In this document: piece after piece, positions 1 through 64,000 of the stretch | Layout: each line of letters opens with the position of its first letter | Position numbering within the stretch: position 1 is the first letter of the stretch | Notes under the pieces: generated by a model | Told to the model about the DNA's origin: nothing | The model's input: the letters and a program-made list of their open reading frames with translations, nothing else | Databases searched by the model: none | Translations under genes and position numbers: made by a program | NCBI GenBank assembly: GCA_025934955.1 | Contig: JAICWE010000001.1 | Span: 62,001 to 126,000 of the forward strand | Length of the DNA stretch: 64,000 bases | Source: Gemmatimonadales bacterium | GTDB taxonomy: Bacteria > Gemmatimonadota > Gemmatimonadetes > Gemmatimonadales > GWC2-71-9 | Direction of reading: 5' to 3'

Positions 1-2
1 AC

Positions 3-239
3 GCCGAGTTCACCCGCACCCTGGCCCATCTGCTCCACCGTCCGGCGCTGCTGCCGGTTCCCGCTATCGCGCTGCGACTCGCGTTCGGCAAGCTGGCCGA
101 CGCGGCCCTGCTCGCGAGCCAGCGGGTGCGTCCCGCCGCGCTCGAGCGCGCCGGGTTTGGCTTCGCGCACCCCGAGCTCGGCGAGGCCCTTCAGGCCGCA
201 TTCACGGCCGGGTCCGCGACCGCCATCGCGACGGCATAA
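3..239 (+). CDS. TIGR01777-family epimerase, C-terminal end (partial)
   Basis: The window opens inside this gene; 78 residues and a TAA stop at 237-239 remain. They match the DUF1731 tail of TIGR01777 (YfcH/SulA-like) short-chain epimerases: an LLHRPALLPVP segment, a GKLADAALLASQRVRPAAL segment and an ERAGFGFAHPELGEAL segment, all in the expected order. The NAD(P)-binding Rossmann half lies outside the window, so the activity cannot be judged and no substrate is firmly known for the family. The frame is open from the first complete codon. A 39-base gap, which includes a candidate promoter element, separates it from queC, so the two are probably not translationally coupled. Confidence 0.75.
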   Translation, partial: AEFTRTLAHLLHRPALLPVPAIALRLAFGKLADAALLASQRVRPAALERAGFGFAHPELGEALQAAFTAGSATAIATA

Positions 240-266
240 CGGAGTAGCGATGCCGCGTCGCCGGTC

Positions 267-272
267 TACTTT
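267..272 (+). promoter_or_regulatory. Candidate -10 element for leaderless queC
   Basis: TACTTT fits TAnnnT and ends six bases before the GTG of queC. No Shine-Dalgarno site lies between, so transcription would begin at or next to the start codon. I see no convincing -35 box. Confidence 0.4.
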
Positions 273-278
273 ACGGGC

Positions 279-989
279 GTGAACGCGCCCGCGGTCGTCC
301 TTCTCTCCGGTGGCATGGACTCCGCCACTACACTCGCCGTCGCCCGCCGCGACGGCTTCGCCTGTCACGCGCTGTCGTTCCGCTACGGCCAGCGCCATGC
401 CGTGGAGCTCGACGCCGCGCGGCAGGTGGCCGCCGCGCTCGGCGCGGTGAACCACGTGGTGCTCGACGTCGACCTCCGCGCCTTCGGCGGCAGCGCGCTT
501 ACCGCCGATCACGCCGTGCCGAAGGACCGGCCGCTCGATGCCATGGGCGACGAGGTGCCGATCACCTACGTGCCCGCCCGCAACACGATCTTCCTGTCGT
601 TTGCGCTCGCGTGGGCCGAGACGCTTGGCGCATACGATCTGTTCATCGGGGCCAATGCGCTCGACTACTCCGGCTACCCCGACTGTCGCCCCGAATACCT
701 CGAGGCGTTCGACCGCCTGGCGAACCTCGCGACCAAAGCCGGCGTCGAGGCGACGGCGCGCGGCAGCCGGGCGTTCCGGGTGCACGCGCCGCTGCTGCGG
801 CTGACCAAGGCGGAAATCGTGCGCCTCGGCGGCGAGCTCGGCGTCGATTACGGGCTCACGCGGAGCTGCTACGACCCCGCGCCCGACGGTGCCGCGTGCG
901 GCCGCTGCGATGCGTGCCGGCTTCGGCTCAAGGGCTTCCGCGAGGCCGGGCTCGCCGATCCGGCACCGTACCACGCGGGTGTCGCCTGA
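279..989 (+). CDS. queC: 7-cyano-7-deazaguanine synthase QueC
   Basis: QueC converts 7-carboxy-7-deazaguanine plus ammonia and ATP to preQ0, the precursor of queuosine in tRNA. The 236-residue protein has the usual family length. The PP-loop ATP-binding motif SGGMDS is at residues 10-15. Four cysteines near the C-terminus (197, 207, 210, 213, in the pattern C-x9-C-x2-C-x2-C) form the family's zinc site. The GTG at 279 is chosen because it places the PP-loop at the expected distance from the N-terminus and directly follows a TAnnnT element. The stop TGA overlaps the ATG of queE (ATG at 989), so the two are translationally coupled and supply successive pathway steps. queD and queF are not in the window. 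Confidence 0.95.
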
Positions 990-1639
990 TGGCGTACGCG
1001 GTGAAGGAGCTGTTCTACACGCTTCAGGGCGAGGGCGCGCAGACCGGCCGGCCGGCGGTGTTCTGCCGCTTCGCCGGCTGCAATCTGTGGACGGGACGCG
1101 AACAGGACAGGAGCGCGGCGGTCTGCAGCTTCTGCGACACCGACTTCATCGGCACCGACGGACCCGGCGGCGGCAAGTTCGCCACCGCCGACGCGCTCGC
1201 CGATGCGGTGCTCGCTGCGTGGCCCGCCGGCAAGGCCGGCCGCCCCTACGTCGTCTGCACCGGCGGCGAGCCGCTGTTGCAGCTGGATCCGCCGGCGGTG
1301 GACGCGCTGCACGCCCGCGGCTTCGAGATCGCGGTGGAAACCAACGGGACGCAGGAGCCGCCGCCGGGCCTCGACTGGATCTGCGTGAGCCCGAAGGCCG
1401 GCGCGCCGCTGGTACTCACGCGCGGCGACGAGCTCAAGCTGGTCTATCCGCAGCGCGAGGCCGAGGCGCAGCCGGCGCGCTTCGAGTCGCTCCCGTTCCG
1501 GAACTTCTTTCTGCAGCCGATGGCCGTCGCCGACCCCGAGGCGCGCGAGGCGAACACCCGTGCCGCGCTCGCGTACTGCCTGGCGCATCCGCGGTGGCGG
1601 CTCAGCCTGCAGACGCATAAGCTTCTCGGCATCCCGTAG
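989..1639 (+). CDS. queE: 7-carboxy-7-deazaguanine synthase QueE (radical SAM)
   Basis: QueE turns 6-carboxy-5,6,7,8-tetrahydropterin into 7-carboxy-7-deazaguanine by radical SAM chemistry, feeding QueC encoded just upstream. The 216-residue protein carries the unusual cluster motif C-x14-C-x2-C (Cys31, Cys46, Cys49), the variant found in Gram-negative QueE proteins, within GCNLWTGREQDRSAAVCSFC. An N-terminal YTLQGEGAQTGRPA segment and a CTGGEPLLQ segment (SAM binding) are also typical. The ATG overlaps the queC stop by four bases. A longer open frame extends upstream, but it only shadows queC. Confidence 0.95.
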   Translation: MAYAVKELFYTLQGEGAQTGRPAVFCRFAGCNLWTGREQDRSAAVCSFCDTDFIGTDGPGGGKFATADALADAVLAAWPAGKAGRPYVVCTGGEPLLQLDPPAVDALHARGFEIAVETNGTQEPPPGLDWICVSPKAGAPLVLTRGDELKLVYPQREAEAQPARFESLPFRNFFLQPMAVADPEAREANTRAALAYCLAHPRWRLSLQTHKLLGIP

Positions 1640-1646
1640 CCAACCC

Positions 1647-2264
1647 ATGCACGGTTACTCCGACCGCATCAGCCACGCACTCTCCTTCGCGGCCAAGCAC
1701 CATGGCGTCCACGCTCCGGCATCGGGCGGCGTGGCGCACCTGGCGCATCCGTCCAGCGTCGCGATCATCCTCGCGCGATACGGGGTGGAGCACCTGACGA
1801 TCGTCGCCGGCATCCTGCACCACGTTCTGGAGGATGCGCCACCGCCGCGCCGGAGCGAGTTGGAGGACAAGATCGGCGAGAAGTTCGGCCCCGTGGTGCT
1901 CGCGATCGCGCGGGACGCGGCGGAGCCGAAGTACGACGACCGTGGTGCCGAGCGCGTCTGGCGCGTCTCTAAGCGGGAATACATCACGCAATTGGCCGCG
2001 GCCGACCCACGGGCGCTCGACATCTGTGTCGCGGACGAGCTGCATACCTGCGGCTCCACGCTGACCGCGCTCCGCCGCCTGGGCGTCGAGTATCTGCGGA
2101 CCGTGTCGAGCGCGTCGTCCGCGGGAACGGTGTGGTGGTACCGCTCGCTGATCGAGATCCTGGAACGCCGGCCCGAGTGGCCGCGCCGCGACATGCTGGA
2201 GGAGCTCCGGCTCCTCAGCACCGACCTGGTGCGGAGCTTCCGGCGCAACGAAGAGGAGCTGTGA
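1647..2264 (+). CDS. HD-domain protein related to RelA/SpoT hydrolases
   Basis: A 205-residue single-domain protein that resembles the HD hydrolase half of RelA/SpoT or MESH1-type (p)ppGpp hydrolases: an N-terminal helix with A-x3-H, then AHLAHPSSVA (residues 30-39), GILHHVLEDA (residues 55-64) and a later VADELHT segment in place of the usual K-x-AD-x2-HN. The metal-binding His-Asp dyad reads His58-His59, so the aspartate is replaced, while Glu62-Asp63 are kept. It may therefore be a diverged or inactive hydrolase. There is no synthetase domain and no signal peptide. It starts seven bases after queE, and its stop lies five bases before the next start, so it sits inside an operon. A substrate cannot be assigned. 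Confidence 0.7.
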   Translation: MHGYSDRISHALSFAAKHHGVHAPASGGVAHLAHPSSVAIILARYGVEHLTIVAGILHHVLEDAPPPRRSELEDKIGEKFGPVVLAIARDAAEPKYDDRGAERVWRVSKREYITQLAAADPRALDICVADELHTCGSTLTALRRLGVEYLRTVSSASSAGTVWWYRSLIEILERRPEWPRRDMLEELRLLSTDLVRSFRRNEEEL

Positions 2265-2269
2265 CCGCG

Positions 2270-3760
2270 ATGCACTCGCGCCTGCGATGGGCCGTCCTTC
2301 TCCTCGGTGTCGTCGCGTGCGGCATCCCGCACCCTCCACCGACCAACCCGATCCGCTTCCTGTCCATCAACGACGTCTATGTGGCCGACACGCTCGCCGA
2401 CGGCACCGGCGGCCTGGCGCGGGTCGCGACGGTGCGGAACCGGCTGGCGGGTGAGGGCCCGGTCCTGTTCGTCCTCGCGGGCGACGAGCTGAGCCCGAGT
2501 CTCCTGAGCAAGTACTACAGCGGCCGGCAGATGATCGACGCGCTCAACGCCGCGAAGCTGGACTACGCGACGTTCGGCAACCACGAGTGGGAGCTGCCGC
2601 GCGACACGCTCGTCGCCCGCATCGCCGCGTCGAAGTTCAAGTGGCTGTCGGCCAACTGCGTCGAAGCGAGCGGGCAGCCCTTTCCCCAGGTGCTCGCGTG
2701 GGACACGGTGCGGGTGCGGAAGCAGAAGGTCGGCCTGTTCGGCCTCACGCTGCAGGGCGATTACCGGAAGTACGTCCACTGCGGCAATCCCGACAGCGCG
2801 GCCAAAATCGCGGTGGACACGCTGGGGAAGCTCGGCGCCGAGCTCATCGTCGGACTCACCCATCAGACGCTCGCGGCCGACCGGGCGCTGCTCGAGCACG
2901 AGCCGAAGCTCGACCTGATCCTCGGCGGCCACGAGCACGAGGCGCACGACACCACGGTCGGCGGCCGGCACGTGCTCAAGGCCGACGCCAACGCACGATC
3001 GGCGCAGTTCGTCACGCTGTGGGGCGCCCAGGGCCAATGGCGGGAAGCGCCGCGGCTGCTCCGCATGGATCCGGACGTGCCGCTCGACACGACGGTGGAG
3101 ACGGTGGTCCATGGCTGGACCGACAGTCTCCGTGCGCGGCTCGGGCCGGAGAAGGTGATCGCCACGGCGGTGGATACGATGGACGCGCGCGATGCCGCGC
3201 TCCGGCGCCAGGAGATGCCGTTCGGTGATCTGATCACCGATGCCATGCGGGTCGGCACCGGCGCCGACGTCGCGCTGCTCAATGCCGGCACCCTCCGGCT
3301 CGACGACGTCATCCGTCCCGGCCCGGTCACCAACTACCAGATCGAGTCGGTCTTCCTCTTTGCCGACGAGGCGCGGACGGTCACCTTCCCACTCAGCGGT
3401 GCCGCGCTGCGCGAAGTGCTGGAGCACGGCGTCGCCAACGGCTCGATCGGCGCCGGGCCGTTCCTCCAGGTGTCGGGTGTCCGCTTCACCTACGATCCGG
3501 GTCGCCCGAGCGGACAGCGCATCACCGAGCTGTCCCGCACCGATGGCCGCGCCATCGTGCCGGCCGACCAGCTCACCGTCGCGTTCGACGTCTATCCGGC
3601 CTGCGAGCACGGGGACGGATACCAGGTCCCGACCGCGGCGCCCGCCTGCGCCAACCAGGCCGGCGCGCCGCGGGCCGCCGATCTCGTCATGCGCTACATC
3701 GCCGGCCCGCTCGGCGGCCGGATCACCACGCCGCCCGGCGGTCGCATCAACCGCCGGTGA
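2270..3760 (+). CDS. UshA-like metallophosphatase/5'-nucleotidase lipoprotein
   Basis: A 496-residue envelope phosphohydrolase. An N-terminal lipoprotein signal ends in the lipobox VVAC (Cys17). The metallophosphatase motifs follow in order: SINDVY (the usual N-D-x-H has Tyr for His), GDELSPS, GNHE, a lone His in GLTHQT, and GGHEHE. A C-terminal 5'-nucleotidase domain contains DLITDAM and LNAGTLR. Such proteins dephosphorylate nucleotides or sugar nucleotides outside the cytoplasm to recover phosphate and nucleosides. The ATG at 2270 is preferred over an in-frame GTG at 2261, because AGAGGAG (2252-2258) is 11 bases before the ATG but only two before the GTG. The Tyr for His change at the first metal site is notable. 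Confidence 0.88.
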   Translation: MHSRLRWAVLLLGVVACGIPHPPPTNPIRFLSINDVYVADTLADGTGGLARVATVRNRLAGEGPVLFVLAGDELSPSLLSKYYSGRQMIDALNAAKLDYATFGNHEWELPRDTLVARIAASKFKWLSANCVEASGQPFPQVLAWDTVRVRKQKVGLFGLTLQGDYRKYVHCGNPDSAAKIAVDTLGKLGAELIVGLTHQTLAADRALLEHEPKLDLILGGHEHEAHDTTVGGRHVLKADANARSAQFVTLWGAQGQWREAPRLLRMDPDVPLDTTVETVVHGWTDSLRARLGPEKVIATAVDTMDARDAALRRQEMPFGDLITDAMRVGTGADVALLNAGTLRLDDVIRPGPVTNYQIESVFLFADEARTVTFPLSGAALREVLEHGVANGSIGAGPFLQVSGVRFTYDPGRPSGQRITELSRTDGRAIVPADQLTVAFDVYPACEHGDGYQVPTAAPACANQAGAPRAADLVMRYIAGPLGGRITTPPGGRINRR

Positions 3761-4062
3761 ACCCCGAGCCGCATTCGCTCCGCGACCGCCTCGGCGGCGC
3801 GCTCGTCCGACTGGGGATCCTGATTTTCCTGGTGGCGGGAATCTGGAGCTTCGTGCTGGATCTGAGCCTCATCAGCAACGACTTCGGATTCTGGGCGCTG
3901 CTCGGCAGCTTCCTGCTGGCGCCGCTGACGCTGGTCGTCGCGCCGTGGTACGCCGGCTTCGTGGCGCACAACTGGTGGGCGGTGGTGCTGGGCTACGGCG
4001 GCGGGACGCTCGCGCTGATCCTGATCTTCGCCGGCTCGCGCGTGGGCGACGGGCACGCTTGA
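3757..4062 (+). CDS. Small integral membrane protein
   Basis: A 101-residue protein with three hydrophobic spans at about residues 17-36, 46-66 and 74-93, a short charged N-terminus (RDRLGGALVR) and a hydrophilic end. It belongs to no family I recognise. The GTG start overlaps the stop of the metallophosphatase gene (GTGA), which suggests translational coupling and possibly a shared envelope role. The sequence rules out little beyond a soluble enzyme. Confidence 0.7.
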   Translation: MNPEPHSLRDRLGGALVRLGILIFLVAGIWSFVLDLSLISNDFGFWALLGSFLLAPLTLVVAPWYAGFVAHNWWAVVLGYGGGTLALILIFAGSRVGDGHA

Positions 4063-4084
4063 GCGGTGGCGTGCCTTAACGACA

Positions 4085-4222
4085 AATCCCGGCGAGTAAT
4101 AAACTCGGCCGGGACGCGCAGGCTTTAGCAGATCGATCACCCGGACTGCAAAGCCGAAATCTCCGGGGCCCTCACGGGCTATGCTTCGAACTGCGCTGAA
4201 GTTAGTCAGGCGTCGCCGACTC
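4085..4222 (+). other. Structured intergenic region with serial hairpins
   Basis: Between the membrane-protein gene and the diguanylate cyclase lie consecutive inverted repeats: TCCCGG-c-GAGT/ACTC-gg-CCGGGA (4087-4114, loop AATAA); GGCTTT-a-GCAG/CTGC-AAAGCC (4121-4155, 14-base loop); GCCC/GGGC (4168-4179); CTTC/GAAG (4184-4201); and AGTC-a-GGC/GCC-GACT (4204-4221). The first may end the upstream operon, although no T run follows. The rest could be an sRNA or leader RNA. It does not match any riboswitch consensus I know well enough to name. A -10-like element next to the following ATG argues that part of it lies upstream of that gene's promoter. Confidence 0.45.
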
Positions 4223-4259
4223 CGCAAGCGGCCGCTTCCCCCGCCGCGACAGCCGAGGT

Positions 4260-4265
4260 TATCAT
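4260..4265 (+). promoter_or_regulatory. Candidate -10 element for the diguanylate cyclase gene
   Basis: TATCAT ends five bases before the ATG at 4271 and no Shine-Dalgarno site is visible, which fits a leaderless or nearly leaderless transcript. Confidence 0.35.
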
Positions 4266-4270
4266 AGGTC

Positions 4271-5608
4271 ATGGGCTTGCCCCCCGCCCCATCCGTTCTC
4301 GCCACTCTTCCTACCGCGTTCGCGGCGGCCTGCCGACTCTCCCGGACCGATGGGGAGCTGTTCGAGCGGTGCCGCGCCGTCCTCGTGCGCCGGTTCCAGA
4401 GCGAGGCGATCTGGCTCAGCGTCGCCTCGCCGACCTCGCCGGTGCCGCGGGTCGGGCCCGCCGAGGGGTACGAGGAGTCCGAGGAAGTTGCCCAGCTCAC
4501 CAGCGGCGAGACCACCGTCAGCGTCCGGACCGACCACACCCTCGCGCAGGAGATCCGCTCGATCGCGATGCCGCTGGCGCTCGGGCTCACGGTGGTGCTC
4601 GAGCTGCGGAGCGTGCTGCTGGAGCGGCAATCCACGCTGGACGACGCCGTCTTCCAGCTCCGCGCGCTACGCCAGGTGGCGCGGCTGCTCTCCTCGGTGC
4701 ACTCGGCGGACGAGACCGAGCAGCTCATTCTCGACTTCATGGCCGAGGTGTTCTTCGCCTGGTGGGCGGCGCTCTACCGGCCGGAGGGCGACGAGTACGT
4801 GCCGACGGTGTTCCAGTCGCTCAACGACCGGCTGCGCTCGGCGCCGATCCCGCGCGCCGCGCTCGACCAGGCGCTGCCCACCGGGAGCGCCGCGGTGAGC
4901 ACCGATGACGCGGCGGTTGCGGCGCTGGTGGGTCCCGGGGCCGAGCTGGTCATCCCACTCGATGCCGGCGCGGAGCGGATGGCGGTGCTGGTGCTCGGCT
5001 CCCGGATCTCGGACAAGCTGTACGGCCGCGCCGAGCTGGAGCTGGCCGGGACGCTCTCGTTCGCCGCGGCGATCGCGCTGAAGAACTCCGAGCTGGTGGA
5101 GCAGCTCCACAGCGCGGCGACCACCGACGGCCTCACCGGCCTCTACAACCGCCGCGCGCTGGAAGAGCGCCTCGCGGCGGAGATCTCCCGCAGCATCCGG
5201 CACCAGCTGCACACCAGCGTCGTCATGATGGACCTCGATCGCTTCAAGATCATCAACGACACGCTGGGCCACGCCGCCGGCGATCGGCTGCTGATCCAGC
5301 TCGGCAACGTGCTCCGGCGCGAGTGCCGCGCGCTCGACGTGGTCGGCCGGCTCGGCGGCGACGAGTTCCTCGTCATCCTGCCGATGACCACGCCGGAAGA
5401 GGCGAAGATCTTCACCAGCCGCGTGGTGAAGGGCCTGGCCGACATCGAGATCGCCAACCCCGAGTTCGGGCGGGTGACGTCGAGCATCGGCATCGCGGAA
5501 TCCCCCAAGCACGGCACCACCGTGAGCGGCGTCCTCGCCGCCGCCGACGCCGCCTTGTACGAAGCGAAGCGCGGCGGGCGCAACGCCGTCGCCATCGCCG
5601 ACGGTTGA
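4271..5608 (+). CDS. Diguanylate cyclase, GAF-GGDEF
   Basis: A 445-residue cytoplasmic protein that should make cyclic di-GMP from two GTP. The N-terminal ~125 residues are poorly conserved; a GAF-like sensor region spans about 130-275, and the GGDEF domain about 285-445. The catalytic motif is an intact GGDEF at residues 362-366. The product-inhibition site RxxD is present (RALD, residues 353-356), five residues ahead of it as in classical cyclases. The DLDRFKIINDTLGHAAGD segment, which binds metal and substrate, is also canonical. There is no EAL domain and no membrane span. The GAF region presumably senses a soluble signal, but its ligand is unknown. A kinase gene follows 30 bases downstream. 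Confidence 0.93.
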   Translation: MGLPPAPSVLATLPTAFAAACRLSRTDGELFERCRAVLVRRFQSEAIWLSVASPTSPVPRVGPAEGYEESEEVAQLTSGETTVSVRTDHTLAQEIRSIAMPLALGLTVVLELRSVLLERQSTLDDAVFQLRALRQVARLLSSVHSADETEQLILDFMAEVFFAWWAALYRPEGDEYVPTVFQSLNDRLRSAPIPRAALDQALPTGSAAVSTDDAAVAALVGPGAELVIPLDAGAERMAVLVLGSRISDKLYGRAELELAGTLSFAAAIALKNSELVEQLHSAATTDGLTGLYNRRALEERLAAEISRSIRHQLHTSVVMMDLDRFKIINDTLGHAAGDRLLIQLGNVLRRECRALDVVGRLGGDEFLVILPMTTPEEAKIFTSRVVKGLADIEIANPEFGRVTSSIGIAESPKHGTTVSGVLAAADAALYEAKRGGRNAVAIADG

Positions 5609-5622
5609 TCACACTCCGCCGT

Positions 5623-5628
5623 TAGATT
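5623..5628 (+). promoter_or_regulatory. Candidate -10 element for the tandem kinase gene
   Basis: TAGATT ends ten bases before the ATG at 5639, with no Shine-Dalgarno site between. This is the same arrangement as at other candidate leaderless starts in the window. Confidence 0.35.
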
Positions 5629-5638
5629 CGCCGGCGCC

Positions 5639-7381
5639 ATGACCGTCGCCGAGTCCGTTCGCTGGTTCGAGCGCGCCGAGCGCGCGCTCGGGAGCCGCTA
5701 TCGCCTGGAGCGGATGGTCGCGGCGTCGGAGGAGCGGGTGCTGTTCGTCGCCTACGACACCACCATCCAGCGCCACGTCGGCGTGCGGATGAACTTCTTC
5801 AGCGACGCCGGCCTCCGCGCGTGGTTCGTGAAGGAGGCGCAGGCGCTCGGCCAGCTCGACCATCCCGCCATACGCCACGTGTACGACATCGTCGTCACCG
5901 ACGAGGTCGCGTATCGGGTCGGCAACTGGGTCGAGGGCGAGAGTCTGCAGGAGGCGGTCGCCCGCGGACCGCGGCTGATTCCCTCGGTACACACGCTTGC
6001 CCGCGACCTGCTCGGCGCCGTGGAGCATGCGCACACCCATGGCATCATCGTGCGGCGGCTGGCGCCGTCGGCCCTGGTGTTGAGTCCGGCCGGCCGCGCC
6101 GTCGTCACCGACCTCCGCTTCTGCAGCTGGACGCTGCCGAGCATCCCGGCCGATCACCCGCCGACCGCCATCGCGTTCATGGCGCCGGAGACACGGGTGG
6201 GCGCCATCGGCGATCCGGCGAGCGATGTCTTCGCGGTCGGCGCGGTGCTCTACCTCGCCGTCACCGGGCAGGAGCCGCCGCTCGACCCCAGCCAGGCGCG
6301 GCGGCCCTCGGAGCTCCGGCCCACCTGCCCGCGCGCCATCGATCGCATCATCCGGCGCGCGCTCCAGCCGCATCCGGAAGACCGCTATCTCACCGCCGCC
6401 GAGATGCTGGAGGACTTTGCGACCGACGCCGGGACGTTCGAGACGGCGGCGCCGCACGTCGGCCTGGCACCGGCCTCCGAGGACACCAAGCGCTCGGAGC
6501 AGCGACTGCGCCGTGCCCTGGGCGACGACTACGAGCTGCTCGGCCTGCTCGGCAGCGGCGGCTTCGGCCGGGTGTACCGGGTGCGCGACCTGCACCTGGA
6601 GCGCGAGGTCGCGCTCAAGGTGCTGCACCCGCTGCTGACGAAGGACCCGCAGGTGGTCGAGCGCTTCCATCGCGAGGCGCAGCTCGCCGCGCGGCTCAGC
6701 CATCCGAACATCGTGAACATCTACGACATCGCGGGACGCTCGGGGCTCATCTGGTACACGATGGAGCTGATCGACGGACCGAGTCTCGCCCAACTGGTGG
6801 AGCGCGAGGGACCGCTGCCGCTGGACCGGGTGCTCCGGTTGCTGCGCGAGGCGCTGTCGGCGCTGGCGCACGCGCACGGCTCCGGGCTGGTGCACCGCGA
6901 CATCAAGCCGGAGAACATGCTGCTGGAGCAGGACGGAAGCCTGCGCATCACTGACTTCGGGCTCGCACTCGCGCTCCGCGGGCTGGGAAAGTTCGGCGGC
7001 GCGACGAGCCAGAGCGGAACGCCGCAGTTCGCCAGCCCCGAGCAGCTGCTCGGCGAGCGGGTGGATCAGCGGAGCGATCTGTACAGCCTCGCGGCGGTCG
7101 CGTGCTTTGCGCTGCTCGGCCGGGTCCCGTTCCCCGGCCTGACGCCCGAGCAGATACTCGCGCGGCAGACGACCAACCAGCTTCCGATCCTGAGCGAGGA
7201 GCGGCCCGACGTGAGCGAGGAGCTGGCGCGCGTGTTCCAGCGCGCGTTGAGTGCCGAGGTGGAGCTCCGCTTTCCGTCGGCGGCGGAGTTTCTCCAGGCG
7301 CTCAACCGGGCGACCGGCGCACGGCTCCGCCGGAGCGGCGAGTGGGCCCGCGCGGCGGTCCGGTGGCTCAAGCTCGAGTAG
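5639..7381 (+). CDS. Tandem pseudokinase-kinase Ser/Thr protein kinase
   Basis: A 580-residue cytoplasmic protein with two Hanks-type kinase folds. The second (about 298-570) is complete: glycine loop GSGGFGRVY near 304-312, catalytic lysine in [14 protein letters not shown] from His419 and DFG from Asp439. The first (about 20-275) keeps the fold but not the chemistry: the glycine loop is replaced by MVAASEERV, the lysine position reads VGVRM, HRD has become VRR (138-140) and DFG has become DLR (158-160). It is therefore probably a pseudokinase that regulates the active half. Unlike many bacterial kinases there is no membrane span or PASTA domain. It directly follows the diguanylate cyclase, so the two may respond to related signals, but no target is evident. 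Confidence 0.92.
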
Positions 7382-7407
7382 GCCGGCCCGGGCGGCCGCC
7401 GCTCCCC

Positions 7408-7436
7408 TTGACATCGCAGGCCGCGTGTGGATATTT
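7408..7436 (+). promoter_or_regulatory. Sigma-70-type promoter for the cold-shock gene
   Basis: A perfect TTGACA (7408-7413) is followed after 17 bases by ATATTT (7431-7436). This would give a leader of roughly 190 bases before the cold-shock ATG, typical of cspA-like genes. Confidence 0.6.
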
Positions 7437-7526
7437 GTCGCTGCGATACGGCCCCTGTTTCCTAACGCGAATCAGTTCGAGGGTGGGAGATACAGGCCCG
7501 GGTGCATCGCGCCACGGGTCTTTCGA

Positions 7527-7562
7527 TTTTCATGACGCGGGATTGGCCCGCACTCATGAAAA
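7527..7562 (+). promoter_or_regulatory. Long hairpin in the cold-shock gene leader
   Basis: TTTTCATGA-c-GCGGG, loop ATTGG, CCCGC-ac-TCATGAAAA pairs over 14 base pairs with one small internal loop. It ends in A's rather than T's, so it is not an intrinsic terminator for this strand. Its place in the leader, about 75 bases before the start codon, suggests an RNA-structure control of translation or stability. Confidence 0.5.
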
Positions 7563-7635
7563 CTCGGTGCGCACGCCGCAACATCTGTACGGCCCTGCCG
7601 CACCGACGCAGTCAAACCAACATGGAGTAGTCAGC

Positions 7636-7848
7636 ATGGCTCGCACGACCGGCACTGTGAAGTGGTTCAACGACGCGAAGGGCTTCGGCTTCATCACCCC
7701 CGAGGACGGCTCGAAGGATTGCTTCGTCCACCACACTGCCATCAAGGCCGATGGTTTCCGCAGCCTCTCCGAGGGCGAGCGGGTGGAGTTCGACATCGTT
7801 CAGGGCGCCAAGGGGCCGGCGGCCGAAAACGTGACGAAGATCAAGTAG
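7636..7848 (+). CDS. Cold-shock protein, CspA family
   Basis: A 70-residue single cold-shock domain that binds single-stranded RNA and DNA and acts as an RNA chaperone. RNP1 appears as KGFGFI and RNP2 as CFVHH (usually VFVH[FY]); the start [16 protein letters not shown] is canonical. The length is that of the family. The gene stands alone, with its own promoter, a long structured leader and a strong terminator, the usual arrangement for cold-inducible csp genes. GGAG at 7624-7627 is nine bases before the ATG at 7636 and decides the start. Confidence 0.96.
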
Positions 7849-7873
7849 CGCGACTACTCCGTCTGGCACGACA

Positions 7874-7911
7874 GAGCGGGCCGGCACTCAGTGCCGGCCC
7901 GCTCGCTTTTT
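7874..7911 (+). terminator. Intrinsic terminator of the cold-shock gene
   Basis: A perfect 14-bp stem, GAGCGGGCCGGCAC (7874-7887) with GTGCCGGCCCGCTC (7891-7904), a TCA loop, then gcTTTTT. The opposite strand has no T run, so it serves the plus strand mainly. Confidence 0.95.
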
Positions 7912-7924
7912 GTCTCCGCAGCCG

Positions 7925-8143
7925 CTACTTGTGGCGGTAGATGACGCGCCCCCGGGTGAGATCGTACGGCGACAGGACCACGCTCACGCGATCGCCCTCC
8001 AGCACGCGGATCTTGAACTTGCTCATCTTGCCGGCCGCGTACGCCAGGATCTCGTGATTGTTCTCGAGCATCACCCGATAGTTGCGATCGGGGAGCACCT
8101 CGGTCACGACGCCTTCCATCTCGATGCCTTCTTCTTTGGCCAT
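7925..8143 (-). CDS. infA: Translation initiation factor IF-1
   Basis: The 72-residue S1-fold factor that binds the ribosomal A site during initiation together with IF-2 and IF-3. The N-terminus [11 protein letters not shown], the centre [19 protein letters not shown] and the end [13 protein letters not shown] are all standard, and the length is exact for the family. GGAGAGAG precedes the ATG. It lies alone here rather than in the ribosomal-protein operon, convergent with the cold-shock gene and downstream of the M3 peptidase gene. Confidence 0.97.
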
Positions 8144-8255
8144 CCACTCTCTCCACGGGGGTGAGCTTCAGGACCACAGGCGGACGCGCCGCGGTCCGGA
8201 GCACAGGCAATCTTGCGGCCGGTCGCGGCCGGGGCAAGGGGAGCGGCCCGAACGG

Positions 8256-9968
8256 TTAGGCGGCCGCCAGCTCGCCCCGGAGCCGCTGCAGCTGCTCCTC
8301 CACCAGGCCCACCAGCTCGCCGATGCCGGCGGCGTCGAAGATCAGTCGCGCGCCCGCGGCGCGGTAGAGCTCGGGCAGCGGCCGGGTGGCGCCGAGCGCC
8401 AGCGCTTCGCGGTAGCGGCGCACGGCGTCGGCCGGATCGCGGAGACTGTTACGCCATACCTGGAGCGCGCCGAGCTGCGCGATGCCGTACTCGATGTAAT
8501 AGAACGGATAGAGGAAGATGTGCAGCTGCCGGTACCAGCGCGCCACCCGCTCCGTTTCGAGCCCGTCCCACCGAACGCCGCGCTCGAACCGGCTGCGGAT
8601 CCGCAACCACGCGTCATCGCGGGCCGCGCCGCCGGCGCCGTCGCCACTGGTGTAGATCCAGGTCTGGAACGCATCCACCGACGCGATGTGTGCCAGGCTG
8701 ATCAGCACGTCTTCCAGGTGCTCGATCCACGCGAGCCGCGCGTCGTCCGGCGCGAAGTAGCCGACCGGCTGCGCCAGATGCGGCGACGCCAGCAGCTCCA
8801 TCGACATCGACGCCAGCTCGGCCATCTCCGAGCCGGGATGGCGCTGCCAGATCAGCGGTCGCGGGTGCGACGCAAAGGCGTGGAAGGCGTGCCCCGCCTC
8901 GTGCAGCAGCGTCGTGACGTCGTCCACCAGGCCGACGGCGTTCATGAAGATGAACGGCCGCCCCCGGTGCTGGAGCGTGTCGCAGTAGCCGCCCGGCGCC
9001 TTGCCCTTGCGGCTCTCCAGATCCAGCAGCCGCTCGTCGATCATGGTGCCGAATTGTCGGCCGAGGTTCGGGTCGACGCGGCCGAAGACCTCGCGCGCGC
9101 GCGAGGTGAGCTCCTCCGCCGTGCGGAACGGCCGGAGCGGCTCGGCGCGGTGCGGGTCCACCTGCAGATCCCACGGCCGCAGATCGGTCAGACCCAGATC
9201 GCGGCGCCGCTCGTCCATCAATCGCCCGACCGCCGGCGTGACGCACTCCTCCACCGCGGCGTGGAACCGCTCGCAGTCGGCCGGGCTGTAGTCGAAGCGG
9301 AACTTGGCCTGGAAGGCGTAATCGCGGAAATCGGCGAAGCCGGCGTTCCGCGCGACCCGCTGGCGCAGGCCATACATCTGGTCGAACAGGGCGGAGAGCG
9401 TATCGTGCTGCGCGACGTACGGCGCGGTCATCGCATGGAAGGCGCGCTCCCGCATGGCGCGATCCGCGCTCTTGAGGAACGGCTGGAGCTGCGGCAGTGG
9501 CAGCTCCTCGCCGTCCCACGCCGCCGTCATGCCGCCGGTGATGCGCTGGTAGCGCGCGCCCAGCTCCTCCAGCTCCGCGAAGAGCGGTACGTTGGCCTCG
9601 CGGAAGATCGCGATCTGGGTGCGGAAGCGGGCCAGCGTCGTCTCGAGGTCGGGCGGCGAGACGCCGGCGTCGAGCAGCCGCCGCGCCAGCAGCACGCTCC
9701 GCTCCTCCATGCGCGGAAGGACCTCGGTGGAGAATCGGAGGTGATCCGCCTCCTTGGTGCCGTCGGCCGTATCGCAGGTATAGGCGATCATGGCGAGCGA
9801 GGCCGCCTCGGTCAGCAGCTCCTCGAGCGTGGACCAGTCGCGCAGCCACGCGTCGAGACCTCCGGCATCGAGGGGCCGCTGGGCCAGTTCATCGTAGTAG
9901 GGCGCCACATCCGCCCACGTCGCCTTGGCGAAGACGTCGGGGGACGTGGGCAGGACTGGCGCGGTCAC
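8256..9968 (-). CDS. M3-family oligoendopeptidase (PepF-like)
   Basis: A 570-residue cytoplasmic zinc metallopeptidase that should cut short peptides. The zinc motif HEAGH is at residues 356-360 in LLHEAGHAFHAF, with the third ligand expected in the EMAELASMSMELL helix some 25 residues later. The N-terminal helical half and the C-terminal FYYIEYGIAQLGALQ segment are typical of M3B (oligoendopeptidase F) proteins. The start is a GTG with AAGGAG seven bases ahead. It follows the MFS gene after 87 bases on the same strand. There is no signal peptide. Confidence 0.92.
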   Translation of the reverse strand: MTAPVLPTSPDVFAKATWADVAPYYDELAQRPLDAGGLDAWLRDWSTLEELLTEAASLAMIAYTCDTADGTKEADHLRFSTEVLPRMEERSVLLARRLLDAGVSPPDLETTLARFRTQIAIFREANVPLFAELEELGARYQRITGGMTAAWDGEELPLPQLQPFLKSADRAMRERAFHAMTAPYVAQHDTLSALFDQMYGLRQRVARNAGFADFRDYAFQAKFRFDYSPADCERFHAAVEECVTPAVGRLMDERRRDLGLTDLRPWDLQVDPHRAEPLRPFRTAEELTSRAREVFGRVDPNLGRQFGTMIDERLLDLESRKGKAPGGYCDTLQHRGRPFIFMNAVGLVDDVTTLLHEAGHAFHAFASHPRPLIWQRHPGSEMAELASMSMELLASPHLAQPVGYFAPDDARLAWIEHLEDVLISLAHIASVDAFQTWIYTSGDGAGGAARDDAWLRIRSRFERGVRWDGLETERVARWYRQLHIFLYPFYYIEYGIAQLGALQVWRNSLRDPADAVRRYREALALGATRPLPELYRAAGARLIFDAAGIGELVGLVEEQLQRLRGELAAA

Positions 9969-10055
9969 GGCAGCTCCTTCCGTTGCAGATCCGGCATTCC
10001 CGCCGAAGATAATCCGTCGTCGCCGGCGCCGGTGCGTCTCCGGCAGCGGGAGCCT

Positions 10056-11297
10056 CTACGTCGCCGCGGGGACGTCCGGCACGGGCGTCGCCTCGAACGG
10101 CTGCATCGGCCCGATGCGGAACGCGATCACGCTCACCACACCGACGATTCCGGCAGCCAGATAGAACGGCCACCCGTGGCCGATGGCCTCGAACGCCTTG
10201 GTGCTCGCGACCGGCGCCACCGCCCGTGCGATGCCGCCGAACGTCTGCGCGACGCCCATGGTCACGCCCAGCTCGTGCTTCGAGGTGCGGGCGGAGATGA
10301 GCGAGGTGGTGGACGGAAAGAGCAGCGCGGTGCCGATCGGCACCAGCGGCACGACCAGGATGGTGAGCAGATGGAGATCGTGCACCAGCGGGTACAGCAC
10401 CAGCCCGACGATCAGCACGAGACAGCCGGTGCGCATCGTCCATCGCTCGCCGATCCGGTCCACGATCGGGCCCAGCAGCACGATGCGCATCACCACGGAG
10501 AGCGCGCCGAAGTACGTGAGGTAGTAGCCCCAGGTGGACTGATCCACGCCGAAGTCGTAGTGGAAGAAGAGCGGCAGCACCGACGTCAGCCCCGCGAACG
10601 CCAGCATCCCGACGCCGTAGGTCCAGATCAGCTGCGCCACCGGCGAGCCCGGCTCGCGCAGCACTTGCCATGCGGGCGCCCACACCGGACGCCGCGGCGG
10701 CAGCGGCGCGCCGGGCGGGAGCGCCGGCTTCGATTCGGGGAGCCAGTGCCATGCAAACAGCGCGTTCGCGATGCAGAGCGCCGCCGCGATGAAGCCCGGT
10801 GCCGCCTGCCCCAGCTTGCCGGCGAAGGTGCCGATCATCGGCCCGACCACGACGCCCGCCGACGTCGCCGAGGAGAGCCAGCCGAGCGCCCGCGCGCGAT
10901 CGGCCGGCCGGATGGTGTCGGCGACGTACGCCTGCGCCACGCCGGTGGTCCCGCCGCCCGCTCCCTGCACGAAGCGCGACATGAACAGCAGCCAGAGCGT
11001 GTGCGCGAAGCCGAAGACGACGTAGGCGATGGCCGAGGCCAGCAGACCGATCAGCAGCGCCGGCCGCCGGCCGAATCGATCGGAGACGCGGCCCCAGAGC
11101 GGCGCCGACACCAGCTGCGCGATCGAGAACGCCGCGAGGATCCACCCGACCTGCACCGGCGACGCGTTCATGCGGATCGCGTAGAACGGGAGCAGCGGCA
11201 GCACCAGCATGAAGCCGATCATGTCCACGAACGCGACCGCGATCAGCACCCAGAGCCGCCGGAGCTGGTCGCGCTGGCTCGGCCGACCCGCGCTCAT
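10056..11297 (-). CDS. MFS transporter (drug:H+ antiporter type)
   Basis: A 413-residue inner-membrane carrier with about 12 hydrophobic spans. The loop 2-3 motif GRVSDRFGRRPAL is the MFS signature A, and GPMIGTFAG resembles the motif C of antiporters, so export of a small molecule (drug-like compound, siderophore or metabolite) is likelier than uptake. The ATG overlaps the stop of the ABC permease gene (ATGA), making it the fourth gene of a coupled run that begins with a substrate-binding lipoprotein. The pairing with an importer is unusual. The substrate is unknown. Confidence 0.88.
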   Translation of the reverse strand: MSAGRPSQRDQLRRLWVLIAVAFVDMIGFMLVLPLLPFYAIRMNASPVQVGWILAAFSIAQLVSAPLWGRVSDRFGRRPALLIGLLASAIAYVVFGFAHTLWLLFMSRFVQGAGGGTTGVAQAYVADTIRPADRARALGWLSSATSAGVVVGPMIGTFAGKLGQAAPGFIAAALCIANALFAWHWLPESKPALPPGAPLPPRRPVWAPAWQVLREPGSPVAQLIWTYGVGMLAFAGLTSVLPLFFHYDFGVDQSTWGYYLTYFGALSVVMRIVLLGPIVDRIGERWTMRTGCLVLIVGLVLYPLVHDLHLLTILVVPLVPIGTALLFPSTTSLISARTSKHELGVTMGVAQTFGGIARAVAPVASTKAFEAIGHGWPFYLAAGIVGVVSVIAFRIGPMQPFEATPVPDVPAAT

Positions 11298-12945
11298 CCG
11301 CCCTCCGCACGCCGTTCGGCGCCGAGCGCAAAGACGGTGGCGCTCACCAGCATGAGCACCACGCCGTAGGCCGCCGCGACGCCGACGTCGGACTGGCGCA
11401 GGCTGCCGAGGATCTCGAGTGAGATCGGCCGCGTGTCGTAGGTGTAGAGCACGATCGAGGTCACGAAATCTCCGAAAGCGGTGACGAAGGCGAGCGTGGC
11501 GCCGGCGACGAGCGCGGGGCGGAGCAACGGCAGCGTCACCCGCGCGAGCGTACGCAGCCGGCCGGCGCCGAGCGTCGCGGCCGCTTCGTCGAGCGCGGGA
11601 TCGAGCCCGCGAAAGCCGGCGAGCAGCGCGCGGCCGGTGAGCGGCAGATTGCGGACGAGATAGGCGAGCGGCAGCAGCCACACGGTGCCGATCAGGACCA
11701 CGCGCGCGAGCGCCGGCCGGTGGACGCTGAACGCCGTTGCGAGCGCGATGGCGAAGACGGTGCCCGGCACCGCCCACGGCATCGCGAGCAACACCTCGAT
11801 CCAGCGCCGCTCCGGCACCCGGCGCCGCACCACGAGCATCCCGGCGACGATGGCGAGCGCCACCGCCGCCGCGGTCGCGGCCAGCGCCATCCAGAGGCTG
11901 TTGAGCAGCGGTCGCCAGCGCACCGGATCGGTGACCAGCGTGACGTAGTTCCGCAGCGTGTACGCCGGCGGGACCGCTTCGGTGGTCCAGGTGCCGAGCG
12001 GAACGAACGAGACCAGCAACAGGGTGAGGTGTGGCAGCAGCAACGCGGTGCCGACCAGCCATGCCGCGCCGCCCAGGAGCGCGCGCCGCGCCCGCGACGT
12101 GACCTGCCTCGGCGCCGGCGCGACTCCCTTCCCCGCCACGGCGACGTCGCCCTCGACTCGGCTCAGCAGCCACAGCGCCGCCAGCGCGACCAGCGTCAGC
12201 GAGACCGTTTCCACCATGGCGAGTGATTCGTCGCCGTTGAGCCGCGTCGCCACGATCTGCGTCGTCATCACCCGGAAGCCGCCGCCGAAGAGATACGGCG
12301 CGCTGAACGACGCGAGCGACGTCATGAACACCAGCAGCGCCGCGCCGCCCAGGGCGGGCCGGAGCAGCGGCAATACCACGCGGGTGAGTGTCCGCCGGCG
12401 TCCCGCGCCGAGGCTCGCCGCCGCTTCGTACACCGAGGTGTCGAGTGACGCGAGCCCCGCGCGGGTGAAGAGATAGAAGTACGCGTACATGGTGTAGCCG
12501 TGGACCAGCAGGATCGCCAATGCGCCCTCGAACCGCCACGGCGGCGCGTCGAGCCGGAGGATCGTCTGCACCAGGCGCGCGAGGAAGCCGGTTTCGCCGA
12601 ACAGGAAGAGAAACGCCACGCTGCCGACCAGCGGCGGCAGCACGGCGGGCAGGGCCAGCGCCGTCGCGAGCCAGCGGCGTCCGGGGAAGTCGAGCCGCTC
12701 GACCAGAAACGCGAGCGGCACGCCGACGAGCCCGGCGACCGCGACGCTCGCGAGCGAGATCCACACACTCCCCCACAGCGCCGACCACTCGATGCCGCTC
12801 GCCGCGAACTGCCGCACCCATGCGAGGCTCCAGCGGCCGTCGGCACGCAGCGCGTCGGCCAGCACGAGCACCAGCGGGTAGACGACGAGCCAGACCAGCA
12901 GCAGGAGCAGCGCCCACGCGGCGAGCCGCGACCGCGAGCGCCCGT

Positions 12946-12949
<4 letters not shown>
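11294..12949 (-). CDS. ABC importer permease, two fused transmembrane domains (iron/FbpB type)
   Basis: A 551-residue inner-membrane protein made of two homologous permease domains. Each carries its own EAA loop for contact with the ATPase: EAAASLGAGRRRTLTRVVLP in the first half and EAAATLGAGRLRTLARVTLP in the second. This fused design is typical of FbpB/ThiP permeases for Fe(III), thiamine or related ligands. The GTG start overlaps the ATPase stop (GTGA), and the stop overlaps the MFS start. About 12 spans are visible. It forms the channel for the ATPase and lipoprotein encoded just upstream. Confidence 0.9.
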
Positions 12950-14009
<1,060 letters not shown>

Positions 14010-14013
<4 letters not shown>

Positions 14014-15047
14014 CGCCGGTTCCGCGACGCGCGCCCCGTGCCGCGCACGTGCTGGTCCCAGTACGCCATCCAGCGGCTCCCCTCGCGCGCGAGCAGCGGC
14101 CAGTTCATGTCCGCGATCACCATGCGCCGCTCGACGTCGGCGACCCACGCCGGCACCGAATCGGCCGGCAGGTCGGTGCGCGCCGGCAAGCGGAAGACCC
14201 GGCGCGCCGTGAGGATCTGCGCCTCGGTACCGCCGACGAAATCGATGAAGGCGCGCGCCGCGTCGGGGTGGCGGGCGCCGCGCACCAGGCCGATCGCGTC
14301 GTCGATCACGACCGTGCCGCTCTGCGGAAAGGTGTAGCCGAACGGCAGCCCCTTCCCCCGATCGATGAGAATGTCCGGCAGGTCCCAGAGGGTCACCAGC
14401 CCCTCCTCCCGCGCGAGCTTCTGGCTGAGGATCGCCGGGTTGAGCGTGTAGGTGCGAGTCTGCGCGTCGAGTTTGCGGAGCCACGCCATGGCTGCCGTGG
14501 TGTCGCCGGTGCGCGCGAGACTGCGCTCGATGATGAGTCCCCAGATCGCGCGCATGGTGCCGCTCGCCATCGGATCACGGATCAGCACCCGGTCGTGCCA
14601 CTCCGGCGCGAGTACGTCGTCCCAGTCGCGCGGCGCCAGGTTCTCCGGCACCGCGCGGCTGTTGTAGGCGATCACCGCCGGCGTGCGGTACACCGGCCAG
14701 TAGAGGTCGTCGGGCCCGACGCCGTGCGGGTCCACCGCGCCGGCCCATCGCGGCCGGTACGGCGCGAGCAGCGAATCGTGGACGCCGCGGTCGAAGATCG
14801 TCGTGGGCCCGCCGAACCAGACGTCGGCCTGCGGGTTCACCCGCTCGAAGCGCAGCCGGTCGAGCACCTCCTGGCTGCCCATGTCGAGCCAGCGCAGATC
14901 GATGTCCGGATGCTCCCGCTCGAACGCCGTCTCCAGCAGCGAGAGCTGATCGCGGCCGTGGGTCGAGTACACCGTGAGCGGGATGCGTCGATCGGCGTGG
15001 CAGGCAGCCATCGCGGCGCATGCGACCGGAATACACCACAGCGGCAC
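14010..15047 (-). CDS. Substrate-binding lipoprotein of an iron-type ABC importer
   Basis: A 345-residue family-1 solute-binding protein. With the GTG at 15047 it has a short lipoprotein signal ending in AMAAC (Cys16); the alternative ATG at 15011 would remove most of that signal, so the longer form is preferred. The body shows the FbpA/FutA-like course: PLTVYSTHG, ADVWFGGPTTIFD, WPVYRTPAVIAYNSRAVPE and DRVLIRDPMASGTMRAIWG. The ligand could be ferric iron, but 2-aminoethylphosphonate, thiamine and polyamine binders share this fold. First gene of the coupled run with ATPase, permease and MFS genes. It starts 47 bases after the PIG-L gene. Confidence 0.85.
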
Positions 15048-15094
15048 AGCGGAGCGCGACCGAACCGAGCGCCCCCGCTGTCGCCGAGGATGGC

Positions 15095-17734
15095 TCACGG
15101 ATGCTGGCCCCTGAGCGCCAGCAGGTTGGCGAAGAGCCGGTATGCGCCCGGAACAGTCGCCGGCAGCTGGCGGAAGAAGGCGAGGCCGGTGTAGACGTAC
15201 ATCCCCCGCCCGAGCGGCGCGATCAGCAGGCCGCCTTCCTTCGGTGGCTCGCCGGTGTCGTGCATCTCGAGCAGCGTGCGATAGTGCGGATCCCAGCTGT
15301 GGGCAAAGTAGAGTCCGCGCTCCTGCACCCACCCGCGCCAGTCGGCGGCGCCGATCTCGTTAGGCGCGTGCAGCAGCCGGTCGTCGCGCAGCGCGCGAAC
15401 CGGTGCGTCCTCCTCGGTCACCCGATCGTGGGGACTTGCGATGGTGAAGGGATAGGGCGCGAAGCCGCCCTGCACGAACTGGTACTGCTGGTACTGCACC
15501 AGCAGCAGCCCGCCGGCCCGGGCATAGTCCAGCAGCCGGCCGTTGTGTTCCACCAGGGCCGAGTCGGTCTCGTACGCCCGCGGGCCGATCACGATCGCGT
15601 CGTAGCGCGAGAGGTCGCCGCGGGCGAGGGTGCGCGCATCGAGCAGCTCCACCGGCACACCGACGCTTCGAAGCGCCTCCGGCACGCGGTCGGCCGCGCC
15701 GCGCACGTAACCCACCGCCCGGAGCGGCGGCAGCGCCAGCGGCGCGATCCGCACCTGCGACCGGGCGGCGACGGTGTACGGCTCGGGGCGGATGTGCGGG
15801 TAGTCCACCGTCACCACACCCTCCGCGTAGCGATGCCCGCCGGAATCCTCCGCCACGGCGGCAAGGCCGACCGTCCCGTCGCGCGCGCCGGCCGGCGGCT
15901 TCACCTCGAAGCGGTAGCTCCCGCTCTCGCCCTCGCGGGTGAACCGAAAGTCCCGCGGCGGCGGCGCGTTCCATCCCGCCGGCACCTCGAGCCGGACTCG
16001 GCCTTCGGTCGTATCGCGTGCCCCGTGCGTCAGCATCACCGTGACCGCGTGCGGCGCCGAGCCGCCGGCCACCCACAGCTCCGTCGCCGGCTCCAGCTTC
16101 ACGTCCACCCGCGGCACCACCGTGATCGGCCGGCGCACTTCGCCACTCACCTCGTCGCGGGTGCGGTAGGTCACCTCCCGCGAGGTGGAGAATCCCCCGG
16201 CGCTCGCGTCCCCGTACACCTGCAGCCGGACGACGAGCGGCGGCGGCGCGAACGGCTCGGCCAGCGTAGTGGTTGCCGTCGCATGCCAGCGATAGATCGC
16301 AGGCTCCGGTTGATCCAGGGTGAAGTACGGCGCGGTAACGCTGCCGGCTACGCTCGCGGCGATCTCCCGGCGAACCAGTTGGCCCGGCGAGAGGCGCTGG
16401 GTCCAGCCACCCGGCGCGACGGCCCACCCGCCGGCGCCGTCCACGTCGGCGCTGATCCGCACGGTGTCGGCCGTCGTGTTCCATACGCTCACCGTCACGT
16501 GAAGCTGCTGGCCGCTCACGACGTGATCATCATCGGCCGTCGCGTCGAGCACGATGCCCGAGGCCGCCGCTGCCGCCCGGTCGAGATGCGCGAGTTGATC
16601 CTGCTGCTCGATGCCCGCCTGATGAACGACGCCGTTTCCGCGACGCGCCACCGGCAGCAGCGAGTCGAACGTGGTGCGGGCGGCGACGAGCACCGCCAGA
16701 GTCGCCCGACCCGGCGCCGGCTCCGCAGGGAGCGACGCGATCTGGCGTGCCACCGCAGCCCAGCCGCTCGCCGCTCCGTCGCCGGCAGCCGCCGGGCCAG
16801 CACCACGCCCGAAATCCATCGCCGCGAGCGACGTGTCCACACCGGCAAAGAGCCCGCCCTGCCCGTGCCCGGTGCGGTCGACGATCAGCGAGAGTCGCAC
16901 TGGCGATGGCCCGAGCTCCTGCAGCCGTCCCATGTCCTGGGAGCGATGCCGGCTCCGGCTCTCCATCGCGATCTGATGGTACGACTTCCCGACCGATGGA
17001 TCGAGCGCGCCGCCCTCGAGCGTGAGCGTCGTCGCCGAGGTGTCGAAGCGCGCGCTCCGGTAGAGCTTCAGCGGCGCCCAGGCGGCGAGCCCTTCCTCGC
17101 GCTCGAGCTCGGGGAAACGGGTCGAGTCACCCGCGATCCGGAACGCCTCCTGCGCCGCCCATCCCGCCGCCTGATGCTGCCCGTGCCCATCGCGCGGGGT
17201 GCCACTGAACACCGACACCACGACCTGCGGCCGGAAGCGGCGGATCACCCGCACGACATCCTTGAGGATGGTGTCGCGGGGCCAGTGCATCCACGTCTCA
17301 TCCAGCGTCTTGGAGAAACCGAAGTCGTACGCGCGGGTGAAGAACTGGTGCGCGCCGTCGAGCCGTCGCGCGGCGAGCAGCTCCTCGGTGCGCAGGAGCC
17401 CGAGCGCCGGGCCCAGCTCCGATCCGATCAGGTTCTGCCCGCCCTCCCCCCGGTTGAGCGAGAGATACGCGGCCTCCGCGCCCATTTGGCGCGTCAGCAG
17501 CGTGAGCAGCTCGGTGTCCTCGTCGTCCGGGTGCGCGCCGATCATCAGCACCCGCTCGTAGTGTCCCAACATCCGGCGCTCGCGCGCCAGCGCCGCGATG
17601 CCGCCGGTGGACGGCGGCTCGAGCTGGGCACGCGCCACCGTCGGAGCGAGCAGGAGCGCGAGGGAGAGGCACGCGAGCGTCCAGTGACGCCGGGCGCTGT
17701 CCGTGGGGGCAGACGTGGGCGAGCGACGATTCAA
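15095..17734 (-). CDS. Large secreted PIG-L family deacetylase
   Basis: An 879-residue exported protein. The signal peptide probably ends near residue 36 (TVARA). The N-terminal domain is a LmbE/PIG-L zinc deacetylase, with the metal motif AHPDDE at residues 67-72 and a later HGQHQAAGW segment supplying further ligands; family members remove acetyl groups from N-acetylglucosamine conjugates. The remaining ~550 residues contain beta-sandwich-like segments and, near the C-terminus, a Rossmann-like region (RYDAIVIGPRAYETD, GGLLLVQYQQYQ), similar to the large fused PIG-L proteins of soil bacteria. The natural substrate is unknown. It may be co-transcribed with the ABC operon downstream. Confidence 0.88.
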   Translation of the reverse strand: MNRRSPTSAPTDSARRHWTLACLSLALLLAPTVARAQLEPPSTGGIAALARERRMLGHYERVLMIGAHPDDEDTELLTLLTRQMGAEAAYLSLNRGEGGQNLIGSELGPALGLLRTEELLAARRLDGAHQFFTRAYDFGFSKTLDETWMHWPRDTILKDVVRVIRRFRPQVVVSVFSGTPRDGHGQHQAAGWAAQEAFRIAGDSTRFPELEREEGLAAWAPLKLYRSARFDTSATTLTLEGGALDPSVGKSYHQIAMESRSRHRSQDMGRLQELGPSPVRLSLIVDRTGHGQGGLFAGVDTSLAAMDFGRGAGPAAAGDGAASGWAAVARQIASLPAEPAPGRATLAVLVAARTTFDSLLPVARRGNGVVHQAGIEQQDQLAHLDRAAAAASGIVLDATADDDHVVSGQQLHVTVSVWNTTADTVRISADVDGAGGWAVAPGGWTQRLSPGQLVRREIAASVAGSVTAPYFTLDQPEPAIYRWHATATTTLAEPFAPPPLVVRLQVYGDASAGGFSTSREVTYRTRDEVSGEVRRPITVVPRVDVKLEPATELWVAGGSAPHAVTVMLTHGARDTTEGRVRLEVPAGWNAPPPRDFRFTREGESGSYRFEVKPPAGARDGTVGLAAVAEDSGGHRYAEGVVTVDYPHIRPEPYTVAARSQVRIAPLALPPLRAVGYVRGAADRVPEALRSVGVPVELLDARTLARGDLSRYDAIVIGPRAYETDSALVEHNGRLLDYARAGGLLLVQYQQYQFVQGGFAPYPFTIASPHDRVTEEDAPVRALRDDRLLHAPNEIGAADWRGWVQERGLYFAHSWDPHYRTLLEMHDTGEPPKEGGLLIAPLGRGMYVYTGLAFFRQLPATVPGAYRLFANLLALRGQHP

Positions 17735-17846
17735 GGCACCCGGCCGTTGGAGAGACGCCGGAAGCTAGCCCGGTCCCGCCGGACCGGAAACGCCGCGGGG
17801 CGGCCGTGGCCACGGCCGCCCCGCACCAACTCCACCGGCGCGCGTG

Positions 17847-18422
17847 CTACGGTCGCGGCCGCTCCGCCGGATGATCCGGGGAGCGGACCTCCTCACCCAA
17901 CGGGTAGTCGCGCAGCGAGTGTCCAAGTCCCGGGTGCCGGCGCCAGAGCAGGACGCCCATGGCAAGGGTCGCGAGCAGGCTCGCACCCAGGCCCCAGCCC
18001 CACGCGAGCCGCTGCCCGATCTGCGACGTCAGCATGTATGCGATGCCGTTCAGAAACAGGAAGGCGCACACCAGCGCCAACCACAGGCCCATCCGCAGGC
18101 GGATGTCGCGCACCGTCAGGTGCACCAGTCCGGTGAGCGCGATGCCGAGGAGCGCGAAGGCGATGAAGTGGATGACCGTGTAGCCGGCGATCGCGCCGAT
18201 GTCGAGCGCGCCGCCCGCCGGCGTGTGGCCGGTGAACAGCAGATGGCCGAGCACGTTGGGCGTCCGGAGCGGCACGCCGGCCAGCGCGTCGGCCAGAAGG
18301 TACCAGAGCGCCACGACCACGCCGCCGAGGACGCCGACCCCGATCCCCTCAGCGATGATCGAGTGGTCGGCACTCGGGTCCGCGTAGCGGGGCTGGTGAT
18401 GGTGCCGGGCTGCTGAGGTCAT
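17847..18422 (-). CDS. Integral membrane protein, paralogue of the gene upstream
   Basis: A 191-residue protein with four hydrophobic spans and a histidine-containing N-terminal tail. It shares a clear pattern with its neighbour at 18510-19016: a first span ending VVVALWYLLADALAGVPLRTPNVLG (VAVALWFFLVDGLVGIPLRTPSVLG in the neighbour, shown here only as a pattern of identical LRTP and VLG positions), a HFIAF span and a final LWRRHP. No known family comes to mind. The ATG at 18422 aligns best with the paralogue; ATGs at 18434 and 18500 are alternatives. Tandem duplication is the simplest origin. Confidence 0.72.
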   Translation of the reverse strand: MTSAARHHHQPRYADPSADHSIIAEGIGVGVLGGVVVALWYLLADALAGVPLRTPNVLGHLLFTGHTPAGGALDIGAIAGYTVIHFIAFALLGIALTGLVHLTVRDIRLRMGLWLALVCAFLFLNGIAYMLTSQIGQRLAWGWGLGASLLATLAMGVLLWRRHPGLGHSLRDYPLGEEVRSPDHPAERPRP

Positions 18423-18509
18423 GTCCGTCCACATGAAGGGTGACGGGACAGCATGGCCGCGGGGCGACGGGGGTGCTGTGAGTGCTGTCACCTCCGGCAC
18501 CCCGGCCGG

Positions 18510-19016
18510 TCAGCCCATCGGCGCGGCGCCGAGCGGCGTCTCCCGGAGCGACGCGCGGAGCGCCGGGTGCAGCCGCCACAGCGTCAGCCCCATCGCCAGC
18601 GCGGCCAGCGTGTTGGCGGCGAGAACGCTCCACAGCGGAAACAGATCCCGGGTGCGCTCGGCGAAGACCCAGAGCACGCCGTAGAAGAACACCTCGAAGA
18701 CCAGAAATACCTGGAGCAGCGCGTACCGCACCAGCGAGTTGCCCTCCGCCAGCCGGACCAGCGCCACGACGATGCAGCCGAAGATGAAGAACGCCGCGAA
18801 GTGGACCGCGGTGTAGACGATCGCGTAATCGAACAGCGCGTGGTTGACGACCGGCTTGGTCGCCCCGAACAACAGCACCTGGCCCAGCACGCTCGGCGTA
18901 CGGAGCGGGATGCCGACCAGTCCATCGACGAGGAAGAACCAGAGCGCCACGGCGACGGCGCCGATCGCGCCGACGATTGCGCCCTCATCGATGGTGGAGA
19001 GTCGATGTTGAGCCAT
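18510..19016 (-). CDS. Integral membrane protein, paralogue of the gene downstream
   Basis: A 168-residue protein with four hydrophobic spans and nearly no soluble part. It resembles the next gene over its whole length: the LRTP-x-VLG motif after the first span, HFAAF in the second, and LTLWRLHPALRASLRETPLG at the end against LLWRRHPGLGHSLRDYPLG. The ATG at 19016 is preferred; a GTG at 19043 in frame would add nine residues. The role is unknown. With its paralogue 87 bases downstream it may form a hetero-oligomer. Confidence 0.72.
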   Translation of the reverse strand: MAQHRLSTIDEGAIVGAIGAVAVALWFFLVDGLVGIPLRTPSVLGQVLLFGATKPVVNHALFDYAIVYTAVHFAAFFIFGCIVVALVRLAEGNSLVRYALLQVFLVFEVFFYGVLWVFAERTRDLFPLWSVLAANTLAALAMGLTLWRLHPALRASLRETPLGAAPMG

Positions 19017-19081
19017 GAAGGCCCCCGGTAGGAGTGTCTCCACAGTGGGGGCGGGTCACGGCAGCCGCAAGGCGGCGCGCC

Positions 19082-19432
19082 TCAGGCAGGTGGAGGAACG
19101 GGCGGGTCCGGCGGCTCCTCGGGGAGGTCCGGCTGCTCGTGCGGCTGCGAGGGCCGGTCGCGCTCCGGATGCTGGCGGCGCCCGGCCAGGAACGCGCCGA
19201 CGAAGAACGCCAGGGCGACGACCAGAAGAGGCGTGCCGAGCCACACCCATCGCCCATACAGCAGCAGCAGCATGCCCGCCGACACCGTGATGGTGCCGAT
19301 CGCGCGGAGCAGCTCGTCGAGGTTCTTCCACGCGGTGCGCCGGCCCCAATAAATCGAGGCCCAAAGGCCGAGGAGGCCCAGGGCCAGGATGCCGTACCAG
19401 ATCAGGATCCAGTAGCGTCGGCCGGCGATCAT
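19082..19432 (-). CDS. Small membrane protein with proline-rich tail
   Basis: A 116-residue protein: an N-terminal span (about 8-28), two more spans (about 45-80) and a hydrophilic tail of about 30 residues rich in Pro, Glu and Asp (EEPPDPPVPPPA at the end). I recognise no family. It lies on the same strand as the paralogous pair of membrane proteins, 66 bases upstream of them. The tail would sit on one side of the membrane as a flexible extension. Confidence 0.6.
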   Translation of the reverse strand: MIAGRRYWILIWYGILALGLLGLWASIYWGRRTAWKNLDELLRAIGTITVSAGMLLLLYGRWVWLGTPLLVVALAFFVGAFLAGRRQHPERDRPSQPHEQPDLPEEPPDPPVPPPA

Positions 19433-19489
19433 GGGATCGTCATGGAGGTAGGAGACGTTACCACGCCCCGTGCCACCGCACCAGACCCG

Positions 19490-19798
19490 CTACTCCGGCC
19501 GACAACGCGCGCAGGGACAGTCGGCCCGGAGCCGCGCGAAGGTGTAGATCCCGGTGCCGTGGCCGTCGCTCCACTGCAAGCGGATGCCGTAGGTGCCGAC
19601 CAGCGCGACGGACACGGGGCGCACGTCCTCCGGTACGGCCGCCGGATCCAGCAGCGGCCGTCCGCTCACTTCCTCGATGCATCCTGCGCAGGGACAGGCC
19701 AGTCGAAGCGCCCGCGCCGGATACAGCGCGACGTGTCCCGGCTCCCACTCGATGCGGAGTCCCTCGTCGAGACGGGTGATGCGCCGCGGTGCGCTCAT
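19490..19798 (-). CDS. DUF971 domain protein
   Basis: A 102-residue protein of the DUF971 (gamma-butyrobetaine hydroxylase N-terminal-like) family. The family pattern ITRLDEGLRIEWEPGH, then RLACPCAGCIEE and a final RLRADCPCARC is intact. The two Cys-x-Cys-x2-Cys clusters suggest a metal or Fe-S site; homologues are encoded near Mrp/ApbC or with Fe-S proteins in other genomes. Here it is divergent from acnA, an Fe-S enzyme, which fits an Fe-S link, but that link is inference. It is a complete single-domain protein with no signal peptide. Confidence 0.85.
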   Translation of the reverse strand: MSAPRRITRLDEGLRIEWEPGHVALYPARALRLACPCAGCIEEVSGRPLLDPAAVPEDVRPVSVALVGTYGIRLQWSDGHGTGIYTFARLRADCPCARCRPE

Positions 19799-19835
19799 GC
19801 GTGACTCTCCGCCGGATTCTCCAACCGGTATGCGC

Positions 19836-19841
19836 TATAAT
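19836..19841 (+). promoter_or_regulatory. -10 element of acnA
   Basis: A perfect TATAAT, 38 bases before the acnA ATG. I see no good -35 at the standard distance. It would give a leader of about 30 bases with GGAAG as ribosome-binding site. Confidence 0.6.
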
Positions 19842-19879
19842 TTGAAACGATCACGACCCCAACCTGGAAGCCCGTGACG

Positions 19880-22702
19880 ATGAGCTCCACCAGCAGCAAC
19901 CCCTTTGGCGTCCGTGGCACCCTGCGCACCAGCGCGGGCGAGGCCGTCATCTACCGCCTTCCCGAGCTCGCTCGGCAGAAGCTCACCGATCTCGACCGCC
20001 TGCCCTTCTCGATCCGGGTGCTGCTGGAGAATGCGCTCCGTCACGCGGGCCGCGGGGTAGTCAGCGAGAGCCATGTGCAACAGCTCGCCGGATGGACGCC
20101 GGACGGCGGCTCTCGGGCCGAGATCCCGTTCATGCCGGCCCGGGTGGTGCTCCAGGATTTTACGGGCGTGCCCTGCGTCGTGGACCTGGCGGCGATGCGC
20201 GACGCGATGGCCCGCATGCACGGTGATCCGACGCGGATCAATCCCGTCGTGCCCTGCGACCTCGTGATCGATCACTCGGTGCAGGTGGACTTCTACGGCA
20301 GCGAGCGCGCCTACCGGATGAACGTGGATCTGGAGCTGGATCGCAACCGCGAGCGCTACCAGCTGCTGAAGTTCGCGCAGCACGCGTTCGGAAATTTCCG
20401 GGTGGTGCCGCCGGGCACCGGCATCGTGCACCAGGTGAACCTGGAGTACCTCGCGCCCGTGGTCCAGCTCCGGCAGCAATCCGGCGAGCTGACCGCCTAT
20501 CCCGATACGCTGGTCGGTACCGACTCGCACACCACGATGATCAACGGCCTCGGCGTGGTCGGCTGGGGCGTCGGCGGGATCGAGGCCGAGGCGGTGATGC
20601 TGGGCCAGCCGTACTTCATGCTGATCCCCGACGTCGTCGGCATGAAGCTCACCGGCGCACTTCCACTCGGCACCACGGCCACCGACCTGGTGCTCGCGGT
20701 CACGCAGATGCTACGCAGGAAGGGTGTGGTCGACAAGTTCGTCGAGTTCTACGGGCCCGGCCTCTCCACTCTCGCCCTCGCCGACCGCGCGACCATCGCC
20801 AACATGTCGCCCGAATACGGAGCGACGATGGGCTTCTTCCCGGTGGATGCCGAGACGATCCGGTACCTCGAGCGCACCGGTCGCGACCCCGCGCTGGTCC
20901 AGCTGGTGGACGGCTACTGCAAGGCCCAGGGTCTCTTCCGCACCGATACGACCCCGGATCCGCTCTTTACCAGCTCGCTCGAGCTCGATCTCGGCACGAT
21001 CGAGCCTGCCACGGCCGGACCGCGGCGTCCCCAGGATCTGGTCCCGCTGCGCGACCTCAAGCGCAACTTCCTGGTCAATCTCCCCGGGCTGATGAGCGCG
21101 AGCGTTCCCGAAGCGCGTCGGTCGCTGGCGGAGAGCACCTACTCCCGCTGGGTCGGCGAGGGCGGCGCCAACGTGACTCTCGGCGATCAGGGTGCCGAGC
21201 GCGGGGGCACCGCGGCATTGGCGGCGCCGGACGATGCGCCGCCGGTCGTCACCGGCCTGCTCGAGGGCGATGCCATCACCCTGCAGGACGGCTCCGTCGT
21301 CATCGCCGCGATCACCAGCTGCACCAACACCAGCAACCCGTCGGTGATGATCGGCGCCGGGCTGGTGGCGAAGAAGGCGGTGGAGCGCGGCCTCATGACC
21401 AAGCCGTGGGTGAAGTCGTCGCTCGCGCCCGGATCGCGAGTGGTGACCGATTACCTGAACGGCTCCGGGCTCACGCATTACCTCGACGCGCTCCGGTTCC
21501 AGACCGTGGGCTACGGCTGCACGACGTGCATCGGCAACTCCGGCCCGCTCCCCGATCCCGTCGCGCAGCTCATCGACGAGCACTCGCTGGTGACCTGCGC
21601 CGTGCTGTCGGGCAATCGAAACTTCGAGGCGCGGGTGCACCCGCAGGTGCGCGCCAACTATCTCATGTCGCCGATGCTCGTCGTCGCCTTCGCGCTCGCC
21701 GGCCGCGTGGACATCGATCTCACCCGCGAGCCGCTCGGCAGCGACACGGACGGCCGGCCGGTGTTCCTGCGCGATCTCTGGCCCACGCCGGAGGAACTGC
21801 GCGACACGATGGCCGCGGCGCTCAAGCCGGAGATGTTCCGCACACGTTACGGATCGGTCTTCGCCGGCGATGAGACGTGGCAGGCGCTGCCGGTGCCGGC
21901 GGGCACGCGCTACAGCTGGGACCCGGCATCCACCTACGTGCAGGAGCCGCCGTTCTTCCGCGACCTGCCACCCGCGCCCGCGCCGCTCAGCGACATCGTC
22001 GGTGCGCGCTGCCTCGCCGTGCTGGGCGACTCGGTCACGACCGACCACATCTCGCCCGCCGGGTCGATCCCCAAGAACGGGCCCGCTGCCCGGTATCTCC
22101 TCGACCATGGCGTGCAGCAGGTGGACTGGAACACCTTCGGCTCCCGCCGCGGCAATCACGAGGTGATGATGCGCGGCACCTTCGGCAACGTGCGCATCAG
22201 CAATGCGCTGGTACCGGGCAAGGAAGGCAACTGGACCCTGCACTTCCCCAGCGGCGAGACCGTCAGCATCTACGACGCGGCGATGCGCTACATCGCGGAA
22301 GGCACGCCGCTGCTGGTCCTGGCGGGCAAGGAGTACGGCACCGGCTCGAGTCGCGACTGGGCCGCGAAGGGCGCGGCACTGCTCGGCGTGAAGGCGGTGC
22401 TCGCCGAGAGCTTCGAGCGCATCCACCGGTCGAACCTCATCGGGATGGGCGTGCTGCCCCTGGCTTATGAACCGGGGCAGGATCGGAAGGCGCTCGGTCT
22501 CACGGGGCGGGAGACGTTCACGATCCGGGGGATCGCTGCCGGCCTGGCGCCGGGCGGTCGCGTGCTCATCACCGCCGCGGACGAGTCCGGGCGCTCGATC
22601 TCGTTCCAGGCCGTCGCCCGGCTCAATTCGCAGGTCGAGCTGGATTACTACCGGCACGGCGGAATCCTCCAGCGCGTGCTCCGGCAATTCCTGGCGGCAT
22701 AG
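19880..22702 (+). CDS. acnA: Aconitate hydratase AcnA
   Basis: A 940-residue monomeric aconitase that interconverts citrate and isocitrate in the TCA cycle. The three [4Fe-4S] ligands are Cys481 (in [10 protein letters not shown]), Cys547 and Cys550 (in [14 protein letters not shown]). N-terminal substrate segments such as [20 protein letters not shown] and the C-terminal swivel domain with [15 protein letters not shown] are intact. The length is right for AcnA/IRP-type enzymes. The ATG at 19880 is chosen over an in-frame GTG at 19874 because GGAAG is nine bases ahead of it. It has its own TATAAT promoter and ends at a strong terminator. Confidence 0.97.
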
Positions 22703-22726
22703 GAGCGCGTCGCGCCCCGGGCAAAA

Positions 22727-22766
22727 GAAAACTCCCGAACCGCGTGTGGGTTCGGGAGTTTTTTTG
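22727..22766. terminator. Bidirectional terminator between acnA and the sigma gene
   Basis: AAAACTCCCGAACC, a seven-base loop, GGTTCGGGAGTTTTTTT. The A run and T run make it an intrinsic terminator on both strands, serving the convergent acnA and sigma factor genes. Confidence 0.95.
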
Positions 22767-22786
22767 AGCACGCTCACTTGCGAGCG

Positions 22787-23677
22787 CTAGGCGACGAGAT
22801 CCTTGAGCCGATCGCCGGTCTCACCCTCGCGCAACCGGAGCAGTGCGCGGTCCCGCAGCTGGCGGATGCGTTCGCGGGTGACACCCATCATCCGGCCAAT
22901 CTCTTCGAGCGTGCGGCTGTTGCCGTCGTCCAGGCCGAAGTAGAGTCGCAGCACGCGCGCATCGCGCGGCGGCAGCGACGCAAGCGCGGCCTCGATGTCC
23001 CGCGTCTGGCTGTTGGCCATGGCGGACATGTCGGTGGTTTCCTGCTCGGCGCTGGAGAACCGCTCGATCCGCTCGTTGCCTTCACCATCCCGGGTCGGGT
23101 GGTCGAGGCGGACCGCCTCGCTGTTGAGCGCGCTGAGGCTCCGAACCGCCTCCACCGTGAGTCCGGTGGCCCGGGCCAGCTCTTCGGTCGTCGGCATGCG
23201 GCCGAGGCGGTCCTTGAGCAGCGTCGTGGTGCGGCCGAGCCGGCTCAGATCGGCGGTGCGATTGAGCGGCACCCGGACCGGCCGGCCGTGCCGCGCGATC
23301 GCGGCCTGCACCGCCTGCCGGATCCACCACACCGCGTAGGAGATGAACTTGACACCGCGATCGGGATCGAACTTCCGCGCCGCCGTCATCAGGCCAAGGT
23401 TGCCCTCGCCGATGAGATCGACCAGCGGCACCCCGCGATTCTGGAACTTCTTGGCTACCGAGACGACGAACCGCACGTTGTGCCGCGCCAGCTTCTCCTG
23501 CGCGACCACGCTTCCCTTGAAGGCCTTGCGGGCAAGCTCCATCTCCTCGTCACGGCTGAGGAGCGGTACCCGGCTGATTTCATCGAGATAGAGGTCGAGG
23601 CTTTCACGACCTTCGTCCACCGCCCGAGCGATCTGCGCTGGCCGCACCGGCCGCCGCTTGGAACGCCGAATCGTCAC
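22787..23677 (-). CDS. Sigma-70 family factor, group 2 (RpoD/RpoS-like)
   Basis: A 296-residue sigma factor. It has region 1.2 (DLYLDEISRVPLLSRDEE), region 2 with the RpoD box (HNVRFVVSVAKKFQNRG, DLIGEGNLGLMTAARKFD, FISYAVWWIRQAV), region 3 and region 4.2 with the helix-turn-helix (TLEEIGRMMGVTRERIRQL). Region 1.1 is missing and the length is short, so it is a group 2 factor, possibly for stress or stationary phase, rather than the housekeeping sigma. It should recognise -35/-10 promoters close to those of RpoD. It is preceded by a good promoter with an adjacent palindrome. Confidence 0.93.
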   Translation of the reverse strand: MTIRRSKRRPVRPAQIARAVDEGRESLDLYLDEISRVPLLSRDEEMELARKAFKGSVVAQEKLARHNVRFVVSVAKKFQNRGVPLVDLIGEGNLGLMTAARKFDPDRGVKFISYAVWWIRQAVQAAIARHGRPVRVPLNRTADLSRLGRTTTLLKDRLGRMPTTEELARATGLTVEAVRSLSALNSEAVRLDHPTRDGEGNERIERFSSAEQETTDMSAMANSQTRDIEAALASLPPRDARVLRLYFGLDDGNSRTLEEIGRMMGVTRERIRQLRDRALLRLREGETGDRLKDLVA

Positions 23678-23755
23678 TCGTCAACGCCTCCTGTGGGATG
23701 TCCGTCCGCCGAACGCGAGCATCGAACGGTGAGGCCGATCGGAACCGCGGTCGCC

Positions 23756-23784
23756 AATGTAGCACCTAAAGCACATAATTTCAA
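23756..23784 (-). promoter_or_regulatory. Sigma-70-type promoter of the sigma factor gene
   Basis: Read on the minus strand: TTGAAA (23784-23779), a spacer of exactly 17 bases, TACATT (23761-23756). It lies about 80 bases before the start codon. Confidence 0.65.
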
Positions 23785-23786
23785 TG

Positions 23787-23810
23787 GGTTAGCGGATGCC
23801 AGCGCTAACC
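23787..23810. promoter_or_regulatory. Palindrome next to the sigma gene -35 box
   Basis: GGTTAGCG (23787-23794), eight-base spacer, CGCTAACC (23803-23810): a perfect 8-bp inverted repeat centred on the right spacing for a dimeric regulator, beginning two bases upstream of the -35 box. An activator site is the natural reading. Confidence 0.5.
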
Positions 23811-24026
23811 TCAACGGGCGGAGTGAGTTGAGCGTGTGATCTCCGCTGCATAATTGGCAGACACCCGCTCACTCGACCCGAGCAACCGACCTCACCCAAA
23901 TAGCGAGCGGGCTCGCTTGGGACCCCAAATTGTTACACGGGAGTTCCAGGCAGGAACGAGCAGCGCCCCGATCCACCGGTGTCTCCACCGATTCCGGGGC
24001 GCGGACGAGTGCCAGAAGTTGCAGGG

Positions 24027-25403
24027 CTAGAGCGCCTTTATCTCCGTCAGCAGCTTGACCAGCGATCCCTTGGCGTCGCCGAACAGCATCGCCGTCTTGG
24101 CGTCGTAGAAGAGTTCGTTCTCGATCCCGGCGAATCCCGGGTTCATGCTCCGCTTCAGCACGATCGCCGCCCGGGCCTGGTCCACGTTGAGGATCGGCAT
24201 GCCGTAGATCGGGCTCGAGCGGTCGCTGCGCGCGGCCGGATTCACCACGTCGTTGGCCCCGATCACCAGCGCCACGTCCGCCGAGGCGAACTGCGGGTTC
24301 ACCTCCTCCATGTCCAGCAGCTTCTCATACGGGATGTTCGCCTCGGCGAGCAGGACGTTCATGTGTCCCGGCATCCGGCCGGCGACCGGATGTATGGCGT
24401 ACTTCACCTCTCCGCCACGCCGTTCGATCTGATCGGCCAGCTCGCGCACCGCCTGCTGCGCCTGGGCCACCGCCATGCCGTAGCCCGGCACGATGATCAC
24501 CGAGCGGGCGTAGGCGAGCTGGAGCGCCGCGTCCTCCGGCGACACCGACTTCACCGTCAGTCCTTCTGCGGTACGCGCCGTGGCCGCGACCGGTGAGCCG
24601 AACGCGCCGAACAGCACGTTGCGGAACGATCGGTTCATCGCCTTGCACATGAGGATCGAGAGCAGGAACCCGGAGCCGCCGTCGAGCGCCCCGCAGATGA
24701 TCAGCACGTTGTTGCCGATGGCGAAGCCGGTGGCCGACGAGGCGAGCCCCGCGTAGGAGTTGAGCAGCGAGACGACGACCGGCATGTCCGCGCCGCCGAT
24801 CGGCAGCACCATGGAGACGCCGATCACGAGCGCTATGGCGATCATGGCGTAGAAGACCGCCGTCGCGCCAGGGTGGCCGATCAGCCAGGCGAAGCATCCG
24901 GCCGCTACCGTGAACAGCGCCAGGTTGAAGACGTTCTGCCCCGGGAAGGTGATCGGCCGGCCGCGGATCAGCTCCTGCAGCTTCCCGAACGCCATGAAGC
25001 TGCCCGTCACGGTCAGCGAGCCGAACAGCACTTCGAAGCCGAGCGCCGCCATCTTGGGCCCCGGAATCTCGGCGCCGTGGGTGTAGTACTCCGCCACGCC
25101 GACGAGTGTCGCGGCCATCGCGCCGAACATGTGGGAGATCGCGATGCGTTGCGGCATCGCCGTCATCGGCACGTATACGCCGAGCGGATAGCCGAGCAGC
25201 GTACCGAGCGCGAGGCCGCCGGCGATCCAGCGGTAATCCACGATTTCCCGGTGCAGCAGCGTGCCGATGATGGCGAGCAGCATCCCGACCGCGGCCTGCT
25301 GCATGCCGCGCCGCGCGCTGTCCGGGCGCGTGAGGCTCTTGAGCCCGAGGATGAAGAGGACGGACGCGGCGAGATACGTCGCCTGCGTGAGGACCTCGCG
25401 CAT
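24027..25403 (-). CDS. pntB: NAD(P) transhydrogenase subunit beta PntB
   Basis: A 458-residue inner-membrane subunit. The first ~270 residues hold eight or nine spans of the proton channel; the last ~180 form domain III, which binds NADP(H), with VIIVPGYGMAVAQAQ, YAIHPVAGRMPGHMNVLLAEA and VIGANDVVNPAA as its signatures. With PntA it uses the proton gradient to reduce NADP+ with NADH, supplying NADPH. Two adjacent ATGs are possible (25406 and 25403); the second gives GGGAGG a better spacing. It overlaps the stop of the alpha-2 gene. Confidence 0.95.
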   Translation of the reverse strand: MREVLTQATYLAASVLFILGLKSLTRPDSARRGMQQAAVGMLLAIIGTLLHREIVDYRWIAGGLALGTLLGYPLGVYVPMTAMPQRIAISHMFGAMAATLVGVAEYYTHGAEIPGPKMAALGFEVLFGSLTVTGSFMAFGKLQELIRGRPITFPGQNVFNLALFTVAAGCFAWLIGHPGATAVFYAMIAIALVIGVSMVLPIGGADMPVVVSLLNSYAGLASSATGFAIGNNVLIICGALDGGSGFLLSILMCKAMNRSFRNVLFGAFGSPVAATARTAEGLTVKSVSPEDAALQLAYARSVIIVPGYGMAVAQAQQAVRELADQIERRGGEVKYAIHPVAGRMPGHMNVLLAEANIPYEKLLDMEEVNPQFASADVALVIGANDVVNPAARSDRSSPIYGMPILNVDQARAAIVLKRSMNPGFAGIENELFYDAKTAMLFGDAKGSLVKLLTEIKAL

Positions 25404-25735
25404 CATCCCTCCCGCTTGCGGTCGCCCGGCGCCGGCGAGGACGCGGCCGACGGCTCCGCGTGGCGGAACATCTTCAGCATGCGATCGGTGATGAGGAAGC
25501 CGCCGACGACGTTGATCGTGGCGGAGACCACCGCGGCGAAGCCGAGAATGGTGGCGGTGCGGCTGAGGTTGGCACCCGCTGCTACGAGCGAACCGACCAG
25601 CGAGATCCCGGAGATGGCGTTTGTCGCCGACATGAGCGGCGTGTGCAGCAGCGGCGGCACCCGGGTGATGACGAGATAGCCGACGAAGCACGCGAGCACG
25701 AAGACGTAGAGCTGGACCACCGACGTGAGTGTCAT
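25403..25735 (-). CDS. pntAB: NAD(P) transhydrogenase subunit alpha part 2
   Basis: A 110-residue membrane subunit corresponding to the membrane part of E. coli PntA. It has three spans, with the conserved PPLLHTPLMSATNAISGI segment of domain II. A polar C-terminal tail (EPSAASSPAPGDRKREG) extends it slightly. It lies between the alpha-1 gene (nine bases away) and pntB (overlapping), so this genome has the three-subunit split form found in Rhodospirillum and many others. Confidence 0.93.
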   Translation of the reverse strand: MTLTSVVQLYVFVLACFVGYLVITRVPPLLHTPLMSATNAISGISLVGSLVAAGANLSRTATILGFAAVVSATINVVGGFLITDRMLKMFRHAEPSAASSPAPGDRKREG

Positions 25736-25744
25736 CGTCGCTCC

Positions 25745-26854
25745 TCAGCGAAGGCGGAGCTCGCCGCCGTAGGTGACCGCCATCGCGCCCGTGATCTCGT
25801 CGGCGGGATCCACCGCGAGGGCGCCGTCCTTCGTCAGGTGCTGCACCAGGGTGAAGAGATTGCGGCTGTACATCTGGCTCGCGTGGAATGGCTGGTCGGC
25901 CGGGAGATTGACCGGACCGAGGATGGTGACGCCATGCGCCTCCACCCGCTCGCCCGCGCGGGTCAGCTCGCAGTTGCCGCCGGTCTCTGCCGCGAGATCC
26001 ACGATGACGCTGCCGGGCCGCATCGAGGCGACCATCGCCGCCGTGATCAGGCGCGGCGCGGGACGTCCGGGGATCTGAGCGGTGCTGATGACGAGATCCA
26101 TGTCGCGGATGTGCTTGGCCACCGCCTCCAGCACGCGTCGCTGCTGCTCGTCGCCCAGCTCCTTGGCGTAGCCGCCCTTCCCTTCCGCCTCGGCGCCGAC
26201 CGCCTCGGCTTCGACGAAGGTGGCGCCGAGACTGCGTACCTGCTCCCGTACGGCGCGACGCACGTCGAATGCGGAGACGACCGCGCCCAGCCGCCGCGCG
26301 GTCGCGATCGCCTGGAGGCCTGCGACGCCGGCGCCGAGGATGAACGCCCTGGCGGGCGAGAGCGTGCCGGCCGCGGTCGTGAGCATCGGGAGAATGCGGG
26401 GCAGCTCGGAGGCGCCGAGCAGCACGGCGCGGTACCCGGCGATGGTGGCCTGGGAGGAGAGCGCGTCCATCGACTGCGCCCGGGTGATGCGGGGGACCAG
26501 CTCCATCGAGAGAGCGCTGATGCGCCGGGCCGCCAGCGCGTCGAAGAAGCTCCGCTCCCCGGAGGGCTGGAGCAGTCCGGCCAGCGTGCTCCCCTCCGGC
26601 AACGCCTCGACCACCGCGGCATCGGGGCGGCGGACGACGAGTGTGAGGTCGGCTCCGCGCACGGCGGCGGCCGCGTCGTCCACCAGCGTCGCGCCAGAGG
26701 CGGCGTACTGCTCGTCGGTGAAGAACGCCGCCGCCCCGGCGCCCCGCTCCACGCGGACCTCGGCGCCGGCCCTGGTGAGCCGCGCGGCGCCGTCGGGCAC
26801 GAGCGCGACCCGGCGTTCGCCCGGCCACCGCTCCTTGGGTACGCCGATGATCAT
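25745..26854 (-). CDS. pntAA: NAD(P) transhydrogenase subunit alpha part 1
   Basis: A 369-residue cytoplasmic subunit, domain I, that binds NAD(H). It has the alanine-dehydrogenase/PNT fold: N-terminal IGVPKERWPGERRVALVPD, then the Rossmann glycine motif GAGVAGLQAIATARRLGA and the later DLAAETGGNCE. The ATG at 26854 is preferred over one at 26914 because GGGAGG lies eight bases ahead and the family starts at this point. First gene of the pnt operon, divergent from thrA across 142 bases. Confidence 0.94.
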   Translation of the reverse strand: MIIGVPKERWPGERRVALVPDGAARLTRAGAEVRVERGAGAAAFFTDEQYAASGATLVDDAAAAVRGADLTLVVRRPDAAVVEALPEGSTLAGLLQPSGERSFFDALAARRISALSMELVPRITRAQSMDALSSQATIAGYRAVLLGASELPRILPMLTTAAGTLSPARAFILGAGVAGLQAIATARRLGAVVSAFDVRRAVREQVRSLGATFVEAEAVGAEAEGKGGYAKELGDEQQRRVLEAVAKHIRDMDLVISTAQIPGRPAPRLITAAMVASMRPGSVIVDLAAETGGNCELTRAGERVEAHGVTILGPVNLPADQPFHASQMYSRNLFTLVQHLTKDGALAVDPADEITGAMAVTYGGELRLR

Positions 26855-26981
26855 CCCGTGCGCCTCCCGCCAGGTCTGCGCGTCCAATCCGCCGCTCACT
26901 CGTTGTAACACCAAATCGCCGCCCCGGCGAGAGGCGCCCGCCGGACGCGCGGCCCGGATGGACTTTGGTCGGAGCGCTGTG

Positions 26982-26987
26982 TATCGT
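26982..26987 (+). promoter_or_regulatory. Candidate -10 element for leaderless thrA
   Basis: TATCGT ends nine bases before the thrA ATG at 26997, and there is no Shine-Dalgarno site. Confidence 0.35.
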
Positions 26988-26996
26988 CGCTCCTCT

Positions 26997-29504
26997 ATGC
27001 CTCGCCGCGTTCAGGTACACAAGTTCGGCGGCGCGTCGCTCGCGGATACGTCCGCGATGCGGCACGCCGCCGCAATCGTCCTCGGCCATCGTCCGGGCGC
27101 GATCGTCGTCGTCACGTCGGCGATGGCGGGCGTCACGGACCTGTTGCTCGCGCTGGGCGCCGAAGCGGCAGGCGGCGGAGCAGCGCGCGCACCGGCGCTG
27201 CTCCGGGCGCTGCGCGCGCGACATCTCGCGAGCGCGCGCGCCGTCACGCGGAACGGGCGGGACCGGGCCGCGCTCACCCTTGAAATCACGGCGCTGCTCG
27301 CCGAGCTGGAGCGCGTGCTCGAGGGAATCCGCGCCACGCGCGAGCTGACGCCGCGGACCAGCGATCACCTCGTCGCGCGCGGAGAGCGGATGAGCGCGCG
27401 GTTGCTGGCGGCGGAGCTGGCGGCGCGCGGCACGCGAGCTCGCTACGTGGACGCGGTGGAAGTGATCCGCACCGACGACGCGTTCGGCGGTGCATCACCG
27501 GATCTGGTGGCGACCGATGCCGCCGCCCGCGCGACGCTTGGGCCGCTGCTCGCGCGCGGTGTCGTTCCCGTCGTGCCCGGCTTTCTCGGTCGCGCGCCGG
27601 GAGGCGAGGTCGCGACGCTGGGGCGTGGCGGCTCCGATCTCACCGCGGCGCTCATCGCCCGCGCGCTCGGCGCCGAGAGCGTGTCGCTGTGGAAGGACGT
27701 GCCGGGTCTGCTGACCGCCGATCCCCGCGTCGTGTCCGACGCGCAGGTGATCGCGGCGCTCCACGCACGCGAAGCCGCCGAGCTGGCATACTACGGCGCC
27801 AAGGTGCTGCACCCGCGCGCGCTCACGCCGCTCGCGGGCCGCCGCATTCCGCTCCGCGTGCGACCGTTCGCCGAGCCTGACGCCGCCGGGACGGAGGTAT
27901 CCGAGCGCGCGCCGTCGTCGCGCTCGCCGGTGCGGGCGCTCTCCGCCGCGCCGGGCCAAGCGCTGGTCACCGTGAGCGGCAACGGCATGCTCGGCGTCCC
28001 CGGCATCGCCGGGCGCACCTTCGCGGCCATGCACGCCGAGCGGGTGTCGGTCGCGCTCATCTCGCAGGCATCGTCGGAGCACTCGATCTGCTTCACCGTG
28101 CCGGCTGCCGGCGCCGAGCGGGCGCGGCGCGCGCTGGTGCGGGAGTTCGCGCGCGAGATCGACGGCCGCGAAATCGACGGCGTCGAGGTGCGGCCCGGTG
28201 TGGCGACGCTCGCGATCGTGGGGCTCGGGATGGCGGGGACGCCGGGGGTCGCGGCGCGGGTGTTCGGCGCGCTCGCCGGCGCGGGCATCAACATCATCGG
28301 GATCGCGCAGGGTTCGTCGGAGCTCAACATCTCGCTCGTGGTGGACGGCCGCGACGCGGGCGAAGCACAGCGACGGGTGCACGACGCCTTTCAGCTCGGC
28401 AAGATCGGCGGCGGCGCCGTCGCCGCACCGGCCCAGGTGAGTGCGGTGCTGCTGGGCTTCGGCAACATCGGTCGCGCGCTGGCGGAGATGGTGGCGCGGC
28501 TGCCGCGCGGCACGCGGCGGGTGGCGATCTGCGGACTGATCGACCGGAGCGGCTACGTCTTCGAGGCCGCGGGCCTGAGCGCGCGTCGCCTCACGCAGCT
28601 CACCGCGGGCAAGGCCAGCGGTCGACCGCTGGCGGAGCTGCCGGGCGGACACGCCGCGTCTCCCGCCGCGTCGGTGGCGCACGTGGCGCGGCACGCGCTC
28701 ACCCGGCCGGTGCTGGTGGACCTCACCGCAGACGCGACGCTCCCGATCCTGACCCGCGCGCTCGCCGAGGGGCTCGACGTCGTCACCGCGAACAAGCGGC
28801 CGCTCGTCGAGCACGCCACCGAGGACGAAGCACTCGTCGCGGTCGCGGCCCGGAAGCATCGCCGGGTGCTGTACGAGGCGACGGTCGGGGCCGGCCTGCC
28901 GGTCGTCTACACCGCGCGCACGCTGGTCGGCACCGGCGACCGCGTGAGGCGCATCGAGGGTTGCCTGTCGGGTACTCTCGGCTATCTGCTGACGGCGGTG
29001 GAGGAGGGACACCGTTTCTCCGACGCCGTACGCACCGCGCTCGCGCTGGGCTACACCGAGCCCGATCCGCGCGACGATCTCTCCGGGACCGACGTCGCCC
29101 GGAAGGCGGTGATCCTCGGCCGCATCCTCGGCTTCCGCGGCTCGCTCGCGGACGCGGATATCGAATCGCTGGTGCCCGCGAGGATGCGGCGGCTTCCACC
29201 CAGGGAGTTCCTGGCGCGACTGCCGTCGCTCGACGACGCGTGGGCCCGCCGGATCGCCGATGCGCGCGCGACGGGCGGCGCGCTGCGCTATGTCGGCACG
29301 GTGACCGCGCGCGCGGTACGGGTCGGCCTGGCGACGGTGCCGGCAGGACATCCATTCGCGTCGCTCCGCGGTACCGACAATCGGGTCGTATTCCACACCG
29401 CTCGCTACCACGCGCAGCCGCTGGTGGTGAGCGGGCCGGGCGCCGGTGCCGCGGTGACCGCCGCCGGTGTGCTCGGCGATCTCATGACGCTGCTTCCCGC
29501 ATGA
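26997..29504 (+). CDS. thrA: Bifunctional aspartokinase/homoserine dehydrogenase ThrA
   Basis: An 835-residue fusion catalysing steps one and three from aspartate to threonine. The aspartokinase half begins with VHKFGGASL (residues 7-15) and includes GRGGSDLTAA and LWKDVPGLLTADPR. A central pair of ACT-like regulatory domains (about 310-465) contains ISQASSEHSI and IAQGSSELNI, the usual threonine-sensing motifs. The homoserine dehydrogenase half starts with the Rossmann motif GFGNIGRAL near residue 487 and contains VTANKRPL and GCLSGTLGY. It is probably feedback-inhibited by threonine. Its stop overlaps the thrB start (ATGATG). Confidence 0.95.
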   Translation: MPRRVQVHKFGGASLADTSAMRHAAAIVLGHRPGAIVVVTSAMAGVTDLLLALGAEAAGGGAARAPALLRALRARHLASARAVTRNGRDRAALTLEITALLAELERVLEGIRATRELTPRTSDHLVARGERMSARLLAAELAARGTRARYVDAVEVIRTDDAFGGASPDLVATDAAARATLGPLLARGVVPVVPGFLGRAPGGEVATLGRGGSDLTAALIARALGAESVSLWKDVPGLLTADPRVVSDAQVIAALHAREAAELAYYGAKVLHPRALTPLAGRRIPLRVRPFAEPDAAGTEVSERAPSSRSPVRALSAAPGQALVTVSGNGMLGVPGIAGRTFAAMHAERVSVALISQASSEHSICFTVPAAGAERARRALVREFAREIDGREIDGVEVRPGVATLAIVGLGMAGTPGVAARVFGALAGAGINIIGIAQGSSELNISLVVDGRDAGEAQRRVHDAFQLGKIGGGAVAAPAQVSAVLLGFGNIGRALAEMVARLPRGTRRVAICGLIDRSGYVFEAAGLSARRLTQLTAGKASGRPLAELPGGHAASPAASVAHVARHALTRPVLVDLTADATLPILTRALAEGLDVVTANKRPLVEHATEDEALVAVAARKHRRVLYEATVGAGLPVVYTARTLVGTGDRVRRIEGCLSGTLGYLLTAVEEGHRFSDAVRTALALGYTEPDPRDDLSGTDVARKAVILGRILGFRGSLADADIESLVPARMRRLPPREFLARLPSLDDAWARRIADARATGGALRYVGTVTARAVRVGLATVPAGHPFASLRGTDNRVVFHTARYHAQPLVVSGPGAGAAVTAAGVLGDLMTLLPA

Positions 29505-30454
29505 TGCGGTTGCAGGAAGTCACCGCGTTCGCGCCCGGTTCCATCGGAAACCTCGGCCCCGGGCTCGACATTCTCGGGCTCGCGGTCGCGGGCGCGGGCG
29601 ATCACGTGACGGCGCGGCTGGGTGGAGAGCCGGGCGTGCACCTCGCGGACGCGGGTCATCCCGAGCTGCCCTCGGATCCGGAGCGGCACTCCGCGTCGCT
29701 CGCCGCGGACGCGGTGCTCCGACGCGCTGGCGCGGTGCGCGAGGGACTCACGCTCACCGTGCGGAAGGGACTGCCGTTGTCCGGGGGTCAGGGCGGAAGC
29801 GCGGCGAGTGCCGTCGCCGGCGCCTTCGCCGCCAACGCGCTGCTGGAGACGCCGCTCGACACCGACGAGCTGCTCGCCGCGTGCATTGCCGCGGAAGCCA
29901 TCGTCGCGGGGCGACACGGCGACAACGTGGCGCCGTCGCTGCTCGGCGGCGTGACGCTGGTGCGCTCGCTCGATCCGCTCGACGTGGTCGCGCTGCCGGT
30001 GCCGGCCAATCTCGCCATCGTGCTGGCGCACCCGGAGCAGCGGCTCCGCACCGCCGACTCCCGCGCGGTGCTGCCGCTCGAGGTGTCGCGCGAGGTGGCG
30101 CTGCATCAGGCGGCGCAGGTCGGTGCGATCGTGGCCGCGCTCTGCGCCGGCGACCTGTCGCTGCTGGGCCGCGCGATAGACGATCGCCTCGCGGAGCCGG
30201 CACGCGCGCGGTTGCTGCCGGGCTTCCGCGATGCGAAGGCGGCGGCGCTCGCCGCGGGGGCGCTGGGCGCCTCGATCTCCGGCAGCGGGCCGACGGCGTT
30301 CGCGCTCGTCGCCGGCCGCGCCGCCGGCGACGCCGTCGCCCACGCCATGCAGCAGGCGTATCATCACGCCGGACTCGCCTGCCGGGTGCGTGTCGCCGAT
30401 GTGGACCGCGACGGCGCGCGGCTGGTGCCCACTCCTCCCGGAGCTCGCTCGTGA
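29501..30454 (+). CDS. thrB: Homoserine kinase ThrB
   Basis: A 317-residue GHMP kinase that phosphorylates homoserine. The ATP-binding GHMP motif appears as LPLSGGQGGSAASA near residue 91 (usually GLGSSAAS), with an N-terminal FAPGSIGNLGPGLDILGLA and a C-terminal GASISGSGPTAFAL. The length is normal. An ATG at 29501 overlaps the thrA stop; a second ATG at 29504 follows directly. The stop overlaps the thrC GTG, so the three genes are translationally coupled in pathway order. Confidence 0.94.
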   Translation: MMRLQEVTAFAPGSIGNLGPGLDILGLAVAGAGDHVTARLGGEPGVHLADAGHPELPSDPERHSASLAADAVLRRAGAVREGLTLTVRKGLPLSGGQGGSAASAVAGAFAANALLETPLDTDELLAACIAAEAIVAGRHGDNVAPSLLGGVTLVRSLDPLDVVALPVPANLAIVLAHPEQRLRTADSRAVLPLEVSREVALHQAAQVGAIVAALCAGDLSLLGRAIDDRLAEPARARLLPGFRDAKAAALAAGALGASISGSGPTAFALVAGRAAGDAVAHAMQQAYHHAGLACRVRVADVDRDGARLVPTPPGARS

Positions 30455-31746
30455 CGCTCGGCTTCTCCACCGACCGGCCGGATTCCTGGCAGGCATGCAG
30501 CGCCTGCGGCAACGAGACCATCATCACCGACCCGCGCCCGCGCTGCGGCAACTGCGGCGGGCTGCTCGAGGTGCATCACCGCGCACCCGATCTCACCCGC
30601 GACGAAGTGCTGCGGCGCTTCACCGAACGCCGCGGCGGGCGGGGCGCGGCCGCGGCGAGCGGCGTCTGGCGCTTTCAGGAGATGGTGCTGCCCGGCGTCA
30701 GCGACATCGTGTCGCATCCCGAAGGCAACACGCCGCTGCTCCGCCGCGCGGCGGTGGAGCGGTGGAGCGGCGTGCCGGGTCTCGCGCTCAAGCACGAGGG
30801 CTACAATCCGACCGGCTCCTTCAAGGACCGCGGCATGACGGTGGGCGTGACGCAGGCGCGGCGGATCGGCGCGCGCGCGGTGGGGTGCGCGTCCACCGGC
30901 AACACCGCGGCATCGCTCGCGGCGTACGCGGCCCAGGCGGAGATTCCCGCGCTCGTGCTGGTGCCGGCGGAGGGCGTCGCGCTGGGGAAGCTGGCGCAGT
31001 CGCTCGCGTACGGCGCGCGCACGCTCCTGGTGCGGGGCGACTTCGACGACTGCCTGCGGCTGGTCGAGGAAGCGAGCCGCGAGCTCGGCGTCTACCTGCT
31101 CAACTCGATCAACCCGTTCCGCATCGAGGGACAGAAGACGATCGTGCTGGAGCTGCTGCAGCAGCTCGGGTGGGAAGTGCCCGACTGGATCGTGCTGCCG
31201 GCGGGCAATCTCGGCAACACCTCGGCGTTCGGGAAGGCGCTGCACGAGGCGGAGCGCTGGGGACTGATCGACCGGCAGCCGCGGCTCGCCGCGGTGCAGG
31301 CCGCCGGGGCCGCGCCGTTCGCGACCAGCTTTGCCGAACAGTTCCGGCAGCGGCGGAAGGTCAAGGCCGAAACGGTCGCGACGGCGATCCGGATCGGCGA
31401 TCCGGCGTCATGGGATCGCGCCGTGCGCGCCATCGTGGAGACCGACGGCGTCGTGCTCGCCGTGAGCGACGACGAGATCCTGGAGGCGAAAGCGGCGGTG
31501 GACGCGGCGGGGGTCGGCTGCGAGCCGGCGAGCGCGGCGAGCGTCGCGGGCGCGCGACGGCTGGCGCGGGAGGGAGCGATTCAGCCCGGGCAGAGCGTGG
31601 TGGCGATCCTCACCGGCCACGTGCTCAAGGATCCCGGCATTCTGCTGGAGTACCACCGTGAGCGGCAACCGTCGCCGCCGGGCGCCAATCGGCCGATCGA
31701 GATCGACGCCCGGCTCTCCGAGGTGGAGCGCGTCCTCAAGGCCTGA
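30451..31746 (+). CDS. thrC: Threonine synthase ThrC
   Basis: A 431-residue PLP enzyme that makes threonine from O-phosphohomoserine. The N-terminus carries a small zinc ribbon (Cys16, Cys19, Cys32, Cys35) ahead of the catalytic fold. The PLP lysine is Lys125 in PTGSFKDRG; CASTGNTAASLAAYAA and LPAGNLGNTSAF form the phosphate and substrate loops. It is of the shorter class with a zinc-ribbon extension found in many bacteria and archaea. The GTG start overlaps the thrB stop. It ends six bases from the convergent peroxiredoxin gene. Confidence 0.95.
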   Translation: MTLGFSTDRPDSWQACSACGNETIITDPRPRCGNCGGLLEVHHRAPDLTRDEVLRRFTERRGGRGAAAASGVWRFQEMVLPGVSDIVSHPEGNTPLLRRAAVERWSGVPGLALKHEGYNPTGSFKDRGMTVGVTQARRIGARAVGCASTGNTAASLAAYAAQAEIPALVLVPAEGVALGKLAQSLAYGARTLLVRGDFDDCLRLVEEASRELGVYLLNSINPFRIEGQKTIVLELLQQLGWEVPDWIVLPAGNLGNTSAFGKALHEAERWGLIDRQPRLAAVQAAGAAPFATSFAEQFRQRRKVKAETVATAIRIGDPASWDRAVRAIVETDGVVLAVSDDEILEAKAAVDAAGVGCEPASAASVAGARRLAREGAIQPGQSVVAILTGHVLKDPGILLEYHRERQPSPPGANRPIEIDARLSEVERVLKA

Positions 31747-31752
31747 GGCGGC

Positions 31753-32316
31753 TCACTCGTGCGGCTCCTTCCGCACCGTGCGCGCCTGCTGCACGGCGGA
31801 GGCGAGCTCGGTGTACGCCGTCGGGTCGATTTCGCGGAATTCCCCCGAGTAGGTGATCGTGCCGTCGGGCGCAATGACGAACACGGTCCGGTTGTCCACG
31901 CCGTACTTGGTCGCGAACGCGCCGTACTGCCGGCCGAGCACGCCGCCCGAGTCGCTGAGGAAGGTGAACGGATAGCTCCGGTCCTTGGCCCAGCTCGCGA
32001 GCTCCGGCGCCGAATCGGTGCTCACGGCAAGCAGCGTCACGCCCTTCCCGCCGTTGAAGACTTTCGCGTACTGATCACGGTACGCGTCCATTTGGATGGT
32101 TCAGCCCTTGGTTCGCGCCTTGAAGAAGAACGCAAGGACGACCGTCTGGCCGCGAAAGTCGTGCAGGTGGACCGCCTTGCCCACGCCGCCGCGCGTCGCG
32201 GAGACGAGCGCGAAGTCGGGCGCCCTGGTGCCGGGCGGGAGCGGCGCCGGGTCCTGCGCCCGCGCGGGGAGCGCGGCGCCGGCCAGAAGCGCCGCGGCGA
32301 CTGCCATGGATCGCAT
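31753..32316 (-). CDS. Selenocysteine-containing peroxiredoxin (TGA recoded as Sec), exported
   Basis: Read through one in-frame TGA at 32101-32103, this is a complete 187-residue thioredoxin-fold peroxidase. A signal peptide covers about 1-25 (LLAGAALPARAQ). APDFALVSATRGGVG, then DFRGQTVVLAFFFKARTKG, leads to the TGA at codon 72, followed by TIQMDAYRDQYAKVF, LLAVSTDSAPE, FLSDSGGVLG and TVFVIAPDGTI. The TGA falls exactly where BCP/AhpC-type peroxiredoxins have the peroxidatic Cys (T-x-x-C). No Cys exists elsewhere, so a Sec enzyme with no resolving Cys is implied. A hairpin fitting a bacterial SECIS follows the TGA. Start: ATG at 32316 with GAGGA nine bases ahead. The alternative, a Cys-to-stop mutation (TGC/TGT to TGA), cannot be excluded, but both halves look intact. 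Confidence 0.85.
32065..32086 (-). promoter_or_regulatory. Candidate bacterial SECIS hairpin
   Basis: On the minus strand, 14 bases after the TGA at 32101-32103, CGCGTAC pairs with GTACGCG (7 bp) around the loop CGTGATCA. A G among the first two loop bases, followed by T, and a loop about 21 bases from the TGA are the features described for bacterial SECIS elements. The hairpin lies within the coding sequence, as expected in bacteria. Confidence 0.7.
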
Positions 32317-32344
32317 GCGGAATGTCCTCGAGTGAGGGTCTCCA

Positions 32345-32350
32345 AACATA
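32345..32350 (-). promoter_or_regulatory. Candidate -10 element of the selenoprotein gene
   Basis: TATGTT on the minus strand, 28 bases before the start codon, followed by TGG. It lies directly after the hairpin that ends the upstream gene. Confidence 0.4.
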
Positions 32351-32354
32351 CATC

Positions 32355-32374
32355 GCGGCGCTGCTCAGCGCCGC
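32355..32374 (-). terminator. Hairpin over the stop codon of the dehydrogenase-like gene
   Basis: GCGGCGCTG/CAGCGCCGC, a 9-bp perfect stem with a two-base loop. It overlaps the stop codon at 32365-32367. No T run follows, so termination efficiency is uncertain. Confidence 0.45.
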
Positions 32375-33699
32375 GTCACCCGCCAGATGGTGCCGTTGCG
32401 GTCGGCCGAGATGTAGAGGGTGCCGTCGGGGGCCACCGCGACGCCGCTCGCGCGAAGCGCCGTCGTGGTCGTTCCGGTGGCGAAGGTATTCCACGCCGTC
32501 GGCTTCCCGTCGGCGAAGCTGATGAACGCCACCTGATAGCCGCCCGGCGGGAGCGGCGCGCGATTCCACGAGCCGTGCAGCGCGACGAACGCGCCGCCGC
32601 GGAACGCAGCGCCGAACTGGTCGCCCGGGTAGAACGCGAGCGCGAGCGGCGCGTAGTGCGCCGGCAGCACGATCGCGGGAGCCTTCCTGGCGGCGCATTC
32701 GCCGACGGTCTTGCCATCGCCGCCGTATTCGGGCGCGAGCACCTTCTGCTTGAGCCCGGTGTCGTAGTAGCAGTAGGGCCAGCCGAGATCGTCGCCGCGG
32801 TTGAGCTGGGCCACTTCCTCACCCGGGTTCTCGGCGCTCCGCTCGGCGCTGAAGCCCCAGTTGTCGGCGAGCTGGTCGCGGCCGTTCACCGCGACCCAGA
32901 GCTCGTCGGTGCCGGGTCGGATCGCGAGCGCCTCCGCATTCCGCGCGCCGGTGGCGAAGCGCTTTCCGTCGGCGAACGTCTGCCCGGCGCGATCGGCCGC
33001 AAAGGTCCAGATGCCGGCGCGATGCGCCAGCTCGGTACAAGGCCGCCGGCCCTTCGAGCCGGCCTTGCGATCGTGCTCCTGACAGCTGTTGGTGGCGGAG
33101 CCGACGTTGACGTACATGGTGTTGCCGACGAACGCGAGACTCTTCGCGGTGTGGTTGCCGTCGGCGGGAAGATCCTTCACCACCGTTTCCATGTCCGACT
33201 CCGGCTCCAGCTTTCCCGGCGTGAGTTTCCAGCGCACGATGCGATCGTCCAGCGCATAGTAGATGTAGTCGCCGTGGAGCTTCACGTCGTTGCCGCCGCC
33301 GGGCCCGAACGCCGCGTGCTCGTCCGGCTTGCCGTCGCCGTTGCTGTCGCGGAAGGCGAGCACGCCGCCGGTGCCGCTCCCGTCGCCTCGCCCCTCGAAG
33401 GAGCTGCCACCGCTCAGCGCCGCGTAGAGATCGCCGTTGGGCGCGACCACGAGCTGGCGCACCGGACCAAGGCTCTTCCCCACGACGACGGCGCAGAACC
33501 CGTCGGGCAGCTTGAGTCCGCCGTTGCCCTCGTCGCACGCGATGCCGGTGGCGCCGGCGGGCCGCCGCTGCGGCGGCGGGGTGGTCTGCGCCGCGGCGGA
33601 TGCGGCCGCGGAGAGTGCGGCGAAGGCGACGCACGCCGTCGGGCCGAGCGCACGAGCGAGCGGCGCGAGCGCGATGGCGCGGCTGCGCGGGAGCGTCAT
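32365..33699 (-). CDS. Secreted sorbosone/glucose dehydrogenase-like beta-propeller
   Basis: A 444-residue exported protein with a signal peptide (cleavage near ASAAAQ). The body is a six-bladed propeller like soluble PQQ-dependent sugar (sorbosone/glucose) dehydrogenases: LPDGFCAVVVG, VRQLVVAPNGDLYAA, FRDSNGDGKPDEH, GNHTAKSLAFVGNTMYVNVG, RNAEALAIRPGTDELWVAVNGRDQ, LHGSWNRAPLPPGGYQVAF and GVAVAPDGTLYISADRNGTIWRV. It probably oxidises a sugar in the periplasm, although the cofactor is not proven by sequence alone. The ATG at 33699 has GGAGG seven bases ahead; an open frame reaching 33837 is only the promoter region. The promoter is flanked by a phased repeat array. Confidence 0.85.
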   Translation of the reverse strand: MTLPRSRAIALAPLARALGPTACVAFAALSAAASAAAQTTPPPQRRPAGATGIACDEGNGGLKLPDGFCAVVVGKSLGPVRQLVVAPNGDLYAALSGGSSFEGRGDGSGTGGVLAFRDSNGDGKPDEHAAFGPGGGNDVKLHGDYIYYALDDRIVRWKLTPGKLEPESDMETVVKDLPADGNHTAKSLAFVGNTMYVNVGSATNSCQEHDRKAGSKGRRPCTELAHRAGIWTFAADRAGQTFADGKRFATGARNAEALAIRPGTDELWVAVNGRDQLADNWGFSAERSAENPGEEVAQLNRGDDLGWPYCYYDTGLKQKVLAPEYGGDGKTVGECAARKAPAIVLPAHYAPLALAFYPGDQFGAAFRGGAFVALHGSWNRAPLPPGGYQVAFISFADGKPTAWNTFATGTTTTALRASGVAVAPDGTLYISADRNGTIWRVTRR

Positions 33700-33712
33700 C
33701 GGGATACCTCCA

Positions 33713-33809
33713 GAGGGGAACATGACGCCTGCTCGAGGGAAAATTTCCCTCTCCGCGCAAGATAGCCGGGCCCCGCCAGAGGGAAAAATCGGCTCCGTCA
33801 GAGGGAAAA
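33713..33809. repeat. Four GAGGGAAAA-type repeats on a 22-bp grid
   Basis: GAGGGGAA at 33713, GAGGGAAAA at 33735, 33779 and 33801: all spacings are 22 or 44 bases. The copies at 33779 and 33801 share CAGAGGGAAAA, that at 33713 CAGAGGGGAA. The copy at 33735 forms the palindrome GAGGGAAAATTTCCCTC with the following bases. The empty slot of the grid (33757) holds a -10-like element for the minus strand. The repeats lie between the dehydrogenase-like and SWIB genes. Confidence 0.75.
33759..33764 (-). promoter_or_regulatory. Candidate -10 element of the dehydrogenase-like gene
   Basis: TATCTT on the minus strand, inside the empty slot of the 22-bp repeat grid. The repeat at 33779 overlaps where a -35 would be (TTTTCC), and those at 33735 and 33713 lie downstream of the expected start. 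Confidence 0.45.
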
Positions 33810-33919
33810 CGAGCCGCTCCCCTCTTGCCACCGCCACTCAGCATTGTAGTTTGGGACGCGTCGGACCGGCTTCCTGACCCTGTAGGCACGCCTGATCTCA
33901 CCCTCACGGGAGACCCGCG

Positions 33920-34261
33920 ATGGCCACGAAGAAGAAGACCGCGAAGAAGTCCGCCAAGAGGCCCGCCGCACGGAAGACGACCAAGAAGGCCGCGAAGAAG
34001 ACCGCCAAGAAGCGCACCCCGAACGCCGCGTTCATGAAGCCGATGACGCCGAGCCCCCAGCTCGCCGCGGTCGTGGGCTCGAGCCCGATGCCGCGGACTG
34101 AAGTCACCAAGAAGCTGTGGGCGTACATCAAGCGGAAGGGCCTGCAGGATCCGAAGCAGCGCCGCATGATCAACGCGGACGAGAACCTCCGCCCGATCTT
34201 CAAGAAGGACCAGGTCTCGATGTTCGACATGACCAAGCTGGTGAACAAGCACCTCAGCTAG
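33920..34261 (+). CDS. SWIB domain protein with histone H1-like lysine tail
   Basis: A 113-residue protein in two parts. Residues 1-34 are almost entirely Lys, Ala, Thr and Arg ([19 protein letters not shown]...), resembling a histone H1 C-terminal tail. Residues 37-112 form a SWIB/MDM2 domain: [52 protein letters not shown] and [14 protein letters not shown]. Similar fusions are known in Chlamydia and scattered soil bacteria and are thought to bind DNA in the nucleoid; the specific role is unproven. GGGAG lies nine bases ahead of the ATG. A hairpin terminator follows, so it is transcribed alone. Confidence 0.92.
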
Positions 34262-34286
34262 TCCCCGCTCTCCTGCGCGCAGTCCC

Positions 34287-34312
34287 AAGGGCGCTCCCGT
34301 CGGAGCGCCCTT
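34287..34312 (+). terminator. Hairpin after the SWIB gene
   Basis: AAGGGCGCTCC/GGAGCGCCCTT, 11-bp perfect stem with a four-base loop, followed by cgcgTTT. A weak T run but a strong stem. Confidence 0.7.
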
Positions 34313-34332
34313 CGCGTTTCCATACCCGCGAT

Positions 34333-34338
34333 TATCTT
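34333..34338 (+). promoter_or_regulatory. Candidate -10 element for leaderless ettA
   Basis: TATCTT followed by TG, nine bases before the ATG at 34348, with no Shine-Dalgarno site. The same TATCTTTGC string precedes aguB. Confidence 0.45.
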
Positions 34339-34347
34339 TGCCGCCCT

Positions 34348-36024
34348 ATGGCCGGCGAATACATCTTTACGATGCGCGATCTCCGGAAGGTCGTGCCCCC
34401 GAAGCAGGAGATCCTCAAGGGGATCTACCTGTCCTTCTTTCCCGGTGCCAAGATCGGCGTCATCGGCGCCAATGGCTCCGGCAAGTCCACCCTGCTCCGC
34501 ATCATGGCCGGCGTAGACACCGATTTTCTCGGCGAGGCGAAGCCGCTCGCGGGGACGAAGATCGGCTATCTCCCGCAGGAGCCGCAGCTCGATCCGGCGA
34601 AGGACGTCCGCGGCAACGTCATGGAAGGCGTGCGCGAGCAGCAGGCGCTGCTGGACCAGTACAACGACATCAGCGCGAAGTTCGCCGAGCCGATGGGCGA
34701 CGACGAAATGACCCAGCTGCTGGAGAAGCAGGGCAATCTGCAGGAGCGCATCGAGACGCTCGGTCTCTGGGAGCTGGAGCACAAGGTCGCGATGGCGATG
34801 GACGCGCTCAACCTCCCGCCGGGCGACGCCGACGTGACGAAGCTCTCCGGCGGCGAGCGGCGCCGCGTGGCGCTCTGCCGGCTGCTGCTGGAGCAGCCGG
34901 ACATGCTGCTGCTCGATGAGCCGACCAACCATCTCGACGCCGACTCGGTGGCGTGGCTGGAGCGCTATCTCGAGGAGTTTCCCGGCACCGTCGTCGCCGT
35001 GACGCACGATCGCTACTTCCTCGACAACGTCGCCAAGTGGATCCTCGAGCTGCACCGCGGCGAGGGGATTCCGTGGGAGGGGAACTACTCCTCGTGGCTG
35101 GAGCAGAAGCAGAAGCGGATGGCGACCGAGGAGAAGCAGGCCTCGGCGCGGCAGAAGACGCTGGAGCGCGAGCTCGAGTGGGTGCGCCTGGCGCCGCGGG
35201 CGCGGCAGGCCAAGAGCAAGGCGCGGATCCAGCGCTACGAGGAGCTGCGCCAGGCGGCGGAGCGGCAGACCGAAGGCAGCGCCGAAATTCTGATTCCGGT
35301 CCCCGAGCGGCTGGGCGACGAGGTAGTCATCGCGCACGAGCTGGCCAAGGGCTATGGCGACCGGCTGCTGTTCGACAAGCTCGAGTTCTCGCTCCCGCGC
35401 GGCGGCATCGTCGGCGTGATCGGGCCGAACGGCGCGGGCAAGACCACGCTGTTCCGGATGATCGTCGGGCAGGAAGGGCCCGACGGTGGTGAGCTCACGG
35501 TCGGCCGGACGGTGCAGTTGGCCTACGTGGACCAGAGCCGCGACTCCCTGGACGGCGGCAAGACGGTGTACGAGGAGATCTCCGGCGGCCAGGACGAGCT
35601 GACGTTCGGCAGCCGGCGGGTGAACGCGCGGGCCTACTGCGCCGGCTTCAACTTCCGCGGCGCCGACCAGCAGAAGCGGGTGACGGATCTCTCCGGCGGC
35701 GAGCGGAACCGGGTGCACCTCGCCAAGCTGCTCAAGAGCGGCGGCAACCTGCTGCTGCTGGACGAGCCGACCAACGACCTCGACGTCGACACGCTGCGCG
35801 CGCTCGAGGATGCGCTGGTGAACTTCGCGGGCTGCGCCGTCGTCATCAGCCACGACCGCTGGTTTCTCGACCGCATCGCGACCCATATCCTCGCGTTCGA
35901 GGGGGACAGCCAGGTGGCGTGGTTCGAAGGCAACTTCCAGGAGTACGCCGCCGACTACAAGAAGCGCACCGGCCAGAGCGTCGATCAGCCGCATCGCCTG
36001 CGCTACAAGAAGCTGGTGCATTGA
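34348..36024 (+). CDS. ettA: ABC-F translational throttle EttA
   Basis: A 558-residue soluble protein with two ABC ATPase domains, which binds the ribosomal E site and gates entry into elongation according to energy state. The first half has Walker [10 protein letters not shown], signature [16 protein letters not shown] and Walker [13 protein letters not shown]; the second has [24 protein letters not shown] and [12 protein letters not shown]. The start [19 protein letters not shown] and the arm region between the domains are specific to EttA rather than to antibiotic-resistance ABC-F proteins. It has no membrane part. Its TGA overlaps a TTG and begins a run of glycogen genes. Confidence 0.96.
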
Positions 36025-36059
36025 CCAACTCGACTTCGACCCTCCCGACTTCCGCTCCG

Positions 36060-38213
36060 ATGACGCCGCCGCAGAGCCGGATCCCGTACCTGCCCGCCCG
36101 CATCGAGGGGCTCGCCGCCATCGCGATGAACCTCTTCTGGAGCTGGAGCACCGAGGCGCGCGGCCTGTTCGCGTCGATCGATCCGCTGCTCTGGCATCGC
36201 ACCCGCCACAACCCGTTCGAGCTGCTGCGCGCCGTGGACCCCGCGCGCATGGCGGCGTGCGCCAGCGACGGCGAGTTCCTCCGCCGCTACGACGAGGTGA
36301 TGGCGCTGCTGCACGAGGTGCAGAGCGCGCGCGGCACCTGGTACGAGCACCACTACGGCGCGGTGGAGGCACCGCAGATCGCCTACTTCTGCGCCGAGTT
36401 CGGGCTGCACAACTCGGTGCCGATCTACTCCGGCGGCCTCGGCGTGCTCGCGGGCGATCATTGCAAGTCGGCGTCGGACCTCGGCGTGCCGCTGGTCGCG
36501 GTCGGGCCGTTCTACCAGAAGGGCTACAACGACCAGCGGGTGAACCCGAGCGGCTGGCAGGAAGACTCCGACCAGGAGTTCGACGTCAACTCCACGCCGC
36601 TGGTCCGGGTGGAGAGCGCGAGCGGCGAGCCGTGGCTCGCCGTGGTCGACACCGGCGGCCGGCCGGTGCACGTGCAGGCGTGGCGGATGATGGTGGGCCG
36701 GGTGCCGCTCTACCTGCTCGACACCAACCTCGAGGCCAACCACCCCGACGACCGCACGCTGATGAACAAGTTGTACGCCGGCGGGCCCGAGCTCCGGCTG
36801 CGGCAGGAGTGGATCCTCGGCGTCGGGGGCGTGCGGGTGCTCCGGGCGTTAGGCATCGCGCCGGCGGCGTGGCACGCCAACGAGGGGCATGCGGCGTTCA
36901 TGATGATCGAGCGGGTGCGGGAGCACGTCGCTGCCGGCCTGTCGTTCGGCGACGCGATCCACGCCGTCCGCGAAACCAGCATCTTCACCACCCACACGCC
37001 GGTGCCGGCGGGCCACGACTTCTTCTCCTTCGAGGAGCTGGAGGCGGTGAGCGGCCCGGTGTGGCAGGCGATGGGCGTGAGCCGCGACGAGCTGTTCGGG
37101 CTCGGGCTCCATCCGGGCCAGCCCGAGCTGTTTCACATGACGATCGCGGCGATCCGGCTCTCGGCGCGGGTGAACGGCGTGTCGCGCCGGCACGGTCAGG
37201 TGTCGCGCAGCCTCTGGCGCGAGCTGTGGCCCAACCGGCCGTGGGAGGCGGTGCCGATCGGGCACGTGACCAACGGCGTGCACCTGCCCACCTGGATGGC
37301 GCCGCAGGTGATGGCGCTGCTCGACGAACACCTCGGCCGCGGCTGGCAGCAGCGGCTCGACGACCCCGCGCTGTGGGACCAGATGCTCTCGCTCGACCAT
37401 GAGGCGCTGTGGCGCGCGCACCTCTCGCTCAAGCAGGTGCTCGGCGCCGCGATCCGCGAGGACGCGCGCGGCCGGTTCGCCCGGCAGCACACCGAGGCGG
37501 CCCAGGTCGTCGGCGCCGGCACGCTGCTCGATCCCACCGCGTTCACCATCGGCTTCGCCCGGCGCTTCGCGACCTACAAGCGCGCCAACCTCGTCTTCCG
37601 CGATCTCGAGCGGCTGCGCCGGCTGCTCACCGACTCACGTCGGCCGGTGCAGCTCGTCTTCGCCGGCAAGGCGCATCCGGCCGACACGCCGGGGAAGGAA
37701 GTCCTCCAGAGCGTCTATCGCTTTACCCGCGACCCTTCGTTCGAGGGCCGCGTCGCGTTTCTGGAAGACTACGACATGCACCTCGCCCACCTGATGGTCC
37801 AGGGCGTGGACCTGTGGCTCAACCTGCCGCGGGTCCCGCTCGAGGCGTCGGGTACCAGCGGCATGAAGGCGGCGCTGAGCGGCGTGCCGCAGCTCAGCAC
37901 GCTCGACGGCTGGTGGCAGGAGGGCTACGACGGCACCAATGGCTGGGCCATTCCACCCGCGGGCGAGGCCGACGACGCCGATGCGGTCGATGCGGAGCGG
38001 TGCTATCGTCTGCTCGAGGATCAGATCGTTCCGCTGTACTACACTCGCGACGCGCGTGGGGTCCCGGTCGGATGGGTCGAGCGGATGCGCCACGCGATCC
38101 GGCTCGGTGGCGGCCGCTTCACCGCCCGGCGGATGGTCCAGACGTACGTGCGGGAGTATTATGCGCCAGCGACCGCGGGCGACGGCGCGCCCGACGACCC
38201 GCCGACGGCATGA
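36060..38213 (+). CDS. glgP: Alpha-glucan phosphorylase (GT35, DUF3417 type)
   Basis: A 717-residue phosphorylase that releases glucose-1-phosphate from glycogen or maltodextrin. It is of the shorter bacterial and archaeal class with an N-terminal DUF3417 region (IPYLPARIEGLAAIAMNLFWSWS). YFCAEFGLHNSVPIYSGGLGVLAGDH, WHANEGHAAFM, FTTHTPVPAGHD and GHVTNGVHLPTW are standard. The PLP-binding lysine lies in EASGTSGMKAALSG. The ATG at 36060 is chosen; a TTG at 36021 overlaps the ettA stop (TTGA) and would add 13 residues. Next comes the glycogen synthase gene 16 bases on. Confidence 0.92.
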   Translation: MTPPQSRIPYLPARIEGLAAIAMNLFWSWSTEARGLFASIDPLLWHRTRHNPFELLRAVDPARMAACASDGEFLRRYDEVMALLHEVQSARGTWYEHHYGAVEAPQIAYFCAEFGLHNSVPIYSGGLGVLAGDHCKSASDLGVPLVAVGPFYQKGYNDQRVNPSGWQEDSDQEFDVNSTPLVRVESASGEPWLAVVDTGGRPVHVQAWRMMVGRVPLYLLDTNLEANHPDDRTLMNKLYAGGPELRLRQEWILGVGGVRVLRALGIAPAAWHANEGHAAFMMIERVREHVAAGLSFGDAIHAVRETSIFTTHTPVPAGHDFFSFEELEAVSGPVWQAMGVSRDELFGLGLHPGQPELFHMTIAAIRLSARVNGVSRRHGQVSRSLWRELWPNRPWEAVPIGHVTNGVHLPTWMAPQVMALLDEHLGRGWQQRLDDPALWDQMLSLDHEALWRAHLSLKQVLGAAIREDARGRFARQHTEAAQVVGAGTLLDPTAFTIGFARRFATYKRANLVFRDLERLRRLLTDSRRPVQLVFAGKAHPADTPGKEVLQSVYRFTRDPSFEGRVAFLEDYDMHLAHLMVQGVDLWLNLPRVPLEASGTSGMKAALSGVPQLSTLDGWWQEGYDGTNGWAIPPAGEADDADAVDAERCYRLLEDQIVPLYYTRDARGVPVGWVERMRHAIRLGGGRFTARRMVQTYVREYYAPATAGDGAPDDPPTA

Positions 38214-38229
38214 GCATCAGGGAGGTGTG

Positions 38230-39717
38230 GTGGCGGTGGTGCAGCAACCGTACGAGCAACCGGATGACGTCACCGTCGTCCACCTGACGGCGGAGTACTC
38301 CCCGTACGCGCGGACGGGCGGACTGGCGGAGGCGGTGAACGGCCTCGCCACCTTCCAGCGCCGCGCGGGGCTGCAGGTGGCGGTGATCATGCCGCTGCAC
38401 CGCACCGTCCGCGACGAAGCGCCGGATCTCGAACCCGTCGGTCTCCCCTTCACCGTGCAGGTCGGACCCCGCAGCGAAGAGGGGCGCCTCTTCCGGGTTG
38501 CGGGCCGCCGCGGCCCCGGTCCCGACGTCTACTTTCTCGAGCACCTCGACTACTTCACCCGCGACGGCCTGTACGGCGAAGGCGGCGTGGACTATCCCGA
38601 CAACGCTCGGCGCTTCGGCTTCTTCTGCCGCGCGGCGCTGGCCGCGATCCCGCGGCTGACGCAGGGCCCGGTCGTGCTTCACGCGCACGACTGGCACACC
38701 GCGCTCGCGCCGCTGTACCTCCGCACCGTGCTCGCCTCGGACCCGCTCGCCGCGACGACCACCACCGTGCTCTCGGTGCACAATCCCGGCTATCAGGGCC
38801 ACTTTCCCCCGGCGGTGGTGCCCGATCTCGGCATCCCGTGGTCGGTGTACGACTGGACCCGCCTCGAGTGGTACGGCAAGGCCAACTTCCTCAAGGGCGG
38901 CATCGCCTACTCCGATGCCGTTATCACCGTGAGCCCGACGCAGGCGGAGGAGCTCAAGACGGCCGAAGGCGGCTTCGGCCTGCACGACGTCTTCCGCGGA
39001 CTGGGCGACCGGTTCCTCGGCATCATCAACGGCATCGACCAGAGCATCTGGACGCCGGACCGCGACGCGCAGATCACCGCGCCCTACTCGGCCGCGTCGC
39101 TCGACGCCAAGCGCCGCTGCAAGACGGCGCTCCAGCGCTCGTACGGATTGCCGCAGCGGCGCAAGGTGCCGCTCTTCGGCTTCACCGGCCGGCTGGTGAA
39201 GCAGAAGGGCCTGGACGTGATCCTTCCCGCCACCGAGCTGCTCGGCATCGATGCGCAGTTCGTCTTTCTGGGCAACGGCGACCGCTACTACGCCGACGCG
39301 CTCGCCGCCCTCGCCCGCGCGGCACCCGACCGGATCGGCGTCCAGCTGGACTTCACCGACCGCCTGGAGCACCGCCTCATGGCCGGCAGCGATCTCTTCC
39401 TCATGCCCTCGGAGTACGAGCCCTGCGGTCTGACCCAGATGCGGGCCCAGCGCTACGGCTCGCTGCCGGTCGCGCGTCGGGTGGGCGGTCTGGTGGACAC
39501 GATCTGTGATGGGAGGACCGGCTTTCTGTTCGACGGCTACGACGTCGCCGACTTCGAGTCGGCGGTGTTCGGCGCGCTCAGCGTCTTCCAGGACCCGCCG
39601 CGCTGGCAGGCGATGATGCGTGCCGCGATGGCGATGGACTGCAGCTGGGAAAGCTCGGCCGAGCGGTACCTCGAGGCGTATCGCGCCGCGGCGGCACGCG
39701 GCCGCGGGGCGCGGTGA
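38230..39717 (+). CDS. glgA: Glycogen synthase (GT5)
   Basis: A 495-residue GT-B glycosyltransferase that extends alpha-1,4-glucan from a nucleotide sugar. N-terminal HLTAEYSPYARTGGLAEAV is the GT5 start, but the ADP-glucose lysine motif K-x-G-G-L reads R-T-G-G-L, a conservative change at a substrate site. HAHDWHTALAPLYL, VHNPGYQGHFP, NGIDQSIWTP, FTGRLVKQKGLD, and SEYEPCGLTQMRAQRYGSLPV are intact. Several in-frame GTG codons occur; the one at 38230 gives GGGAGG the best spacing. Its stop overlaps the GTG of the branching enzyme gene. Confidence 0.92.
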   Translation: MAVVQQPYEQPDDVTVVHLTAEYSPYARTGGLAEAVNGLATFQRRAGLQVAVIMPLHRTVRDEAPDLEPVGLPFTVQVGPRSEEGRLFRVAGRRGPGPDVYFLEHLDYFTRDGLYGEGGVDYPDNARRFGFFCRAALAAIPRLTQGPVVLHAHDWHTALAPLYLRTVLASDPLAATTTTVLSVHNPGYQGHFPPAVVPDLGIPWSVYDWTRLEWYGKANFLKGGIAYSDAVITVSPTQAEELKTAEGGFGLHDVFRGLGDRFLGIINGIDQSIWTPDRDAQITAPYSAASLDAKRRCKTALQRSYGLPQRRKVPLFGFTGRLVKQKGLDVILPATELLGIDAQFVFLGNGDRYYADALAALARAAPDRIGVQLDFTDRLEHRLMAGSDLFLMPSEYEPCGLTQMRAQRYGSLPVARRVGGLVDTICDGRTGFLFDGYDVADFESAVFGALSVFQDPPRWQAMMRAAMAMDCSWESSAERYLEAYRAAAARGRGAR

Positions 39718-41423
39718 GCGCCATGGATTTCGTACTCGCGCTCCACAGCCACCTCCCCTACGTGCTCAACCACGGCCGCTGGCCCCACGGCAGCGACTGG
39801 ATCACCGAGGCGGCGCTCGACACCTACCTGCCACTGCTCGACGCGTTCGGCGCGCTGGCGCGCGAGGACGTTCCGGCACCGGTGACCATCGGCTTCACGC
39901 CGGTGCTCGCGAACCAGCTGCGGCATCCCACGTTTGCGCGGGAGATGGAGCTGTTCTTCGCGCAGCGGATCACGGCGTGTGACGAGGCACCGGCGTCGCT
40001 CGCGGGCACCGGTGACAGCGACCTGCTGCCGCTGGTCGCGTTCTGGCGCGAGCGGCTGGTGCGGCTCCGCGCGCTGTTCGAGGCGACCGGCCGCGATATC
40101 ATCGGCGCGTTCGCGGAGCTGGAGCGCGACGGCCGCATCGAGATCATCGGCTCCGCGGCGACCCACGGCTTCCTGCCGCTGCTCGCGCGCGACGAGAGCA
40201 TCCGGCTCCAGCTCGGCCTCGGCTACGCGGAGCACCGGCGCATTTTCGGACGTGCGCCCGCGGGATGCTGGGTGCCGGAGTGTGCCTACCGTCCGCGCGG
40301 ACCGTGGCATCCGTGGCCCGATGCGCCGGCATCCGGCGTCCGCCGCGGCATCGAGGAGCACCTCGCCGATGCCGGCTTCCGCTACTTCTTCGTCGACGCG
40401 CACCTCGCGGCGGCGGGGCATCCGCTCAATCTCTACGGCGGCCGGCTCGACGAGGAGCCGCAGACCGCGCGCACGGCGGCGATCGCACCGTTTGCCCCGC
40501 TCGCGCCGGCGGCGCGCTCGCCGTATCGCGCGTATCGCGTGAGCCACGCGTTCAGCTCCGGTGACGTGTCGGTGTACGTGCGCGATCCGCGCGCCTCATC
40601 GCAGGTGTGGAGCCGCTCCGAGGGCTATCCGGGCGACGAGTGGTACCTCGAGTTCCACAAGATGCGCTGGCCCGGCGGCCTCAAGCTCTGGCGCGTGAGC
40701 GAGGCCGGCAGCGATCTCGGCGCCAAGGGGCGCTACGATCCCGCGCACGCGCTGGAGCGGGCCCGCTCGCACGCCGGCCACTTCAGCGGCCTGCTCCGGC
40801 GCATCGCGGCGGACGACCGCAACCGCAAGAGCGGTGTGGTGGCCGCGCCGTTCGATACCGAGCTGTTCGGGCACTGGTGGTTCGAAGGGCCCGACTTCAT
40901 CGCCGACCTGTACCGCACGCTCGCCGCGCAGGACACGGTGCGGCCGACCACCGGCAGCAAGCACCTGCACGACGCGCCGCCGCAAGTCGCCATCCGCCTG
41001 CCGAGCGGCTCGTGGGGTGCCAACGGCGACTTCAGCATGTGGCTGGGCGAGCAGACCGCGTGGACCTGGGAGCGGATCTGGGCCCTGGAGCAGATGTTCT
41101 GGGACATCGCGCCGGCCGCGCTCGCCGACCCCGCCGCGCACCCGGTGCTGGAGCAGGCGGCGCGCGAGCTGCTCCTGGCGCAGTCGTCCGACTGGCAATT
41201 CATCATCAGCACCGGCCACGTCGTGGACTACGCCGAGCGGCGCTTCCGCGAGCACTGCGACGACACCGAGTCGCTGGTCAAGGCGCTCATCGCGGGCGGG
41301 AGCGCGCTCGACGCGGCGGGGCGCCGCGCCGAGGAGCTGCACCGCCGCGACGACCTCTTTCCCGTGGTGCTCCCCGCCATCGCCGCCGCGGTGAGCGGCT
41401 CGCGCGCGCTCGCCGTCGGCTGA
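39714..41423 (+). CDS. GH57 1,4-alpha-glucan branching enzyme
   Basis: A 569-residue protein of the GH57/DUF1957 branching-enzyme class that introduces alpha-1,6 branches. It starts FVLALHSHLPYV, the family signature. The nucleophile is Glu189 in GCWVPECAY and the acid/base Asp381 in PFDTELFGHWWFEG, matching residues known in the Thermococcus enzyme (Glu183 and Asp354). The GTG at 39714 overlaps the glgA stop (GTGA); an in-frame ATG at 39723 is the alternative start. Having a GH57 branching enzyme in a glg run replaces the more common GH13 GlgB. Confidence 0.9.
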   Translation: MSAMDFVLALHSHLPYVLNHGRWPHGSDWITEAALDTYLPLLDAFGALAREDVPAPVTIGFTPVLANQLRHPTFAREMELFFAQRITACDEAPASLAGTGDSDLLPLVAFWRERLVRLRALFEATGRDIIGAFAELERDGRIEIIGSAATHGFLPLLARDESIRLQLGLGYAEHRRIFGRAPAGCWVPECAYRPRGPWHPWPDAPASGVRRGIEEHLADAGFRYFFVDAHLAAAGHPLNLYGGRLDEEPQTARTAAIAPFAPLAPAARSPYRAYRVSHAFSSGDVSVYVRDPRASSQVWSRSEGYPGDEWYLEFHKMRWPGGLKLWRVSEAGSDLGAKGRYDPAHALERARSHAGHFSGLLRRIAADDRNRKSGVVAAPFDTELFGHWWFEGPDFIADLYRTLAAQDTVRPTTGSKHLHDAPPQVAIRLPSGSWGANGDFSMWLGEQTAWTWERIWALEQMFWDIAPAALADPAAHPVLEQAARELLLAQSSDWQFIISTGHVVDYAERRFREHCDDTESLVKALIAGGSALDAAGRRAEELHRRDDLFPVVLPAIAAAVSGSRALAVG

Positions 41424-41427
41424 GTCG

Positions 41428-43359
41428 ATGGAGCCGATCCGCTTCGTCTTCGGCCTGCACTTCCACCAGCCGGTCGGCAATTTCGATTACGTCTTCGAGC
41501 AGCACGTGGCCGACGTCTACCGCCCGCTGCTCGACCGTCTCGCCGAGCGCAGCTTCGTCCCCGCCGTCCTGCACCTCTCCGGTCCGCTGCTCGATTGGCT
41601 CGAGGCGCACGACACCCGCTACCTCGACGACCTCGGCCGGCTGGTGAGCGACGGCCGGATCGAGCTGCTGCTCTCCGGCTACTACGAGCCGGTGCTGGCG
41701 TCGCTCCCGCGCGCCGATCGCGTCGAGCAGATCGGCTGGATGCGCGAAGCGATCCGGCGTCGCTTCGGCGTCGAGGCGAGCGGCCTCTGGCTCACGGAGC
41801 GGGTGTGGGAGCCGGAGCTCGCCGCCGATCTCGCCGACGCCGGGGTGCGCTACGCGCTGGTGGATGACCGCCACTTCCTCGTCACCGGCTTTGCGCCGGA
41901 GCAGCTCCACGCGCCCTGGCTCACCGAGTCGGATACCAAACGCGTCGCCCTCTTTCCGATCGACGAGCGGCTCCGCTATCTCATCCCATTCCGCCCGCCG
42001 GAGGAAACCGCGGAGTATCTCCGGACGCTCCGCGCCGACGGCCACCGGCTCGCCGTGCTGGCGGACGACGGCGAGAAGTTCGGCGGCTGGCCCGGTACGC
42101 GAGAATGGGTGTACGAGCGTGGCTGGCTCAACCAGTTCATGGACGCGATCGAAGCCCAGGTTCACGCCGGCGAAGTGCGGCTCAGTCGGCTGGACGACGC
42201 GCTCGCGCACGTGCCGTGCGCCGGACTGGCGTATCTGCCGACGGCATCGTACCGCGAGATGGAGAGCTGGTCGCTCCCGCCCGACGCCGCGCTCCGCCTC
42301 ACGCGGCTCGAGCGCGACCTCGGCGCCGAGCGGATGGAAGGTCCCGACGGCGCGCTCGTGCGCGGCTCGCACTGGCGCAACTTCCTGACGAAGTACCCCG
42401 AGTCGAACCGCATGCACAAGAAGATGCAGGCGCTCTCGACCCTCTCGCGGCAGCGGGGCGACCCGCCCGAAGCGCGGCGCGCCATCGGCCGCGCGCAGTG
42501 CAACGACGCGTACTGGCACGGCGTGTTCGGCGGGCTCTACCTGCCGCACCTGCGCGAGGCGGTCTGGCGCAATCTCGCCGACGCCGAGCGCATCCTGCGG
42601 CGGGACGAAGCGATCGAGGTGGACGAGACGGACGTCGATGCCGACGGACACGCGGAGCTGTGGGTGCACTCGTCGGCGTTCAGCGCCGTCATTAGCCCGC
42701 GGCGCGGCGGCGCGCTCGAGGAGTTCACCCGCTTCATCGAAGGCACCAACTTCGCGGACGTGCTCACGCGCCGGCGGCAGGCGTATCACGATGCTGCACT
42801 GGAACGCGGCGCGGCGGCGCACGGGGTCGAGGGCGGCACGCCGAGCATTCACGACATCGAGGAGTCGGTGACGCTGGACGAGCGGCCACCGGTGGATGCG
42901 GAGGAGCGGGCGATGGCGACGGAGCGGGTGCTGGCGCGCGACCTCGACTTCAACCGCTACGCGCGCGGTGCCTATCCGGCGGTGCGGAGCTGGGCCCGGG
43001 AGCAATTCCATCATCGCGTCGAGCTGTCGCACGCGGCAGTGGAGCTGGTGCTCACGTCGCCGCTCACGGCGGGGAGTGTGCCGGAGCTGGAGAAGCGGAT
43101 TCGGTTCGGCGCCGACGGCTCGCTCGCGCTTGCCTGGAGCTGGCCGCCGTCGCTCGCGGCGCCGGACGATCTGTTCGCCGTCGAGCTGTCGCTCTTCCGT
43201 GCGTTGGAAGCCGTGCCGTCACCCGAGGCCGAGCGCTGGGCCTATCCGGTCGAGACGGTGGCCAAGAGCGAGCGGGGGCTGGACCGGACGCGCCAGGGCG
43301 AGTCCATCACCTTCCGCTGGCCCGTAGCCGCAGGCGAGGCGCGGCTCGAGCTGCGGTGA
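41428..43359 (+). CDS. GH57 4-alpha-glucanotransferase/amylase
   Basis: A 643-residue protein resembling Thermococcus litoralis 4-alpha-glucanotransferase, which moves maltodextrin segments between chains. It starts RFVFGLHFHQPVGNFDYVFEQ. The nucleophile is Glu124 in WLTERVWEPEL and the acid Asp214 in LADDGEKFG, corresponding to Glu123 and Asp214 known in the T. litoralis enzyme. The last ~240 residues are beta-rich, as in that family (DUF1925/1926-like). It starts four bases after the branching gene. With glgP and glgA this gives a complete set for making, branching and remodelling glycogen. Confidence 0.9.
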   Translation: MEPIRFVFGLHFHQPVGNFDYVFEQHVADVYRPLLDRLAERSFVPAVLHLSGPLLDWLEAHDTRYLDDLGRLVSDGRIELLLSGYYEPVLASLPRADRVEQIGWMREAIRRRFGVEASGLWLTERVWEPELAADLADAGVRYALVDDRHFLVTGFAPEQLHAPWLTESDTKRVALFPIDERLRYLIPFRPPEETAEYLRTLRADGHRLAVLADDGEKFGGWPGTREWVYERGWLNQFMDAIEAQVHAGEVRLSRLDDALAHVPCAGLAYLPTASYREMESWSLPPDAALRLTRLERDLGAERMEGPDGALVRGSHWRNFLTKYPESNRMHKKMQALSTLSRQRGDPPEARRAIGRAQCNDAYWHGVFGGLYLPHLREAVWRNLADAERILRRDEAIEVDETDVDADGHAELWVHSSAFSAVISPRRGGALEEFTRFIEGTNFADVLTRRRQAYHDAALERGAAAHGVEGGTPSIHDIEESVTLDERPPVDAEERAMATERVLARDLDFNRYARGAYPAVRSWAREQFHHRVELSHAAVELVLTSPLTAGSVPELEKRIRFGADGSLALAWSWPPSLAAPDDLFAVELSLFRALEAVPSPEAERWAYPVETVAKSERGLDRTRQGESITFRWPVAAGEARLELR

Positions 43360-43364
43360 GCTGA

Positions 43365-43409
43365 GACCGGAAAGGGACGACCAAGTCACCCTGGTCGGCC
43401 CGTCCGGTC
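43365..43409. terminator. Hairpin between convergent genes
   Basis: GACCGG, GGG and CGACCA pair with TGGTCG, CCC and CCGGTC around an eight-base loop (15 bp in three blocks). No T run is present on either strand, so its role as a terminator is inferred from its place between convergent genes. Confidence 0.5.
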
Positions 43410-43457
43410 GCCGCCGCCGATGGCGCCTCGCTCCGGATTACCGGATCGTCAGGCCCG

Positions 43458-44615
43458 CTACGTAGACTTCTTGGGCTCCGGCGCCGGATGGGCGGCCTTC
43501 TTGGCCGGTGGTCCGGCCGGCTTAGCGGCTGCCCGCCCCGGCTTTGGAGCGGGCGCGGCTTGGCCCGTGATCGCCGCCGATGCGCCGGGACCCGCAGCGG
43601 ACGTGAGCGCGGCGGACGGGCTCACCGCTGGCCCGGCAGCAGCCGGCGCCGCGACCGGCGCGACGGCAGCCGCCGCAGCGGCCGGTGCGGGGACCGGCGC
43701 GGCCACCGCTGAGTTCGCCGCAGGCGTCATGGGAGCTGCCGCCGCGGGCGCCGGCGCACACGGCGCAGCTCCGTTCGCGGTCGCTCCGGGTGCGGCCGCT
43801 GCATTGGCACTCGCCGCATTCGCCGCCTGCTTCTTGTGGCCGAACAGCGAGCGGATGTTCGACACCGTCGCCGCCGCGTTCGACACGGCGGCCGGCGGCT
43901 GGGCGCCGGCCGAGCCGGCCAGCCCCGCAACGGTGCCCGCGACGCCGCCGGCGCACGGCGCCGGAGTCACCCCGCCGCTCGCCAGCGCCTTCGTGACGCC
44001 GCTCGCCACCGGCACCACCGTCGGACCGCCGCCCCCTGCGCCGTCCGCCAGGCCCTGGAACCGCAGTGGGTACTCCCCGCCGAGCGCGTGCTGGTTGCCG
44101 GGCAGCGTCGTGATCTCGCTGACGCTCAACGCCAGCTCGAAGCGGCTGCCGATCGGATCCTGCGCGCCGGGTCGCCAGAGCAGCTCGAAACGCGCGTCCC
44201 CCCAGCTCCCCGGCCGCAGCACGAACTTCGGGTCCATCGCGTTGCCGCTCACGAGACCGATGCCGCGATACGCGTTGGCGTACGGATTGGGCGCGTAGCG
44301 GTTGCCCTGGTCGTCGAGCGCGAGCCCCGACCCGTTCACGTAGCCGAGAATGAGCTGCTCGGAAGTCTTGTTCTGGAAGCGCACGGTCGCATCGATCACC
44401 TTGAACCCGTTCTGCGCCACGGTGACGCGGAACTCGGTGATCGCCGCCGCGAAGATCGGCGTGTCCATGCACGACGGCTGACTCCCGCAGGCGGATGCCG
44501 CGGGTGCTGCCGCGGGGGCGCCCTGCCCCGGGTTGGCTGCCTCCTGCGCGCGGCCGATGGTCGCGACCAGCAGGAGCAACGGCGACAGCATCGCTGAACG
44601 AGCGCCTTGTCTCAT
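43458..44615 (-). CDS. Exported protein with Ala/Pro-rich tail
   Basis: A 385-residue protein with a signal peptide (to about residue 23, IGRAQ). Residues ~25-190 form a globular beta-rich part with two Cys close to its start (CGSQPSC) and DATVRFQNKTSEQLILGYV and ELLWRPGAQDPIGSRFELALS, perhaps an immunoglobulin-like fold. From about 190 to the end the composition is Ala, Pro, Gly and Val, ending with a lysine-rich AKKAAHPAPEPKKST, which suggests an extended, wall-crossing tail. No family is recognised. GGAGG precedes the ATG. It is convergent with the GH57 gene. Confidence 0.72.
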   Translation of the reverse strand: MRQGARSAMLSPLLLLVATIGRAQEAANPGQGAPAAAPAASACGSQPSCMDTPIFAAAITEFRVTVAQNGFKVIDATVRFQNKTSEQLILGYVNGSGLALDDQGNRYAPNPYANAYRGIGLVSGNAMDPKFVLRPGSWGDARFELLWRPGAQDPIGSRFELALSVSEITTLPGNQHALGGEYPLRFQGLADGAGGGGPTVVPVASGVTKALASGGVTPAPCAGGVAGTVAGLAGSAGAQPPAAVSNAAATVSNIRSLFGHKKQAANAASANAAAAPGATANGAAPCAPAPAAAAPMTPAANSAVAAPVPAPAAAAAAVAPVAAPAAAGPAVSPSAALTSAAGPGASAAITGQAAPAPKPGRAAAKPAGPPAKKAAHPAPEPKKST

Positions 44616-44733
44616 GGCGACTGCCTCCTTCCAATGCGGATGTGGGTCTGCGACTCAACCGGGTTCGCTCGATTGCAGTGCGCAGAACCCGCGGAAGGAC
44701 CGTCACCGGGCCGCGGAGACCCCGAAAAGCGAC

Positions 44734-44764
44734 GATGCCCCCGACCGGTGCGGTCGGGGGCATC
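44734..44764 (-). terminator. Terminator of the cytochrome c gene
   Basis: GATGCCCCCGACC/GGTCGGGGGCATC, a perfect 13-bp stem with a five-base loop, followed on the minus strand by gtcgcTTTT. It lies 35 bases past the cytochrome gene's stop. Confidence 0.8.
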
Positions 44765-44799
44765 GAGCAAGTAGAGCGGTGCCGCGCGCGCGCCAGCCG

Positions 44800-45633
44800 C
44801 TACTCCCGCAGCGCGGGTCGGCCCGCGTGGATCTTGCCGTCGGCGCGGCCTTTCACGTAAGCGTAGATCTCATTGATCTTGTCCATCCCGAGGCCGAGCG
44901 CGCACCACGACGGCATGCCCTTGGCCGGCCGCCCGGCGCACACGGTGGCGATGAACGCCTCCTTCGTCGGGATGGTCCCGCCTTCCTTCAATGAGACGAC
45001 CAACGCCGGCGCAAACGAGCTGCCCACGGCGTACTCGCCGTGACAGCGCGAGCAGTTGAGCTCGAACTGCTTCCAGCCCTGGTACGCGTCCGTCGCCAAC
45101 GTGTCGAGCGGCGCCGGGTGATACTTGTCGTGCAGCTCGCCGCCGGCGTCCGCGCTTGATGGGGCCGGTGCCGGCGCCTGGGCCGATGGCTGCTTGGCGG
45201 CCTTGCTCGTATCGGTGTCCGCCGCCGCGCCGGCCGTCGCCGTCGCCGCCGGGGCGGCGGCCTCGCCGGGCCGAACCGCGCGTGCCGTGTCGCGCCGCGA
45301 CGGCTTCGCGGCGGGCGGCGCCGCGCGTGTGTGATGCGCCCGCTGCGCGGTCGCGCCGCTCTTCGCGCTATCGCGCTTTGCGCTGTCGCTCGTTGAGCCG
45401 TTGCCTGTCGTGCCCGCCGACCCGGCGGGTGCGCGCTTGCTGGTGTCGGCCATCGACTGGCTCGGCGCCGGCGCTGCGGCCGGGGTTGCGGCGCTCTCGC
45501 TCGGTGCCGGCGTCGAGCTCACCGCTACGCCGGTATCCGCCGTGCGCGCGCTGTCGCTCCGGCCCCCGCCGCTGCACGCGGCCAGGACGAGCACAGCGGT
45601 GACGCCGGCGAAACGATGCAGGGATACGTCCAT
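44800..45633 (-). CDS. Lipoprotein cytochrome c with long tether
   Basis: A 277-residue lipoprotein with lipobox LAAC (near Cys20), then a Ser/Ala/Pro-rich unstructured tether to about 165 and a class I cytochrome c domain (about 180-277). The single haem site CSRCH is at residues 194-198; a distal Met may be in KGMPSWCALGLGM. It probably shuttles electrons in the periplasm while attached to a membrane. GGAGGAG before the ATG at 45633 marks the start. Two further Cys flank the putative axial Met region. No oxidase genes lie next to it. Confidence 0.88.
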   Translation of the reverse strand: MDVSLHRFAGVTAVLVLAACSGGGRSDSARTADTGVAVSSTPAPSESAATPAAAPAPSQSMADTSKRAPAGSAGTTGNGSTSDSAKRDSAKSGATAQRAHHTRAAPPAAKPSRRDTARAVRPGEAAAPAATATAGAAADTDTSKAAKQPSAQAPAPAPSSADAGGELHDKYHPAPLDTLATDAYQGWKQFELNCSRCHGEYAVGSSFAPALVVSLKEGGTIPTKEAFIATVCAGRPAKGMPSWCALGLGMDKINEIYAYVKGRADGKIHAGRPALRE

Positions 45634-45766
45634 GCGACTCCTCCGTCGGATGACCCCGGCCGCACCGGGGGTCTGGCAATTTCGCACCGCCCGGTGCGGC
45701 AACCCGTGACAGCTGTCACCAGCGTCCCGCGGCGCGGGACCGGGTGGTTCCGGGAATCCACCCGAC

Positions 45767-45772
45767 TATCTT
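45767..45772 (+). promoter_or_regulatory. Candidate -10 element for leaderless aguB
   Basis: TATCTT followed by TGCGCCC and the ATG at 45780; seven bases separate them. No Shine-Dalgarno site is present. The same nine-base string TATCTTTGC precedes ettA. Confidence 0.5.
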
Positions 45773-45779
45773 TGCGCCC

Positions 45780-46673
<894 letters not shown>

Positions 46674-46674
46674 C

Positions 46675-47736
46675 GTGGCGCCGCCAACTCCTGCCCGGCT
46701 CGGTTACCGCATGCCGGCCGAGTGGGAGCCGCACCGCGGCACCTGGCTGAGCTGGCCGCACAAGGAGGCCTCGTGGCCCGGCAACTTCGCGCCAGTGCCC
46801 GGCATCTTCGCCCAGATCGTCCGCCACCTCGCGCCTGACGAGGAGGTCCACATCAACGTGGCCGGCCCGGCGATGGAGGCCGACGTGCGCGCCGGCCTCC
46901 GCCGCCGCGGCGTGGACACAGCGAACGTCTTCTTTCATCACAACCCCACCAACGACGCGTGGTGCCGCGATCACGGCCCCATCTTCCTCCAGCGCGCCGT
47001 GAACGGCCGGCGCGAGGAGGCGATCGTCGACTGGGGCTACAACGCGTGGGGCGACAAGTACCCGCCCTACGACCTCGACGACGTCGTGCCCGAGCGCATC
47101 GCGGCCGAGTACGGGCTGCCCCTGTTCCAGCCGCGCATCGTGATGGAGGGCGGATCGCTCGACGTGAACGGTCGCGGCACGCTCCTCACCACCGAGGCGT
47201 GCCTGCTCAACCCCAACCGCAACCCGGAGCTGTCGCGCGCCCGGATCGAGCGCTACCTCGCCGATTACCTGGGCGTCCGCAACATTCTCTGGCTCGGCGA
47301 CGGCATCGTGGGCGACGATACCGACGGCCACGTGGACGATCTCACCCGCTTCGTCGACCCGCGTACCGTCGTCACCGTCGTCGAGGACGATCCTTCCGAT
47401 CCGAATTACGAACCGCTGAAGGAGAACCTCCAGCGGCTCCGGACCATGACCGACCAGGACGGCGACCCGCTGCGCGTCGTCACCCTGCCGATGCCGCGGC
47501 CGGTCGTGCGCGAGGGCCAGCGGCTACCCGCGAGCTACGCCAATTTCTACATCGCCAACCGGGTCGTGCTCCTGCCGGCGTACGACCCGGAACGCGACGC
47601 CGTCGCCGAACGAACCTTGCAGGCGCTCTTCCCCGACCGCCGCGTCGTCGCCATTGACTGCACCGATCTCGTGTGGGGCCTCGGCGCGTTCCACTGCGTC
47701 ACCCAGCAGTGGCCCGCGCTGAGTCCGGCCGCCTGA
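46675..47736 (+). CDS. aguA: Agmatine deiminase AguA
   Basis: A 353-residue guanidino-group-modifying enzyme that hydrolyses agmatine to N-carbamoylputrescine and ammonia, the substrate of AguB encoded just upstream. N-terminal YRMPAEWEPHRGTWLSWPHKE, DAWCRDHGPIF, MEGGSLDVNG and GDDTDGHVDDLTRFVD are family markers. The catalytic nucleophile is Cys341 in LGAFHCVTQQ. It begins with GTG one base after the aguB stop. speA (arginine decarboxylase) is not in the window. Confidence 0.95.
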   Translation: MAPPTPARLGYRMPAEWEPHRGTWLSWPHKEASWPGNFAPVPGIFAQIVRHLAPDEEVHINVAGPAMEADVRAGLRRRGVDTANVFFHHNPTNDAWCRDHGPIFLQRAVNGRREEAIVDWGYNAWGDKYPPYDLDDVVPERIAAEYGLPLFQPRIVMEGGSLDVNGRGTLLTTEACLLNPNRNPELSRARIERYLADYLGVRNILWLGDGIVGDDTDGHVDDLTRFVDPRTVVTVVEDDPSDPNYEPLKENLQRLRTMTDQDGDPLRVVTLPMPRPVVREGQRLPASYANFYIANRVVLLPAYDPERDAVAERTLQALFPDRRVVAIDCTDLVWGLGAFHCVTQQWPALSPAA

Positions 47737-48129
47737 TCAGGACTTGGTCCAGCTCCCTACCATGCCGGCGCGGCGATTGCCGCAGCCATCCATCCCGACG
47801 CCGGCCACGCTGAGCTGATCGTCGGTGCGGTTGAGCACGTAGCGGGCGGCTTCCTTCTGACAGGAGGCGCCGGCCGTGTCGGCGGGGAAGACGAGCGTAT
47901 CGCCACTGAACGTCGCCTTGCCCTGCATGTCCACCGAGTCCGGCCAGCGCGGCGAGGGCAACATGAGCTCGAGCTTGCCGTCGGACGCAAGCTTCATCTG
48001 GACCTCGCCTTCACCCGAAAGATCGCGCTTCCAGGTGCCGGCGTACTTGCTCCCCTCCCCGCCGCATGCGAGCAGCACGACCACCGAGGCAAGCGACACG
48101 ACCGTGGAGCGACGAAGAAGGACAGGCAT
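47737..48129 (-). CDS. Small lipoprotein
   Basis: A 130-residue protein with a lipoprotein signal ending in VLLAC near Cys23, then a beta-strand-rich domain: YAGTWKRDLSG, VQMKLASDGKLELML, ATFSGDTLVFPADT and DQLSVAGVGMDGC. The strand pattern resembles small calycin or lipocalin-like folds but I would not name it. It has two Cys late in the chain that might form a disulfide. GGAGG ten bases before the ATG supports the start. It is convergent with aguA and lies 36 bases after the DUF1624 gene. Confidence 0.7.
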   Translation of the reverse strand: MPVLLRRSTVVSLASVVVLLACGGEGSKYAGTWKRDLSGEGEVQMKLASDGKLELMLPSPRWPDSVDMQGKATFSGDTLVFPADTAGASCQKEAARYVLNRTDDQLSVAGVGMDGCGNRRAGMVGSWTKS

Positions 48130-48164
48130 AGCGCAGATTCCTCCAGAGATGATGAGACCGTGCT

Positions 48165-49397
48165 TCACAGATAGCTCAGCCACCAGTCGCGGCGGCGCGC
48201 CTTCACGCCGGCGAACCAGCGGCAGAGCGGGTACAACGCCACGACCACCCCGATCCACACGGCGTAGGCGACGCCGAGGCTTGCTCCCGCCTCGTGCGGA
48301 TAGAACGGCCACACCACGAGAAACGTCCGGACCGGGAAGCCGCGCGCGACGCCGAACGCGAGCGACACCAGGTGGATCAGCGCGAGGTGCACGACGTAGT
48401 AGAGGAACGGGACGCGGCCGTACACCGTGACGACTCGCGCGAGCCGGCCCCGCGCCCGCTCCAGCAGCGGCAGCAGGGCGATCACCGGACCGAGCGTCAT
48501 GAGCAGGTAGAGGAGCGATGGCGGGTACTTCGTCGTGTCGAGGAACGAGAGAAGCGTGAACACGCCGCTGCCTTGCGGGGTCCATGGCGACGGATCGCCG
48601 TAGACGTTGACCAGCCGCAACGCGATGAACGCCGCCGTGAGCGCCAGTCCCAGCCGCAGGAGCGTGCGCCGTCGCTCGGCCTCGGGCCGCAGCAGCAGCG
48701 CTCCGAAGGCGTAGCCCGCCGCCATGACGCCGATCCATGGAATCAACGGGTAGAGGACGGGCAGCTTCGGCTGGTGCAGCAGGGCGACGATCCAGTCGCG
48801 GACCGACGCGCCGGCGAGCGTCGCGGACGCCAGGGGCGCCCCGGCAGCGGTCGCGTTCGTCGGGCTCGAGATGTGAATGCCGTCGAACAGGTTGTGCAGC
48901 GCGATCATGCCGACGCCGAATGCCGCGATCGCGGCCGTCGGCAGACGGATCAGCCCGGCGAGCACGATCATCGACACGCCGATGACCCAGATCACCTGCA
49001 GGACCCAGAACCGGTAATCGAAGTTGAATGCCCAGGCGAACCGGACCACCGTGAGCTCGATGACGACGAGCCAGAGACCGCGGGTGAGCAGCAGCCGCGC
49101 GAGCTGACGCGGAGTCCGTCCACGCCGGCCCGAGAGGAACGCGCCGGTGCCCGCCAGAAACACGAACGTCGGCGCGCAGAAGTGGGTGATCCAGCGGGTG
49201 AAAAACAGCGCCGGCGTGGTGTGGGCGAGGTCCTCCGGCGGGAACTGCGGCGCCATCATGAAGTCGCGTGCATGGTCCAGCGCCATCACGATCATCACGA
49301 CGCCACGCAGCAGGTCGACGCTGTCCAGCCGCCGCGGGCCGGGGAGTGGCGCAGCGGGACGGGCGGATGCGTCGTGCGGGAGCGCGGCAGTTGCCAT
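48165..49397 (-). CDS. DUF1624/heparan-alpha-glucosaminide acetyltransferase-like membrane protein
   Basis: A 410-residue inner-membrane protein with about ten spans. The start RLDSVDLLRGVVMIVMALDHARDF and the FFTRWITHFCAPTFVFLAGTGAFL segment mark the DUF1624 family, related to the HGSNAT and YeiB group that moves acyl groups across membranes onto sugars. The conserved His of DHARDF is intact. The acceptor is unknown. About 20 residues before the family start are hydrophilic. It may be co-transcribed with the small lipoprotein gene downstream. Confidence 0.85.
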   Translation of the reverse strand: MATAALPHDASARPAAPLPGPRRLDSVDLLRGVVMIVMALDHARDFMMAPQFPPEDLAHTTPALFFTRWITHFCAPTFVFLAGTGAFLSGRRGRTPRQLARLLLTRGLWLVVIELTVVRFAWAFNFDYRFWVLQVIWVIGVSMIVLAGLIRLPTAAIAAFGVGMIALHNLFDGIHISSPTNATAAGAPLASATLAGASVRDWIVALLHQPKLPVLYPLIPWIGVMAAGYAFGALLLRPEAERRRTLLRLGLALTAAFIALRLVNVYGDPSPWTPQGSGVFTLLSFLDTTKYPPSLLYLLMTLGPVIALLPLLERARGRLARVVTVYGRVPFLYYVVHLALIHLVSLAFGVARGFPVRTFLVVWPFYPHEAGASLGVAYAVWIGVVVALYPLCRWFAGVKARRRDWWLSYL

Positions 49398-49522
49398 GCA
49401 ACGTCTCCGCTGCGGGGGCGATCGGCAGTGCGGGTGCGGCTCGGGGCGTTCGACTCAAGATGTAAAGCGGCGGCCCCCTTCGCCAGAGGCCGGAGGATGC
49501 GATGGCGGCGCGCCGCCTCAGG

Positions 49523-50404
49523 TCAGCGCGCCGTCACGCCGCGCAGGATCTCCCACACGACCAGCGCCGCCGCACGAGCCGTGCACCCACTGCCATCGAG
49601 CGGCGGCGCCAGCTCCACCACGTCGCACGAGGTGACCGCCGCGGTCCGTCCCGCGAGGTACGCCGCCTCGAGCACGAGCGCGAGCGGAAGCCCCGCGGGA
49701 TTCGGCGCGCTGACGCCGGACGCCGCGGCCGCCTCGAGGACGTCGAGATCGAACGACACCAGCGCGGGCGCCGCGAGCCGCGCGTACAGCTCGCGGATCA
49801 GCATCGGCGTCACCTCGTCGCGCAGCACCGCACGCCCGCGTACCCGCACATACCCGAGGTGCGCGGCTGCAGTCGCATGCGCGGCGAGACCCGCGACCGT
49901 ATACCGCCGCGCCGGCGCGGTCGGGTGCTCCAGCGCCTGCCGGAACGGTGAGCCCGAGTGCCCGCGCCCGTCGTGCAGCGGCCGTACGTCCGGATGCGCG
50001 TCCCAGTTGAGCAGCTCGGGCGCGCTGCCGCGATAGCCCAGGAAGTGGCCGTAGGTCGTTTCGTGCCCGCCGCCGAGCACGACGACGAACGTGCCCGCGG
50101 CGAGCAGCGGCGCGACGGCGTCGCCCAGCGCCGCCTGGTCCCGCTCGAGATCGCCGGTGACGGCGACGTCGCCGAGATCAGCGGTGCGCCCAAGGAGCGC
50201 GGCAAATGCCTCGGGCGCGCGAGCGTCGGGTGTCATCCGGTGCAGCGCGGCGCGGATCGCCGCTGGCCCGGCGGCCGCACCGGTGCGACCGCCGTTCCGC
50301 CGCACTCCTTCATCCGACGGGAATCCGATCAGCACCGCCGCGGGCGTAATGCCGTCACGCACCCCGCGGCCCAGCAACTCGCCGATGCGCGGATCGTCGC
50401 TCAC
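49523..50404 (-). CDS. hutG: Formimidoylglutamase HutG (arginase family)
   Basis: A 293-residue binuclear manganese hydrolase that splits N-formimidoyl-glutamate to glutamate and formamide, the last step of one histidine pathway. The metal motifs are GGGHETTYGHF, NWDAHPDVRP (D-x-H-x-D) and SFDLDVLEA. The GTG at 50404 overlaps the hutI stop (GTGA), which decides the start. The length fits the arginase/agmatinase superfamily; context rather than sequence favours HutG over agmatinase or guanidinobutyrase, although the AguA route for agmatine elsewhere in the window makes an agmatinase less needed. Confidence 0.88.
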   Translation of the reverse strand: MSDDPRIGELLGRGVRDGITPAAVLIGFPSDEGVRRNGGRTGAAAGPAAIRAALHRMTPDARAPEAFAALLGRTADLGDVAVTGDLERDQAALGDAVAPLLAAGTFVVVLGGGHETTYGHFLGYRGSAPELLNWDAHPDVRPLHDGRGHSGSPFRQALEHPTAPARRYTVAGLAAHATAAAHLGYVRVRGRAVLRDEVTPMLIRELYARLAAPALVSFDLDVLEAAAASGVSAPNPAGLPLALVLEAAYLAGRTAAVTSCDVVELAPPLDGSGCTARAAALVVWEILRGVTAR

Positions 50405-51621
50405 GCCGCCCGCCACACCGTCCGCCCGCCGATCACCGTGCGCACGCAGGCATTCGGCCGGAAGTGGTAGAGCCAGTGGTTCACGTCCGGCGCATCGATC
50501 ACCGCGAAGTCGGCGGCCTTGCCCGGCTCGAGCGAGCCGATGCGCTGGTCGAGGCCGAGCGCGCGCGCGGCGTACAGCGTGGCGCCCTTGAGCGCTTCGG
50601 CGGGCGTCATGCGCTGGAGCGTGCACGCCAGCGTCAACGCGAGCGGGAGGTGCCAGCTCGGTGCCGAGCCGGGATTGAAGTCGGTGGCGACGGCGACCGG
50701 CACGTCGGCCTCGATGAAGGCGCGCGCCGGCATCGGCCGCTGGGCGAGATAGAGTGTCGCGAGCGGCAGACTCACCGCGACCGTGCCGGCCGCGGCCATC
50801 GCCGCGATCCCCGCGGCCGACGCATGCTCCAGGTGGTCCGCCGAGATGGCGCCGATCGCAGCCGCGAGCGCGGCACCGCCGCCGTCGCTCAGCTGATCCG
50901 CGTGCAGCTTGGCGAGGAGGCCAGCCGCCATGGCCGTGCTCAGAACCTCGTGCGCCTCGTCCGTCGAGAACGCCGCCTCCTCGACGAAGACGTCGCAGCA
51001 GCGCGCGAGTCCCGCCGCCGCGATCTCCGGAATCAGCGACAGCACCAGCTCGACGTACGCCCGCCGCCGGTCGCGATACTCCGGCGGCACCACGTGCGCG
51101 CCGAGATACGTCGCCACGATCCGCGCGGGGCCGCGCCGGGCCAGCGCGCGATACACGCCGAGCAGCCGGAGTTCCGTCTCGCGGTCCAGGCCATAGCCAC
51201 TCTTGCATTCGACCGTCGTGACACCGAGCGCCGTCATCTGCTCGAGAAAACCGGCGGCGCGGCTCATGAGCGCATCCTCGGCCGCGTCACGGGTCGCGCG
51301 CACCGTGCTGAGGATGCCCCCGCCGGACCGCGCGATGTGCAGATAGCTCTCGCCCGCGATCCGGCGCGCGAATTCATCCGCGCGCCAGCCCGCGAAGGCA
51401 AGATGGGTGTGGCAATCGACCAGACCCGGGATCACCAGCCGCCCGCGCGCGTCGCGCCGCTCTGCGGTCGCGTGATTCGCCGGCAGCTCGGACTCGGGCC
51501 CGGTCCAGAGAATCCGGCCCTCGTCCCACACCATCGCGGCGTCGCGAATGCCGTTGATCTCGCCCTGGCCTCCATCGGCCCGGCACGTCGCGAGCAGCCC
51601 GATGTTGTGGAGCAGCAGCAT
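50401..51621 (-). CDS. hutI: Imidazolonepropionase HutI
   Basis: A 406-residue amidohydrolase that opens 4-imidazolone-5-propionate to N-formimidoyl-glutamate. Metal ligands appear in VDCHTHLAFAGWRADEF (H-x-H), LHADQLSDGGG and the later ATDFNPGSAPSW; VECKSGYGLD is characteristic of HutI. The length is normal. Its ATG overlaps the stop of the EthD-like gene, and its stop overlaps the hutG start, making a coupled chain. Confidence 0.95.
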   Translation of the reverse strand: MLLLHNIGLLATCRADGGQGEINGIRDAAMVWDEGRILWTGPESELPANHATAERRDARGRLVIPGLVDCHTHLAFAGWRADEFARRIAGESYLHIARSGGGILSTVRATRDAAEDALMSRAAGFLEQMTALGVTTVECKSGYGLDRETELRLLGVYRALARRGPARIVATYLGAHVVPPEYRDRRRAYVELVLSLIPEIAAAGLARCCDVFVEEAAFSTDEAHEVLSTAMAAGLLAKLHADQLSDGGGAALAAAIGAISADHLEHASAAGIAAMAAAGTVAVSLPLATLYLAQRPMPARAFIEADVPVAVATDFNPGSAPSWHLPLALTLACTLQRMTPAEALKGATLYAARALGLDQRIGSLEPGKAADFAVIDAPDVNHWLYHFRPNACVRTVIGGRTVWRAA

Positions 51622-51950
51622 CAGAAGTTCGTGGTGCTCTCTTCGGCGACGAGAAAGACCGGCGGCCCGCCGGTCGAAATGGAAATGGCGTGGGCCACCG
51701 CGCGCTGCGCCGGCGCGCCGCCTGCCGCGGCCTCAAGCGCCTGCATGGACGGGAAGTGCAGCTCCGCGATGCGCGCGTACGGCGCGGGACTGCCGTCCGC
51801 CGTCCCGGTGATGCGGGTCGCCACGAACTTCGTCATGCCCTTGAAGTTCTCCGCCGTCACCATCGGCGTATGCTCGTCCCGATAGGCCCGCTCGAACGCG
51901 GCCGAATCGCGGGGAGCCGGATACAGGACAACCAGCTTCGCTCCTGCCAT
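51621..51950 (-). CDS. EthD-family small protein within the hut operon
   Basis: A 109-residue ferredoxin-like-fold protein of the EthD type: KLVVLYPAPRDSAAFERAYRDEHTPM at the start (the Y-x-x-x-H-x-P pattern), a VTRITG-like central strand (VATRITGTADGS) and IAELHFPSMQALEAA. Family members are mono-oxygenase-like or decyclase-like small proteins; no catalytic residue is certain. GGAGG precedes the ATG. It lies between hutU and hutI and its stop overlaps the hutI ATG, so it is translated with the hut enzymes. Its part in histidine breakdown is unexplained. Confidence 0.8.
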   Translation of the reverse strand: MAGAKLVVLYPAPRDSAAFERAYRDEHTPMVTAENFKGMTKFVATRITGTADGSPAPYARIAELHFPSMQALEAAAGGAPAQRAVAHAISISTGGPPVFLVAEESTTNF

Positions 51951-52009
51951 ACTGCCTCCGTTGTTACGGTGATCATGCTGCGCCCGACCGGGGTCATCCT
52001 CTCTTTTTT

Positions 52010-53677
52010 TCAACCGGTGATCATGGGCAGGTCCACGCCGCGCTCGCGCGCCGTCTCGATCGCGAGCGGGTAGCCGGCGTCGGCGTGACGCATCACACCA
52101 CTACCCGGGTCCGCCGTGAGCACCCGCGCCAGTCTCCGGTCGGCCGTCTCGGTGCCGTCGGCGACGCACACCATGCCGGCGTGAATCGAGTAGCCGATCC
52201 CCACGCCGCCGCCGTGATGCAGCGACACCCAGCTCGCGCCGCAGGCGGTGTTGAGCAGCGCATTGAGCAGCGGCCAGTCGGCGATCGCATCGGAGCCGTC
52301 CAGCATCGCCTCGGTTTCCCGGTTGGGTGACGCCACCGAACCGGTGTCGAGGTGGTCGCGGCCGATCACGATCGGCGCCCGCACCTTCCCGTGCCGCACC
52401 AGCCAGTTCATCCGCGCCCCCATCTCGGCCCGCTCCCCGTACTCGAGCCAGCAGATTCGCGCCGGCAGTCCCTGGAAGTGCACCTTGCTGCGCGCCTGGC
52501 CGATCCAGCGCGCCAGCGCCTCGTTCCTGGGGAATGTCGCGAGCGCCGCATCGTCGGTCGCCGCGATGTCGCGCGGATCGCCCGAGAGCGCGGCCCAGCG
52601 GAATGGCCCCGCACCGCGGCAGAAGAGCGGCCGGATGAACTCGGGCACGAAGCCCGGAATCCGGAACGCCTCGCGCATCCCGCGATGGTCCGCGACCTGC
52701 CCTCTCAGATTGTTCCCGTAATCGAAGGTGACGGCGCCCTTCGCCTGGAGCGCGAGCATCGCCTCGACGTGCTGCACCATGGAGTCGAGCACCCGCGCCT
52801 CGTAGCCCGCGCGGTCGGCCTCGCGCAGCTCCGCCGCCTCCGCCAGCGACACGCCGGCCGGGATGTAGCCGACGCGCAGGTCGTGCGCCGAGGTCTGGTC
52901 GGTGAGCACGTCAGGCACGACGCCGCGCCGCGCCAGCGCCGGCAGCACCTCCGCGATGTTGCCGACGAGCCCGATGCTGAGCGCCCGGCGCTCCCGCTTC
53001 GCCGCATCGAGCGCGCGGAGCGCCGCGTCGAGATCGGTCTCGAGCCGGTCGCAGTAGCCGGTGTCCACCCGCCGCCGGATCCGCTCCCCGTCCACCTCGA
53101 CGCCCAGAAACACGGCGCCGTTCATCGTCGCCGCGAGCGGCTGTGCTCCCCCCATGCCGCCGAGCCCGGCGGTGACCACCAGCCGTCCCGCGAGGCTGCC
53201 GCCGAAATGCTGCCGCGCGCACTCGGCGAACGTCTCGTAGGTCCCCTGGAGGATGCCCTGCGTCCCGATGTAGATCCAGCTTCCCGCCGTCATCTGCCCG
53301 TACATCGTGAGGCCGAGCGCGTCCAGCCGGCGGAACTCGTCCCACGTCGCCCAGCGCGGCACCAGATGCGCGTTGGCGATCAGCACTCGCGGCGCTTCCT
53401 CGTGAGTGCGGAACACACCGACCGGCTTGCCGCTCTGCACCAGCAGCGTCTCGTCGTTCCCCAACCGCCGGAGCGTCTCCACGAGCTTCTCGTAGCAGGC
53501 CCAGTCGCGCGCCGCCTTCCCGCCTCCGCCGTATACGATCAGCTCGTCCGGCCGCTCGGCGACGGCCGGATCGAGGTTGTTCATGAGCATGCGCAGCGCC
53601 GCCTCCTGGTGCCAGCCCTTGCACGAGAGCGTGGTGCCGGTGGGCGCATGGATCGGATGGGGTGCGAGCGTGGTCAT
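52010..53677 (-). CDS. hutU: Urocanate hydratase HutU
   Basis: A 555-residue enzyme that hydrates urocanate with tightly bound NAD+. N-terminal [45 protein letters not shown] and [15 protein letters not shown] (NAD+ binding) are exact family marks, and the Cys-containing [12 protein letters not shown] is present. The ATG at 53677 is the family start; the frame is open further upstream. First gene of the hut run. It should receive urocanate from HutH, whose gene is not in this window. Confidence 0.96.
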
Positions 53678-53805
53678 GAGCGGGGCGACGGGTTCGAGTC
53701 GGCCGAAACGTACCCGCGCCGGGAGCCGCAATCCACCCGCGGCGCGGGCGGTGCGCCCTTCCGCCCTGCAACCCTCCCGCCGATCCTTCCATCCAACCAA
53801 CCGCG

Positions 53806-54384
53806 ATGAGAACCCACGGCATCGGAGCGGCGACGCTGGAGCGAGAGCACGGCATCGAGCAGGTCGAATCGGAAGCGGCGGACGTCGCCCTCGCCACCAG
53901 CGGGGACCCGCACGCCTTCGAGCGGCTCTACCGCGCCCACGTCGCCCGGATCCACAGTCTGGTGCGGCGGATGCTGACCGAGGATGACGCCGAAGAGGTC
54001 ACGCAGGACGTCTTCGTTCGCGCGTGGCAGAAGCTCACGACGTTTCGGGGCGAGTCGGCGTTCGGCACCTGGCTGCACCGGCTCGCGGTCAACGTGGTCC
54101 TCGCCCGACGTCAGGCGCTCGGCACCCGGCGGGGACGCTACCACGCCGACGACAGCCCGCTGGCCGCGGTGCCGACCCCGCGACGGAAGCACCTCGAGCT
54201 GTCGGTGGACTTCGAGACCGCGCTCGACCGGCTGCCGGACGGCGCCAGAGAGGTGTTCGTGCTGCACGACGTCGAAGGCTACCGGCACGAGGAAATCGCC
54301 GACATGCTCGGCGTCGCTACCGGGACCACCAAGTCGCAACTGCACCGGGCGCGCATGGCGCTCCGGGTTCATCTGGAGCGATAG
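53806..54384 (+). CDS. ECF sigma factor (sigma-E/RpoE-like)
   Basis: A 192-residue extracytoplasmic-function sigma factor. Region 2 covers [38 protein letters not shown] and [18 protein letters not shown]; region 4 covers [44 protein letters not shown]. The N-terminal ~30 residues are extra. It is divergent from hutU and is followed two bases on by a gene for a zinc-finger membrane anti-sigma factor, so it should be released by an envelope signal. The ATG at 53806 fits the frame; no ribosome-binding site is obvious. Confidence 0.93.
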
Positions 54385-54386
54385 CG

Positions 54387-55067
54387 ATGACACACGGCGC
54401 GACGCGCGATCCCTGGACCGACCGGCTCTCCGAATACCTCGACGACGAGCTGCCCGACGGCGAGCGCCGCCGGCTCGAGGCGCACCTCGCCGGCTGCGCC
54501 GATTGCACCGGTGTCCTCGATGAACTGCGTTGGGTGGTAGGCCGGGCCCGTGCCCTGGACGATCGCCCGCCCGCCAGCGATCTGTGGCCCGGCATCGCGG
54601 CGAAGATCGGCGCGCCCGCCGCCCGGCGCCGGCTGCTGTTCTCGGTTCCGCAGCTGCTTGCGGCCGGCATCGCGCTCATGCTCCTGTCCGGTGGGATGGT
54701 CTGGACGCTGCTCCATCGTCAGGCGGCGACGATGCAGGTCGCGGCGCATCCGCCGGTCGCCGCACCGGGAGCGCCGACCGTCGTTCCCGTCGGTCTCGGC
54801 GGCGTGGACTCGGCGACGCAGACGTATGATCGTGCGGTCGCCGATCTCCAGACCGTGCTGACCCAGGGACGGGGCCGGCTCGACACCGCCACCGTCAGGG
54901 TGCTGGAGAAGAACCTCAAGCTGATCGACCGCGCCATCGCCGATGCGCGCGCCGCCGTCCGGGCCGATCCGGCCAGCGCCTATCTCAACCAGTATCTCAT
55001 GCGGACGATGCAGCGGAAGATGGAACTGCTGCGGAACGCCGCCGTTCTCGTTTCGGCTCAGAGCTGA
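54387..55067 (+). CDS. Anti-sigma factor with zf-HC2 domain
   Basis: A 226-residue single-span membrane protein. The N-terminal zinc-binding anti-sigma domain has the H-x3-C-x2-C motif in RLEAHLAGCADC. A membrane span (about 90-110, LLAAGIALMLLSGGMVWTL) is followed by a periplasmic helix-rich part (from AVADLQTVLTQGRGRL on) that could sense the envelope state. It starts two bases after the ECF sigma stop and precedes the DUF4097 genes, so the four form one unit. No protease site can be read. Confidence 0.9.
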   Translation: MTHGATRDPWTDRLSEYLDDELPDGERRRLEAHLAGCADCTGVLDELRWVVGRARALDDRPPASDLWPGIAAKIGAPAARRRLLFSVPQLLAAGIALMLLSGGMVWTLLHRQAATMQVAAHPPVAAPGAPTVVPVGLGGVDSATQTYDRAVADLQTVLTQGRGRLDTATVRVLEKNLKLIDRAIADARAAVRADPASAYLNQYLMRTMQRKMELLRNAAVLVSAQS

Positions 55068-55078
55068 AAGGACCGATC

Positions 55079-55939
55079 GTGCTCCTCGCACTCACGCTCG
55101 CCGCGCTCCTCGCTTCCGGGCCGGACACCACCGTCGCCGTGCAGAAGGGCCAGCGGCTCGAGCTCGGCGTGCATCACGGCGACGTCACCGTGCAGACCTG
55201 GAGCCGCAGCGCCGTCCGGGTACAGCTCGACGCCGACGAGGACGACGCCCGGGTCCGGATCGACGCCTCCGGCGGAACCGTCTCGCTCGGCGCCGTCGGC
55301 CGTTGGGGCGCGCCGGTTCAGGCGGACTTCACCATCACGGTGCCGACCTGGATGGCGCTCGCCATCAACGGCGTCGAGAGCGACGTGAAGGTGGACGGCG
55401 TGCAGGCCCCCATCGCGGTGGAGACCGTGAACGGCGACGTGACGGTGCACGGCGGCGACGGCGTGGTGACCCTGCACTCGGTCGAGGGCGACGTGGCGCT
55501 GACCGGGGCGCGGGGTCGGATGGACGTCCAGTCGGTCAACTCCGACGTGAGCGTGAGCGACGCTCAGGGCGACATCGCCGCGCAGTCGGTCAACGGCTCG
55601 GTGCAGTTGGTCGGGATTCAGTCGCAGAACGTGGACGCGAGCAGCGTGAACGGCGACATCACTTACCGCGGCACGGTGCAGAGCGGCGGGCGCTATCACG
55701 TCACCACGCACAACGGCGACATCCGCTTTGGCATGCCGGAAGGCGCCGGCGCCGTGGTCTCGGTCTCCACCTTCCAGGGCGACTTCGAGTCCGGCTTCCC
55801 GGTCACGCTCACCAAGCCTAACGGCAGGAACTTCAGCTTCACCGTCGGCGGCGGCGGGGCGCGGGTCGAGCTGGAGTCGTTCCAGGGCACCATCCGCCTC
55901 GAGCGCCCCGGCTCGGGCGAGAGCCCCCGCCACCGCTGA
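55079..55939 (+). CDS. DUF4097 beta-helix protein, exported (first of two)
   Basis: A 286-residue protein with a short signal peptide and a right-handed beta-helix or beta-stack formed by repeats of the kind VNGDVTV, VEGDVAL, VNSDVSV, VNGSVQL and VNGDITY at about residues 115-205, followed by a HNGDIRFGMP strand and a beta-sandwich end. It belongs to the DUF4097 (putative adhesin) family. It has a GTG start 11 bases after the anti-sigma stop. Being encoded with the ECF sigma, it is probably an envelope product or co-sensor. The function is not established. Confidence 0.85.
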   Translation: MLLALTLAALLASGPDTTVAVQKGQRLELGVHHGDVTVQTWSRSAVRVQLDADEDDARVRIDASGGTVSLGAVGRWGAPVQADFTITVPTWMALAINGVESDVKVDGVQAPIAVETVNGDVTVHGGDGVVTLHSVEGDVALTGARGRMDVQSVNSDVSVSDAQGDIAAQSVNGSVQLVGIQSQNVDASSVNGDITYRGTVQSGGRYHVTTHNGDIRFGMPEGAGAVVSVSTFQGDFESGFPVTLTKPNGRNFSFTVGGGGARVELESFQGTIRLERPGSGESPRHR

Positions 55940-55976
55940 TCGTTCGTTCCCCACCCGCTCACACCCGGAGAGACCG

Positions 55977-56747
55977 ATGCTCGTCCTGCTCTCGCTGGCC
56001 ACCGCGCTGGCGCTCGCGCCGGCCCGCGCCGGCGGCCCCACCGACGACTTTCACTGGCACGGGGTGATCGCGAAGGGTCGCACACTGGAGATCCGCGGCA
56101 TCAACGGCGACGTCATCGCGACCGCCGCGAAGGGCAACGAGGCCGAGGTGAGTGCCACCAAGCGCGCGCGCCACGGCGACCCCGCGAGCGTCGAGATCCG
56201 GGTGGTGCAGGACGAAGGCGGTGTGCTGATCTGCGCGGTGTATCCCGGCTCCCGCGGCGAGAACGGCTGCGACCGGAATCGCCGCGGCTCCCATGACGAC
56301 AACAACGACGTCGAGGTCAACTTCACCGTCGCGGTTCCGCCCGGTGTGAAGTTCGTCGGCGGGACGGTGAACGGCGCCGTTCGGGCCACCGGCCTCGATG
56401 CCGATGCCCGCGCCGCCACGGTGAACGGCGACGTGGAGGTCGCCACCCGCGGCACCGCGGAGGCGACCACTGTGAACGGCAGCGTACACGTGGCGATGGG
56501 CCGCGCCGACTGGAGCGGCAGCCTCGACCTCAGCACCGTGAACGGCGACATCACCGTGGACCTTCCAGCCGGCCCGAGCATGGAGGTCCGCGCCAGCACC
56601 ACCAACGGCGATCTCGAATCCGACTTTCCCCTCACCATTCAGGGTCGCTTCGGGCCGCGGCGGCTCACCGGCACCATCGGGCAGGGCGGCCGAACCCTCT
56701 CGCTCGACACCGTGAACGGCAGCATCCATCTCCATCAGGCCCGCTAG
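55977..56747 (+). CDS. DUF4097 beta-helix protein, exported (second of two)
   Basis: A 256-residue protein with signal peptide (to about ARAG) and the same repeat design as its neighbour: INGDVIA, VNGAVRA, VNGDVEV, VNGSVHV, VNGDITV, TNGDLES, VNGSIHL. A CAVYPGSRGENGCDRN insertion may form a disulfide. It differs from the first copy by a longer N-terminal globular part. GGAGA precedes the ATG at 55977. A strong hairpin terminator follows the stop, closing the ECF operon. Confidence 0.85.
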   Translation: MLVLLSLATALALAPARAGGPTDDFHWHGVIAKGRTLEIRGINGDVIATAAKGNEAEVSATKRARHGDPASVEIRVVQDEGGVLICAVYPGSRGENGCDRNRRGSHDDNNDVEVNFTVAVPPGVKFVGGTVNGAVRATGLDADARAATVNGDVEVATRGTAEATTVNGSVHVAMGRADWSGSLDLSTVNGDITVDLPAGPSMEVRASTTNGDLESDFPLTIQGRFGPRRLTGTIGQGGRTLSLDTVNGSIHLHQAR

Positions 56748-56772
56748 CGTCTTTGCCGCAAATTGACCGAAG

Positions 56773-56817
56773 GAGGCGCCTGAGCGGCCCAATCGCCGTC
56801 TCAGGCGCCTCGTCTTT
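56773..56817 (+). terminator. Terminator of the ECF-DUF4097 operon
   Basis: GAGGCGCCTGAG/CTCAGGCGCCTC, a perfect 12-bp stem with a 15-base loop, then gTCTTT. It lies 26 bases after the stop codon. Confidence 0.85.
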
Positions 56818-57134
56818 CGACAGCGACCCTCGCCGCCAGGCGTGCGCCGTCCTGCATCCTCGACCGCGCCTCTCCCGTAAGCGCGTGGCGCGCAAGTAAC
56901 TCTTCCGTTCGTCTCGCGTTACAAATGGAATCCGCGCGCCCTGTCGAGCCGTCGCAGGCCGCGACAGCGCGGCCGCTGTCACGGAAACGTACGGCAAGAT
57001 CCCTCACATTTTCGACAGTGCGTCGTAAGTTGGCACGCCGCTTGACTTCGCCCCCCGCCCGACCGTTTGCTCGGTCGCTCTTTCGAGTGAGTATCGGCAG
57101 GCCAGCAGCCAACCCTTAGCGGCGGAGTCCTCTG
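56818..57134. other. Intergenic region before the subunit genes
   Basis: About 315 bases without a gene. It holds GACAGCG/CGCTGTC (56963-56980, 4-base spacer), a hairpin CGACCG/CGGTCG at 57059-57076, a TTGACT at 57042 without a good -10 partner, and GGCGGAG before the next ATG. An open frame at 56925-57119 shows no family and is Arg/Pro-rich, so I do not call it. Confidence 0.5.
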
Positions 57135-57725
57135 ATGCATCGGTTCCTGAAGTCCACGGCGGCCAGCCTCGCCTTCGCGGCGCTCGCGGCCGGTACCGCC
57201 CACGCGCAGGCGGGCACCACCTCCAACCTCGCGCAGGTCAACCTGAGTGCGAACAAGCCGGTCGAGCTCGCGGTCGCCATCAACTCCGGCGGCACCCAGA
57301 GCATCGCGACGATGGTGGACGGCGCGCTCAACAACTTCACCGGCGGTCCGGTGGACGTGACCACGTCATGGAACCTGACCGGCGGCACCACGGTCTCGCT
57401 GGTCGGCTGGTTCGCCACGCCGGCATCCGCCATGAGCAACGGCACCACGAACATCGCGTCGGGCCGCCTCCAGGGCTGTCTCAAGGCGTTCGCGAGCTGC
57501 ACCGCGGCCGACTGGGCGCCGTTCACCGGCGCGGCCGTCGGGACCGTCGGAGTCGCCGGCGGGAGCATGACGATCTTTTCGCAGGCCGTCGCCAACCCGC
57601 TCGGTCCGGAGACGCAGAACAGCCTGGTGAACCTGCGCCTCGACCTCACCGGCCTCACCGGCGCGACCGCCGTCTCGGCCGGTGCGTACAGCGGCGTGCT
57701 CAACCTCCGCGCGGTCGTTCAGTAA
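57135..57725 (+). CDS. Secreted subunit-like protein 1 (paralogous triplet)
   Basis: A 196-residue exported protein: signal peptide to about AHA (residue 24), then a single beta-rich domain with no recognised family. It shares with the two following genes a length near 197 residues, an early threonine-rich strand, SLVGWF-like and T-x3-F motifs in the middle, and the C-terminal strand [AG]-[AG]-S-Y-[AS]-G-x-L-x-[LI]-R-A-[VI]-x-Q. This copy alone has two Cys (GCLKAFASC). The ending resembles the last strand of spore-coat-U and fimbrial subunits (GTYTDTVTVT type). First gene of the surface locus, 25 bases ahead of the second. Confidence 0.75.
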   Translation: MHRFLKSTAASLAFAALAAGTAHAQAGTTSNLAQVNLSANKPVELAVAINSGGTQSIATMVDGALNNFTGGPVDVTTSWNLTGGTTVSLVGWFATPASAMSNGTTNIASGRLQGCLKAFASCTAADWAPFTGAAVGTVGVAGGSMTIFSQAVANPLGPETQNSLVNLRLDLTGLTGATAVSAGAYSGVLNLRAVVQ

Positions 57726-57749
57726 GCGCGCGGCGAGCCGAGCGATCCG

Positions 57750-58352
57750 GTGTCGCACTTCCGCCTTCCCGCATTGATTGGCTGCGTTGCCGCGGCGAGC
57801 GTCCTTGTGACGCTCGTCCCGGCACGTGCCGCGGCGCAGGCCGGGACGCTCAGCACGACGCAGATCATCAATCTCGGTGCAACCAAGAGCAGCAAGCTCA
57901 CCTTGACGGTCGTAAGCGGCGCCAATCAGTCCCTCGCCGCGATCAACGACGGCACCACCACGAACTTCCCCACGCCGGTCCAGCTCCAGACCCAGTGGGA
58001 TCTCCAGCCCGGCAAGACCGTGAATGTCGCGCTCGTCGCCTACTTCGTCGCGCCGAGCCAGGCCATGGTTTCCGGCGTCAACGCGATCCCGGCATCGCAG
58101 ATGAAAGGCCGCGTGCCCACCGGCGCGCCGACCACCTTCACGGCGATCACCCAGAACGCGGTGACCGGCGGCGCGCAGACCATCGGTACGCCCGGCGGAA
58201 GCCTGACGCTGTTCTCCGTCGTGGTCAACGGCGTGAACAAGACGGCGACCCGCACCGATAATCTCTTCCTGCAGATCGATCGCACCGGCCAGCCCGGTCT
58301 TCCGGCCGGCAGCTACGCCGGCACGCTGTATCTGCGCGCCATCACGCAGTAA
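57750..58352 (+). CDS. Secreted subunit-like protein 2 (paralogous triplet)
   Basis: A 200-residue exported protein with a signal peptide (VPARAAAQ) and the same layout as its neighbours: a TTQIINLGATKSSKLTLTVV start, VALVAYFVAPSQAM in the middle, RTDNLFLQIDRTGQPGLPAG and the final SYAGTLYLRAITQ. It has no Cys. GTG start 25 bases after the first subunit stop. It resembles the third copy most closely at the C-terminus (LPAGSYAGTLxxRAI). No family is assigned. Confidence 0.75.
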   Translation: MSHFRLPALIGCVAAASVLVTLVPARAAAQAGTLSTTQIINLGATKSSKLTLTVVSGANQSLAAINDGTTTNFPTPVQLQTQWDLQPGKTVNVALVAYFVAPSQAMVSGVNAIPASQMKGRVPTGAPTTFTAITQNAVTGGAQTIGTPGGSLTLFSVVVNGVNKTATRTDNLFLQIDRTGQPGLPAGSYAGTLYLRAITQ

Positions 58353-58461
58353 CGAGCCCCGGTCTCAAGAATGTCCTTCCCCCGTCCGATGCTTGGCGTA
58401 GATTCGCAGAACGGTCGCCATCCGGGCGGCCGTCGGCACGCCGCATCGTCGTCGAGGGACC

Positions 58462-59058
58462 GTGCTCCGTTCGCCGATCGTCCGTCACCCCTGCGCTCTC
58501 GCGCTCGCCGCCCTGCTTGGCGCCGCCTCGGCGCGGGCGCAGGCGCCGACGCTCTCGGCGCCGCAGACGGTCACGCTGACGGCGTACAAGCCCGCGACTG
58601 CGGCGGTGACGATCGTCTCCGGCGCGACGCAGTCGCTCGCCGGGCCGCTCAGCCCCGGCGCGACGCAGAGCTTCGCCGCGCCGGTCTCTCTGGAAACCAG
58701 TTGGAGTGTGGACCCGGCGGTCACTGCCAATCTCACGTTGGTGGCGTACTTCGACGCACCGGCGGCGGCACTCACCAGCGGTCCGGCGGCCATTCCGTCG
58801 AGCGCGGTACAGGGCCGCGTTGCTACCGGCGCGCCGACCGCATTCGCGAGCTTCAGCCAGGCCCCGGTGGGGCCGGGCGGCGCGACCGTCGGCTCGGCCG
58901 GCGGCACGCTTCGGCTCTTCACCGAATCCATCGGCACGGCGAACGCCGTCGCCACTCGTCGCGATAACCTCGAGCTGCAGCTCGACCTCACCGGCATCCC
59001 GTCGCTTCCGGCCGGCAGCTACGCCGGAACGCTGAACATCCGGGCGATCGTCCAGTGA
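58462..59058 (+). CDS. Secreted subunit-like protein 3 (paralogous triplet)
   Basis: A 198-residue exported protein with signal peptide (ASARAQ) and the shared domain: PQTVTLTAYKPATAAVTIVSG, then TANLTLVAYFDAPAAAL, RRDNLELQLDLTGIPSLPAG and SYAGTLNIRAIVQ. No Cys. It has a GTG start after a 109-base gap that contains TAGATT at 58409, a possible secondary promoter. The next gene encodes a PapD-like chaperone, 26 bases on. Confidence 0.75.
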   Translation: MLRSPIVRHPCALALAALLGAASARAQAPTLSAPQTVTLTAYKPATAAVTIVSGATQSLAGPLSPGATQSFAAPVSLETSWSVDPAVTANLTLVAYFDAPAAALTSGPAAIPSSAVQGRVATGAPTAFASFSQAPVGPGGATVGSAGGTLRLFTESIGTANAVATRRDNLELQLDLTGIPSLPAGSYAGTLNIRAIVQ

Positions 59059-59084
59059 GGAGCCCTTAGCGGAGTCCGTCTCGC

Positions 59085-59816
59085 ATGACCCAGCTCTCGC
59101 CCCGTCGACCCGGTCTGGCGCTGATCCTCAGCGTCGCCGGGCTGTTCATTTCCGGCGCGCTCGCCGCGCAGTCGGTCAGCCCGCCGATCGCCGAGTACAA
59201 GGAGCGGGCGCGCTCGAGCTTCACGCTGAGCAACGCCTCGCTGTTTCCGCTCACGGTGGTGGTCGAGGTCCGCGGCTTCGAGGTGAGCGAGAACGGTGAC
59301 CTCACCGACATTCCGCTGGACACGACGCGCGTCCACGTCCGCCTCTCGGCGACCAGCTTCCGGATCCCGCCGCGCGGCAGCTACACCGTCTTCTACGAGG
59401 CGAGCGCCGACTCGGCGCCGGCGTGGTTCTCCATCCTGAGCGCGCTCTCCGGCGCCCGGAGCCAGAGCGGACTCAACCTCCGCATCCTGCTGCCGCACGT
59501 GGTTTACCTGAATCAGCGGGCGCCGCTCGAGCGGAGCGCCGTCGTGATCCGGAGCGTCCACTCCGACTCGAGTGGCGCGCACGCCGTCGTCGAGCTGGAG
59601 AACACCAGCGACCGGCTTGGCCGGGTGCTCGACCTCTCGGTGCGCGACAGCACCGGGCACTCCGTTCCCGGTGGCGCGTTCCCGCTCTTTCCCCACGCAC
59701 GCCGCCGCGTCACGCTGCCGTGGAACGGCGCGGCGCCGCCGATCCGCGCCGTGGCCAGGTTCGACGGGTTCACCGCCGACTCGCTCTTTCCGCCGGGCGG
59801 AGCCGGCACACGGTGA
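59085..59816 (+). CDS. PapD-like periplasmic chaperone
   Basis: A 243-residue exported protein with a signal peptide ending near LAAQ. Two immunoglobulin-like domains follow. The first has SPPIAEYKERARSSFTLSN, ATSFRIPPRGSYTVFYEA, AWFSILSALSG and GLNLRILLPHVVYL, which follow the order of PapD-type chaperones (edge strand, proline-rich turn and G1 strand with alternating hydrophobics). The second domain (about 150-240) is shorter and diverged. It probably captures the subunits encoded just before it. Its TGA overlaps the GTG of the outer-membrane gene. The PapD family is the best match, but a search would be needed to fix the subfamily. Confidence 0.72.
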   Translation: MTQLSPRRPGLALILSVAGLFISGALAAQSVSPPIAEYKERARSSFTLSNASLFPLTVVVEVRGFEVSENGDLTDIPLDTTRVHVRLSATSFRIPPRGSYTVFYEASADSAPAWFSILSALSGARSQSGLNLRILLPHVVYLNQRAPLERSAVVIRSVHSDSSGAHAVVELENTSDRLGRVLDLSVRDSTGHSVPGGAFPLFPHARRRVTLPWNGAAPPIRAVARFDGFTADSLFPPGGAGTR

Positions 59817-62006
59817 TCGCACCGGCCGGCCTTCGCCGCGCAGCCCGGCGCGCGCTTGCCTCCGCCGCGCTCGCATGCGCCGCCGCCAGCCCTCTCGCGG
59901 CACAGACGGCGGTGGAGCTGCAGGGAGGCGGGTCGTCGCTCTACGACGGTTACGGCATCGCGGCGAACGTCTTCGGGGCCCGCTACGACGGCTGGGTCGG
60001 CCTGAGCTACGTGCACGGGCTGCGCGCCGGCGCGTTCATGCGCACCACGCTTGGCCGGGACACGCTGCGGCTCGGCAATGACGCCATCCTGCTCCGCTTC
60101 CCCACCGACCTCTTCGGCAGCGGCACCAGCGTCCCGGTCCAGGGCGGGAGCTACACGATGGTGCGGCCGCGATTCGCGATCACCGCGTTCGGTGGCGCCA
60201 CCGCCGCAGGCCGCAATAGCGCCTTCTTCTCCGCGCTCCGCGCCGACAAGCCGTTAGGCGCGGTGTTTCTCACCGAGCGGCCGAGCGCCGGCGTGACCTT
60301 CACCAGCTCGGCGCTGCTCGCCGGGTCCAACAGCTTCGCCCAGGGCGCCGAGTGGCGGCCGAATCAGGCCATCACGACCGCGGTCACCGCCGCGGTGACC
60401 AACGGCCACTCGTACTCCGCGTCGAGCTTTCTGCTGCACCTGCCGCGCGTCGATCTGCGGGCCGCGTACGTGTTGAGCCGCGGCGGCTACCGCCGCATTG
60501 ACGCGTTCGTGCCGACCTATGCCGAGCCCGATCGGGAGAATCTGCTGTTGACGGTGCAGCCGCTGGACGGCGTGACCGTGAGCCTCGGGCGGCAGAACTT
60601 CGTGCAGGACACCTCCGACGCGACCGTGGCGACGCACGCCACCGGCAACTCGCTGTCGCTTGGCGGGCAGCTTCGGCGGACGCGACTCTCGGCGGGGCTG
60701 TATGACTCACGCGCGGAGGCGGCGCGAAGCCTGAGCTGGTACGCGGCGGCAGGCCGGCCGGTCTTCTCCTGGCTCGATGCGGAGCTGTTCGTGCTGCAGA
60801 ATCGCCCGCGCGGCGGGCCGATCAGCACCACCCCGGTGATGAACCTGCGCGAGCGATTGAGCCCGCGCATCGGTCTGGTGCAGCAGATCACGATGCTCGA
60901 TCGGCGCCCGCACTTCCAGTTCGGCGGCAGCCTGATCACCTCCGTGGGCGAGTTCGGTGTGGACTACCAGCTGGTGCGCCAGCCGTTCCAGCCGCTCAGC
61001 CCGTTCCGCAGCACCGTCGCGCTCACCGCGCGGCTCCAGCTCGGCCGCTATTCGACCAGCATCGGCACCGTCGTGAAGCCCGACGGTTCGGTGGACTATC
61101 AGGCCTCGGGAAGCACGTTCCTCTATCTCGGCGACTTCGGGGGCGCGCAGCCGCAGCTGATCGGCACTGGCGCGCGACTCGACCACTTTGTCCTGCGCGG
61201 CCACGTCGAGGACGAGCTCGGCGCGCCGGTCGAAGGTGCGGCAATCGACCTCGATGGCGACGTCGCCTATACCGACTCGCAGGGAAACTTCCTGGTGCGC
61301 GCGCCGCGGCCGAAGCGCTACGCGGTGCGCGTGCGGCTCGAGGATTTCCTGCTTCCCGGAACCTGGGAAGTCATCGACGCGCCGGCGCAGGCGCAGGCCG
61401 GAAGCGAGGGACGCGACCAGCCGCTGCAGGTGCGGCTGCGCCGCGTGGTGCCGGTGCCGCCCGCACCGGTTGCACCGGCGGAGCCGGTCCCGTCGGCCGA
61501 CACCGTGCAGGCGCTTCCGTCGCTTTCGACCGAGCCGCTGCCGATGGCGCCGGCACCCGACATCGCTTCGTTCGCCCTGCCGCCGCCTGAACGGCGTGAA
61601 CTTCCTCACCGATCGCGCGGTGATGCTGCCGGAGGCATTCCCGGTGCTGGATTCGATCGCGGCCGAGCTGACGGCGGCGCCGGGCGAGCGAATCGAGGTC
61701 GAAGGGCACACCGATGCGAGCGGCAATGCGGGGCGCAACCTGCTTCTGTCGCGGTCGCGCGCCCAGTCGGTACGGGAGTATCTCGCGCGGCGCGGCATCG
61801 CGCGGAGTCGCCTGTCGGTGCGCGGCTACGGCGCGCTCCGTCCCATCGCGACGAACGACACGCCGGCCGGGCGCGCCGAGAACCGGCGGGTCGAGCTGCG
61901 CCGCCTGGCGCCGGTCGCGCCGAAGCCGGCCGCGACGTCCGCGCGTAAACAAAAGCGGAGCGCAATCACCTCGCGCCCCGCTCCGACCCACCGCTCCCGC
62001 CGCTGA
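59813..62006 (+). CDS. Outer-membrane barrel with OmpA domain, interrupted by a frameshift
   Basis: A gene for about 730 residues if one extra base is ignored. GTG start at 59813 overlaps the chaperone stop. Signal peptide to about ASPLAAQ; a beta-rich barrel-like region to about 455; a carboxypeptidase-regulatory-like beta-sandwich (VRGHVEDELGAPVEGAAIDL..., about 460-520); a Pro/Ala linker; then, after a +1 shift at about 61583-61587 (CCGCCG-C-CTGAAC), an OmpA peptidoglycan-binding domain (NGVNFLTDRAVMLPEAF, IEVEGHTDASGNAGRN, LARRGIARSRLSVRGYG). Without the shift the first frame runs into nonsense to 61948. Removing one C restores LPPLNGVNF. Sequence error, recent mutation or phase variation are all possible. 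It may act as usher or anchor for the subunits. Confidence 0.72.
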
Positions 62007-62026
62007 TGCCTAACGCCTGACGCCGG

Positions 62027-62866
62027 TCACTTCCGGCGGCGCCTCGTGCGCGCCGCGCCCAGCGCGCCCAGGCCCGACGCGATCAGCACCACGGTCGCCG
62101 GCTCCGGCGTCGTGGTCACCGGCGGTAGGATCGGCGGTGTGATGATCGGCGGAGGACCGCCGCCGGGCGGCGTGCCGCCGGGAGGGTTGCCGGCGGGCGG
62201 CGTACCGGCCGGCGGAGTACCGCCCACGTCCGGCGGAAGTCCGAGATCGCTCCCACCACCGCCGCCGGTCAGCGCGAGGAACATCCCGACACCGAGCAGC
62301 GGAATGAACGGCAGCAGCGACCCGTGTGAGCTGTCGCTCGCCACGGCGGCGGCCGGCGGCAGCGGGCCCTCTTCCGCGGGCATCGCGCCAGCACCGGCCG
62401 CGGCGGCATCCGTCGCGGTTGCCGGTGCCGGTGCCGCAGCATCAGGCGCAACGGCTGCCATCGCGACCGGCGACGCCGCCGCGGGCAGCACGAGCGCGGT
62501 ATCGGCAGCGATCACTCCGGTTTCGGCCGGCGGATCGCCTGCGGTGTCGCTGGTGACCGCGGCCATGACTGCCGGACGGCACCGCGGCAGCGCCGCGCGC
62601 GGCGCAGCCTTCGGGCGCACCGCGAGGTGCTTTCGCGGGGCGCGGCGGTGCGGAGCTGCGGCTATGGATGCGGAGGCGGACGGGTGCTTCGTCGCTGCGT
62701 GTCCAAGCGCTGCGGCCGATGGTCGGTGGGCAGCCGGACGGCGGGTGACCACGTGAGCCGACGCAGCCGCCGGACCCGCGCAGACCGAGTCAGAAGGCTG
62801 CTGCCGGGGCTGCTGCCCCAAAGCCGCACCCGCCGCGAAGGCGAGAAGAACCAGTGAACTGAGCAT
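62027..62866 (-). CDS. PEP-CTERM sorted protein
   Basis: A 279-residue protein of low complexity with a signal peptide and a C-terminal PEP-CTERM signal: TPEPATVVLIASGLGALGA followed by ARTRRRRK. The middle is Ala/Pro-rich, with a hydrophobic segment (LLPFIPLLGVGMFLALTG) and a Pro-Gly repeat (GTPPAGTPPAGNPPGG type). Such proteins are cut by an exosortase, none of which is in this window. The ATG at 62866 is preferred, as TATGTT with TG lies 13 bases ahead; an ATG at 62884 is the alternative. It is convergent with the barrel/OmpA gene. Confidence 0.78.
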   Translation of the reverse strand: MLSSLVLLAFAAGAALGQQPRQQPSDSVCAGPAAASAHVVTRRPAAHRPSAAALGHAATKHPSASASIAAAPHRRAPRKHLAVRPKAAPRAALPRCRPAVMAAVTSDTAGDPPAETGVIAADTALVLPAAASPVAMAAVAPDAAAPAPATATDAAAAGAGAMPAEEGPLPPAAAVASDSSHGSLLPFIPLLGVGMFLALTGGGGGSDLGLPPDVGGTPPAGTPPAGNPPGGTPPGGGPPPIITPPILPPVTTTPEPATVVLIASGLGALGAARTRRRRK

Positions 62867-62983
62867 TTGGAAGGGGACAAACATACAGGAATTGCGCGGC
62901 TCCCGGAATAGGGCCGCGCAATTCCCCGCAGCGCCGTGCGTTAGGACGGGTCGGCGTCAAATTTTCATACGCCCGCAGCAGCC

Positions 62984-63655
62984 TTACTGCGCCGATGCAA
63001 CCGAGCCGGCGGCTCCGCCGGCGTAGTCCACGACGAGCGCAGCTCGCCGATTCTCGACGCCACTGTCGCCCGGCCCCTTGGCACCGGGCACGACCTGCCG
63101 CGGCCGGGCTTCGCCATAGCTCACCGCGCGCAGCTTGTCGGCCGGGAGACCCGCCGTCGTGCTCAGGTACTCCCGCACGGCATCCGCGCGGCGCTGGCCG
63201 AGGCGCCGATTGTAGCGGGTGCTGCCCGCCGGGTCGGTAAAGCCTTCGACGGTGACCAGCGCGTCGGCGTAGTACTCCTTCACCACCGACGCGAAGCGGT
63301 CGAGCACCGCGCGATCGGAGTCGCGCACCTCAGCCCTGGCGAAATCGAAATGGACCGGTACGTCGAACCTGATCGCGCCCTTCATCCGCTCGATACTGAC
63401 GTTGTAGTCCTTGTGGAACTGCTGCAGGTCCTGCTCCAGTGCGGCGAGCCGGCGGTCGTGATCGGCAACGCGGGTGCCGGTCGAGTCGAGCCGCGTCGCC
63501 AGCACCCGGTCGCCGGTCTGCATCTGGTCACGGAGTCGCGCGACCTCCGCGTCGAAATCCTTGCGCGTCACCTTCGCCGCGCAGCCCGTCAGGCCCGCCG
63601 CGGCGAGCGCCAATGCCGCGCACGCCGCGCGCGACCGCATCCACGGTGCGAACAT
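62984..63655 (-). CDS. OmpA/Pal-family lipoprotein
   Basis: A 223-residue lipoprotein with lipobox LTGC near Cys25, a predicted coiled coil (about 30-90, DFDAEVARLRDQMQTGD and RRLAALEQDLQQFHKD) and a C-terminal OmpA peptidoglycan-binding domain: VPVHFDFARAEVRDSDRAVLDRF, VTVEGFTDPAGSTRYNRRLGQRRADAVREYL, and the NRRAALVV end. It tethers the outer membrane to the wall, as Pal does. GGAGGAG is just ahead of the ATG. It is transcribed away from the plus-strand gene at 63784. Confidence 0.93.
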   Translation of the reverse strand: MFAPWMRSRAACAALALAAAGLTGCAAKVTRKDFDAEVARLRDQMQTGDRVLATRLDSTGTRVADHDRRLAALEQDLQQFHKDYNVSIERMKGAIRFDVPVHFDFARAEVRDSDRAVLDRFASVVKEYYADALVTVEGFTDPAGSTRYNRRLGQRRADAVREYLSTTAGLPADKLRAVSYGEARPRQVVPGAKGPGDSGVENRRAALVVDYAGGAAGSVASAQ

Positions 63656-63769
63656 CGTCTCCTCCGTTGCTGTCGGTAGTCGGCTTCCGTCCCAGGATGT
63701 TGCGACGCGTGCCGCGCTCCGGCCGTGAGCCGAATCACGGCCGCGCTGGCGCGCTGCGGCATGGGCGCC

Positions 63770-63775
63770 TAACCT
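63770..63775 (+). promoter_or_regulatory. Candidate -10 element for the final gene
   Basis: TAACCT, eight bases before the ATG at 63784, fits TAnnnT; no Shine-Dalgarno site is visible. Confidence 0.3.
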
Positions 63776-63783
63776 ACAGGCGC

Positions 63784-64000
63784 ATGGATTCCCGGTTATT
63801 CGGCGATGCGTGGGCCCGACTCTGGTGCGCCACGCTGAACGAGAGCGACGCCTATCGCAGCGCGGCGGCGGCGTGGGAGGGTTCGGTCGTGCTGGTCATG
63901 CGCGCCGACCCTGCGGCGGGCGTGGATACCGATCGCGCCGTCTTCCTCGACCTCTGGCACGGCGCCTGTCGCGCAGCACGGGTGGCGCACGAGGCGGATC
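63784..64000 (+). CDS. Start of a SCP2-like or hypothetical protein (partial)
   Basis: The first 72 residues of a gene cut by the window edge. It reads MDSRLFGDAWARLWCATLNE, then SDAYRSAAAAWEGSVVLVM and an Asp-rich VDTDRAVFLDLWHGACRAAR stretch. The AW-x-E-x-LN-x-SDAYR-x-AAA-x-WEG pattern reminds me of small SCP2/sterol-carrier-like proteins, but not enough remains to decide. There is no signal peptide. Confidence 0.5.
   Translation, partial: MDSRLFGDAWARLWCATLNESDAYRSAAAAWEGSVVLVMRADPAAGVDTDRAVFLDLWHGACRAARVAHEAD

Follow-up and report, generated by a model that had tools for sequence, protein, structure and literature searches.

A probable exported selenocysteine peroxiredoxin typical of Gemmatimonadota, with a relaxed active-site proline

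Introduction

Peroxiredoxins with selenocysteine (Sec) have been known since 2001 (Sohling et al., as cited in PMC13188914). One of them is PrxU of Eubacterium acidaminophilum (NCBIfam NF040737). The gene described here lies in a 64-kb window, by which we mean the whole stretch of DNA that was analysed, and its predicted product resembles PrxU in having the AhpC/TSA fold, a peroxidatic Sec in a TxxU motif, and a downstream bacterial SECIS element (bSECIS). It differs from PrxU in carrying a predicted export signal, and in that Phe or Tyr stands in place of the Pro of PxxxTxxU in most of the Sec members sampled. Membership in the NCBIfam PrxU family (NF040737) was ruled out, the window protein scoring 65.9 bits against a cut-off of 270.

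Two further groups of peroxiredoxins bear comparison. AhpE of Mycobacterium tuberculosis (PDB 4x0x and 1xxu) has the closest fold in the PDB and, like the window protein, a single redox residue that depends on an outside thiol reductant. In contrast to the window protein, to which it is 29% identical, AhpE is a Cys enzyme; it has the motif Pro and no export signal. The BCP/PrxQ thiol peroxidases share with the window family a TxGC-T-x-Q/E active-site stretch and the Pfam AhpC-TSA domain, and the BCP/PrxQ model NF006960 matches all 48 aligned members, albeit below its curated cut-off (62 of 140 bits). Unlike BCP/PrxQ, the window protein has no resolving Cys, is predicted to be exported, and appears to use Sec.

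A possible parallel for the electron supply comes from Caulobacter, where the ScsB-TlpA-PprX system, as summarised in PMC5403849, comprises a membrane carrier, an exported TlpA-like thioredoxin and an envelope peroxiredoxin. Genes for the same three kinds of protein adjoin in many of the relatives studied here. In contrast to the Caulobacter system as summarised there, the carrier is of the CcdA type, the peroxiredoxin is probably a selenoprotein, the carrier and thioredoxin pair is located away from the window gene, and the relay itself would be one deduced from genes.

While Sec peroxiredoxins themselves are already known, what appears to be new here is an exported, Cys-free, one-Sec peroxiredoxin that is typical of a whole phylum and has a relaxed motif Pro. 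A full-text literature search for Gemmatimonadota together with selenoprotein or selenocysteine returned no title or abstract describing such an enzyme, though its coverage was incomplete and an earlier description is possible. Gemmatimonadota went unmentioned in the selenoproteome surveys that we consulted.

A peroxiredoxin gene with an in-frame TGA

The gene is encoded on the minus strand of the window:

31753..32316, minus strand: complete gene of the probable peroxiredoxin selenoprotein, from ATG (32314-32316) to final TGA (31753-31755); 187 aa, with Sec as residue 72; assigned from domain matches and from orthologues with the same TGA
32101..32103, minus strand: UGA for residue 72, the peroxidatic position, where it is probably decoded as Sec; this column is a TGA or a Cys codon in orthologues
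32325..32328, minus strand: possible Shine-Dalgarno sequence AGGA, 8 nt 5' of the ATG, read from the sequence

Translation of 32316-31753 gives MRSMAVAAALLAGAALPARAQ...VVLAFFFKARTKG, a stop, and then TIQMDAYRDQYA...KEPHE with the terminal stop, and the TGA at 32101-32103 is the single internal stop. The initial annotation of this DNA had described two same-frame minus-strand halves divided by one TGA, which the reading frame confirms. It had also taken the joined halves for a peroxiredoxin, and we found that the Pfam AhpC-TSA profile indeed runs straight through the TGA of the joined protein (6.9e-29; 100.7 bits against a cut-off of 26). The Redoxin profile likewise matches across the stop (1.3e-17). 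The joined product of 187 residues contains no Cys at all, as had been claimed.

A split frame of this kind proves little on its own, because the GC-rich 64-kb window contains 153 TGA sites with some 60 open codons or more to either side. For that reason, the adjacency of two open frames was discarded as evidence for Sec. The protein homology to either side of the stop, the position of this stop exactly at the catalytic residue and the occurrence of the same TGA in most relatives are far beyond chance. An Rfam scan of the window returned no known element at gathering thresholds.

Conservation of the TGA across Gemmatimonadota

The best matches in 60 relatives of its family or order mostly have one in-frame TGA and no other, at identities of 44-64%, and a single in-frame TGA was likewise typical over 249 genomes of the phylum. 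(The relatives named here are Gemmatimonadota/Longimicrobiales MAGs.) When 162 distinct orthologues were compared, 103 had TGA in the active column, the remaining 59 had Cys, and no other state occurred. The stop takes the place of the catalytic Cys of the T-x-x-C motif, as the initial annotation had proposed; it is common to most relatives, with Cys in the others, and is not the mark of a lone decayed copy. When 395 genomes of the phylum were scanned for the motif, 231 were found to have the TGA form and 59 to have the Cys form.

Some genomes encode tandem peroxiredoxin pairs consisting of one Cys copy and one Sec copy, both with Pro at position -7 (L067, L079, L080 and L159, in genomes G053, G120, G202 and G188, respectively).

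A SECIS element downstream of the TGA

A candidate SECIS element follows the TGA:

32065..32086, minus strand: SECIS stem-loop; 7-bp stem CGCGUAC/GUACGCG, 8-nt loop CGUGAUCA, its second and third positions being G and U; 21 nt from the UGA to the loop

Counting the U of the UGA as 1, the RNA of the window reads CGCGUAC-CGUGAUCA-GUACGCG from nucleotide 18 (MFE -12.7 for 45 nt, z -2.44). The published bSECIS model has a loop of 3-9 nt, a stem of 4-16 bp, a G in the first two loop positions and a loop 16-37 nt after the UGA (PMC13188914), and the window hairpin agrees with this model in its 8-nt loop, the G of that loop, its 7 bp and its spacing of 21 nt.

The hairpin tracks the TGA rather than the family as a whole. 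Of the Sec genes, 102/103 form its six inner pairs, compared with 4/59 of the Cys genes; the outermost pair varies among G-C, C-G and U-A and still pairs in 89%. At codons +6, +7, +10 and +11, the Sec genes have invariant wobble bases (1.0), compared with 0.49-0.76 in the Cys genes, and folding energies measured against synonymous shuffles were better for Sec genes than for Cys genes (p 7e-7). The peptide AYRDQYA that follows the Sec site is near-invariant in Sec genes, whereas Cys genes vary there, as though the RNA hairpin dictated the protein at this point.

Selenocysteine machinery

The host genome (3.05 Mb, 88% complete, with the window on contig 85) encodes a tRNA-Sec (Rfam RF01852, 67.2 bits; tca anticodon according to ARAGORN), selA (516 bits), selB (322 bits over two stretches) and selD (373 bits), the last of these with an in-frame TGA of its own. 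All four of the components that the initial annotation had suggested looking for are therefore present, and the objection it had itself foreseen, a genome lacking Sec machinery, falls away.

The TGA of selD (L110; G000:C52:23158-24078, minus strand) is found at the usual Sec site of SelD, ...SHGAGUACKLG..., and is followed by a different hairpin. A formate dehydrogenase alpha-like gene in the same genome also has one in-frame TGA (L186; G000:C70:1841-2590), and it probably encodes a further selenoprotein.

In genomes that are at least 95% complete, selA was found in 24/24 with the TGA form, versus 0/7 with only a Cys orthologue (Fisher p 4e-7). No selA match was obtained in the Sec-form genomes G007, G010, G015, G029 and G048, and only a fragment in G002; all of these are less than 95% complete.

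That the gene is a pseudogene, a Cys peroxiredoxin gene whose TGA arose lately by nonsense mutation and whose halves are decaying, has a negligible probability: in a single genome, a one-base change of TGC or TGT to TGA would look no different, but the recurrence of this TGA in most orthologues throughout the phylum, the conservation of the protein on both sides of it and the co-occurrence of selA with the TGA form argue against this, and the shared TGA together with the conserved SECIS rules out both a pseudogene and a sequencing error. Alternatively, near-cognate suppression could act on the UGA, or the codon could specify an amino acid other than Sec, such as Cys or Trp, given that the Sec identity rests on sequence. 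We consider such a reading very improbable in a genome with complete Sec machinery, where a bacterial-type SECIS is correctly placed; moreover, Cys is the only alternative residue at this column and selA is missing from genomes with only the Cys form. The initial annotation had called the gene a probable selenoprotein. With the Sec machinery, the shared TGA and a SECIS kept only in TGA genes all in support, the comparative evidence indicates beyond reasonable doubt that it is one.

Fold, active site and export

The following features of the protein are referred to below:

32110..32112, minus strand: Thr69 of the TxxU motif; T or S in 161/162 orthologues
31888..31890, minus strand: Arg143, probable active-site Arg; invariant in 162/162 orthologues
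32122..32124, minus strand: Phe65, position -7, the site of Pro in canonical PxxxTxxC; non-Pro in 69/103 Sec genes, Pro in 59/59 Cys genes
32254..32316, minus strand: predicted N-terminal export signal MRSMAVAAALLAGAALPARAQ, with Arg, hydrophobic core and A-x-A, read from the sequence

The PDB structure that best matches an AlphaFold model made from the 48-sequence alignment (mean pLDDT 91.8) is that of M. tuberculosis AhpE, a 1-Cys peroxiredoxin (TM 0.70/0.84, 29% identity). The window protein shows an AhpC-TSA domain, a thioredoxin fold, Thr/Ser at -3 and an active-site Arg, which we take to be Arg143, all of them features of the peroxiredoxin superfamily. It departs from the superfamily at position -7, where Phe65 is found rather than Pro. 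The T-x-x-C motif recognised in the initial annotation holds up, but that annotation had missed the replacement by Phe of the Pro belonging to the full PxxxTxxC motif. It was also right that there is no resolving Cys of the kind found in 2-Cys peroxiredoxins. However, only 1/162 orthologues has another Cys after residue 30, so this absence is a trait of the whole family, including the Cys forms, and not of the Sec form alone.

Residues A20 and Q21 of the export signal are at least 90% conserved in the 48 aligned orthologues, and we infer that the protein is exported from the cytoplasm. Judged by its family, the Sec protein would be a peroxidase, although the missing motif Pro means that its peroxidase rate is not to be taken for granted.

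Gene neighbours and electron supply

The upstream neighbour is separated from the peroxiredoxin gene by 48 bp:

32365..33837, minus strand: glucose/sorbosone dehydrogenase-like exported protein (PF07995, 2.9e-10), start codon uncertain

A neighbour of this type recurs in 11 loci, with Sec and Cys forms alike. On its other side, the window peroxiredoxin gene is convergent with a threonine-synthase-like gene. A GC-rich hairpin of 9 bp is located between the sugar-dehydrogenase and peroxiredoxin genes (32354-32375, minus strand), and the peroxiredoxin gene may therefore have its own promoter; a search for a consensus promoter at this gene found none.

The neighbours of the orthologues were assigned by tblastn with named neighbour proteins. 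At 31 Sec loci, we found a convergent downstream pair encoding a CcdA/DsbD-type carrier and an exported WCxxC thioredoxin, mostly within 170 bp, and at three Cys outgroup loci the carrier, thioredoxin and peroxiredoxin genes occur in a row on one strand. Altogether, the carrier and thioredoxin genes are both linked to the peroxiredoxin in 34/162 gene surroundings, many of them short, including the three Cys outgroups. At locus L098, for example, a neighbouring gene for a TlpA-like thioredoxin occupies 3631-4182 when read in the orientation of the peroxiredoxin gene. The CcdA/TlpA pair is absent beside the window gene, and the ccdA-tlpA pair of this genome is on another contig. A tested precedent for an envelope peroxide relay is provided by ScsB-TlpA-PprX of Caulobacter (Cho et al. 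2012, as summarised in PMC5403849). The gene neighbours in relatives suggest that a CcdA carrier with an exported thioredoxin is likely to be the electron supply.

The host genome also encodes a peroxiredoxin-like protein (L105:884-1471, G000:C95; PF00578, 95.8 bits) that has lost the active-site Cys (FYPRDFTPSGETML). Its gene adjoins the ccdA-tlpA pair of this genome, in which the exported thioredoxin has a WCGNC motif. This company, and the distance of the pair from the window gene, count against the proposed relay. The Cys-less protein itself may act as a partner protein or be a pseudo-enzyme.

The selenoprotein might not be mainly a peroxidase: with the Pro lost, the exported protein could act as a thiol/selenol oxidoreductase, or else as a reductase of methionine sulfoxide or of another substrate. 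The replacement of the motif Pro in 69/103 Sec genes and the lack of a resolving Cys are consistent with such a role, and the CcdA/TlpA neighbours would equally suit a reductase of oxidised protein. Against this, Thr/Ser at -3 (161/162) and Arg143 (162/162) are retained, the motif is TxxU and not UxxC, the nearest folds are those of 1-Cys peroxiredoxins, and the full PxxxTxxC motif is intact in the Cys orthologues. We therefore think a function other than peroxidase unlikely.

The motif proline and Sec/Cys switching

The motif Pxxx(T/S)xxC has been stated for all six peroxiredoxin subfamilies (PMC8945050), and Sec peroxiredoxins are given as PxxxTxxU (PMC13188914). In the 103 Sec orthologues, by comparison, the residue at -7 is Pro in 34, Phe in 38, Tyr in 26, Ile in 2, Ser in 2 and Val in 1, versus Pro in 59/59 Cys orthologues. 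The motif scan of the phylum gave a similar picture: Phe 64, Tyr 44, Pro 35 and other 7 in the first 150 Sec matches, and Pro in 60/60 genuine Cys matches. One Cys match with Glu at -7 (G083:C39) was an unrelated chance match and was excluded.

We left the active-site columns out when building the tree, on which the Sec/Cys state changes 11 times and the Pro state 10 times. Cys genes nested among Phe/Tyr Sec genes (for example L074, L076 and L123/L038, the last being one gene of genome G027) all have Pro, and one genus (g28) contains Tyr-Sec, Pro-Sec and Pro-Cys versions (genomes G187, G135 and G027). A model of dependent evolution of the two sites was preferred over an independent one (LR 24.7, p 6e-5). 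Informative pairs on well-supported branches were split 4:0 (p 0.125), which is too few to decide. A 2006 survey of Prx counted five Cys-to-Sec events and no Sec-to-Cys event (PMC1794560). In the Gemmatimonadota family, there have apparently been several Sec-to-Cys reversions.

Leaving its cause aside, the coupling of Pro and Sec is likely to be real. Shared ancestry alone could account for it if one Sec clade had lost the Pro by chance and the Cys forms descended from Pro lineages. The independent changes are few, the four informative pairs are the only ones on well-supported branches, and these are quick trees of a 187-residue protein. On the other hand, the combination of Cys with a residue other than Pro occurs in 0/59 Cys genes, and the 60/60 Pro matches across the phylum, the Pro of Cys genes inside Phe/Tyr Sec clades and the preference for the dependent model all speak against ancestry alone, which we regard as possible but doubtful. 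The alternative is that Sec in place of Cys lifts the need for the active-site Pro, allowing the site to become Phe or Tyr, and that a return to Cys takes place only with Pro. To this causal reading we assign even chances.

Discussion

As a whole, we consider it highly probable that this gene codes for an exported peroxiredoxin with the AhpC/TSA fold and a single selenocysteine, with SECIS-guided Sec decoding, reduction by an outside thiol and a relaxed Pro. UGA codon 72 would be decoded as Sec by SelB and tRNA-Sec under the guidance of the downstream hairpin, for which the gene evidence is strong, and the signal peptide would take the protein out of the cytoplasm. There, by analogy with the family, a selenolate held by Thr69 and Arg143 would attack peroxide to form a selenenic acid. 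With no resolving Cys, the oxidised enzyme must be reduced by an outside thiol, and the gene neighbours in relatives suggest that the likeliest donor would be an exported TlpA-like thioredoxin charged via the membrane carrier CcdA. The Sec nucleophile may tolerate loss of the -7 Pro, and Pro is invariably found where a lineage has gone to Cys.

Although most sampled Gemmatimonadota genomes have this gene, annotation pipelines may well split it or cut it short. The protein would give a widespread bacterial group a peroxide defence that is exported and depends on selenium. Repeated switching between Sec and Cys, with Pro bound to the Cys state, makes testable the long-standing question of what selenium buys beyond sulphur. 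If Sec does lift the need for the Pro, then it would not be merely a faster Cys, but would alter what the surrounding active site must be, and the family would supply natural pairs in which the effect of Sec on an active site could be measured.

Follow-up and report, generated by a model that had tools for sequence, protein, structure and literature searches.

A reading frame for a peroxiredoxin-like protein is interrupted by a TGA in a 64,000-nucleotide stretch of Gemmatimonadales bacterium DNA (GCA_025934955.1, contig JAICWE010000001.1, positions 62,001 to 126,000; hereafter the window), and a hairpin lies just behind this TGA. We asked if the TGA could be a selenocysteine (Sec) codon, and if so, whether the hairpin could be the bacterial SECIS (bSECIS) that directs its decoding. 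In bacteria, SelB together with GTP and Sec-tRNA(Sec) binds a SECIS just behind the UGA and brings Sec to the ribosome (PMC1794560). The features of the locus, in window positions, are:

31753-32316, minus strand: predicted selenoprotein peroxiredoxin gene, 187 aa, Sec at residue 72 (Pfam AhpC-TSA, 8e-29)
32329-32326, minus strand: GAGG Shine-Dalgarno-like run, 9 nt before the ATG
32349, minus strand: alternative upstream in-frame ATG, which would yield 198 aa
32316-32314, minus strand: likely start ATG (GAGG upstream; homologues with similar N termini)
32254-32316, minus strand: predicted signal peptide at the N terminus (hydrophobic stretch followed by A-x-A-Q; extent approximate)
32103-32101, minus strand: in-frame UGA, candidate Sec codon at the peroxidatic position of T-x-x-(U/C)
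32100-32087, minus strand: 14-nt spacer ACCATCCAAATGGA between the TGA and the stem, ungapped in all homologues listed
32086-32065, minus strand: putative bSECIS hairpin, 7-bp stem CGCGTAC/GTACGCG with 8-nt apical loop CGUGAUCA
32086-32080, minus strand: 5' arm of the stem, CGCGTAC
32079-32072, minus strand: apical loop CGTGATCA (codons CGT GAT CA), with G2-U3 as the presumed SelB contact
32071-32065, minus strand: 3' arm of the stem, GTACGCG
31755-31753, minus strand: ordinary stop TGA of the peroxiredoxin gene

Geometry of the hairpin behind the UGA

Translation with TGA read as U gives one continuous protein that matches PF00578 (AhpC-TSA) with 100.5 bits (8e-29), and the TGA falls at the peroxidatic residue of a T-x-x-U motif. 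Read directly, the minus strand runs GGC-TGA-ACCATCCAAATGGA-CGCGTAC-CGTGATCA-GTACGCG and continues with AAAG. A preliminary description of this DNA had proposed a 7-bp stem beginning 14 bases after the TGA, with G and then T as the second and third loop bases, and the sequence bears this out in full: seven Watson-Crick pairs, a 14-nt spacer, and G and U at loop positions 2 and 3. The same hairpin results when the surrounding RNA is folded, and the stability of the 56-nt stretch exceeds that of shuffled sequences only modestly, at -15.7 kcal/mol versus -10.8 kcal/mol (z = -1.81; 10/200 shuffles equally good). A longer structure with extra pairs around the UGA, suggested by single-sequence folding, was discarded, as the alignment backs the 7 pairs only.

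We compared the hairpin with the limits of the published consensus model for bSECIS (PMC13188914, Fig. 2A), in which the apical loop has 3-9 nt and the upper stem 4-16 bp, a G stands within the first two loop positions and is usually followed by G or U, the UGA-to-apical-loop distance is 16-37 nt, and the minimum free energy (MFE) is at most -7.5 kcal/mol (PMC13188914). Stem (7 bp), loop size (8 nt, near the upper limit), the G2 and U3 of CGUGAUCA, spacing (21 nt from UGA to loop, constant across all listed TGA homologues) and energy (-9.4 kcal/mol for the 22-nt hairpin) all lie inside these limits. The MFE limit is passed by 99 % of the homologous genes with TGA versus 10 % of those with a Cys codon at this position. 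Pairing between the N1 and N2 loop positions was absent, since CGUGA has C1 and A5 there, which form no pair; the model describes such a pair as "mostly" present and not obligatory (PMC13188914). The earlier proposal that distance and loop match the bacterial SECIS pattern thus holds within the published limits, with only the non-obligatory N1-N2 pair missing. Like E. coli fdhF-type elements, the hairpin lies within coding sequence directly after the UGA, and it differs from bSECIS in general by its nearly invariant sequence across the phylum. Its sequence is presumably unlike those of the E. coli SECIS elements.

Counting both strands, the window has 1203 TGA trinucleotides; this one alone is followed at exactly +14 by a perfect hairpin of 7 bp and 8 nt, but 30 of the 1203 have some SECIS-like perfect stem of at least 7 bp behind them. 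Since such stems arise by chance in the GC-rich DNA of the window, the hairpin taken alone counts for little, and it is conservation among the compared genes that lifts the element above chance. A scan of positions 31000-33500 against Rfam returned no match at an E-value limit of 5, a result that says little on bacterial SECIS.

Conservation and codon constraint among homologues

Homologues were found in 261 of the 395 genomes covered by a scan of the phylum, and about 130 homologous genes were fetched and aligned at the Sec codon. The codon at this position was TGA in 113 homologues and Cys (TGC/TGT) in 20; these counts leave out a distant Cys protein (L011) and two short, distant matches that have GAG here. 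Addition of 80 loci from GTDB genomes, the best 80 and nearly all under Gemmatimonadota names, gave 130 distinct TGA genes and 25 Cys genes. Plasmid records yielded distant matches only (<60 % identity). The preliminary description had named loss of the stem from homologues that keep the TGA as the outcome that would count against it. This did not occur: the hairpin is kept in all 113 TGA genes from the scan and, with the GTDB loci included, in all 130 distinct TGA genes, and spacer, stem and loop are ungapped in every one. The same TGA and hairpin were also present on contigs labelled ANGP1 (L173) and Acidobacteria gp6 (L193), reflecting either transfer or mis-binned Gemmatimonadota metagenome contigs.

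A covariance model built from the family, window gene included, scored the hairpin at 87.5 bits in the window (next best, 8.4 bits), and in the genome from which the window comes it matched only the peroxiredoxin gene, which implies that other selenoprotein genes of this genome lack the sequence of this element.

The preliminary description had also called for compensatory changes in the stem, and these were found at its outermost pair but not at the six inner pairs. In the 130 TGA genes the outermost pair is GC in 39, CG in 34, TA in 33, AA in 18 and other in 6, so that it is Watson-Crick in 106/130 and the stem has 6 bp in those relatives with A-A. The protein does not dictate the 3' base of this pair, because it is the third base of a four-fold degenerate GCN Ala codon. 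Changes on both sides of the pair numbered 55 in 104 sequences, compared with 20.2 ± 6.1 in shuffles (score 0.128 versus 0.024), and sliding the partner position abolished the signal. The same pairing in Cys genes was at the level of shuffles (67.1 versus 66.1 %). Likewise, RNAalifold run on the 104 TGA sequences with no structure supplied returned exactly this 7-bp hairpin, and on 20 Cys sequences it returned no pair.

In a tree for which the Sec codon and the hairpin codons were masked, the type of the outermost pair changed ~20 times, its 5' base 19 times and its 3' base 17 times, indicating that most of these changes were joint; the Sec/Cys state changed at least 8 times. Tree-independent pairs on supported branches were few (3 to 6) and did not reach the 0.05 level: in the C-G comparison with 6 independent pairs, about 5 agreed and none opposed (median p = 0.06), a sub-test that is not significant alone.

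The six inner pairs are identical in the TGA genes, save one departure at the second pair; being nearly invariant, they draw their support not from covariation but from the constancy of synonymous codons and from the difference between TGA and Cys genes. Within the hairpin the codons GCG (129/129) and TAC (130/130, at both of its occurrences) are fixed in TGA genes, and CAG is fixed wherever the amino acid is kept. The loop codon CGT is used in 127/129 TGA genes, the remaining two having CGG, against a 10 % background in the same genes and 3/25 in Cys genes; GAT is used in 127/130, against a 28 % background and 8/24 in Cys genes. At a control column, the Asp at +29 in the same genes, usage was free (GAC 67, GAT 63), as it was for codons of other conserved columns. 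Binomial p-values for these codons overstate independence because the sequences are related; comparison with the Cys genes provides a better argument. The segment A-Y-R-D-Q-Y-A is conserved and its codons are fixed beyond what the protein needs, in TGA genes only, which upholds the earlier proposal that the hairpin is under two constraints. The hairpin is thus selected at the RNA level, and only in TGA genes.

Three sets of tandem paralogues (L112, L130 and L136) consist of one Sec and one Cys copy, with the SECIS in the Sec copy only. In another homologue (L082, genome G006), a Cys codon is followed by CGCGTAC/GTACGAG, in which 6/7 pairs are kept, and the genome retains tRNA-Sec; this hairpin looks like a SECIS remnant after a Sec-to-Cys change.

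Selenocysteine machinery and alternative explanations

The genome of the window (3.05 Mb in 110 contigs, 88 % complete) contains a tRNA-Sec (67 bits; confirmed by ARAGORN, anticodon tca), SelA (516 bits), SelB (321.7 bits over joined stretches, C-terminal stretch included) and a Sec-type SelD (373 bits) that itself has an in-frame TGA. In this SelD gene (L153, C52:23158-24078), the UGA lies in HGAGUACK and is followed by a strong hairpin of quite different sequence. A second AhpC-like frame of the same genome (L012:1553-1993, on C4) has an in-frame TGA at TPGU and downstream sequence that folds; it had no Pfam match at 0.001, and may be a second Sec peroxiredoxin.

Across the phylum scan, tRNA-Sec was detected in 279/395 genomes. 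Among genomes with a TGA copy, 102 of 112 had it, versus 3 of 16 for which only Cys copies were fetched (Fisher p = 2e-9). In two of these three (G092 and G374) one more match was left unfetched, and a Sec copy may be present there as well; the third is G006, the bearer of the remnant-like hairpin described above. Most of the ten TGA-copy genomes without a tRNA-Sec match are fragmented, and fragmentation or stricter filters could explain the missing tRNA, except in G157 (L054), a single 4.1-Mb contig that has the Sec gene and hairpin with no tRNA-Sec match at 1e-9.

Consistent with these patterns, we consider it nearly certain that the hairpin is a bacterial SECIS within the coding sequence of a Sec peroxiredoxin, where it would bind SelB and direct Sec insertion. 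SelB carrying Sec-tRNA(Sec) would bind the apical loop (G2-U3) and the stem when the ribosome arrives at the UGA, which would then be decoded as Sec rather than recognised by RF2, giving a 187-residue protein of peroxiredoxin fold with Sec as its peroxidatic residue.

Three other explanations were weighed. The element could be a conserved RNA that does not act by binding SelB, its presumed ligand, and instead causes readthrough or pausing, or serves as a DNA-binding palindrome; its near-invariant sequence is what one would expect of any protein-binding site. However, its occurrence goes with the Sec codon and tRNA-Sec rather than with the gene, and Cys copies do not keep it even when these stand in tandem with a Sec copy, and its position and loop fall within the bSECIS limits; we regard such a role as very improbable. 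Still less credible is that the TGA stems from faulty sequencing or is the stop of a pseudogene, and that the hairpin simply follows from amino-acid conservation in DNA of high GC content. The window genome is indeed a fragmented assembly, and chance SECIS-like stems do follow other TGAs of the window (30/1203), but the reading frame is intact on either side of the TGA, codons are fixed beyond protein need in TGA genes only (CGT in 127/129 versus 3/25), and TGA occupies the same codon in 113 independent homologues, which we count as refuting this explanation. Reassignment of UGA to a standard amino acid such as Trp, which would accommodate an in-frame UGA within a conserved protein and make a SECIS unneeded, has a negligible probability, as the TGA aligns with Cys and not Trp, TGA is the terminal stop in 38/113 TGA genes, 14/20 Cys genes and the window gene too, and the genome has complete Sec machinery.

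A predicted exported Sec peroxiredoxin

With the bSECIS reading preferred, we considered the protein that would be produced. T69, residue 72 (C/U) and R143 are invariant across 33 homologues, in which A20 and Q21 are nearly invariant. Cysteine is absent from the whole 187-aa protein and, beyond residue 30, from 112/113 Sec homologues, and in the Cys homologues the active-site cysteine is their sole one (20/20). This cysteine pattern suggests a protein of the 1-Sec/1-Cys type. The AlphaFold2 model, built from the 33 homologues, had a mean pLDDT of 91.4, and its best PDB matches by Foldseek were peroxiredoxins, including 1-Cys AhpE. Family profile, T-x-x-C/U motif, conserved Arg and thioredoxin-like fold all place the protein in the AhpC/TSA family. 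The N-terminal run resembles a signal peptide, which suggests that the protein is exported, and the product is probably an exported 1-Sec peroxidase, both activity and export being predicted from sequence.

PrxU of Eubacterium acidaminophilum is a Sec peroxiredoxin of family PF00578 with a TxxU motif (Soehling 2001, cited in PMC13188914). The protein here shares the AhpC/TSA family and the Sec at T-x-x-U with PrxU, and differs in its lack of cysteine, its likely signal peptide and its Gemmatimonadota host. PrxU was also the best NCBIfam match, at 65.7 bits; since the cut-off of the PrxU equivalog NF040737 is 270 bits, we take the protein to be a member of the superfamily and not of the PrxU subfamily. 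AhpE of Mycobacterium tuberculosis (1-Cys; PDB 1xvw, 4x0x) matches the protein by profile (9e-18) and the model by fold (TMt ~0.8), and both proteins use one active-site residue, although AhpE has Cys where the protein here has Sec and identity is only ~29 %. AhpE of M. tuberculosis is cytoplasmic.

SelB-directed Sec insertion, SECIS elements and Sec peroxiredoxins are already known: the TxxU peroxiredoxin is included in a list of prokaryotic selenoproteins (PMC13188914), and a 2016 survey reported it in 78 organisms (PMC5029168). Gemmatimonadota are not mentioned in the main texts of these two papers, and titles and abstracts in the open literature gave no relevant report for Gemmatimonadota with selenoprotein, selenocysteine or peroxiredoxin, which is weak evidence. 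A seemingly exported 1-Sec peroxiredoxin that is spread across the Gemmatimonadota and has a nearly invariant SECIS is apparently new, as we met no report of one in the open papers searched. The wider proposal, that Gemmatimonadota have a phylum-wide exported peroxidase with Sec as its sole redox-active residue and a nearly invariant SECIS, repeatedly swapped to Cys in lineages without Sec decoding, strikes us as somewhat favoured. On the bSECIS reading, the apparent premature stop is a Sec codon, at which automatic annotation would split the gene in two. Moreover, the 130 Sec and 25 Cys genes form a large natural set, with the Cys genes as matched controls, for reading the constraint on a bacterial SECIS RNA one codon at a time, and the presence of tRNA-Sec in 279/395 genomes points to Sec use in most sampled Gemmatimonadota, which is undescribed in the open literature searched.

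Lastly, no stable operon was seen around the gene: of 109 flanks, many of them short, only 12 share the glucose/sorbosone dehydrogenase gene that lies next to it in the window, and 7 have thrC. Elsewhere in the window, positions 33920-34261 (plus strand) encode a protein that has a lysine-rich N terminus and a SWIB/MDM2 domain (Pfam 5e-30), which is more familiar in eukaryotes.

Follow-up and report, generated by a model that had tools for sequence, protein, structure and literature searches.

A conserved subunit-chaperone-barrel locus of Gemmatimonadales, probably a divergent chaperone-usher-like system

Introduction

The usher of the classical chaperone-usher pathway has five domains; its N-terminal domain recruits chaperone-subunit complexes, and its plug gates the pore (PMC8410936). 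Chaperones of these pathways share an invariant proline in D1 and a carboxylate anchor, which is Arg/Tyr/Arg in the non-classical and Arg/Lys in the classical pathways (PMC4654587). Archaic chaperone-usher pathways are present in many phyla (PMC9452303).

Here, a locus of Gemmatimonadales encoding three subunits, a chaperone, and an outer-membrane barrel protein was analyzed. Read from the ORFs of a 64,000-nt window (the whole stretch of DNA analyzed, to which all unprefixed coordinates refer), it runs in a single direction from 57135 to 61589. Like the archaic and alternative pathways (CsuC/CsuA-B, EcpB, and CfaA; PMC4654587, PMC9452303), it has a chaperone with a predicted two-domain PapD-like fold, small secreted beta subunits whose N-terminal segment alternates, and the same gene order; unlike them, it gives no sequence-profile match, and its barrel protein lacks an N-terminal domain and a plug. 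With the classical FimC/FimD/FimA and PapC/PapD systems it shares structural likeness, FimD and PapC being the top matches of the barrel and FimC and PapD being among those of the chaperone, whereas its barrel is followed by one C-terminal domain and hhalign comparisons are at noise level. Full-text searches of open literature brought up no paper on a locus of this kind in Gemmatimonadota.

Results

All genes of the locus lie on the + strand and are closely spaced or overlapping, in agreement with the sequence-only reading. The three subunit genes, sub1 (57135 to 57725; 196 amino acids), sub2 (57750 to 58352; 200 amino acids), and sub3 (58462 to 59058; 198 amino acids), the latter two with GTG starts, encode predicted secreted Ig-like proteins. 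They are followed by the gene for the 243-residue periplasmic chaperone (59085 to 59816) and then by the barrel gene (59813 to 61589), whose GTG start at 59813 has a 4-base overlap (GTGA) with the stop of the chaperone gene. The subunits and the chaperone each begin with a signal-peptide-like segment ending in A-Q.

Conservation of the locus in related genomes, proposed earlier as a check, bore out the idea of a unit. The subunits were found in 14 of 395 Gemmatimonadota genomes, the chaperone in the same 14, and the barrel in 13; in the 14th genome, the contig ends beside the chaperone. These 14 distinct loci share an invariant gene order (one or more subunits, then the chaperone, then the barrel), which is the chaperone-usher-like order that had been noted in the window. 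Joint occurrence of the three families is far above chance, and they form an obligately linked, co-inherited unit. The range known so far comprises a small set of soil bacteria in two families of Gemmatimonadales, and a scan of viral contigs found no relative.

The subunits are paralogues, as the sequence-only reading had proposed: sub2 and sub3 are 50 to 52% identical, sub1 is ∼38% identical to the other two, and all three share a C-terminal strand with the pattern G-x-Y-x-G-x-L-x-x-R-A-x-x-Q. The top match of the subunit profile in the genome was sub2 (E = 2.5e-73). Searches of Pfam and NCBIfam gave only sub-threshold chance matches, placing the subunits in no curated family; the subunit profile gave chance matches only against all PDB sequences, and hhalign comparisons with eleven pilins were close to reversed-sequence controls. 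A strictly alternating V-x-L-x-A was present in the N-terminal segment of all 23 aligned paralogues. In the predicted structure of the sub3 homologue from locus L011 (pLDDT mostly 83 to 96), the core was modeled at high confidence with no missing strand evident, and the last predicted strand was the C-terminal one; the C-terminal end falls at the same alignment column in all aligned paralogues. The N terminus was disordered, with the alternating segment lying outside the core fold, and such a disordered, alternating start fits what a donor strand should look like.

For the chaperone, the structure model was an AF2 read-through fusion of subunit and chaperone from the L011 homologue, and the whole fusion served as the Foldseek query. 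Two fusion alignments were dropped because MAFFT had shifted the last strand of the subunit or its extension onto the chaperone; a third was clean. The chaperone part filled the resulting Foldseek list, with matches to CupB2 (1.4e-5), Caf1M (2.1e-4), and CsuC (3.0e-4) and further fold matches to YadV, PapD, EcpB, FimC, and CfaA. VIA likewise returned chaperone-usher chaperones, with Z values of 7.3 to 8.2 over residues 208 to 415. As modeled from the L011 homologue, the chaperone is a two-Ig-domain PapD-like fold, which agrees with the earlier assignment. Both folds of the fusion were confident separately, but pTM was only 0.44 and their packing was not confident. None of 10 chaperone family members matched Pfam, and NCBIfam gave no match either, sub-threshold chance matches aside, leaving the chaperone outside all curated families; against all PDB sequences the chaperone profile gave chance matches only, and hhalign with eight K-12 chaperones was close to reversed-sequence controls. 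By eye, the D1 proline was not obvious in LSxMSFRIPPR, and the known invariant chaperone residues, the Arg/Tyr/Arg carboxylate anchor among them, were not located. The chaperone strand GLNVRILLPHVV is a putative candidate for the subunit groove.

The barrel protein comprises a signal peptide (∼59813 to 59902), the barrel (∼59909 to 61117), a C-terminal domain (∼61187 to 61447), and a Pro/Ala-rich linker, as delineated from the reading frame, a CarboxypepD_reg match, AF2 strands, and the Foldseek results. The CarboxypepD_reg domain, to which the barrel had been described as joined, was found in the window and in 10 of 10 homologues. The AF2 model, of low confidence (pLDDT 54), has 25 predicted strand segments, for a barrel of ∼24 strands, and an Ig-like C-terminal domain. 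Of 679 Foldseek PDB matches, the eight best were all FimD or PapC (E = 3.7e-8 to 7.4e-5); these usher matches covered both the barrel and the C-terminal domain and ranked ahead of LptD and porins by about three orders of magnitude. In structural comparison, 395 residues were aligned to FimD residues 138 to 751; TM-scores to ushers were 0.25 to 0.42, and in the VIA ranking ushers came below TonB receptors, TOM40, and porins. The C-terminal domain of CS1 ushers, CooC_C, weakly matched one barrel homologue (E = 0.002).

Several usher parts are absent. The first predicted strands begin within ∼17 residues of the mature start, which leaves no usher N-terminal domain; predicted barrel strands are separated by 18 residues at most, which leaves no plug; and model and profile search gave a single Ig/CarboxypepD_reg-like domain and no second C-terminal beta domain. 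Searches with usher and PapD profiles, suggested by the sequence-only reading, gave no profile match for barrel or chaperone, the Usher profile PF00577 matching neither the genome nor 10 barrel homologues. Comparisons of the barrel with seven ushers by hhalign were at noise level, close to reversed-sequence controls, and its profile gave chance matches only against all PDB sequences. The earlier view of a barrel without recognizable plug or usher domains thus stands for the plug and N-terminal domain; the Foldseek lead of FimD and PapC suggests that the modeled barrel is probably not unrelated to ushers.

The same view had joined the barrel to an OmpA anchor, which does not hold in the window. 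The peptidoglycan-binding OmpA domain (PF00691, E = 8e-21; domain match 61602 to 61886 within 61590 to 62006, + strand) lies in a different reading frame from the barrel. The frame favored by codon-preference scores is that of the barrel up to a point between ∼61,575 and 61,600 on the + strand, in a CTGCCGCCGCC stretch, and the +1 frame thereafter, placing the break near 61590; past the shift, the barrel frame is merely open until a stop ending at 61948. A single frame of 704 amino acids with barrel, CarboxypepD_reg, and OmpA was found in G012 (L014:4832-6946), the only exception among the barrel proteins read out, all others of which end without OmpA. The OmpA domain is accessory and not a core part of the system. 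Programmed frameshifting, weighed as a possible link from barrel to OmpA, is unsupported, since the OmpA part occurs in one relative only and is in frame there.

DUF4402-type loci of the same order (L014:9798-13774) also consist of a secreted beta protein, a chaperone-like protein, and an usher-like protein. Their usher-like protein resembles the barrel protein in having C-terminal domains of the CarboxypepD_reg/SdrD_B kind and in a weak profile similarity, but it has 860 amino acids and, by eye, a plug-like stretch, and it belongs to a much more widespread family (34 of 101 genomes). Comparison of the two by hhalign gave 44% for part of the barrel in one setting and 4 to 8% for the barrel alone, values that are suggestive only; controls with TonB receptors gave 1 to 2%, and LptD as a control family was not detectable in this order. 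The DUF4402-type chaperone and subunit have no detectable similarity to those described here.

Discussion

These results suggest, with a probability of roughly 0.7, that the locus encodes a divergent chaperone-usher-like system, which has a reduced usher and builds surface fibers or adhesin chains and exports them. We infer that it works by donor-strand complementation and secretion. Judging by their signal peptides, the subunits would reach the periplasm by Sec. Each would have an Ig-like fold ending in the C-terminal strand, seemingly without the last (G) strand, and the two-Ig-domain chaperone, whose fold like that of the subunit is predicted, may hold it in a complex through an exposed G1-like strand. 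The free N-terminal V-x-L-x-A of the next subunit, alternating and disordered, could then displace the chaperone strand and build a head-to-tail chain, which would exit through the ∼24-stranded usher-like barrel. Because sequence and model reveal no N-terminal domain, recruitment might, speculatively, fall to the single C-terminal domain; because they reveal no plug, loops or substrate might close the pore. Where fused to the barrel protein, the OmpA domain would tie it to peptidoglycan.

Given a donor-strand chaperone and its subunits, the barrel might still be an unrelated outer-membrane protein recruited as pore or anchor, its likeness to ushers (a large barrel together with a single beta domain in the periplasm) being convergent. 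The missing N-terminal domain and plug, the lack of sequence similarity to FimD-type ushers, and the VIA ranking of other barrels above ushers would fit such recruitment. We consider it unlikely: the Foldseek lead of ushers, about a thousandfold and spanning barrel and C-terminal domain, argues against it, as do the weak CooC_C match and the weak similarity to the DUF4402-type usher-like family.

Among the Foldseek matches of the subunit-chaperone model, a WxL-interacting protein ranked first (5.0e-6). WxL/WxL-interacting protein pairs form a Gram-positive surface system without an outer-membrane channel, and by that comparison the small proteins could be complete, non-polymerizing folds (secreted adhesins or barrel accessories), with a chaperone-like partner and the barrel as a display platform. 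The confident subunit core with no evident missing strand points the same way; however, many chaperone-usher chaperones match too, and the conserved alternating segment outside the core, the fixed C terminus, and the chaperone-usher gene order make this quite improbable. An outer-membrane exchange or contact system like TraAB, with a barrel and OmpA protein and a partner adhesin, would account for the match of the NCBIfam TraB model to the OmpA part (1e-27), but that match is confined to a domain that is out of frame here and, among the other barrel proteins read out, present only in that of G012, and the barrel itself matches no such family (NCBIfam; Pfam on homologues). Since OmpA is absent from most loci, this explanation is largely refuted and retains only a very small probability.

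The sequence-only reading had raised the possibility of an undescribed chaperone-subunit-outer-membrane system. What persists of it is a conserved unit whose subunits and chaperone belong to no curated family; the OmpA domain drops out as a core part, and the barrel is probably not unrelated to ushers. Going beyond the divergent chaperone-usher-like reading, it is tentatively suggested, at somewhat less than even odds, that the locus represents a separate chaperone-usher-type class, in which a barrel without N-terminal domain or plug and with one C-terminal domain assembles and exports donor-strand-linked fibers, possibly near a minimal or ancestral form. A natural system that retains subunits, chaperone, and a large barrel but has neither N-terminal domain nor plug would reveal which parts of the chaperone-usher machine are indispensable, and chaperone-usher-type assembly would extend to lineages in which sequence profiles detect nothing.

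Results

The block consists of three genes for secreted Ig-like subunits, sub1 (57135-57725), sub2 (57750-58352) and sub3 (58462-59058), a chaperone gene (59085-59816) and a barrel gene that starts at GTG 59813, within a 3.05-Mb draft genome of 110 contigs. All are on the + strand, with gaps of 24, 109 and 26 bases from sub1 through the chaperone gene and a 4-base overlap between the chaperone and barrel genes. Pairwise identity among the subunits is about 38 to 52%. The sequence-only reading of three paralogous subunits in a tightly packed, same-strand locus was upheld. Upstream (53806-56747) are genes for an ECF sigma factor, an anti-sigma-like protein of the zf-HC2 type and a pair of DUF4097 proteins. 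A gene convergent to the block (62027-62884, -) codes for a protein in which a PEP-CTERM motif is matched (E 9e-5); next comes an OmpA lipoprotein-like gene (62984-63655, -).

The block is real and conserved. The chaperone had 8 matches in 81 genomes, and a scan of 84,980 species genomes, which detects close relatives only and leaves room for distant homologues elsewhere, returned 4 loci, all from Gemmatimonadales or Gemmatimonadetes; all named relatives are MAGs of these groups. In a profile scan of 395 Gemmatimonadota genomes, subunits and chaperone were found in the same 14 genomes and a full-length barrel in 13, all confined to two families (f1 and f2) of one order. In the barrel-less genome, the chaperone (contig positions 338-955) is near the contig edge and the subunits are on the opposite side, so the expected barrel position falls beyond the contig end. 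The order subunit(s), chaperone, barrel was present in 14/14 loci read, with one to four subunits per locus; conservation in related genomes, one of the checks that had been proposed, was obtained. In relative G012, the third subunit (locus L014; G012:C83:12721-13128; 164 aa) is missing a central segment and appears degenerate. Several f1 genomes carry the block downstream of the same ECF sigma/zf-HC2/DUF4097 genes, which suggests vertical descent with repeated loss. In several f2 loci (L016, L017, L033, L034, and L036), one or two subunits lie between chaperone and barrel (L016:6402-7052; L017, 6594-7338). The barrel-adjacent subunit ends in Tyr and differs at its N-terminus, where V-x-L-x-A is absent; it may form the tip or act as a terminating subunit.

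The chaperone had no Pfam, NCBIfam or PDB-sequence match. The construct folded was a natural read-through from a relative's locus (L011), in which the last subunit and the chaperone share one frame (alignment A8; mean pLDDT, 76.6). The first chaperone domain was modeled at a pLDDT of about 52 to 81 and the second at about 86 to 94. The top Foldseek match was a WxL-interacting protein (5.0e-6), followed by the chaperones CupB2, Caf1M, CsuC, YadV, PapD, EcpB, FimC, CfaA, and DraB, with some unrelated Ig-rich proteins interspersed. VIA against these chaperones gave Z scores of 7.3 to 8.2 over about residues 208 to 415, with an rmsd of about 8 to 9 Å, as expected if the interdomain angle differs; many single Ig domains reached these scores or better ones over just the second domain. 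In a long predicted strand (311-323, GLNLRIILPHVVY), hydrophobic residues alternate as they do in a G1 donor strand. The predicted fold bears out the proposed two-domain PapD-like chaperone. Known non-classical chaperones have an Arg/Tyr/Arg carboxylate anchor in common, and an invariant proline is common to all known chaperones of the pathway (PMC4654587). Neither feature was located in the chaperone described here.

In the same model, the subunit core had a pLDDT of mostly 83 to 96 and ended in the C-terminal strand (164-171), and most of the first 15 residues were below 50. Three alternating N-terminal positions (V/I, L/I/M, and A) were hydrophobic in 23/23 aligned paralogues, and the positions between them had 13 to 18% hydrophobics. 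As modeled, these features look like those of a donor-strand subunit. The placement of subunit relative to chaperone was of low confidence (pTM, 0.44).

The barrel frame encodes, in order, a signal peptide, the barrel, CarboxypepD_reg (PF13620, E 1.4e-7) and, last, a linker rich in Pro and Ala. Previously read as joined to the barrel, the OmpA domain (E 8e-21) is in another frame. By codon preference, the barrel frame is favored as far as about 61,575 and, from about 61,600 on, the +1 frame, which places a frame break at 61575-61600, at a CTGCCGCCGCC (CCGCCGCC) stretch; it is either an assembly error or a true mutation. G012 has all three domains in a single 704-aa frame. Barrel proteins of the other relatives read out stop behind the CarboxypepD_reg region or add just a short tail to it, so OmpA is an accessory part.

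The AF2 barrel model (five sequences; pLDDT 54, pTM 0.42) had 25 predicted strands within residues 3-405, followed by a beta domain (429-515). The best eight of 679 Foldseek matches were FimD and PapC chains (3.7e-8 to 7.4e-5), followed by LptD and porins. With VIA, 395 residues of the model (4-516) aligned to FimD 138-751 (Z 11.2, rmsd 8.5), and many other barrels ranked above FimD; the usher assignment is accordingly based on Foldseek, strand count and context rather than superposition.

Discussion

An usher has five domains: NTD, barrel, plug, CTD1, and CTD2 (PMC8410936). In contrast to FimD/PapC-type ushers, the barrel protein has a single C-terminal domain and, by sequence and model, neither an NTD nor a plug, the largest gap between barrel strands being at most 18 residues. 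The earlier view of a barrel without recognizable usher parts thus stands for these two domains but probably not for the barrel itself, for which FimD and PapC rank first in Foldseek. The C-terminal region of one homologue matches CooC_C, the CS1 usher C-terminal domain (E 0.002). When profiles were compared with those of K-12 chaperones, ushers and pilins, similarity stayed at noise level. Membership in PF00577 was considered; sequence match, NTD and plug were all lacking, and the barrel was therefore kept out of that family.

The barrel has a weak similarity, dependent on the alignment, to a DUF4402-associated usher-like family of this order. In G012, such a locus adjoins the block (L014:9798-13774). 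It encodes a DUF4402 subunit, a chaperone-like protein and a usher-like protein of 860 aa, which carries SdrD_B and CarboxypepD_reg domains and has no match to the Pfam Usher profile. Related proteins occur in 34/101 genomes of the order.

We found no published description of the block. The analysis establishes conservation, gene linkage, predicted folds and, from sequence and model, the lack of an NTD and a plug; the most likely reading is a reduced, very divergent chaperone-usher-like assembly system. Donor-strand exchange between subunits, export through the barrel and a mode of pore gating would be its putative steps, and surface fibres its presumed product. Most likely, then, the block functions like a chaperone-usher pathway.
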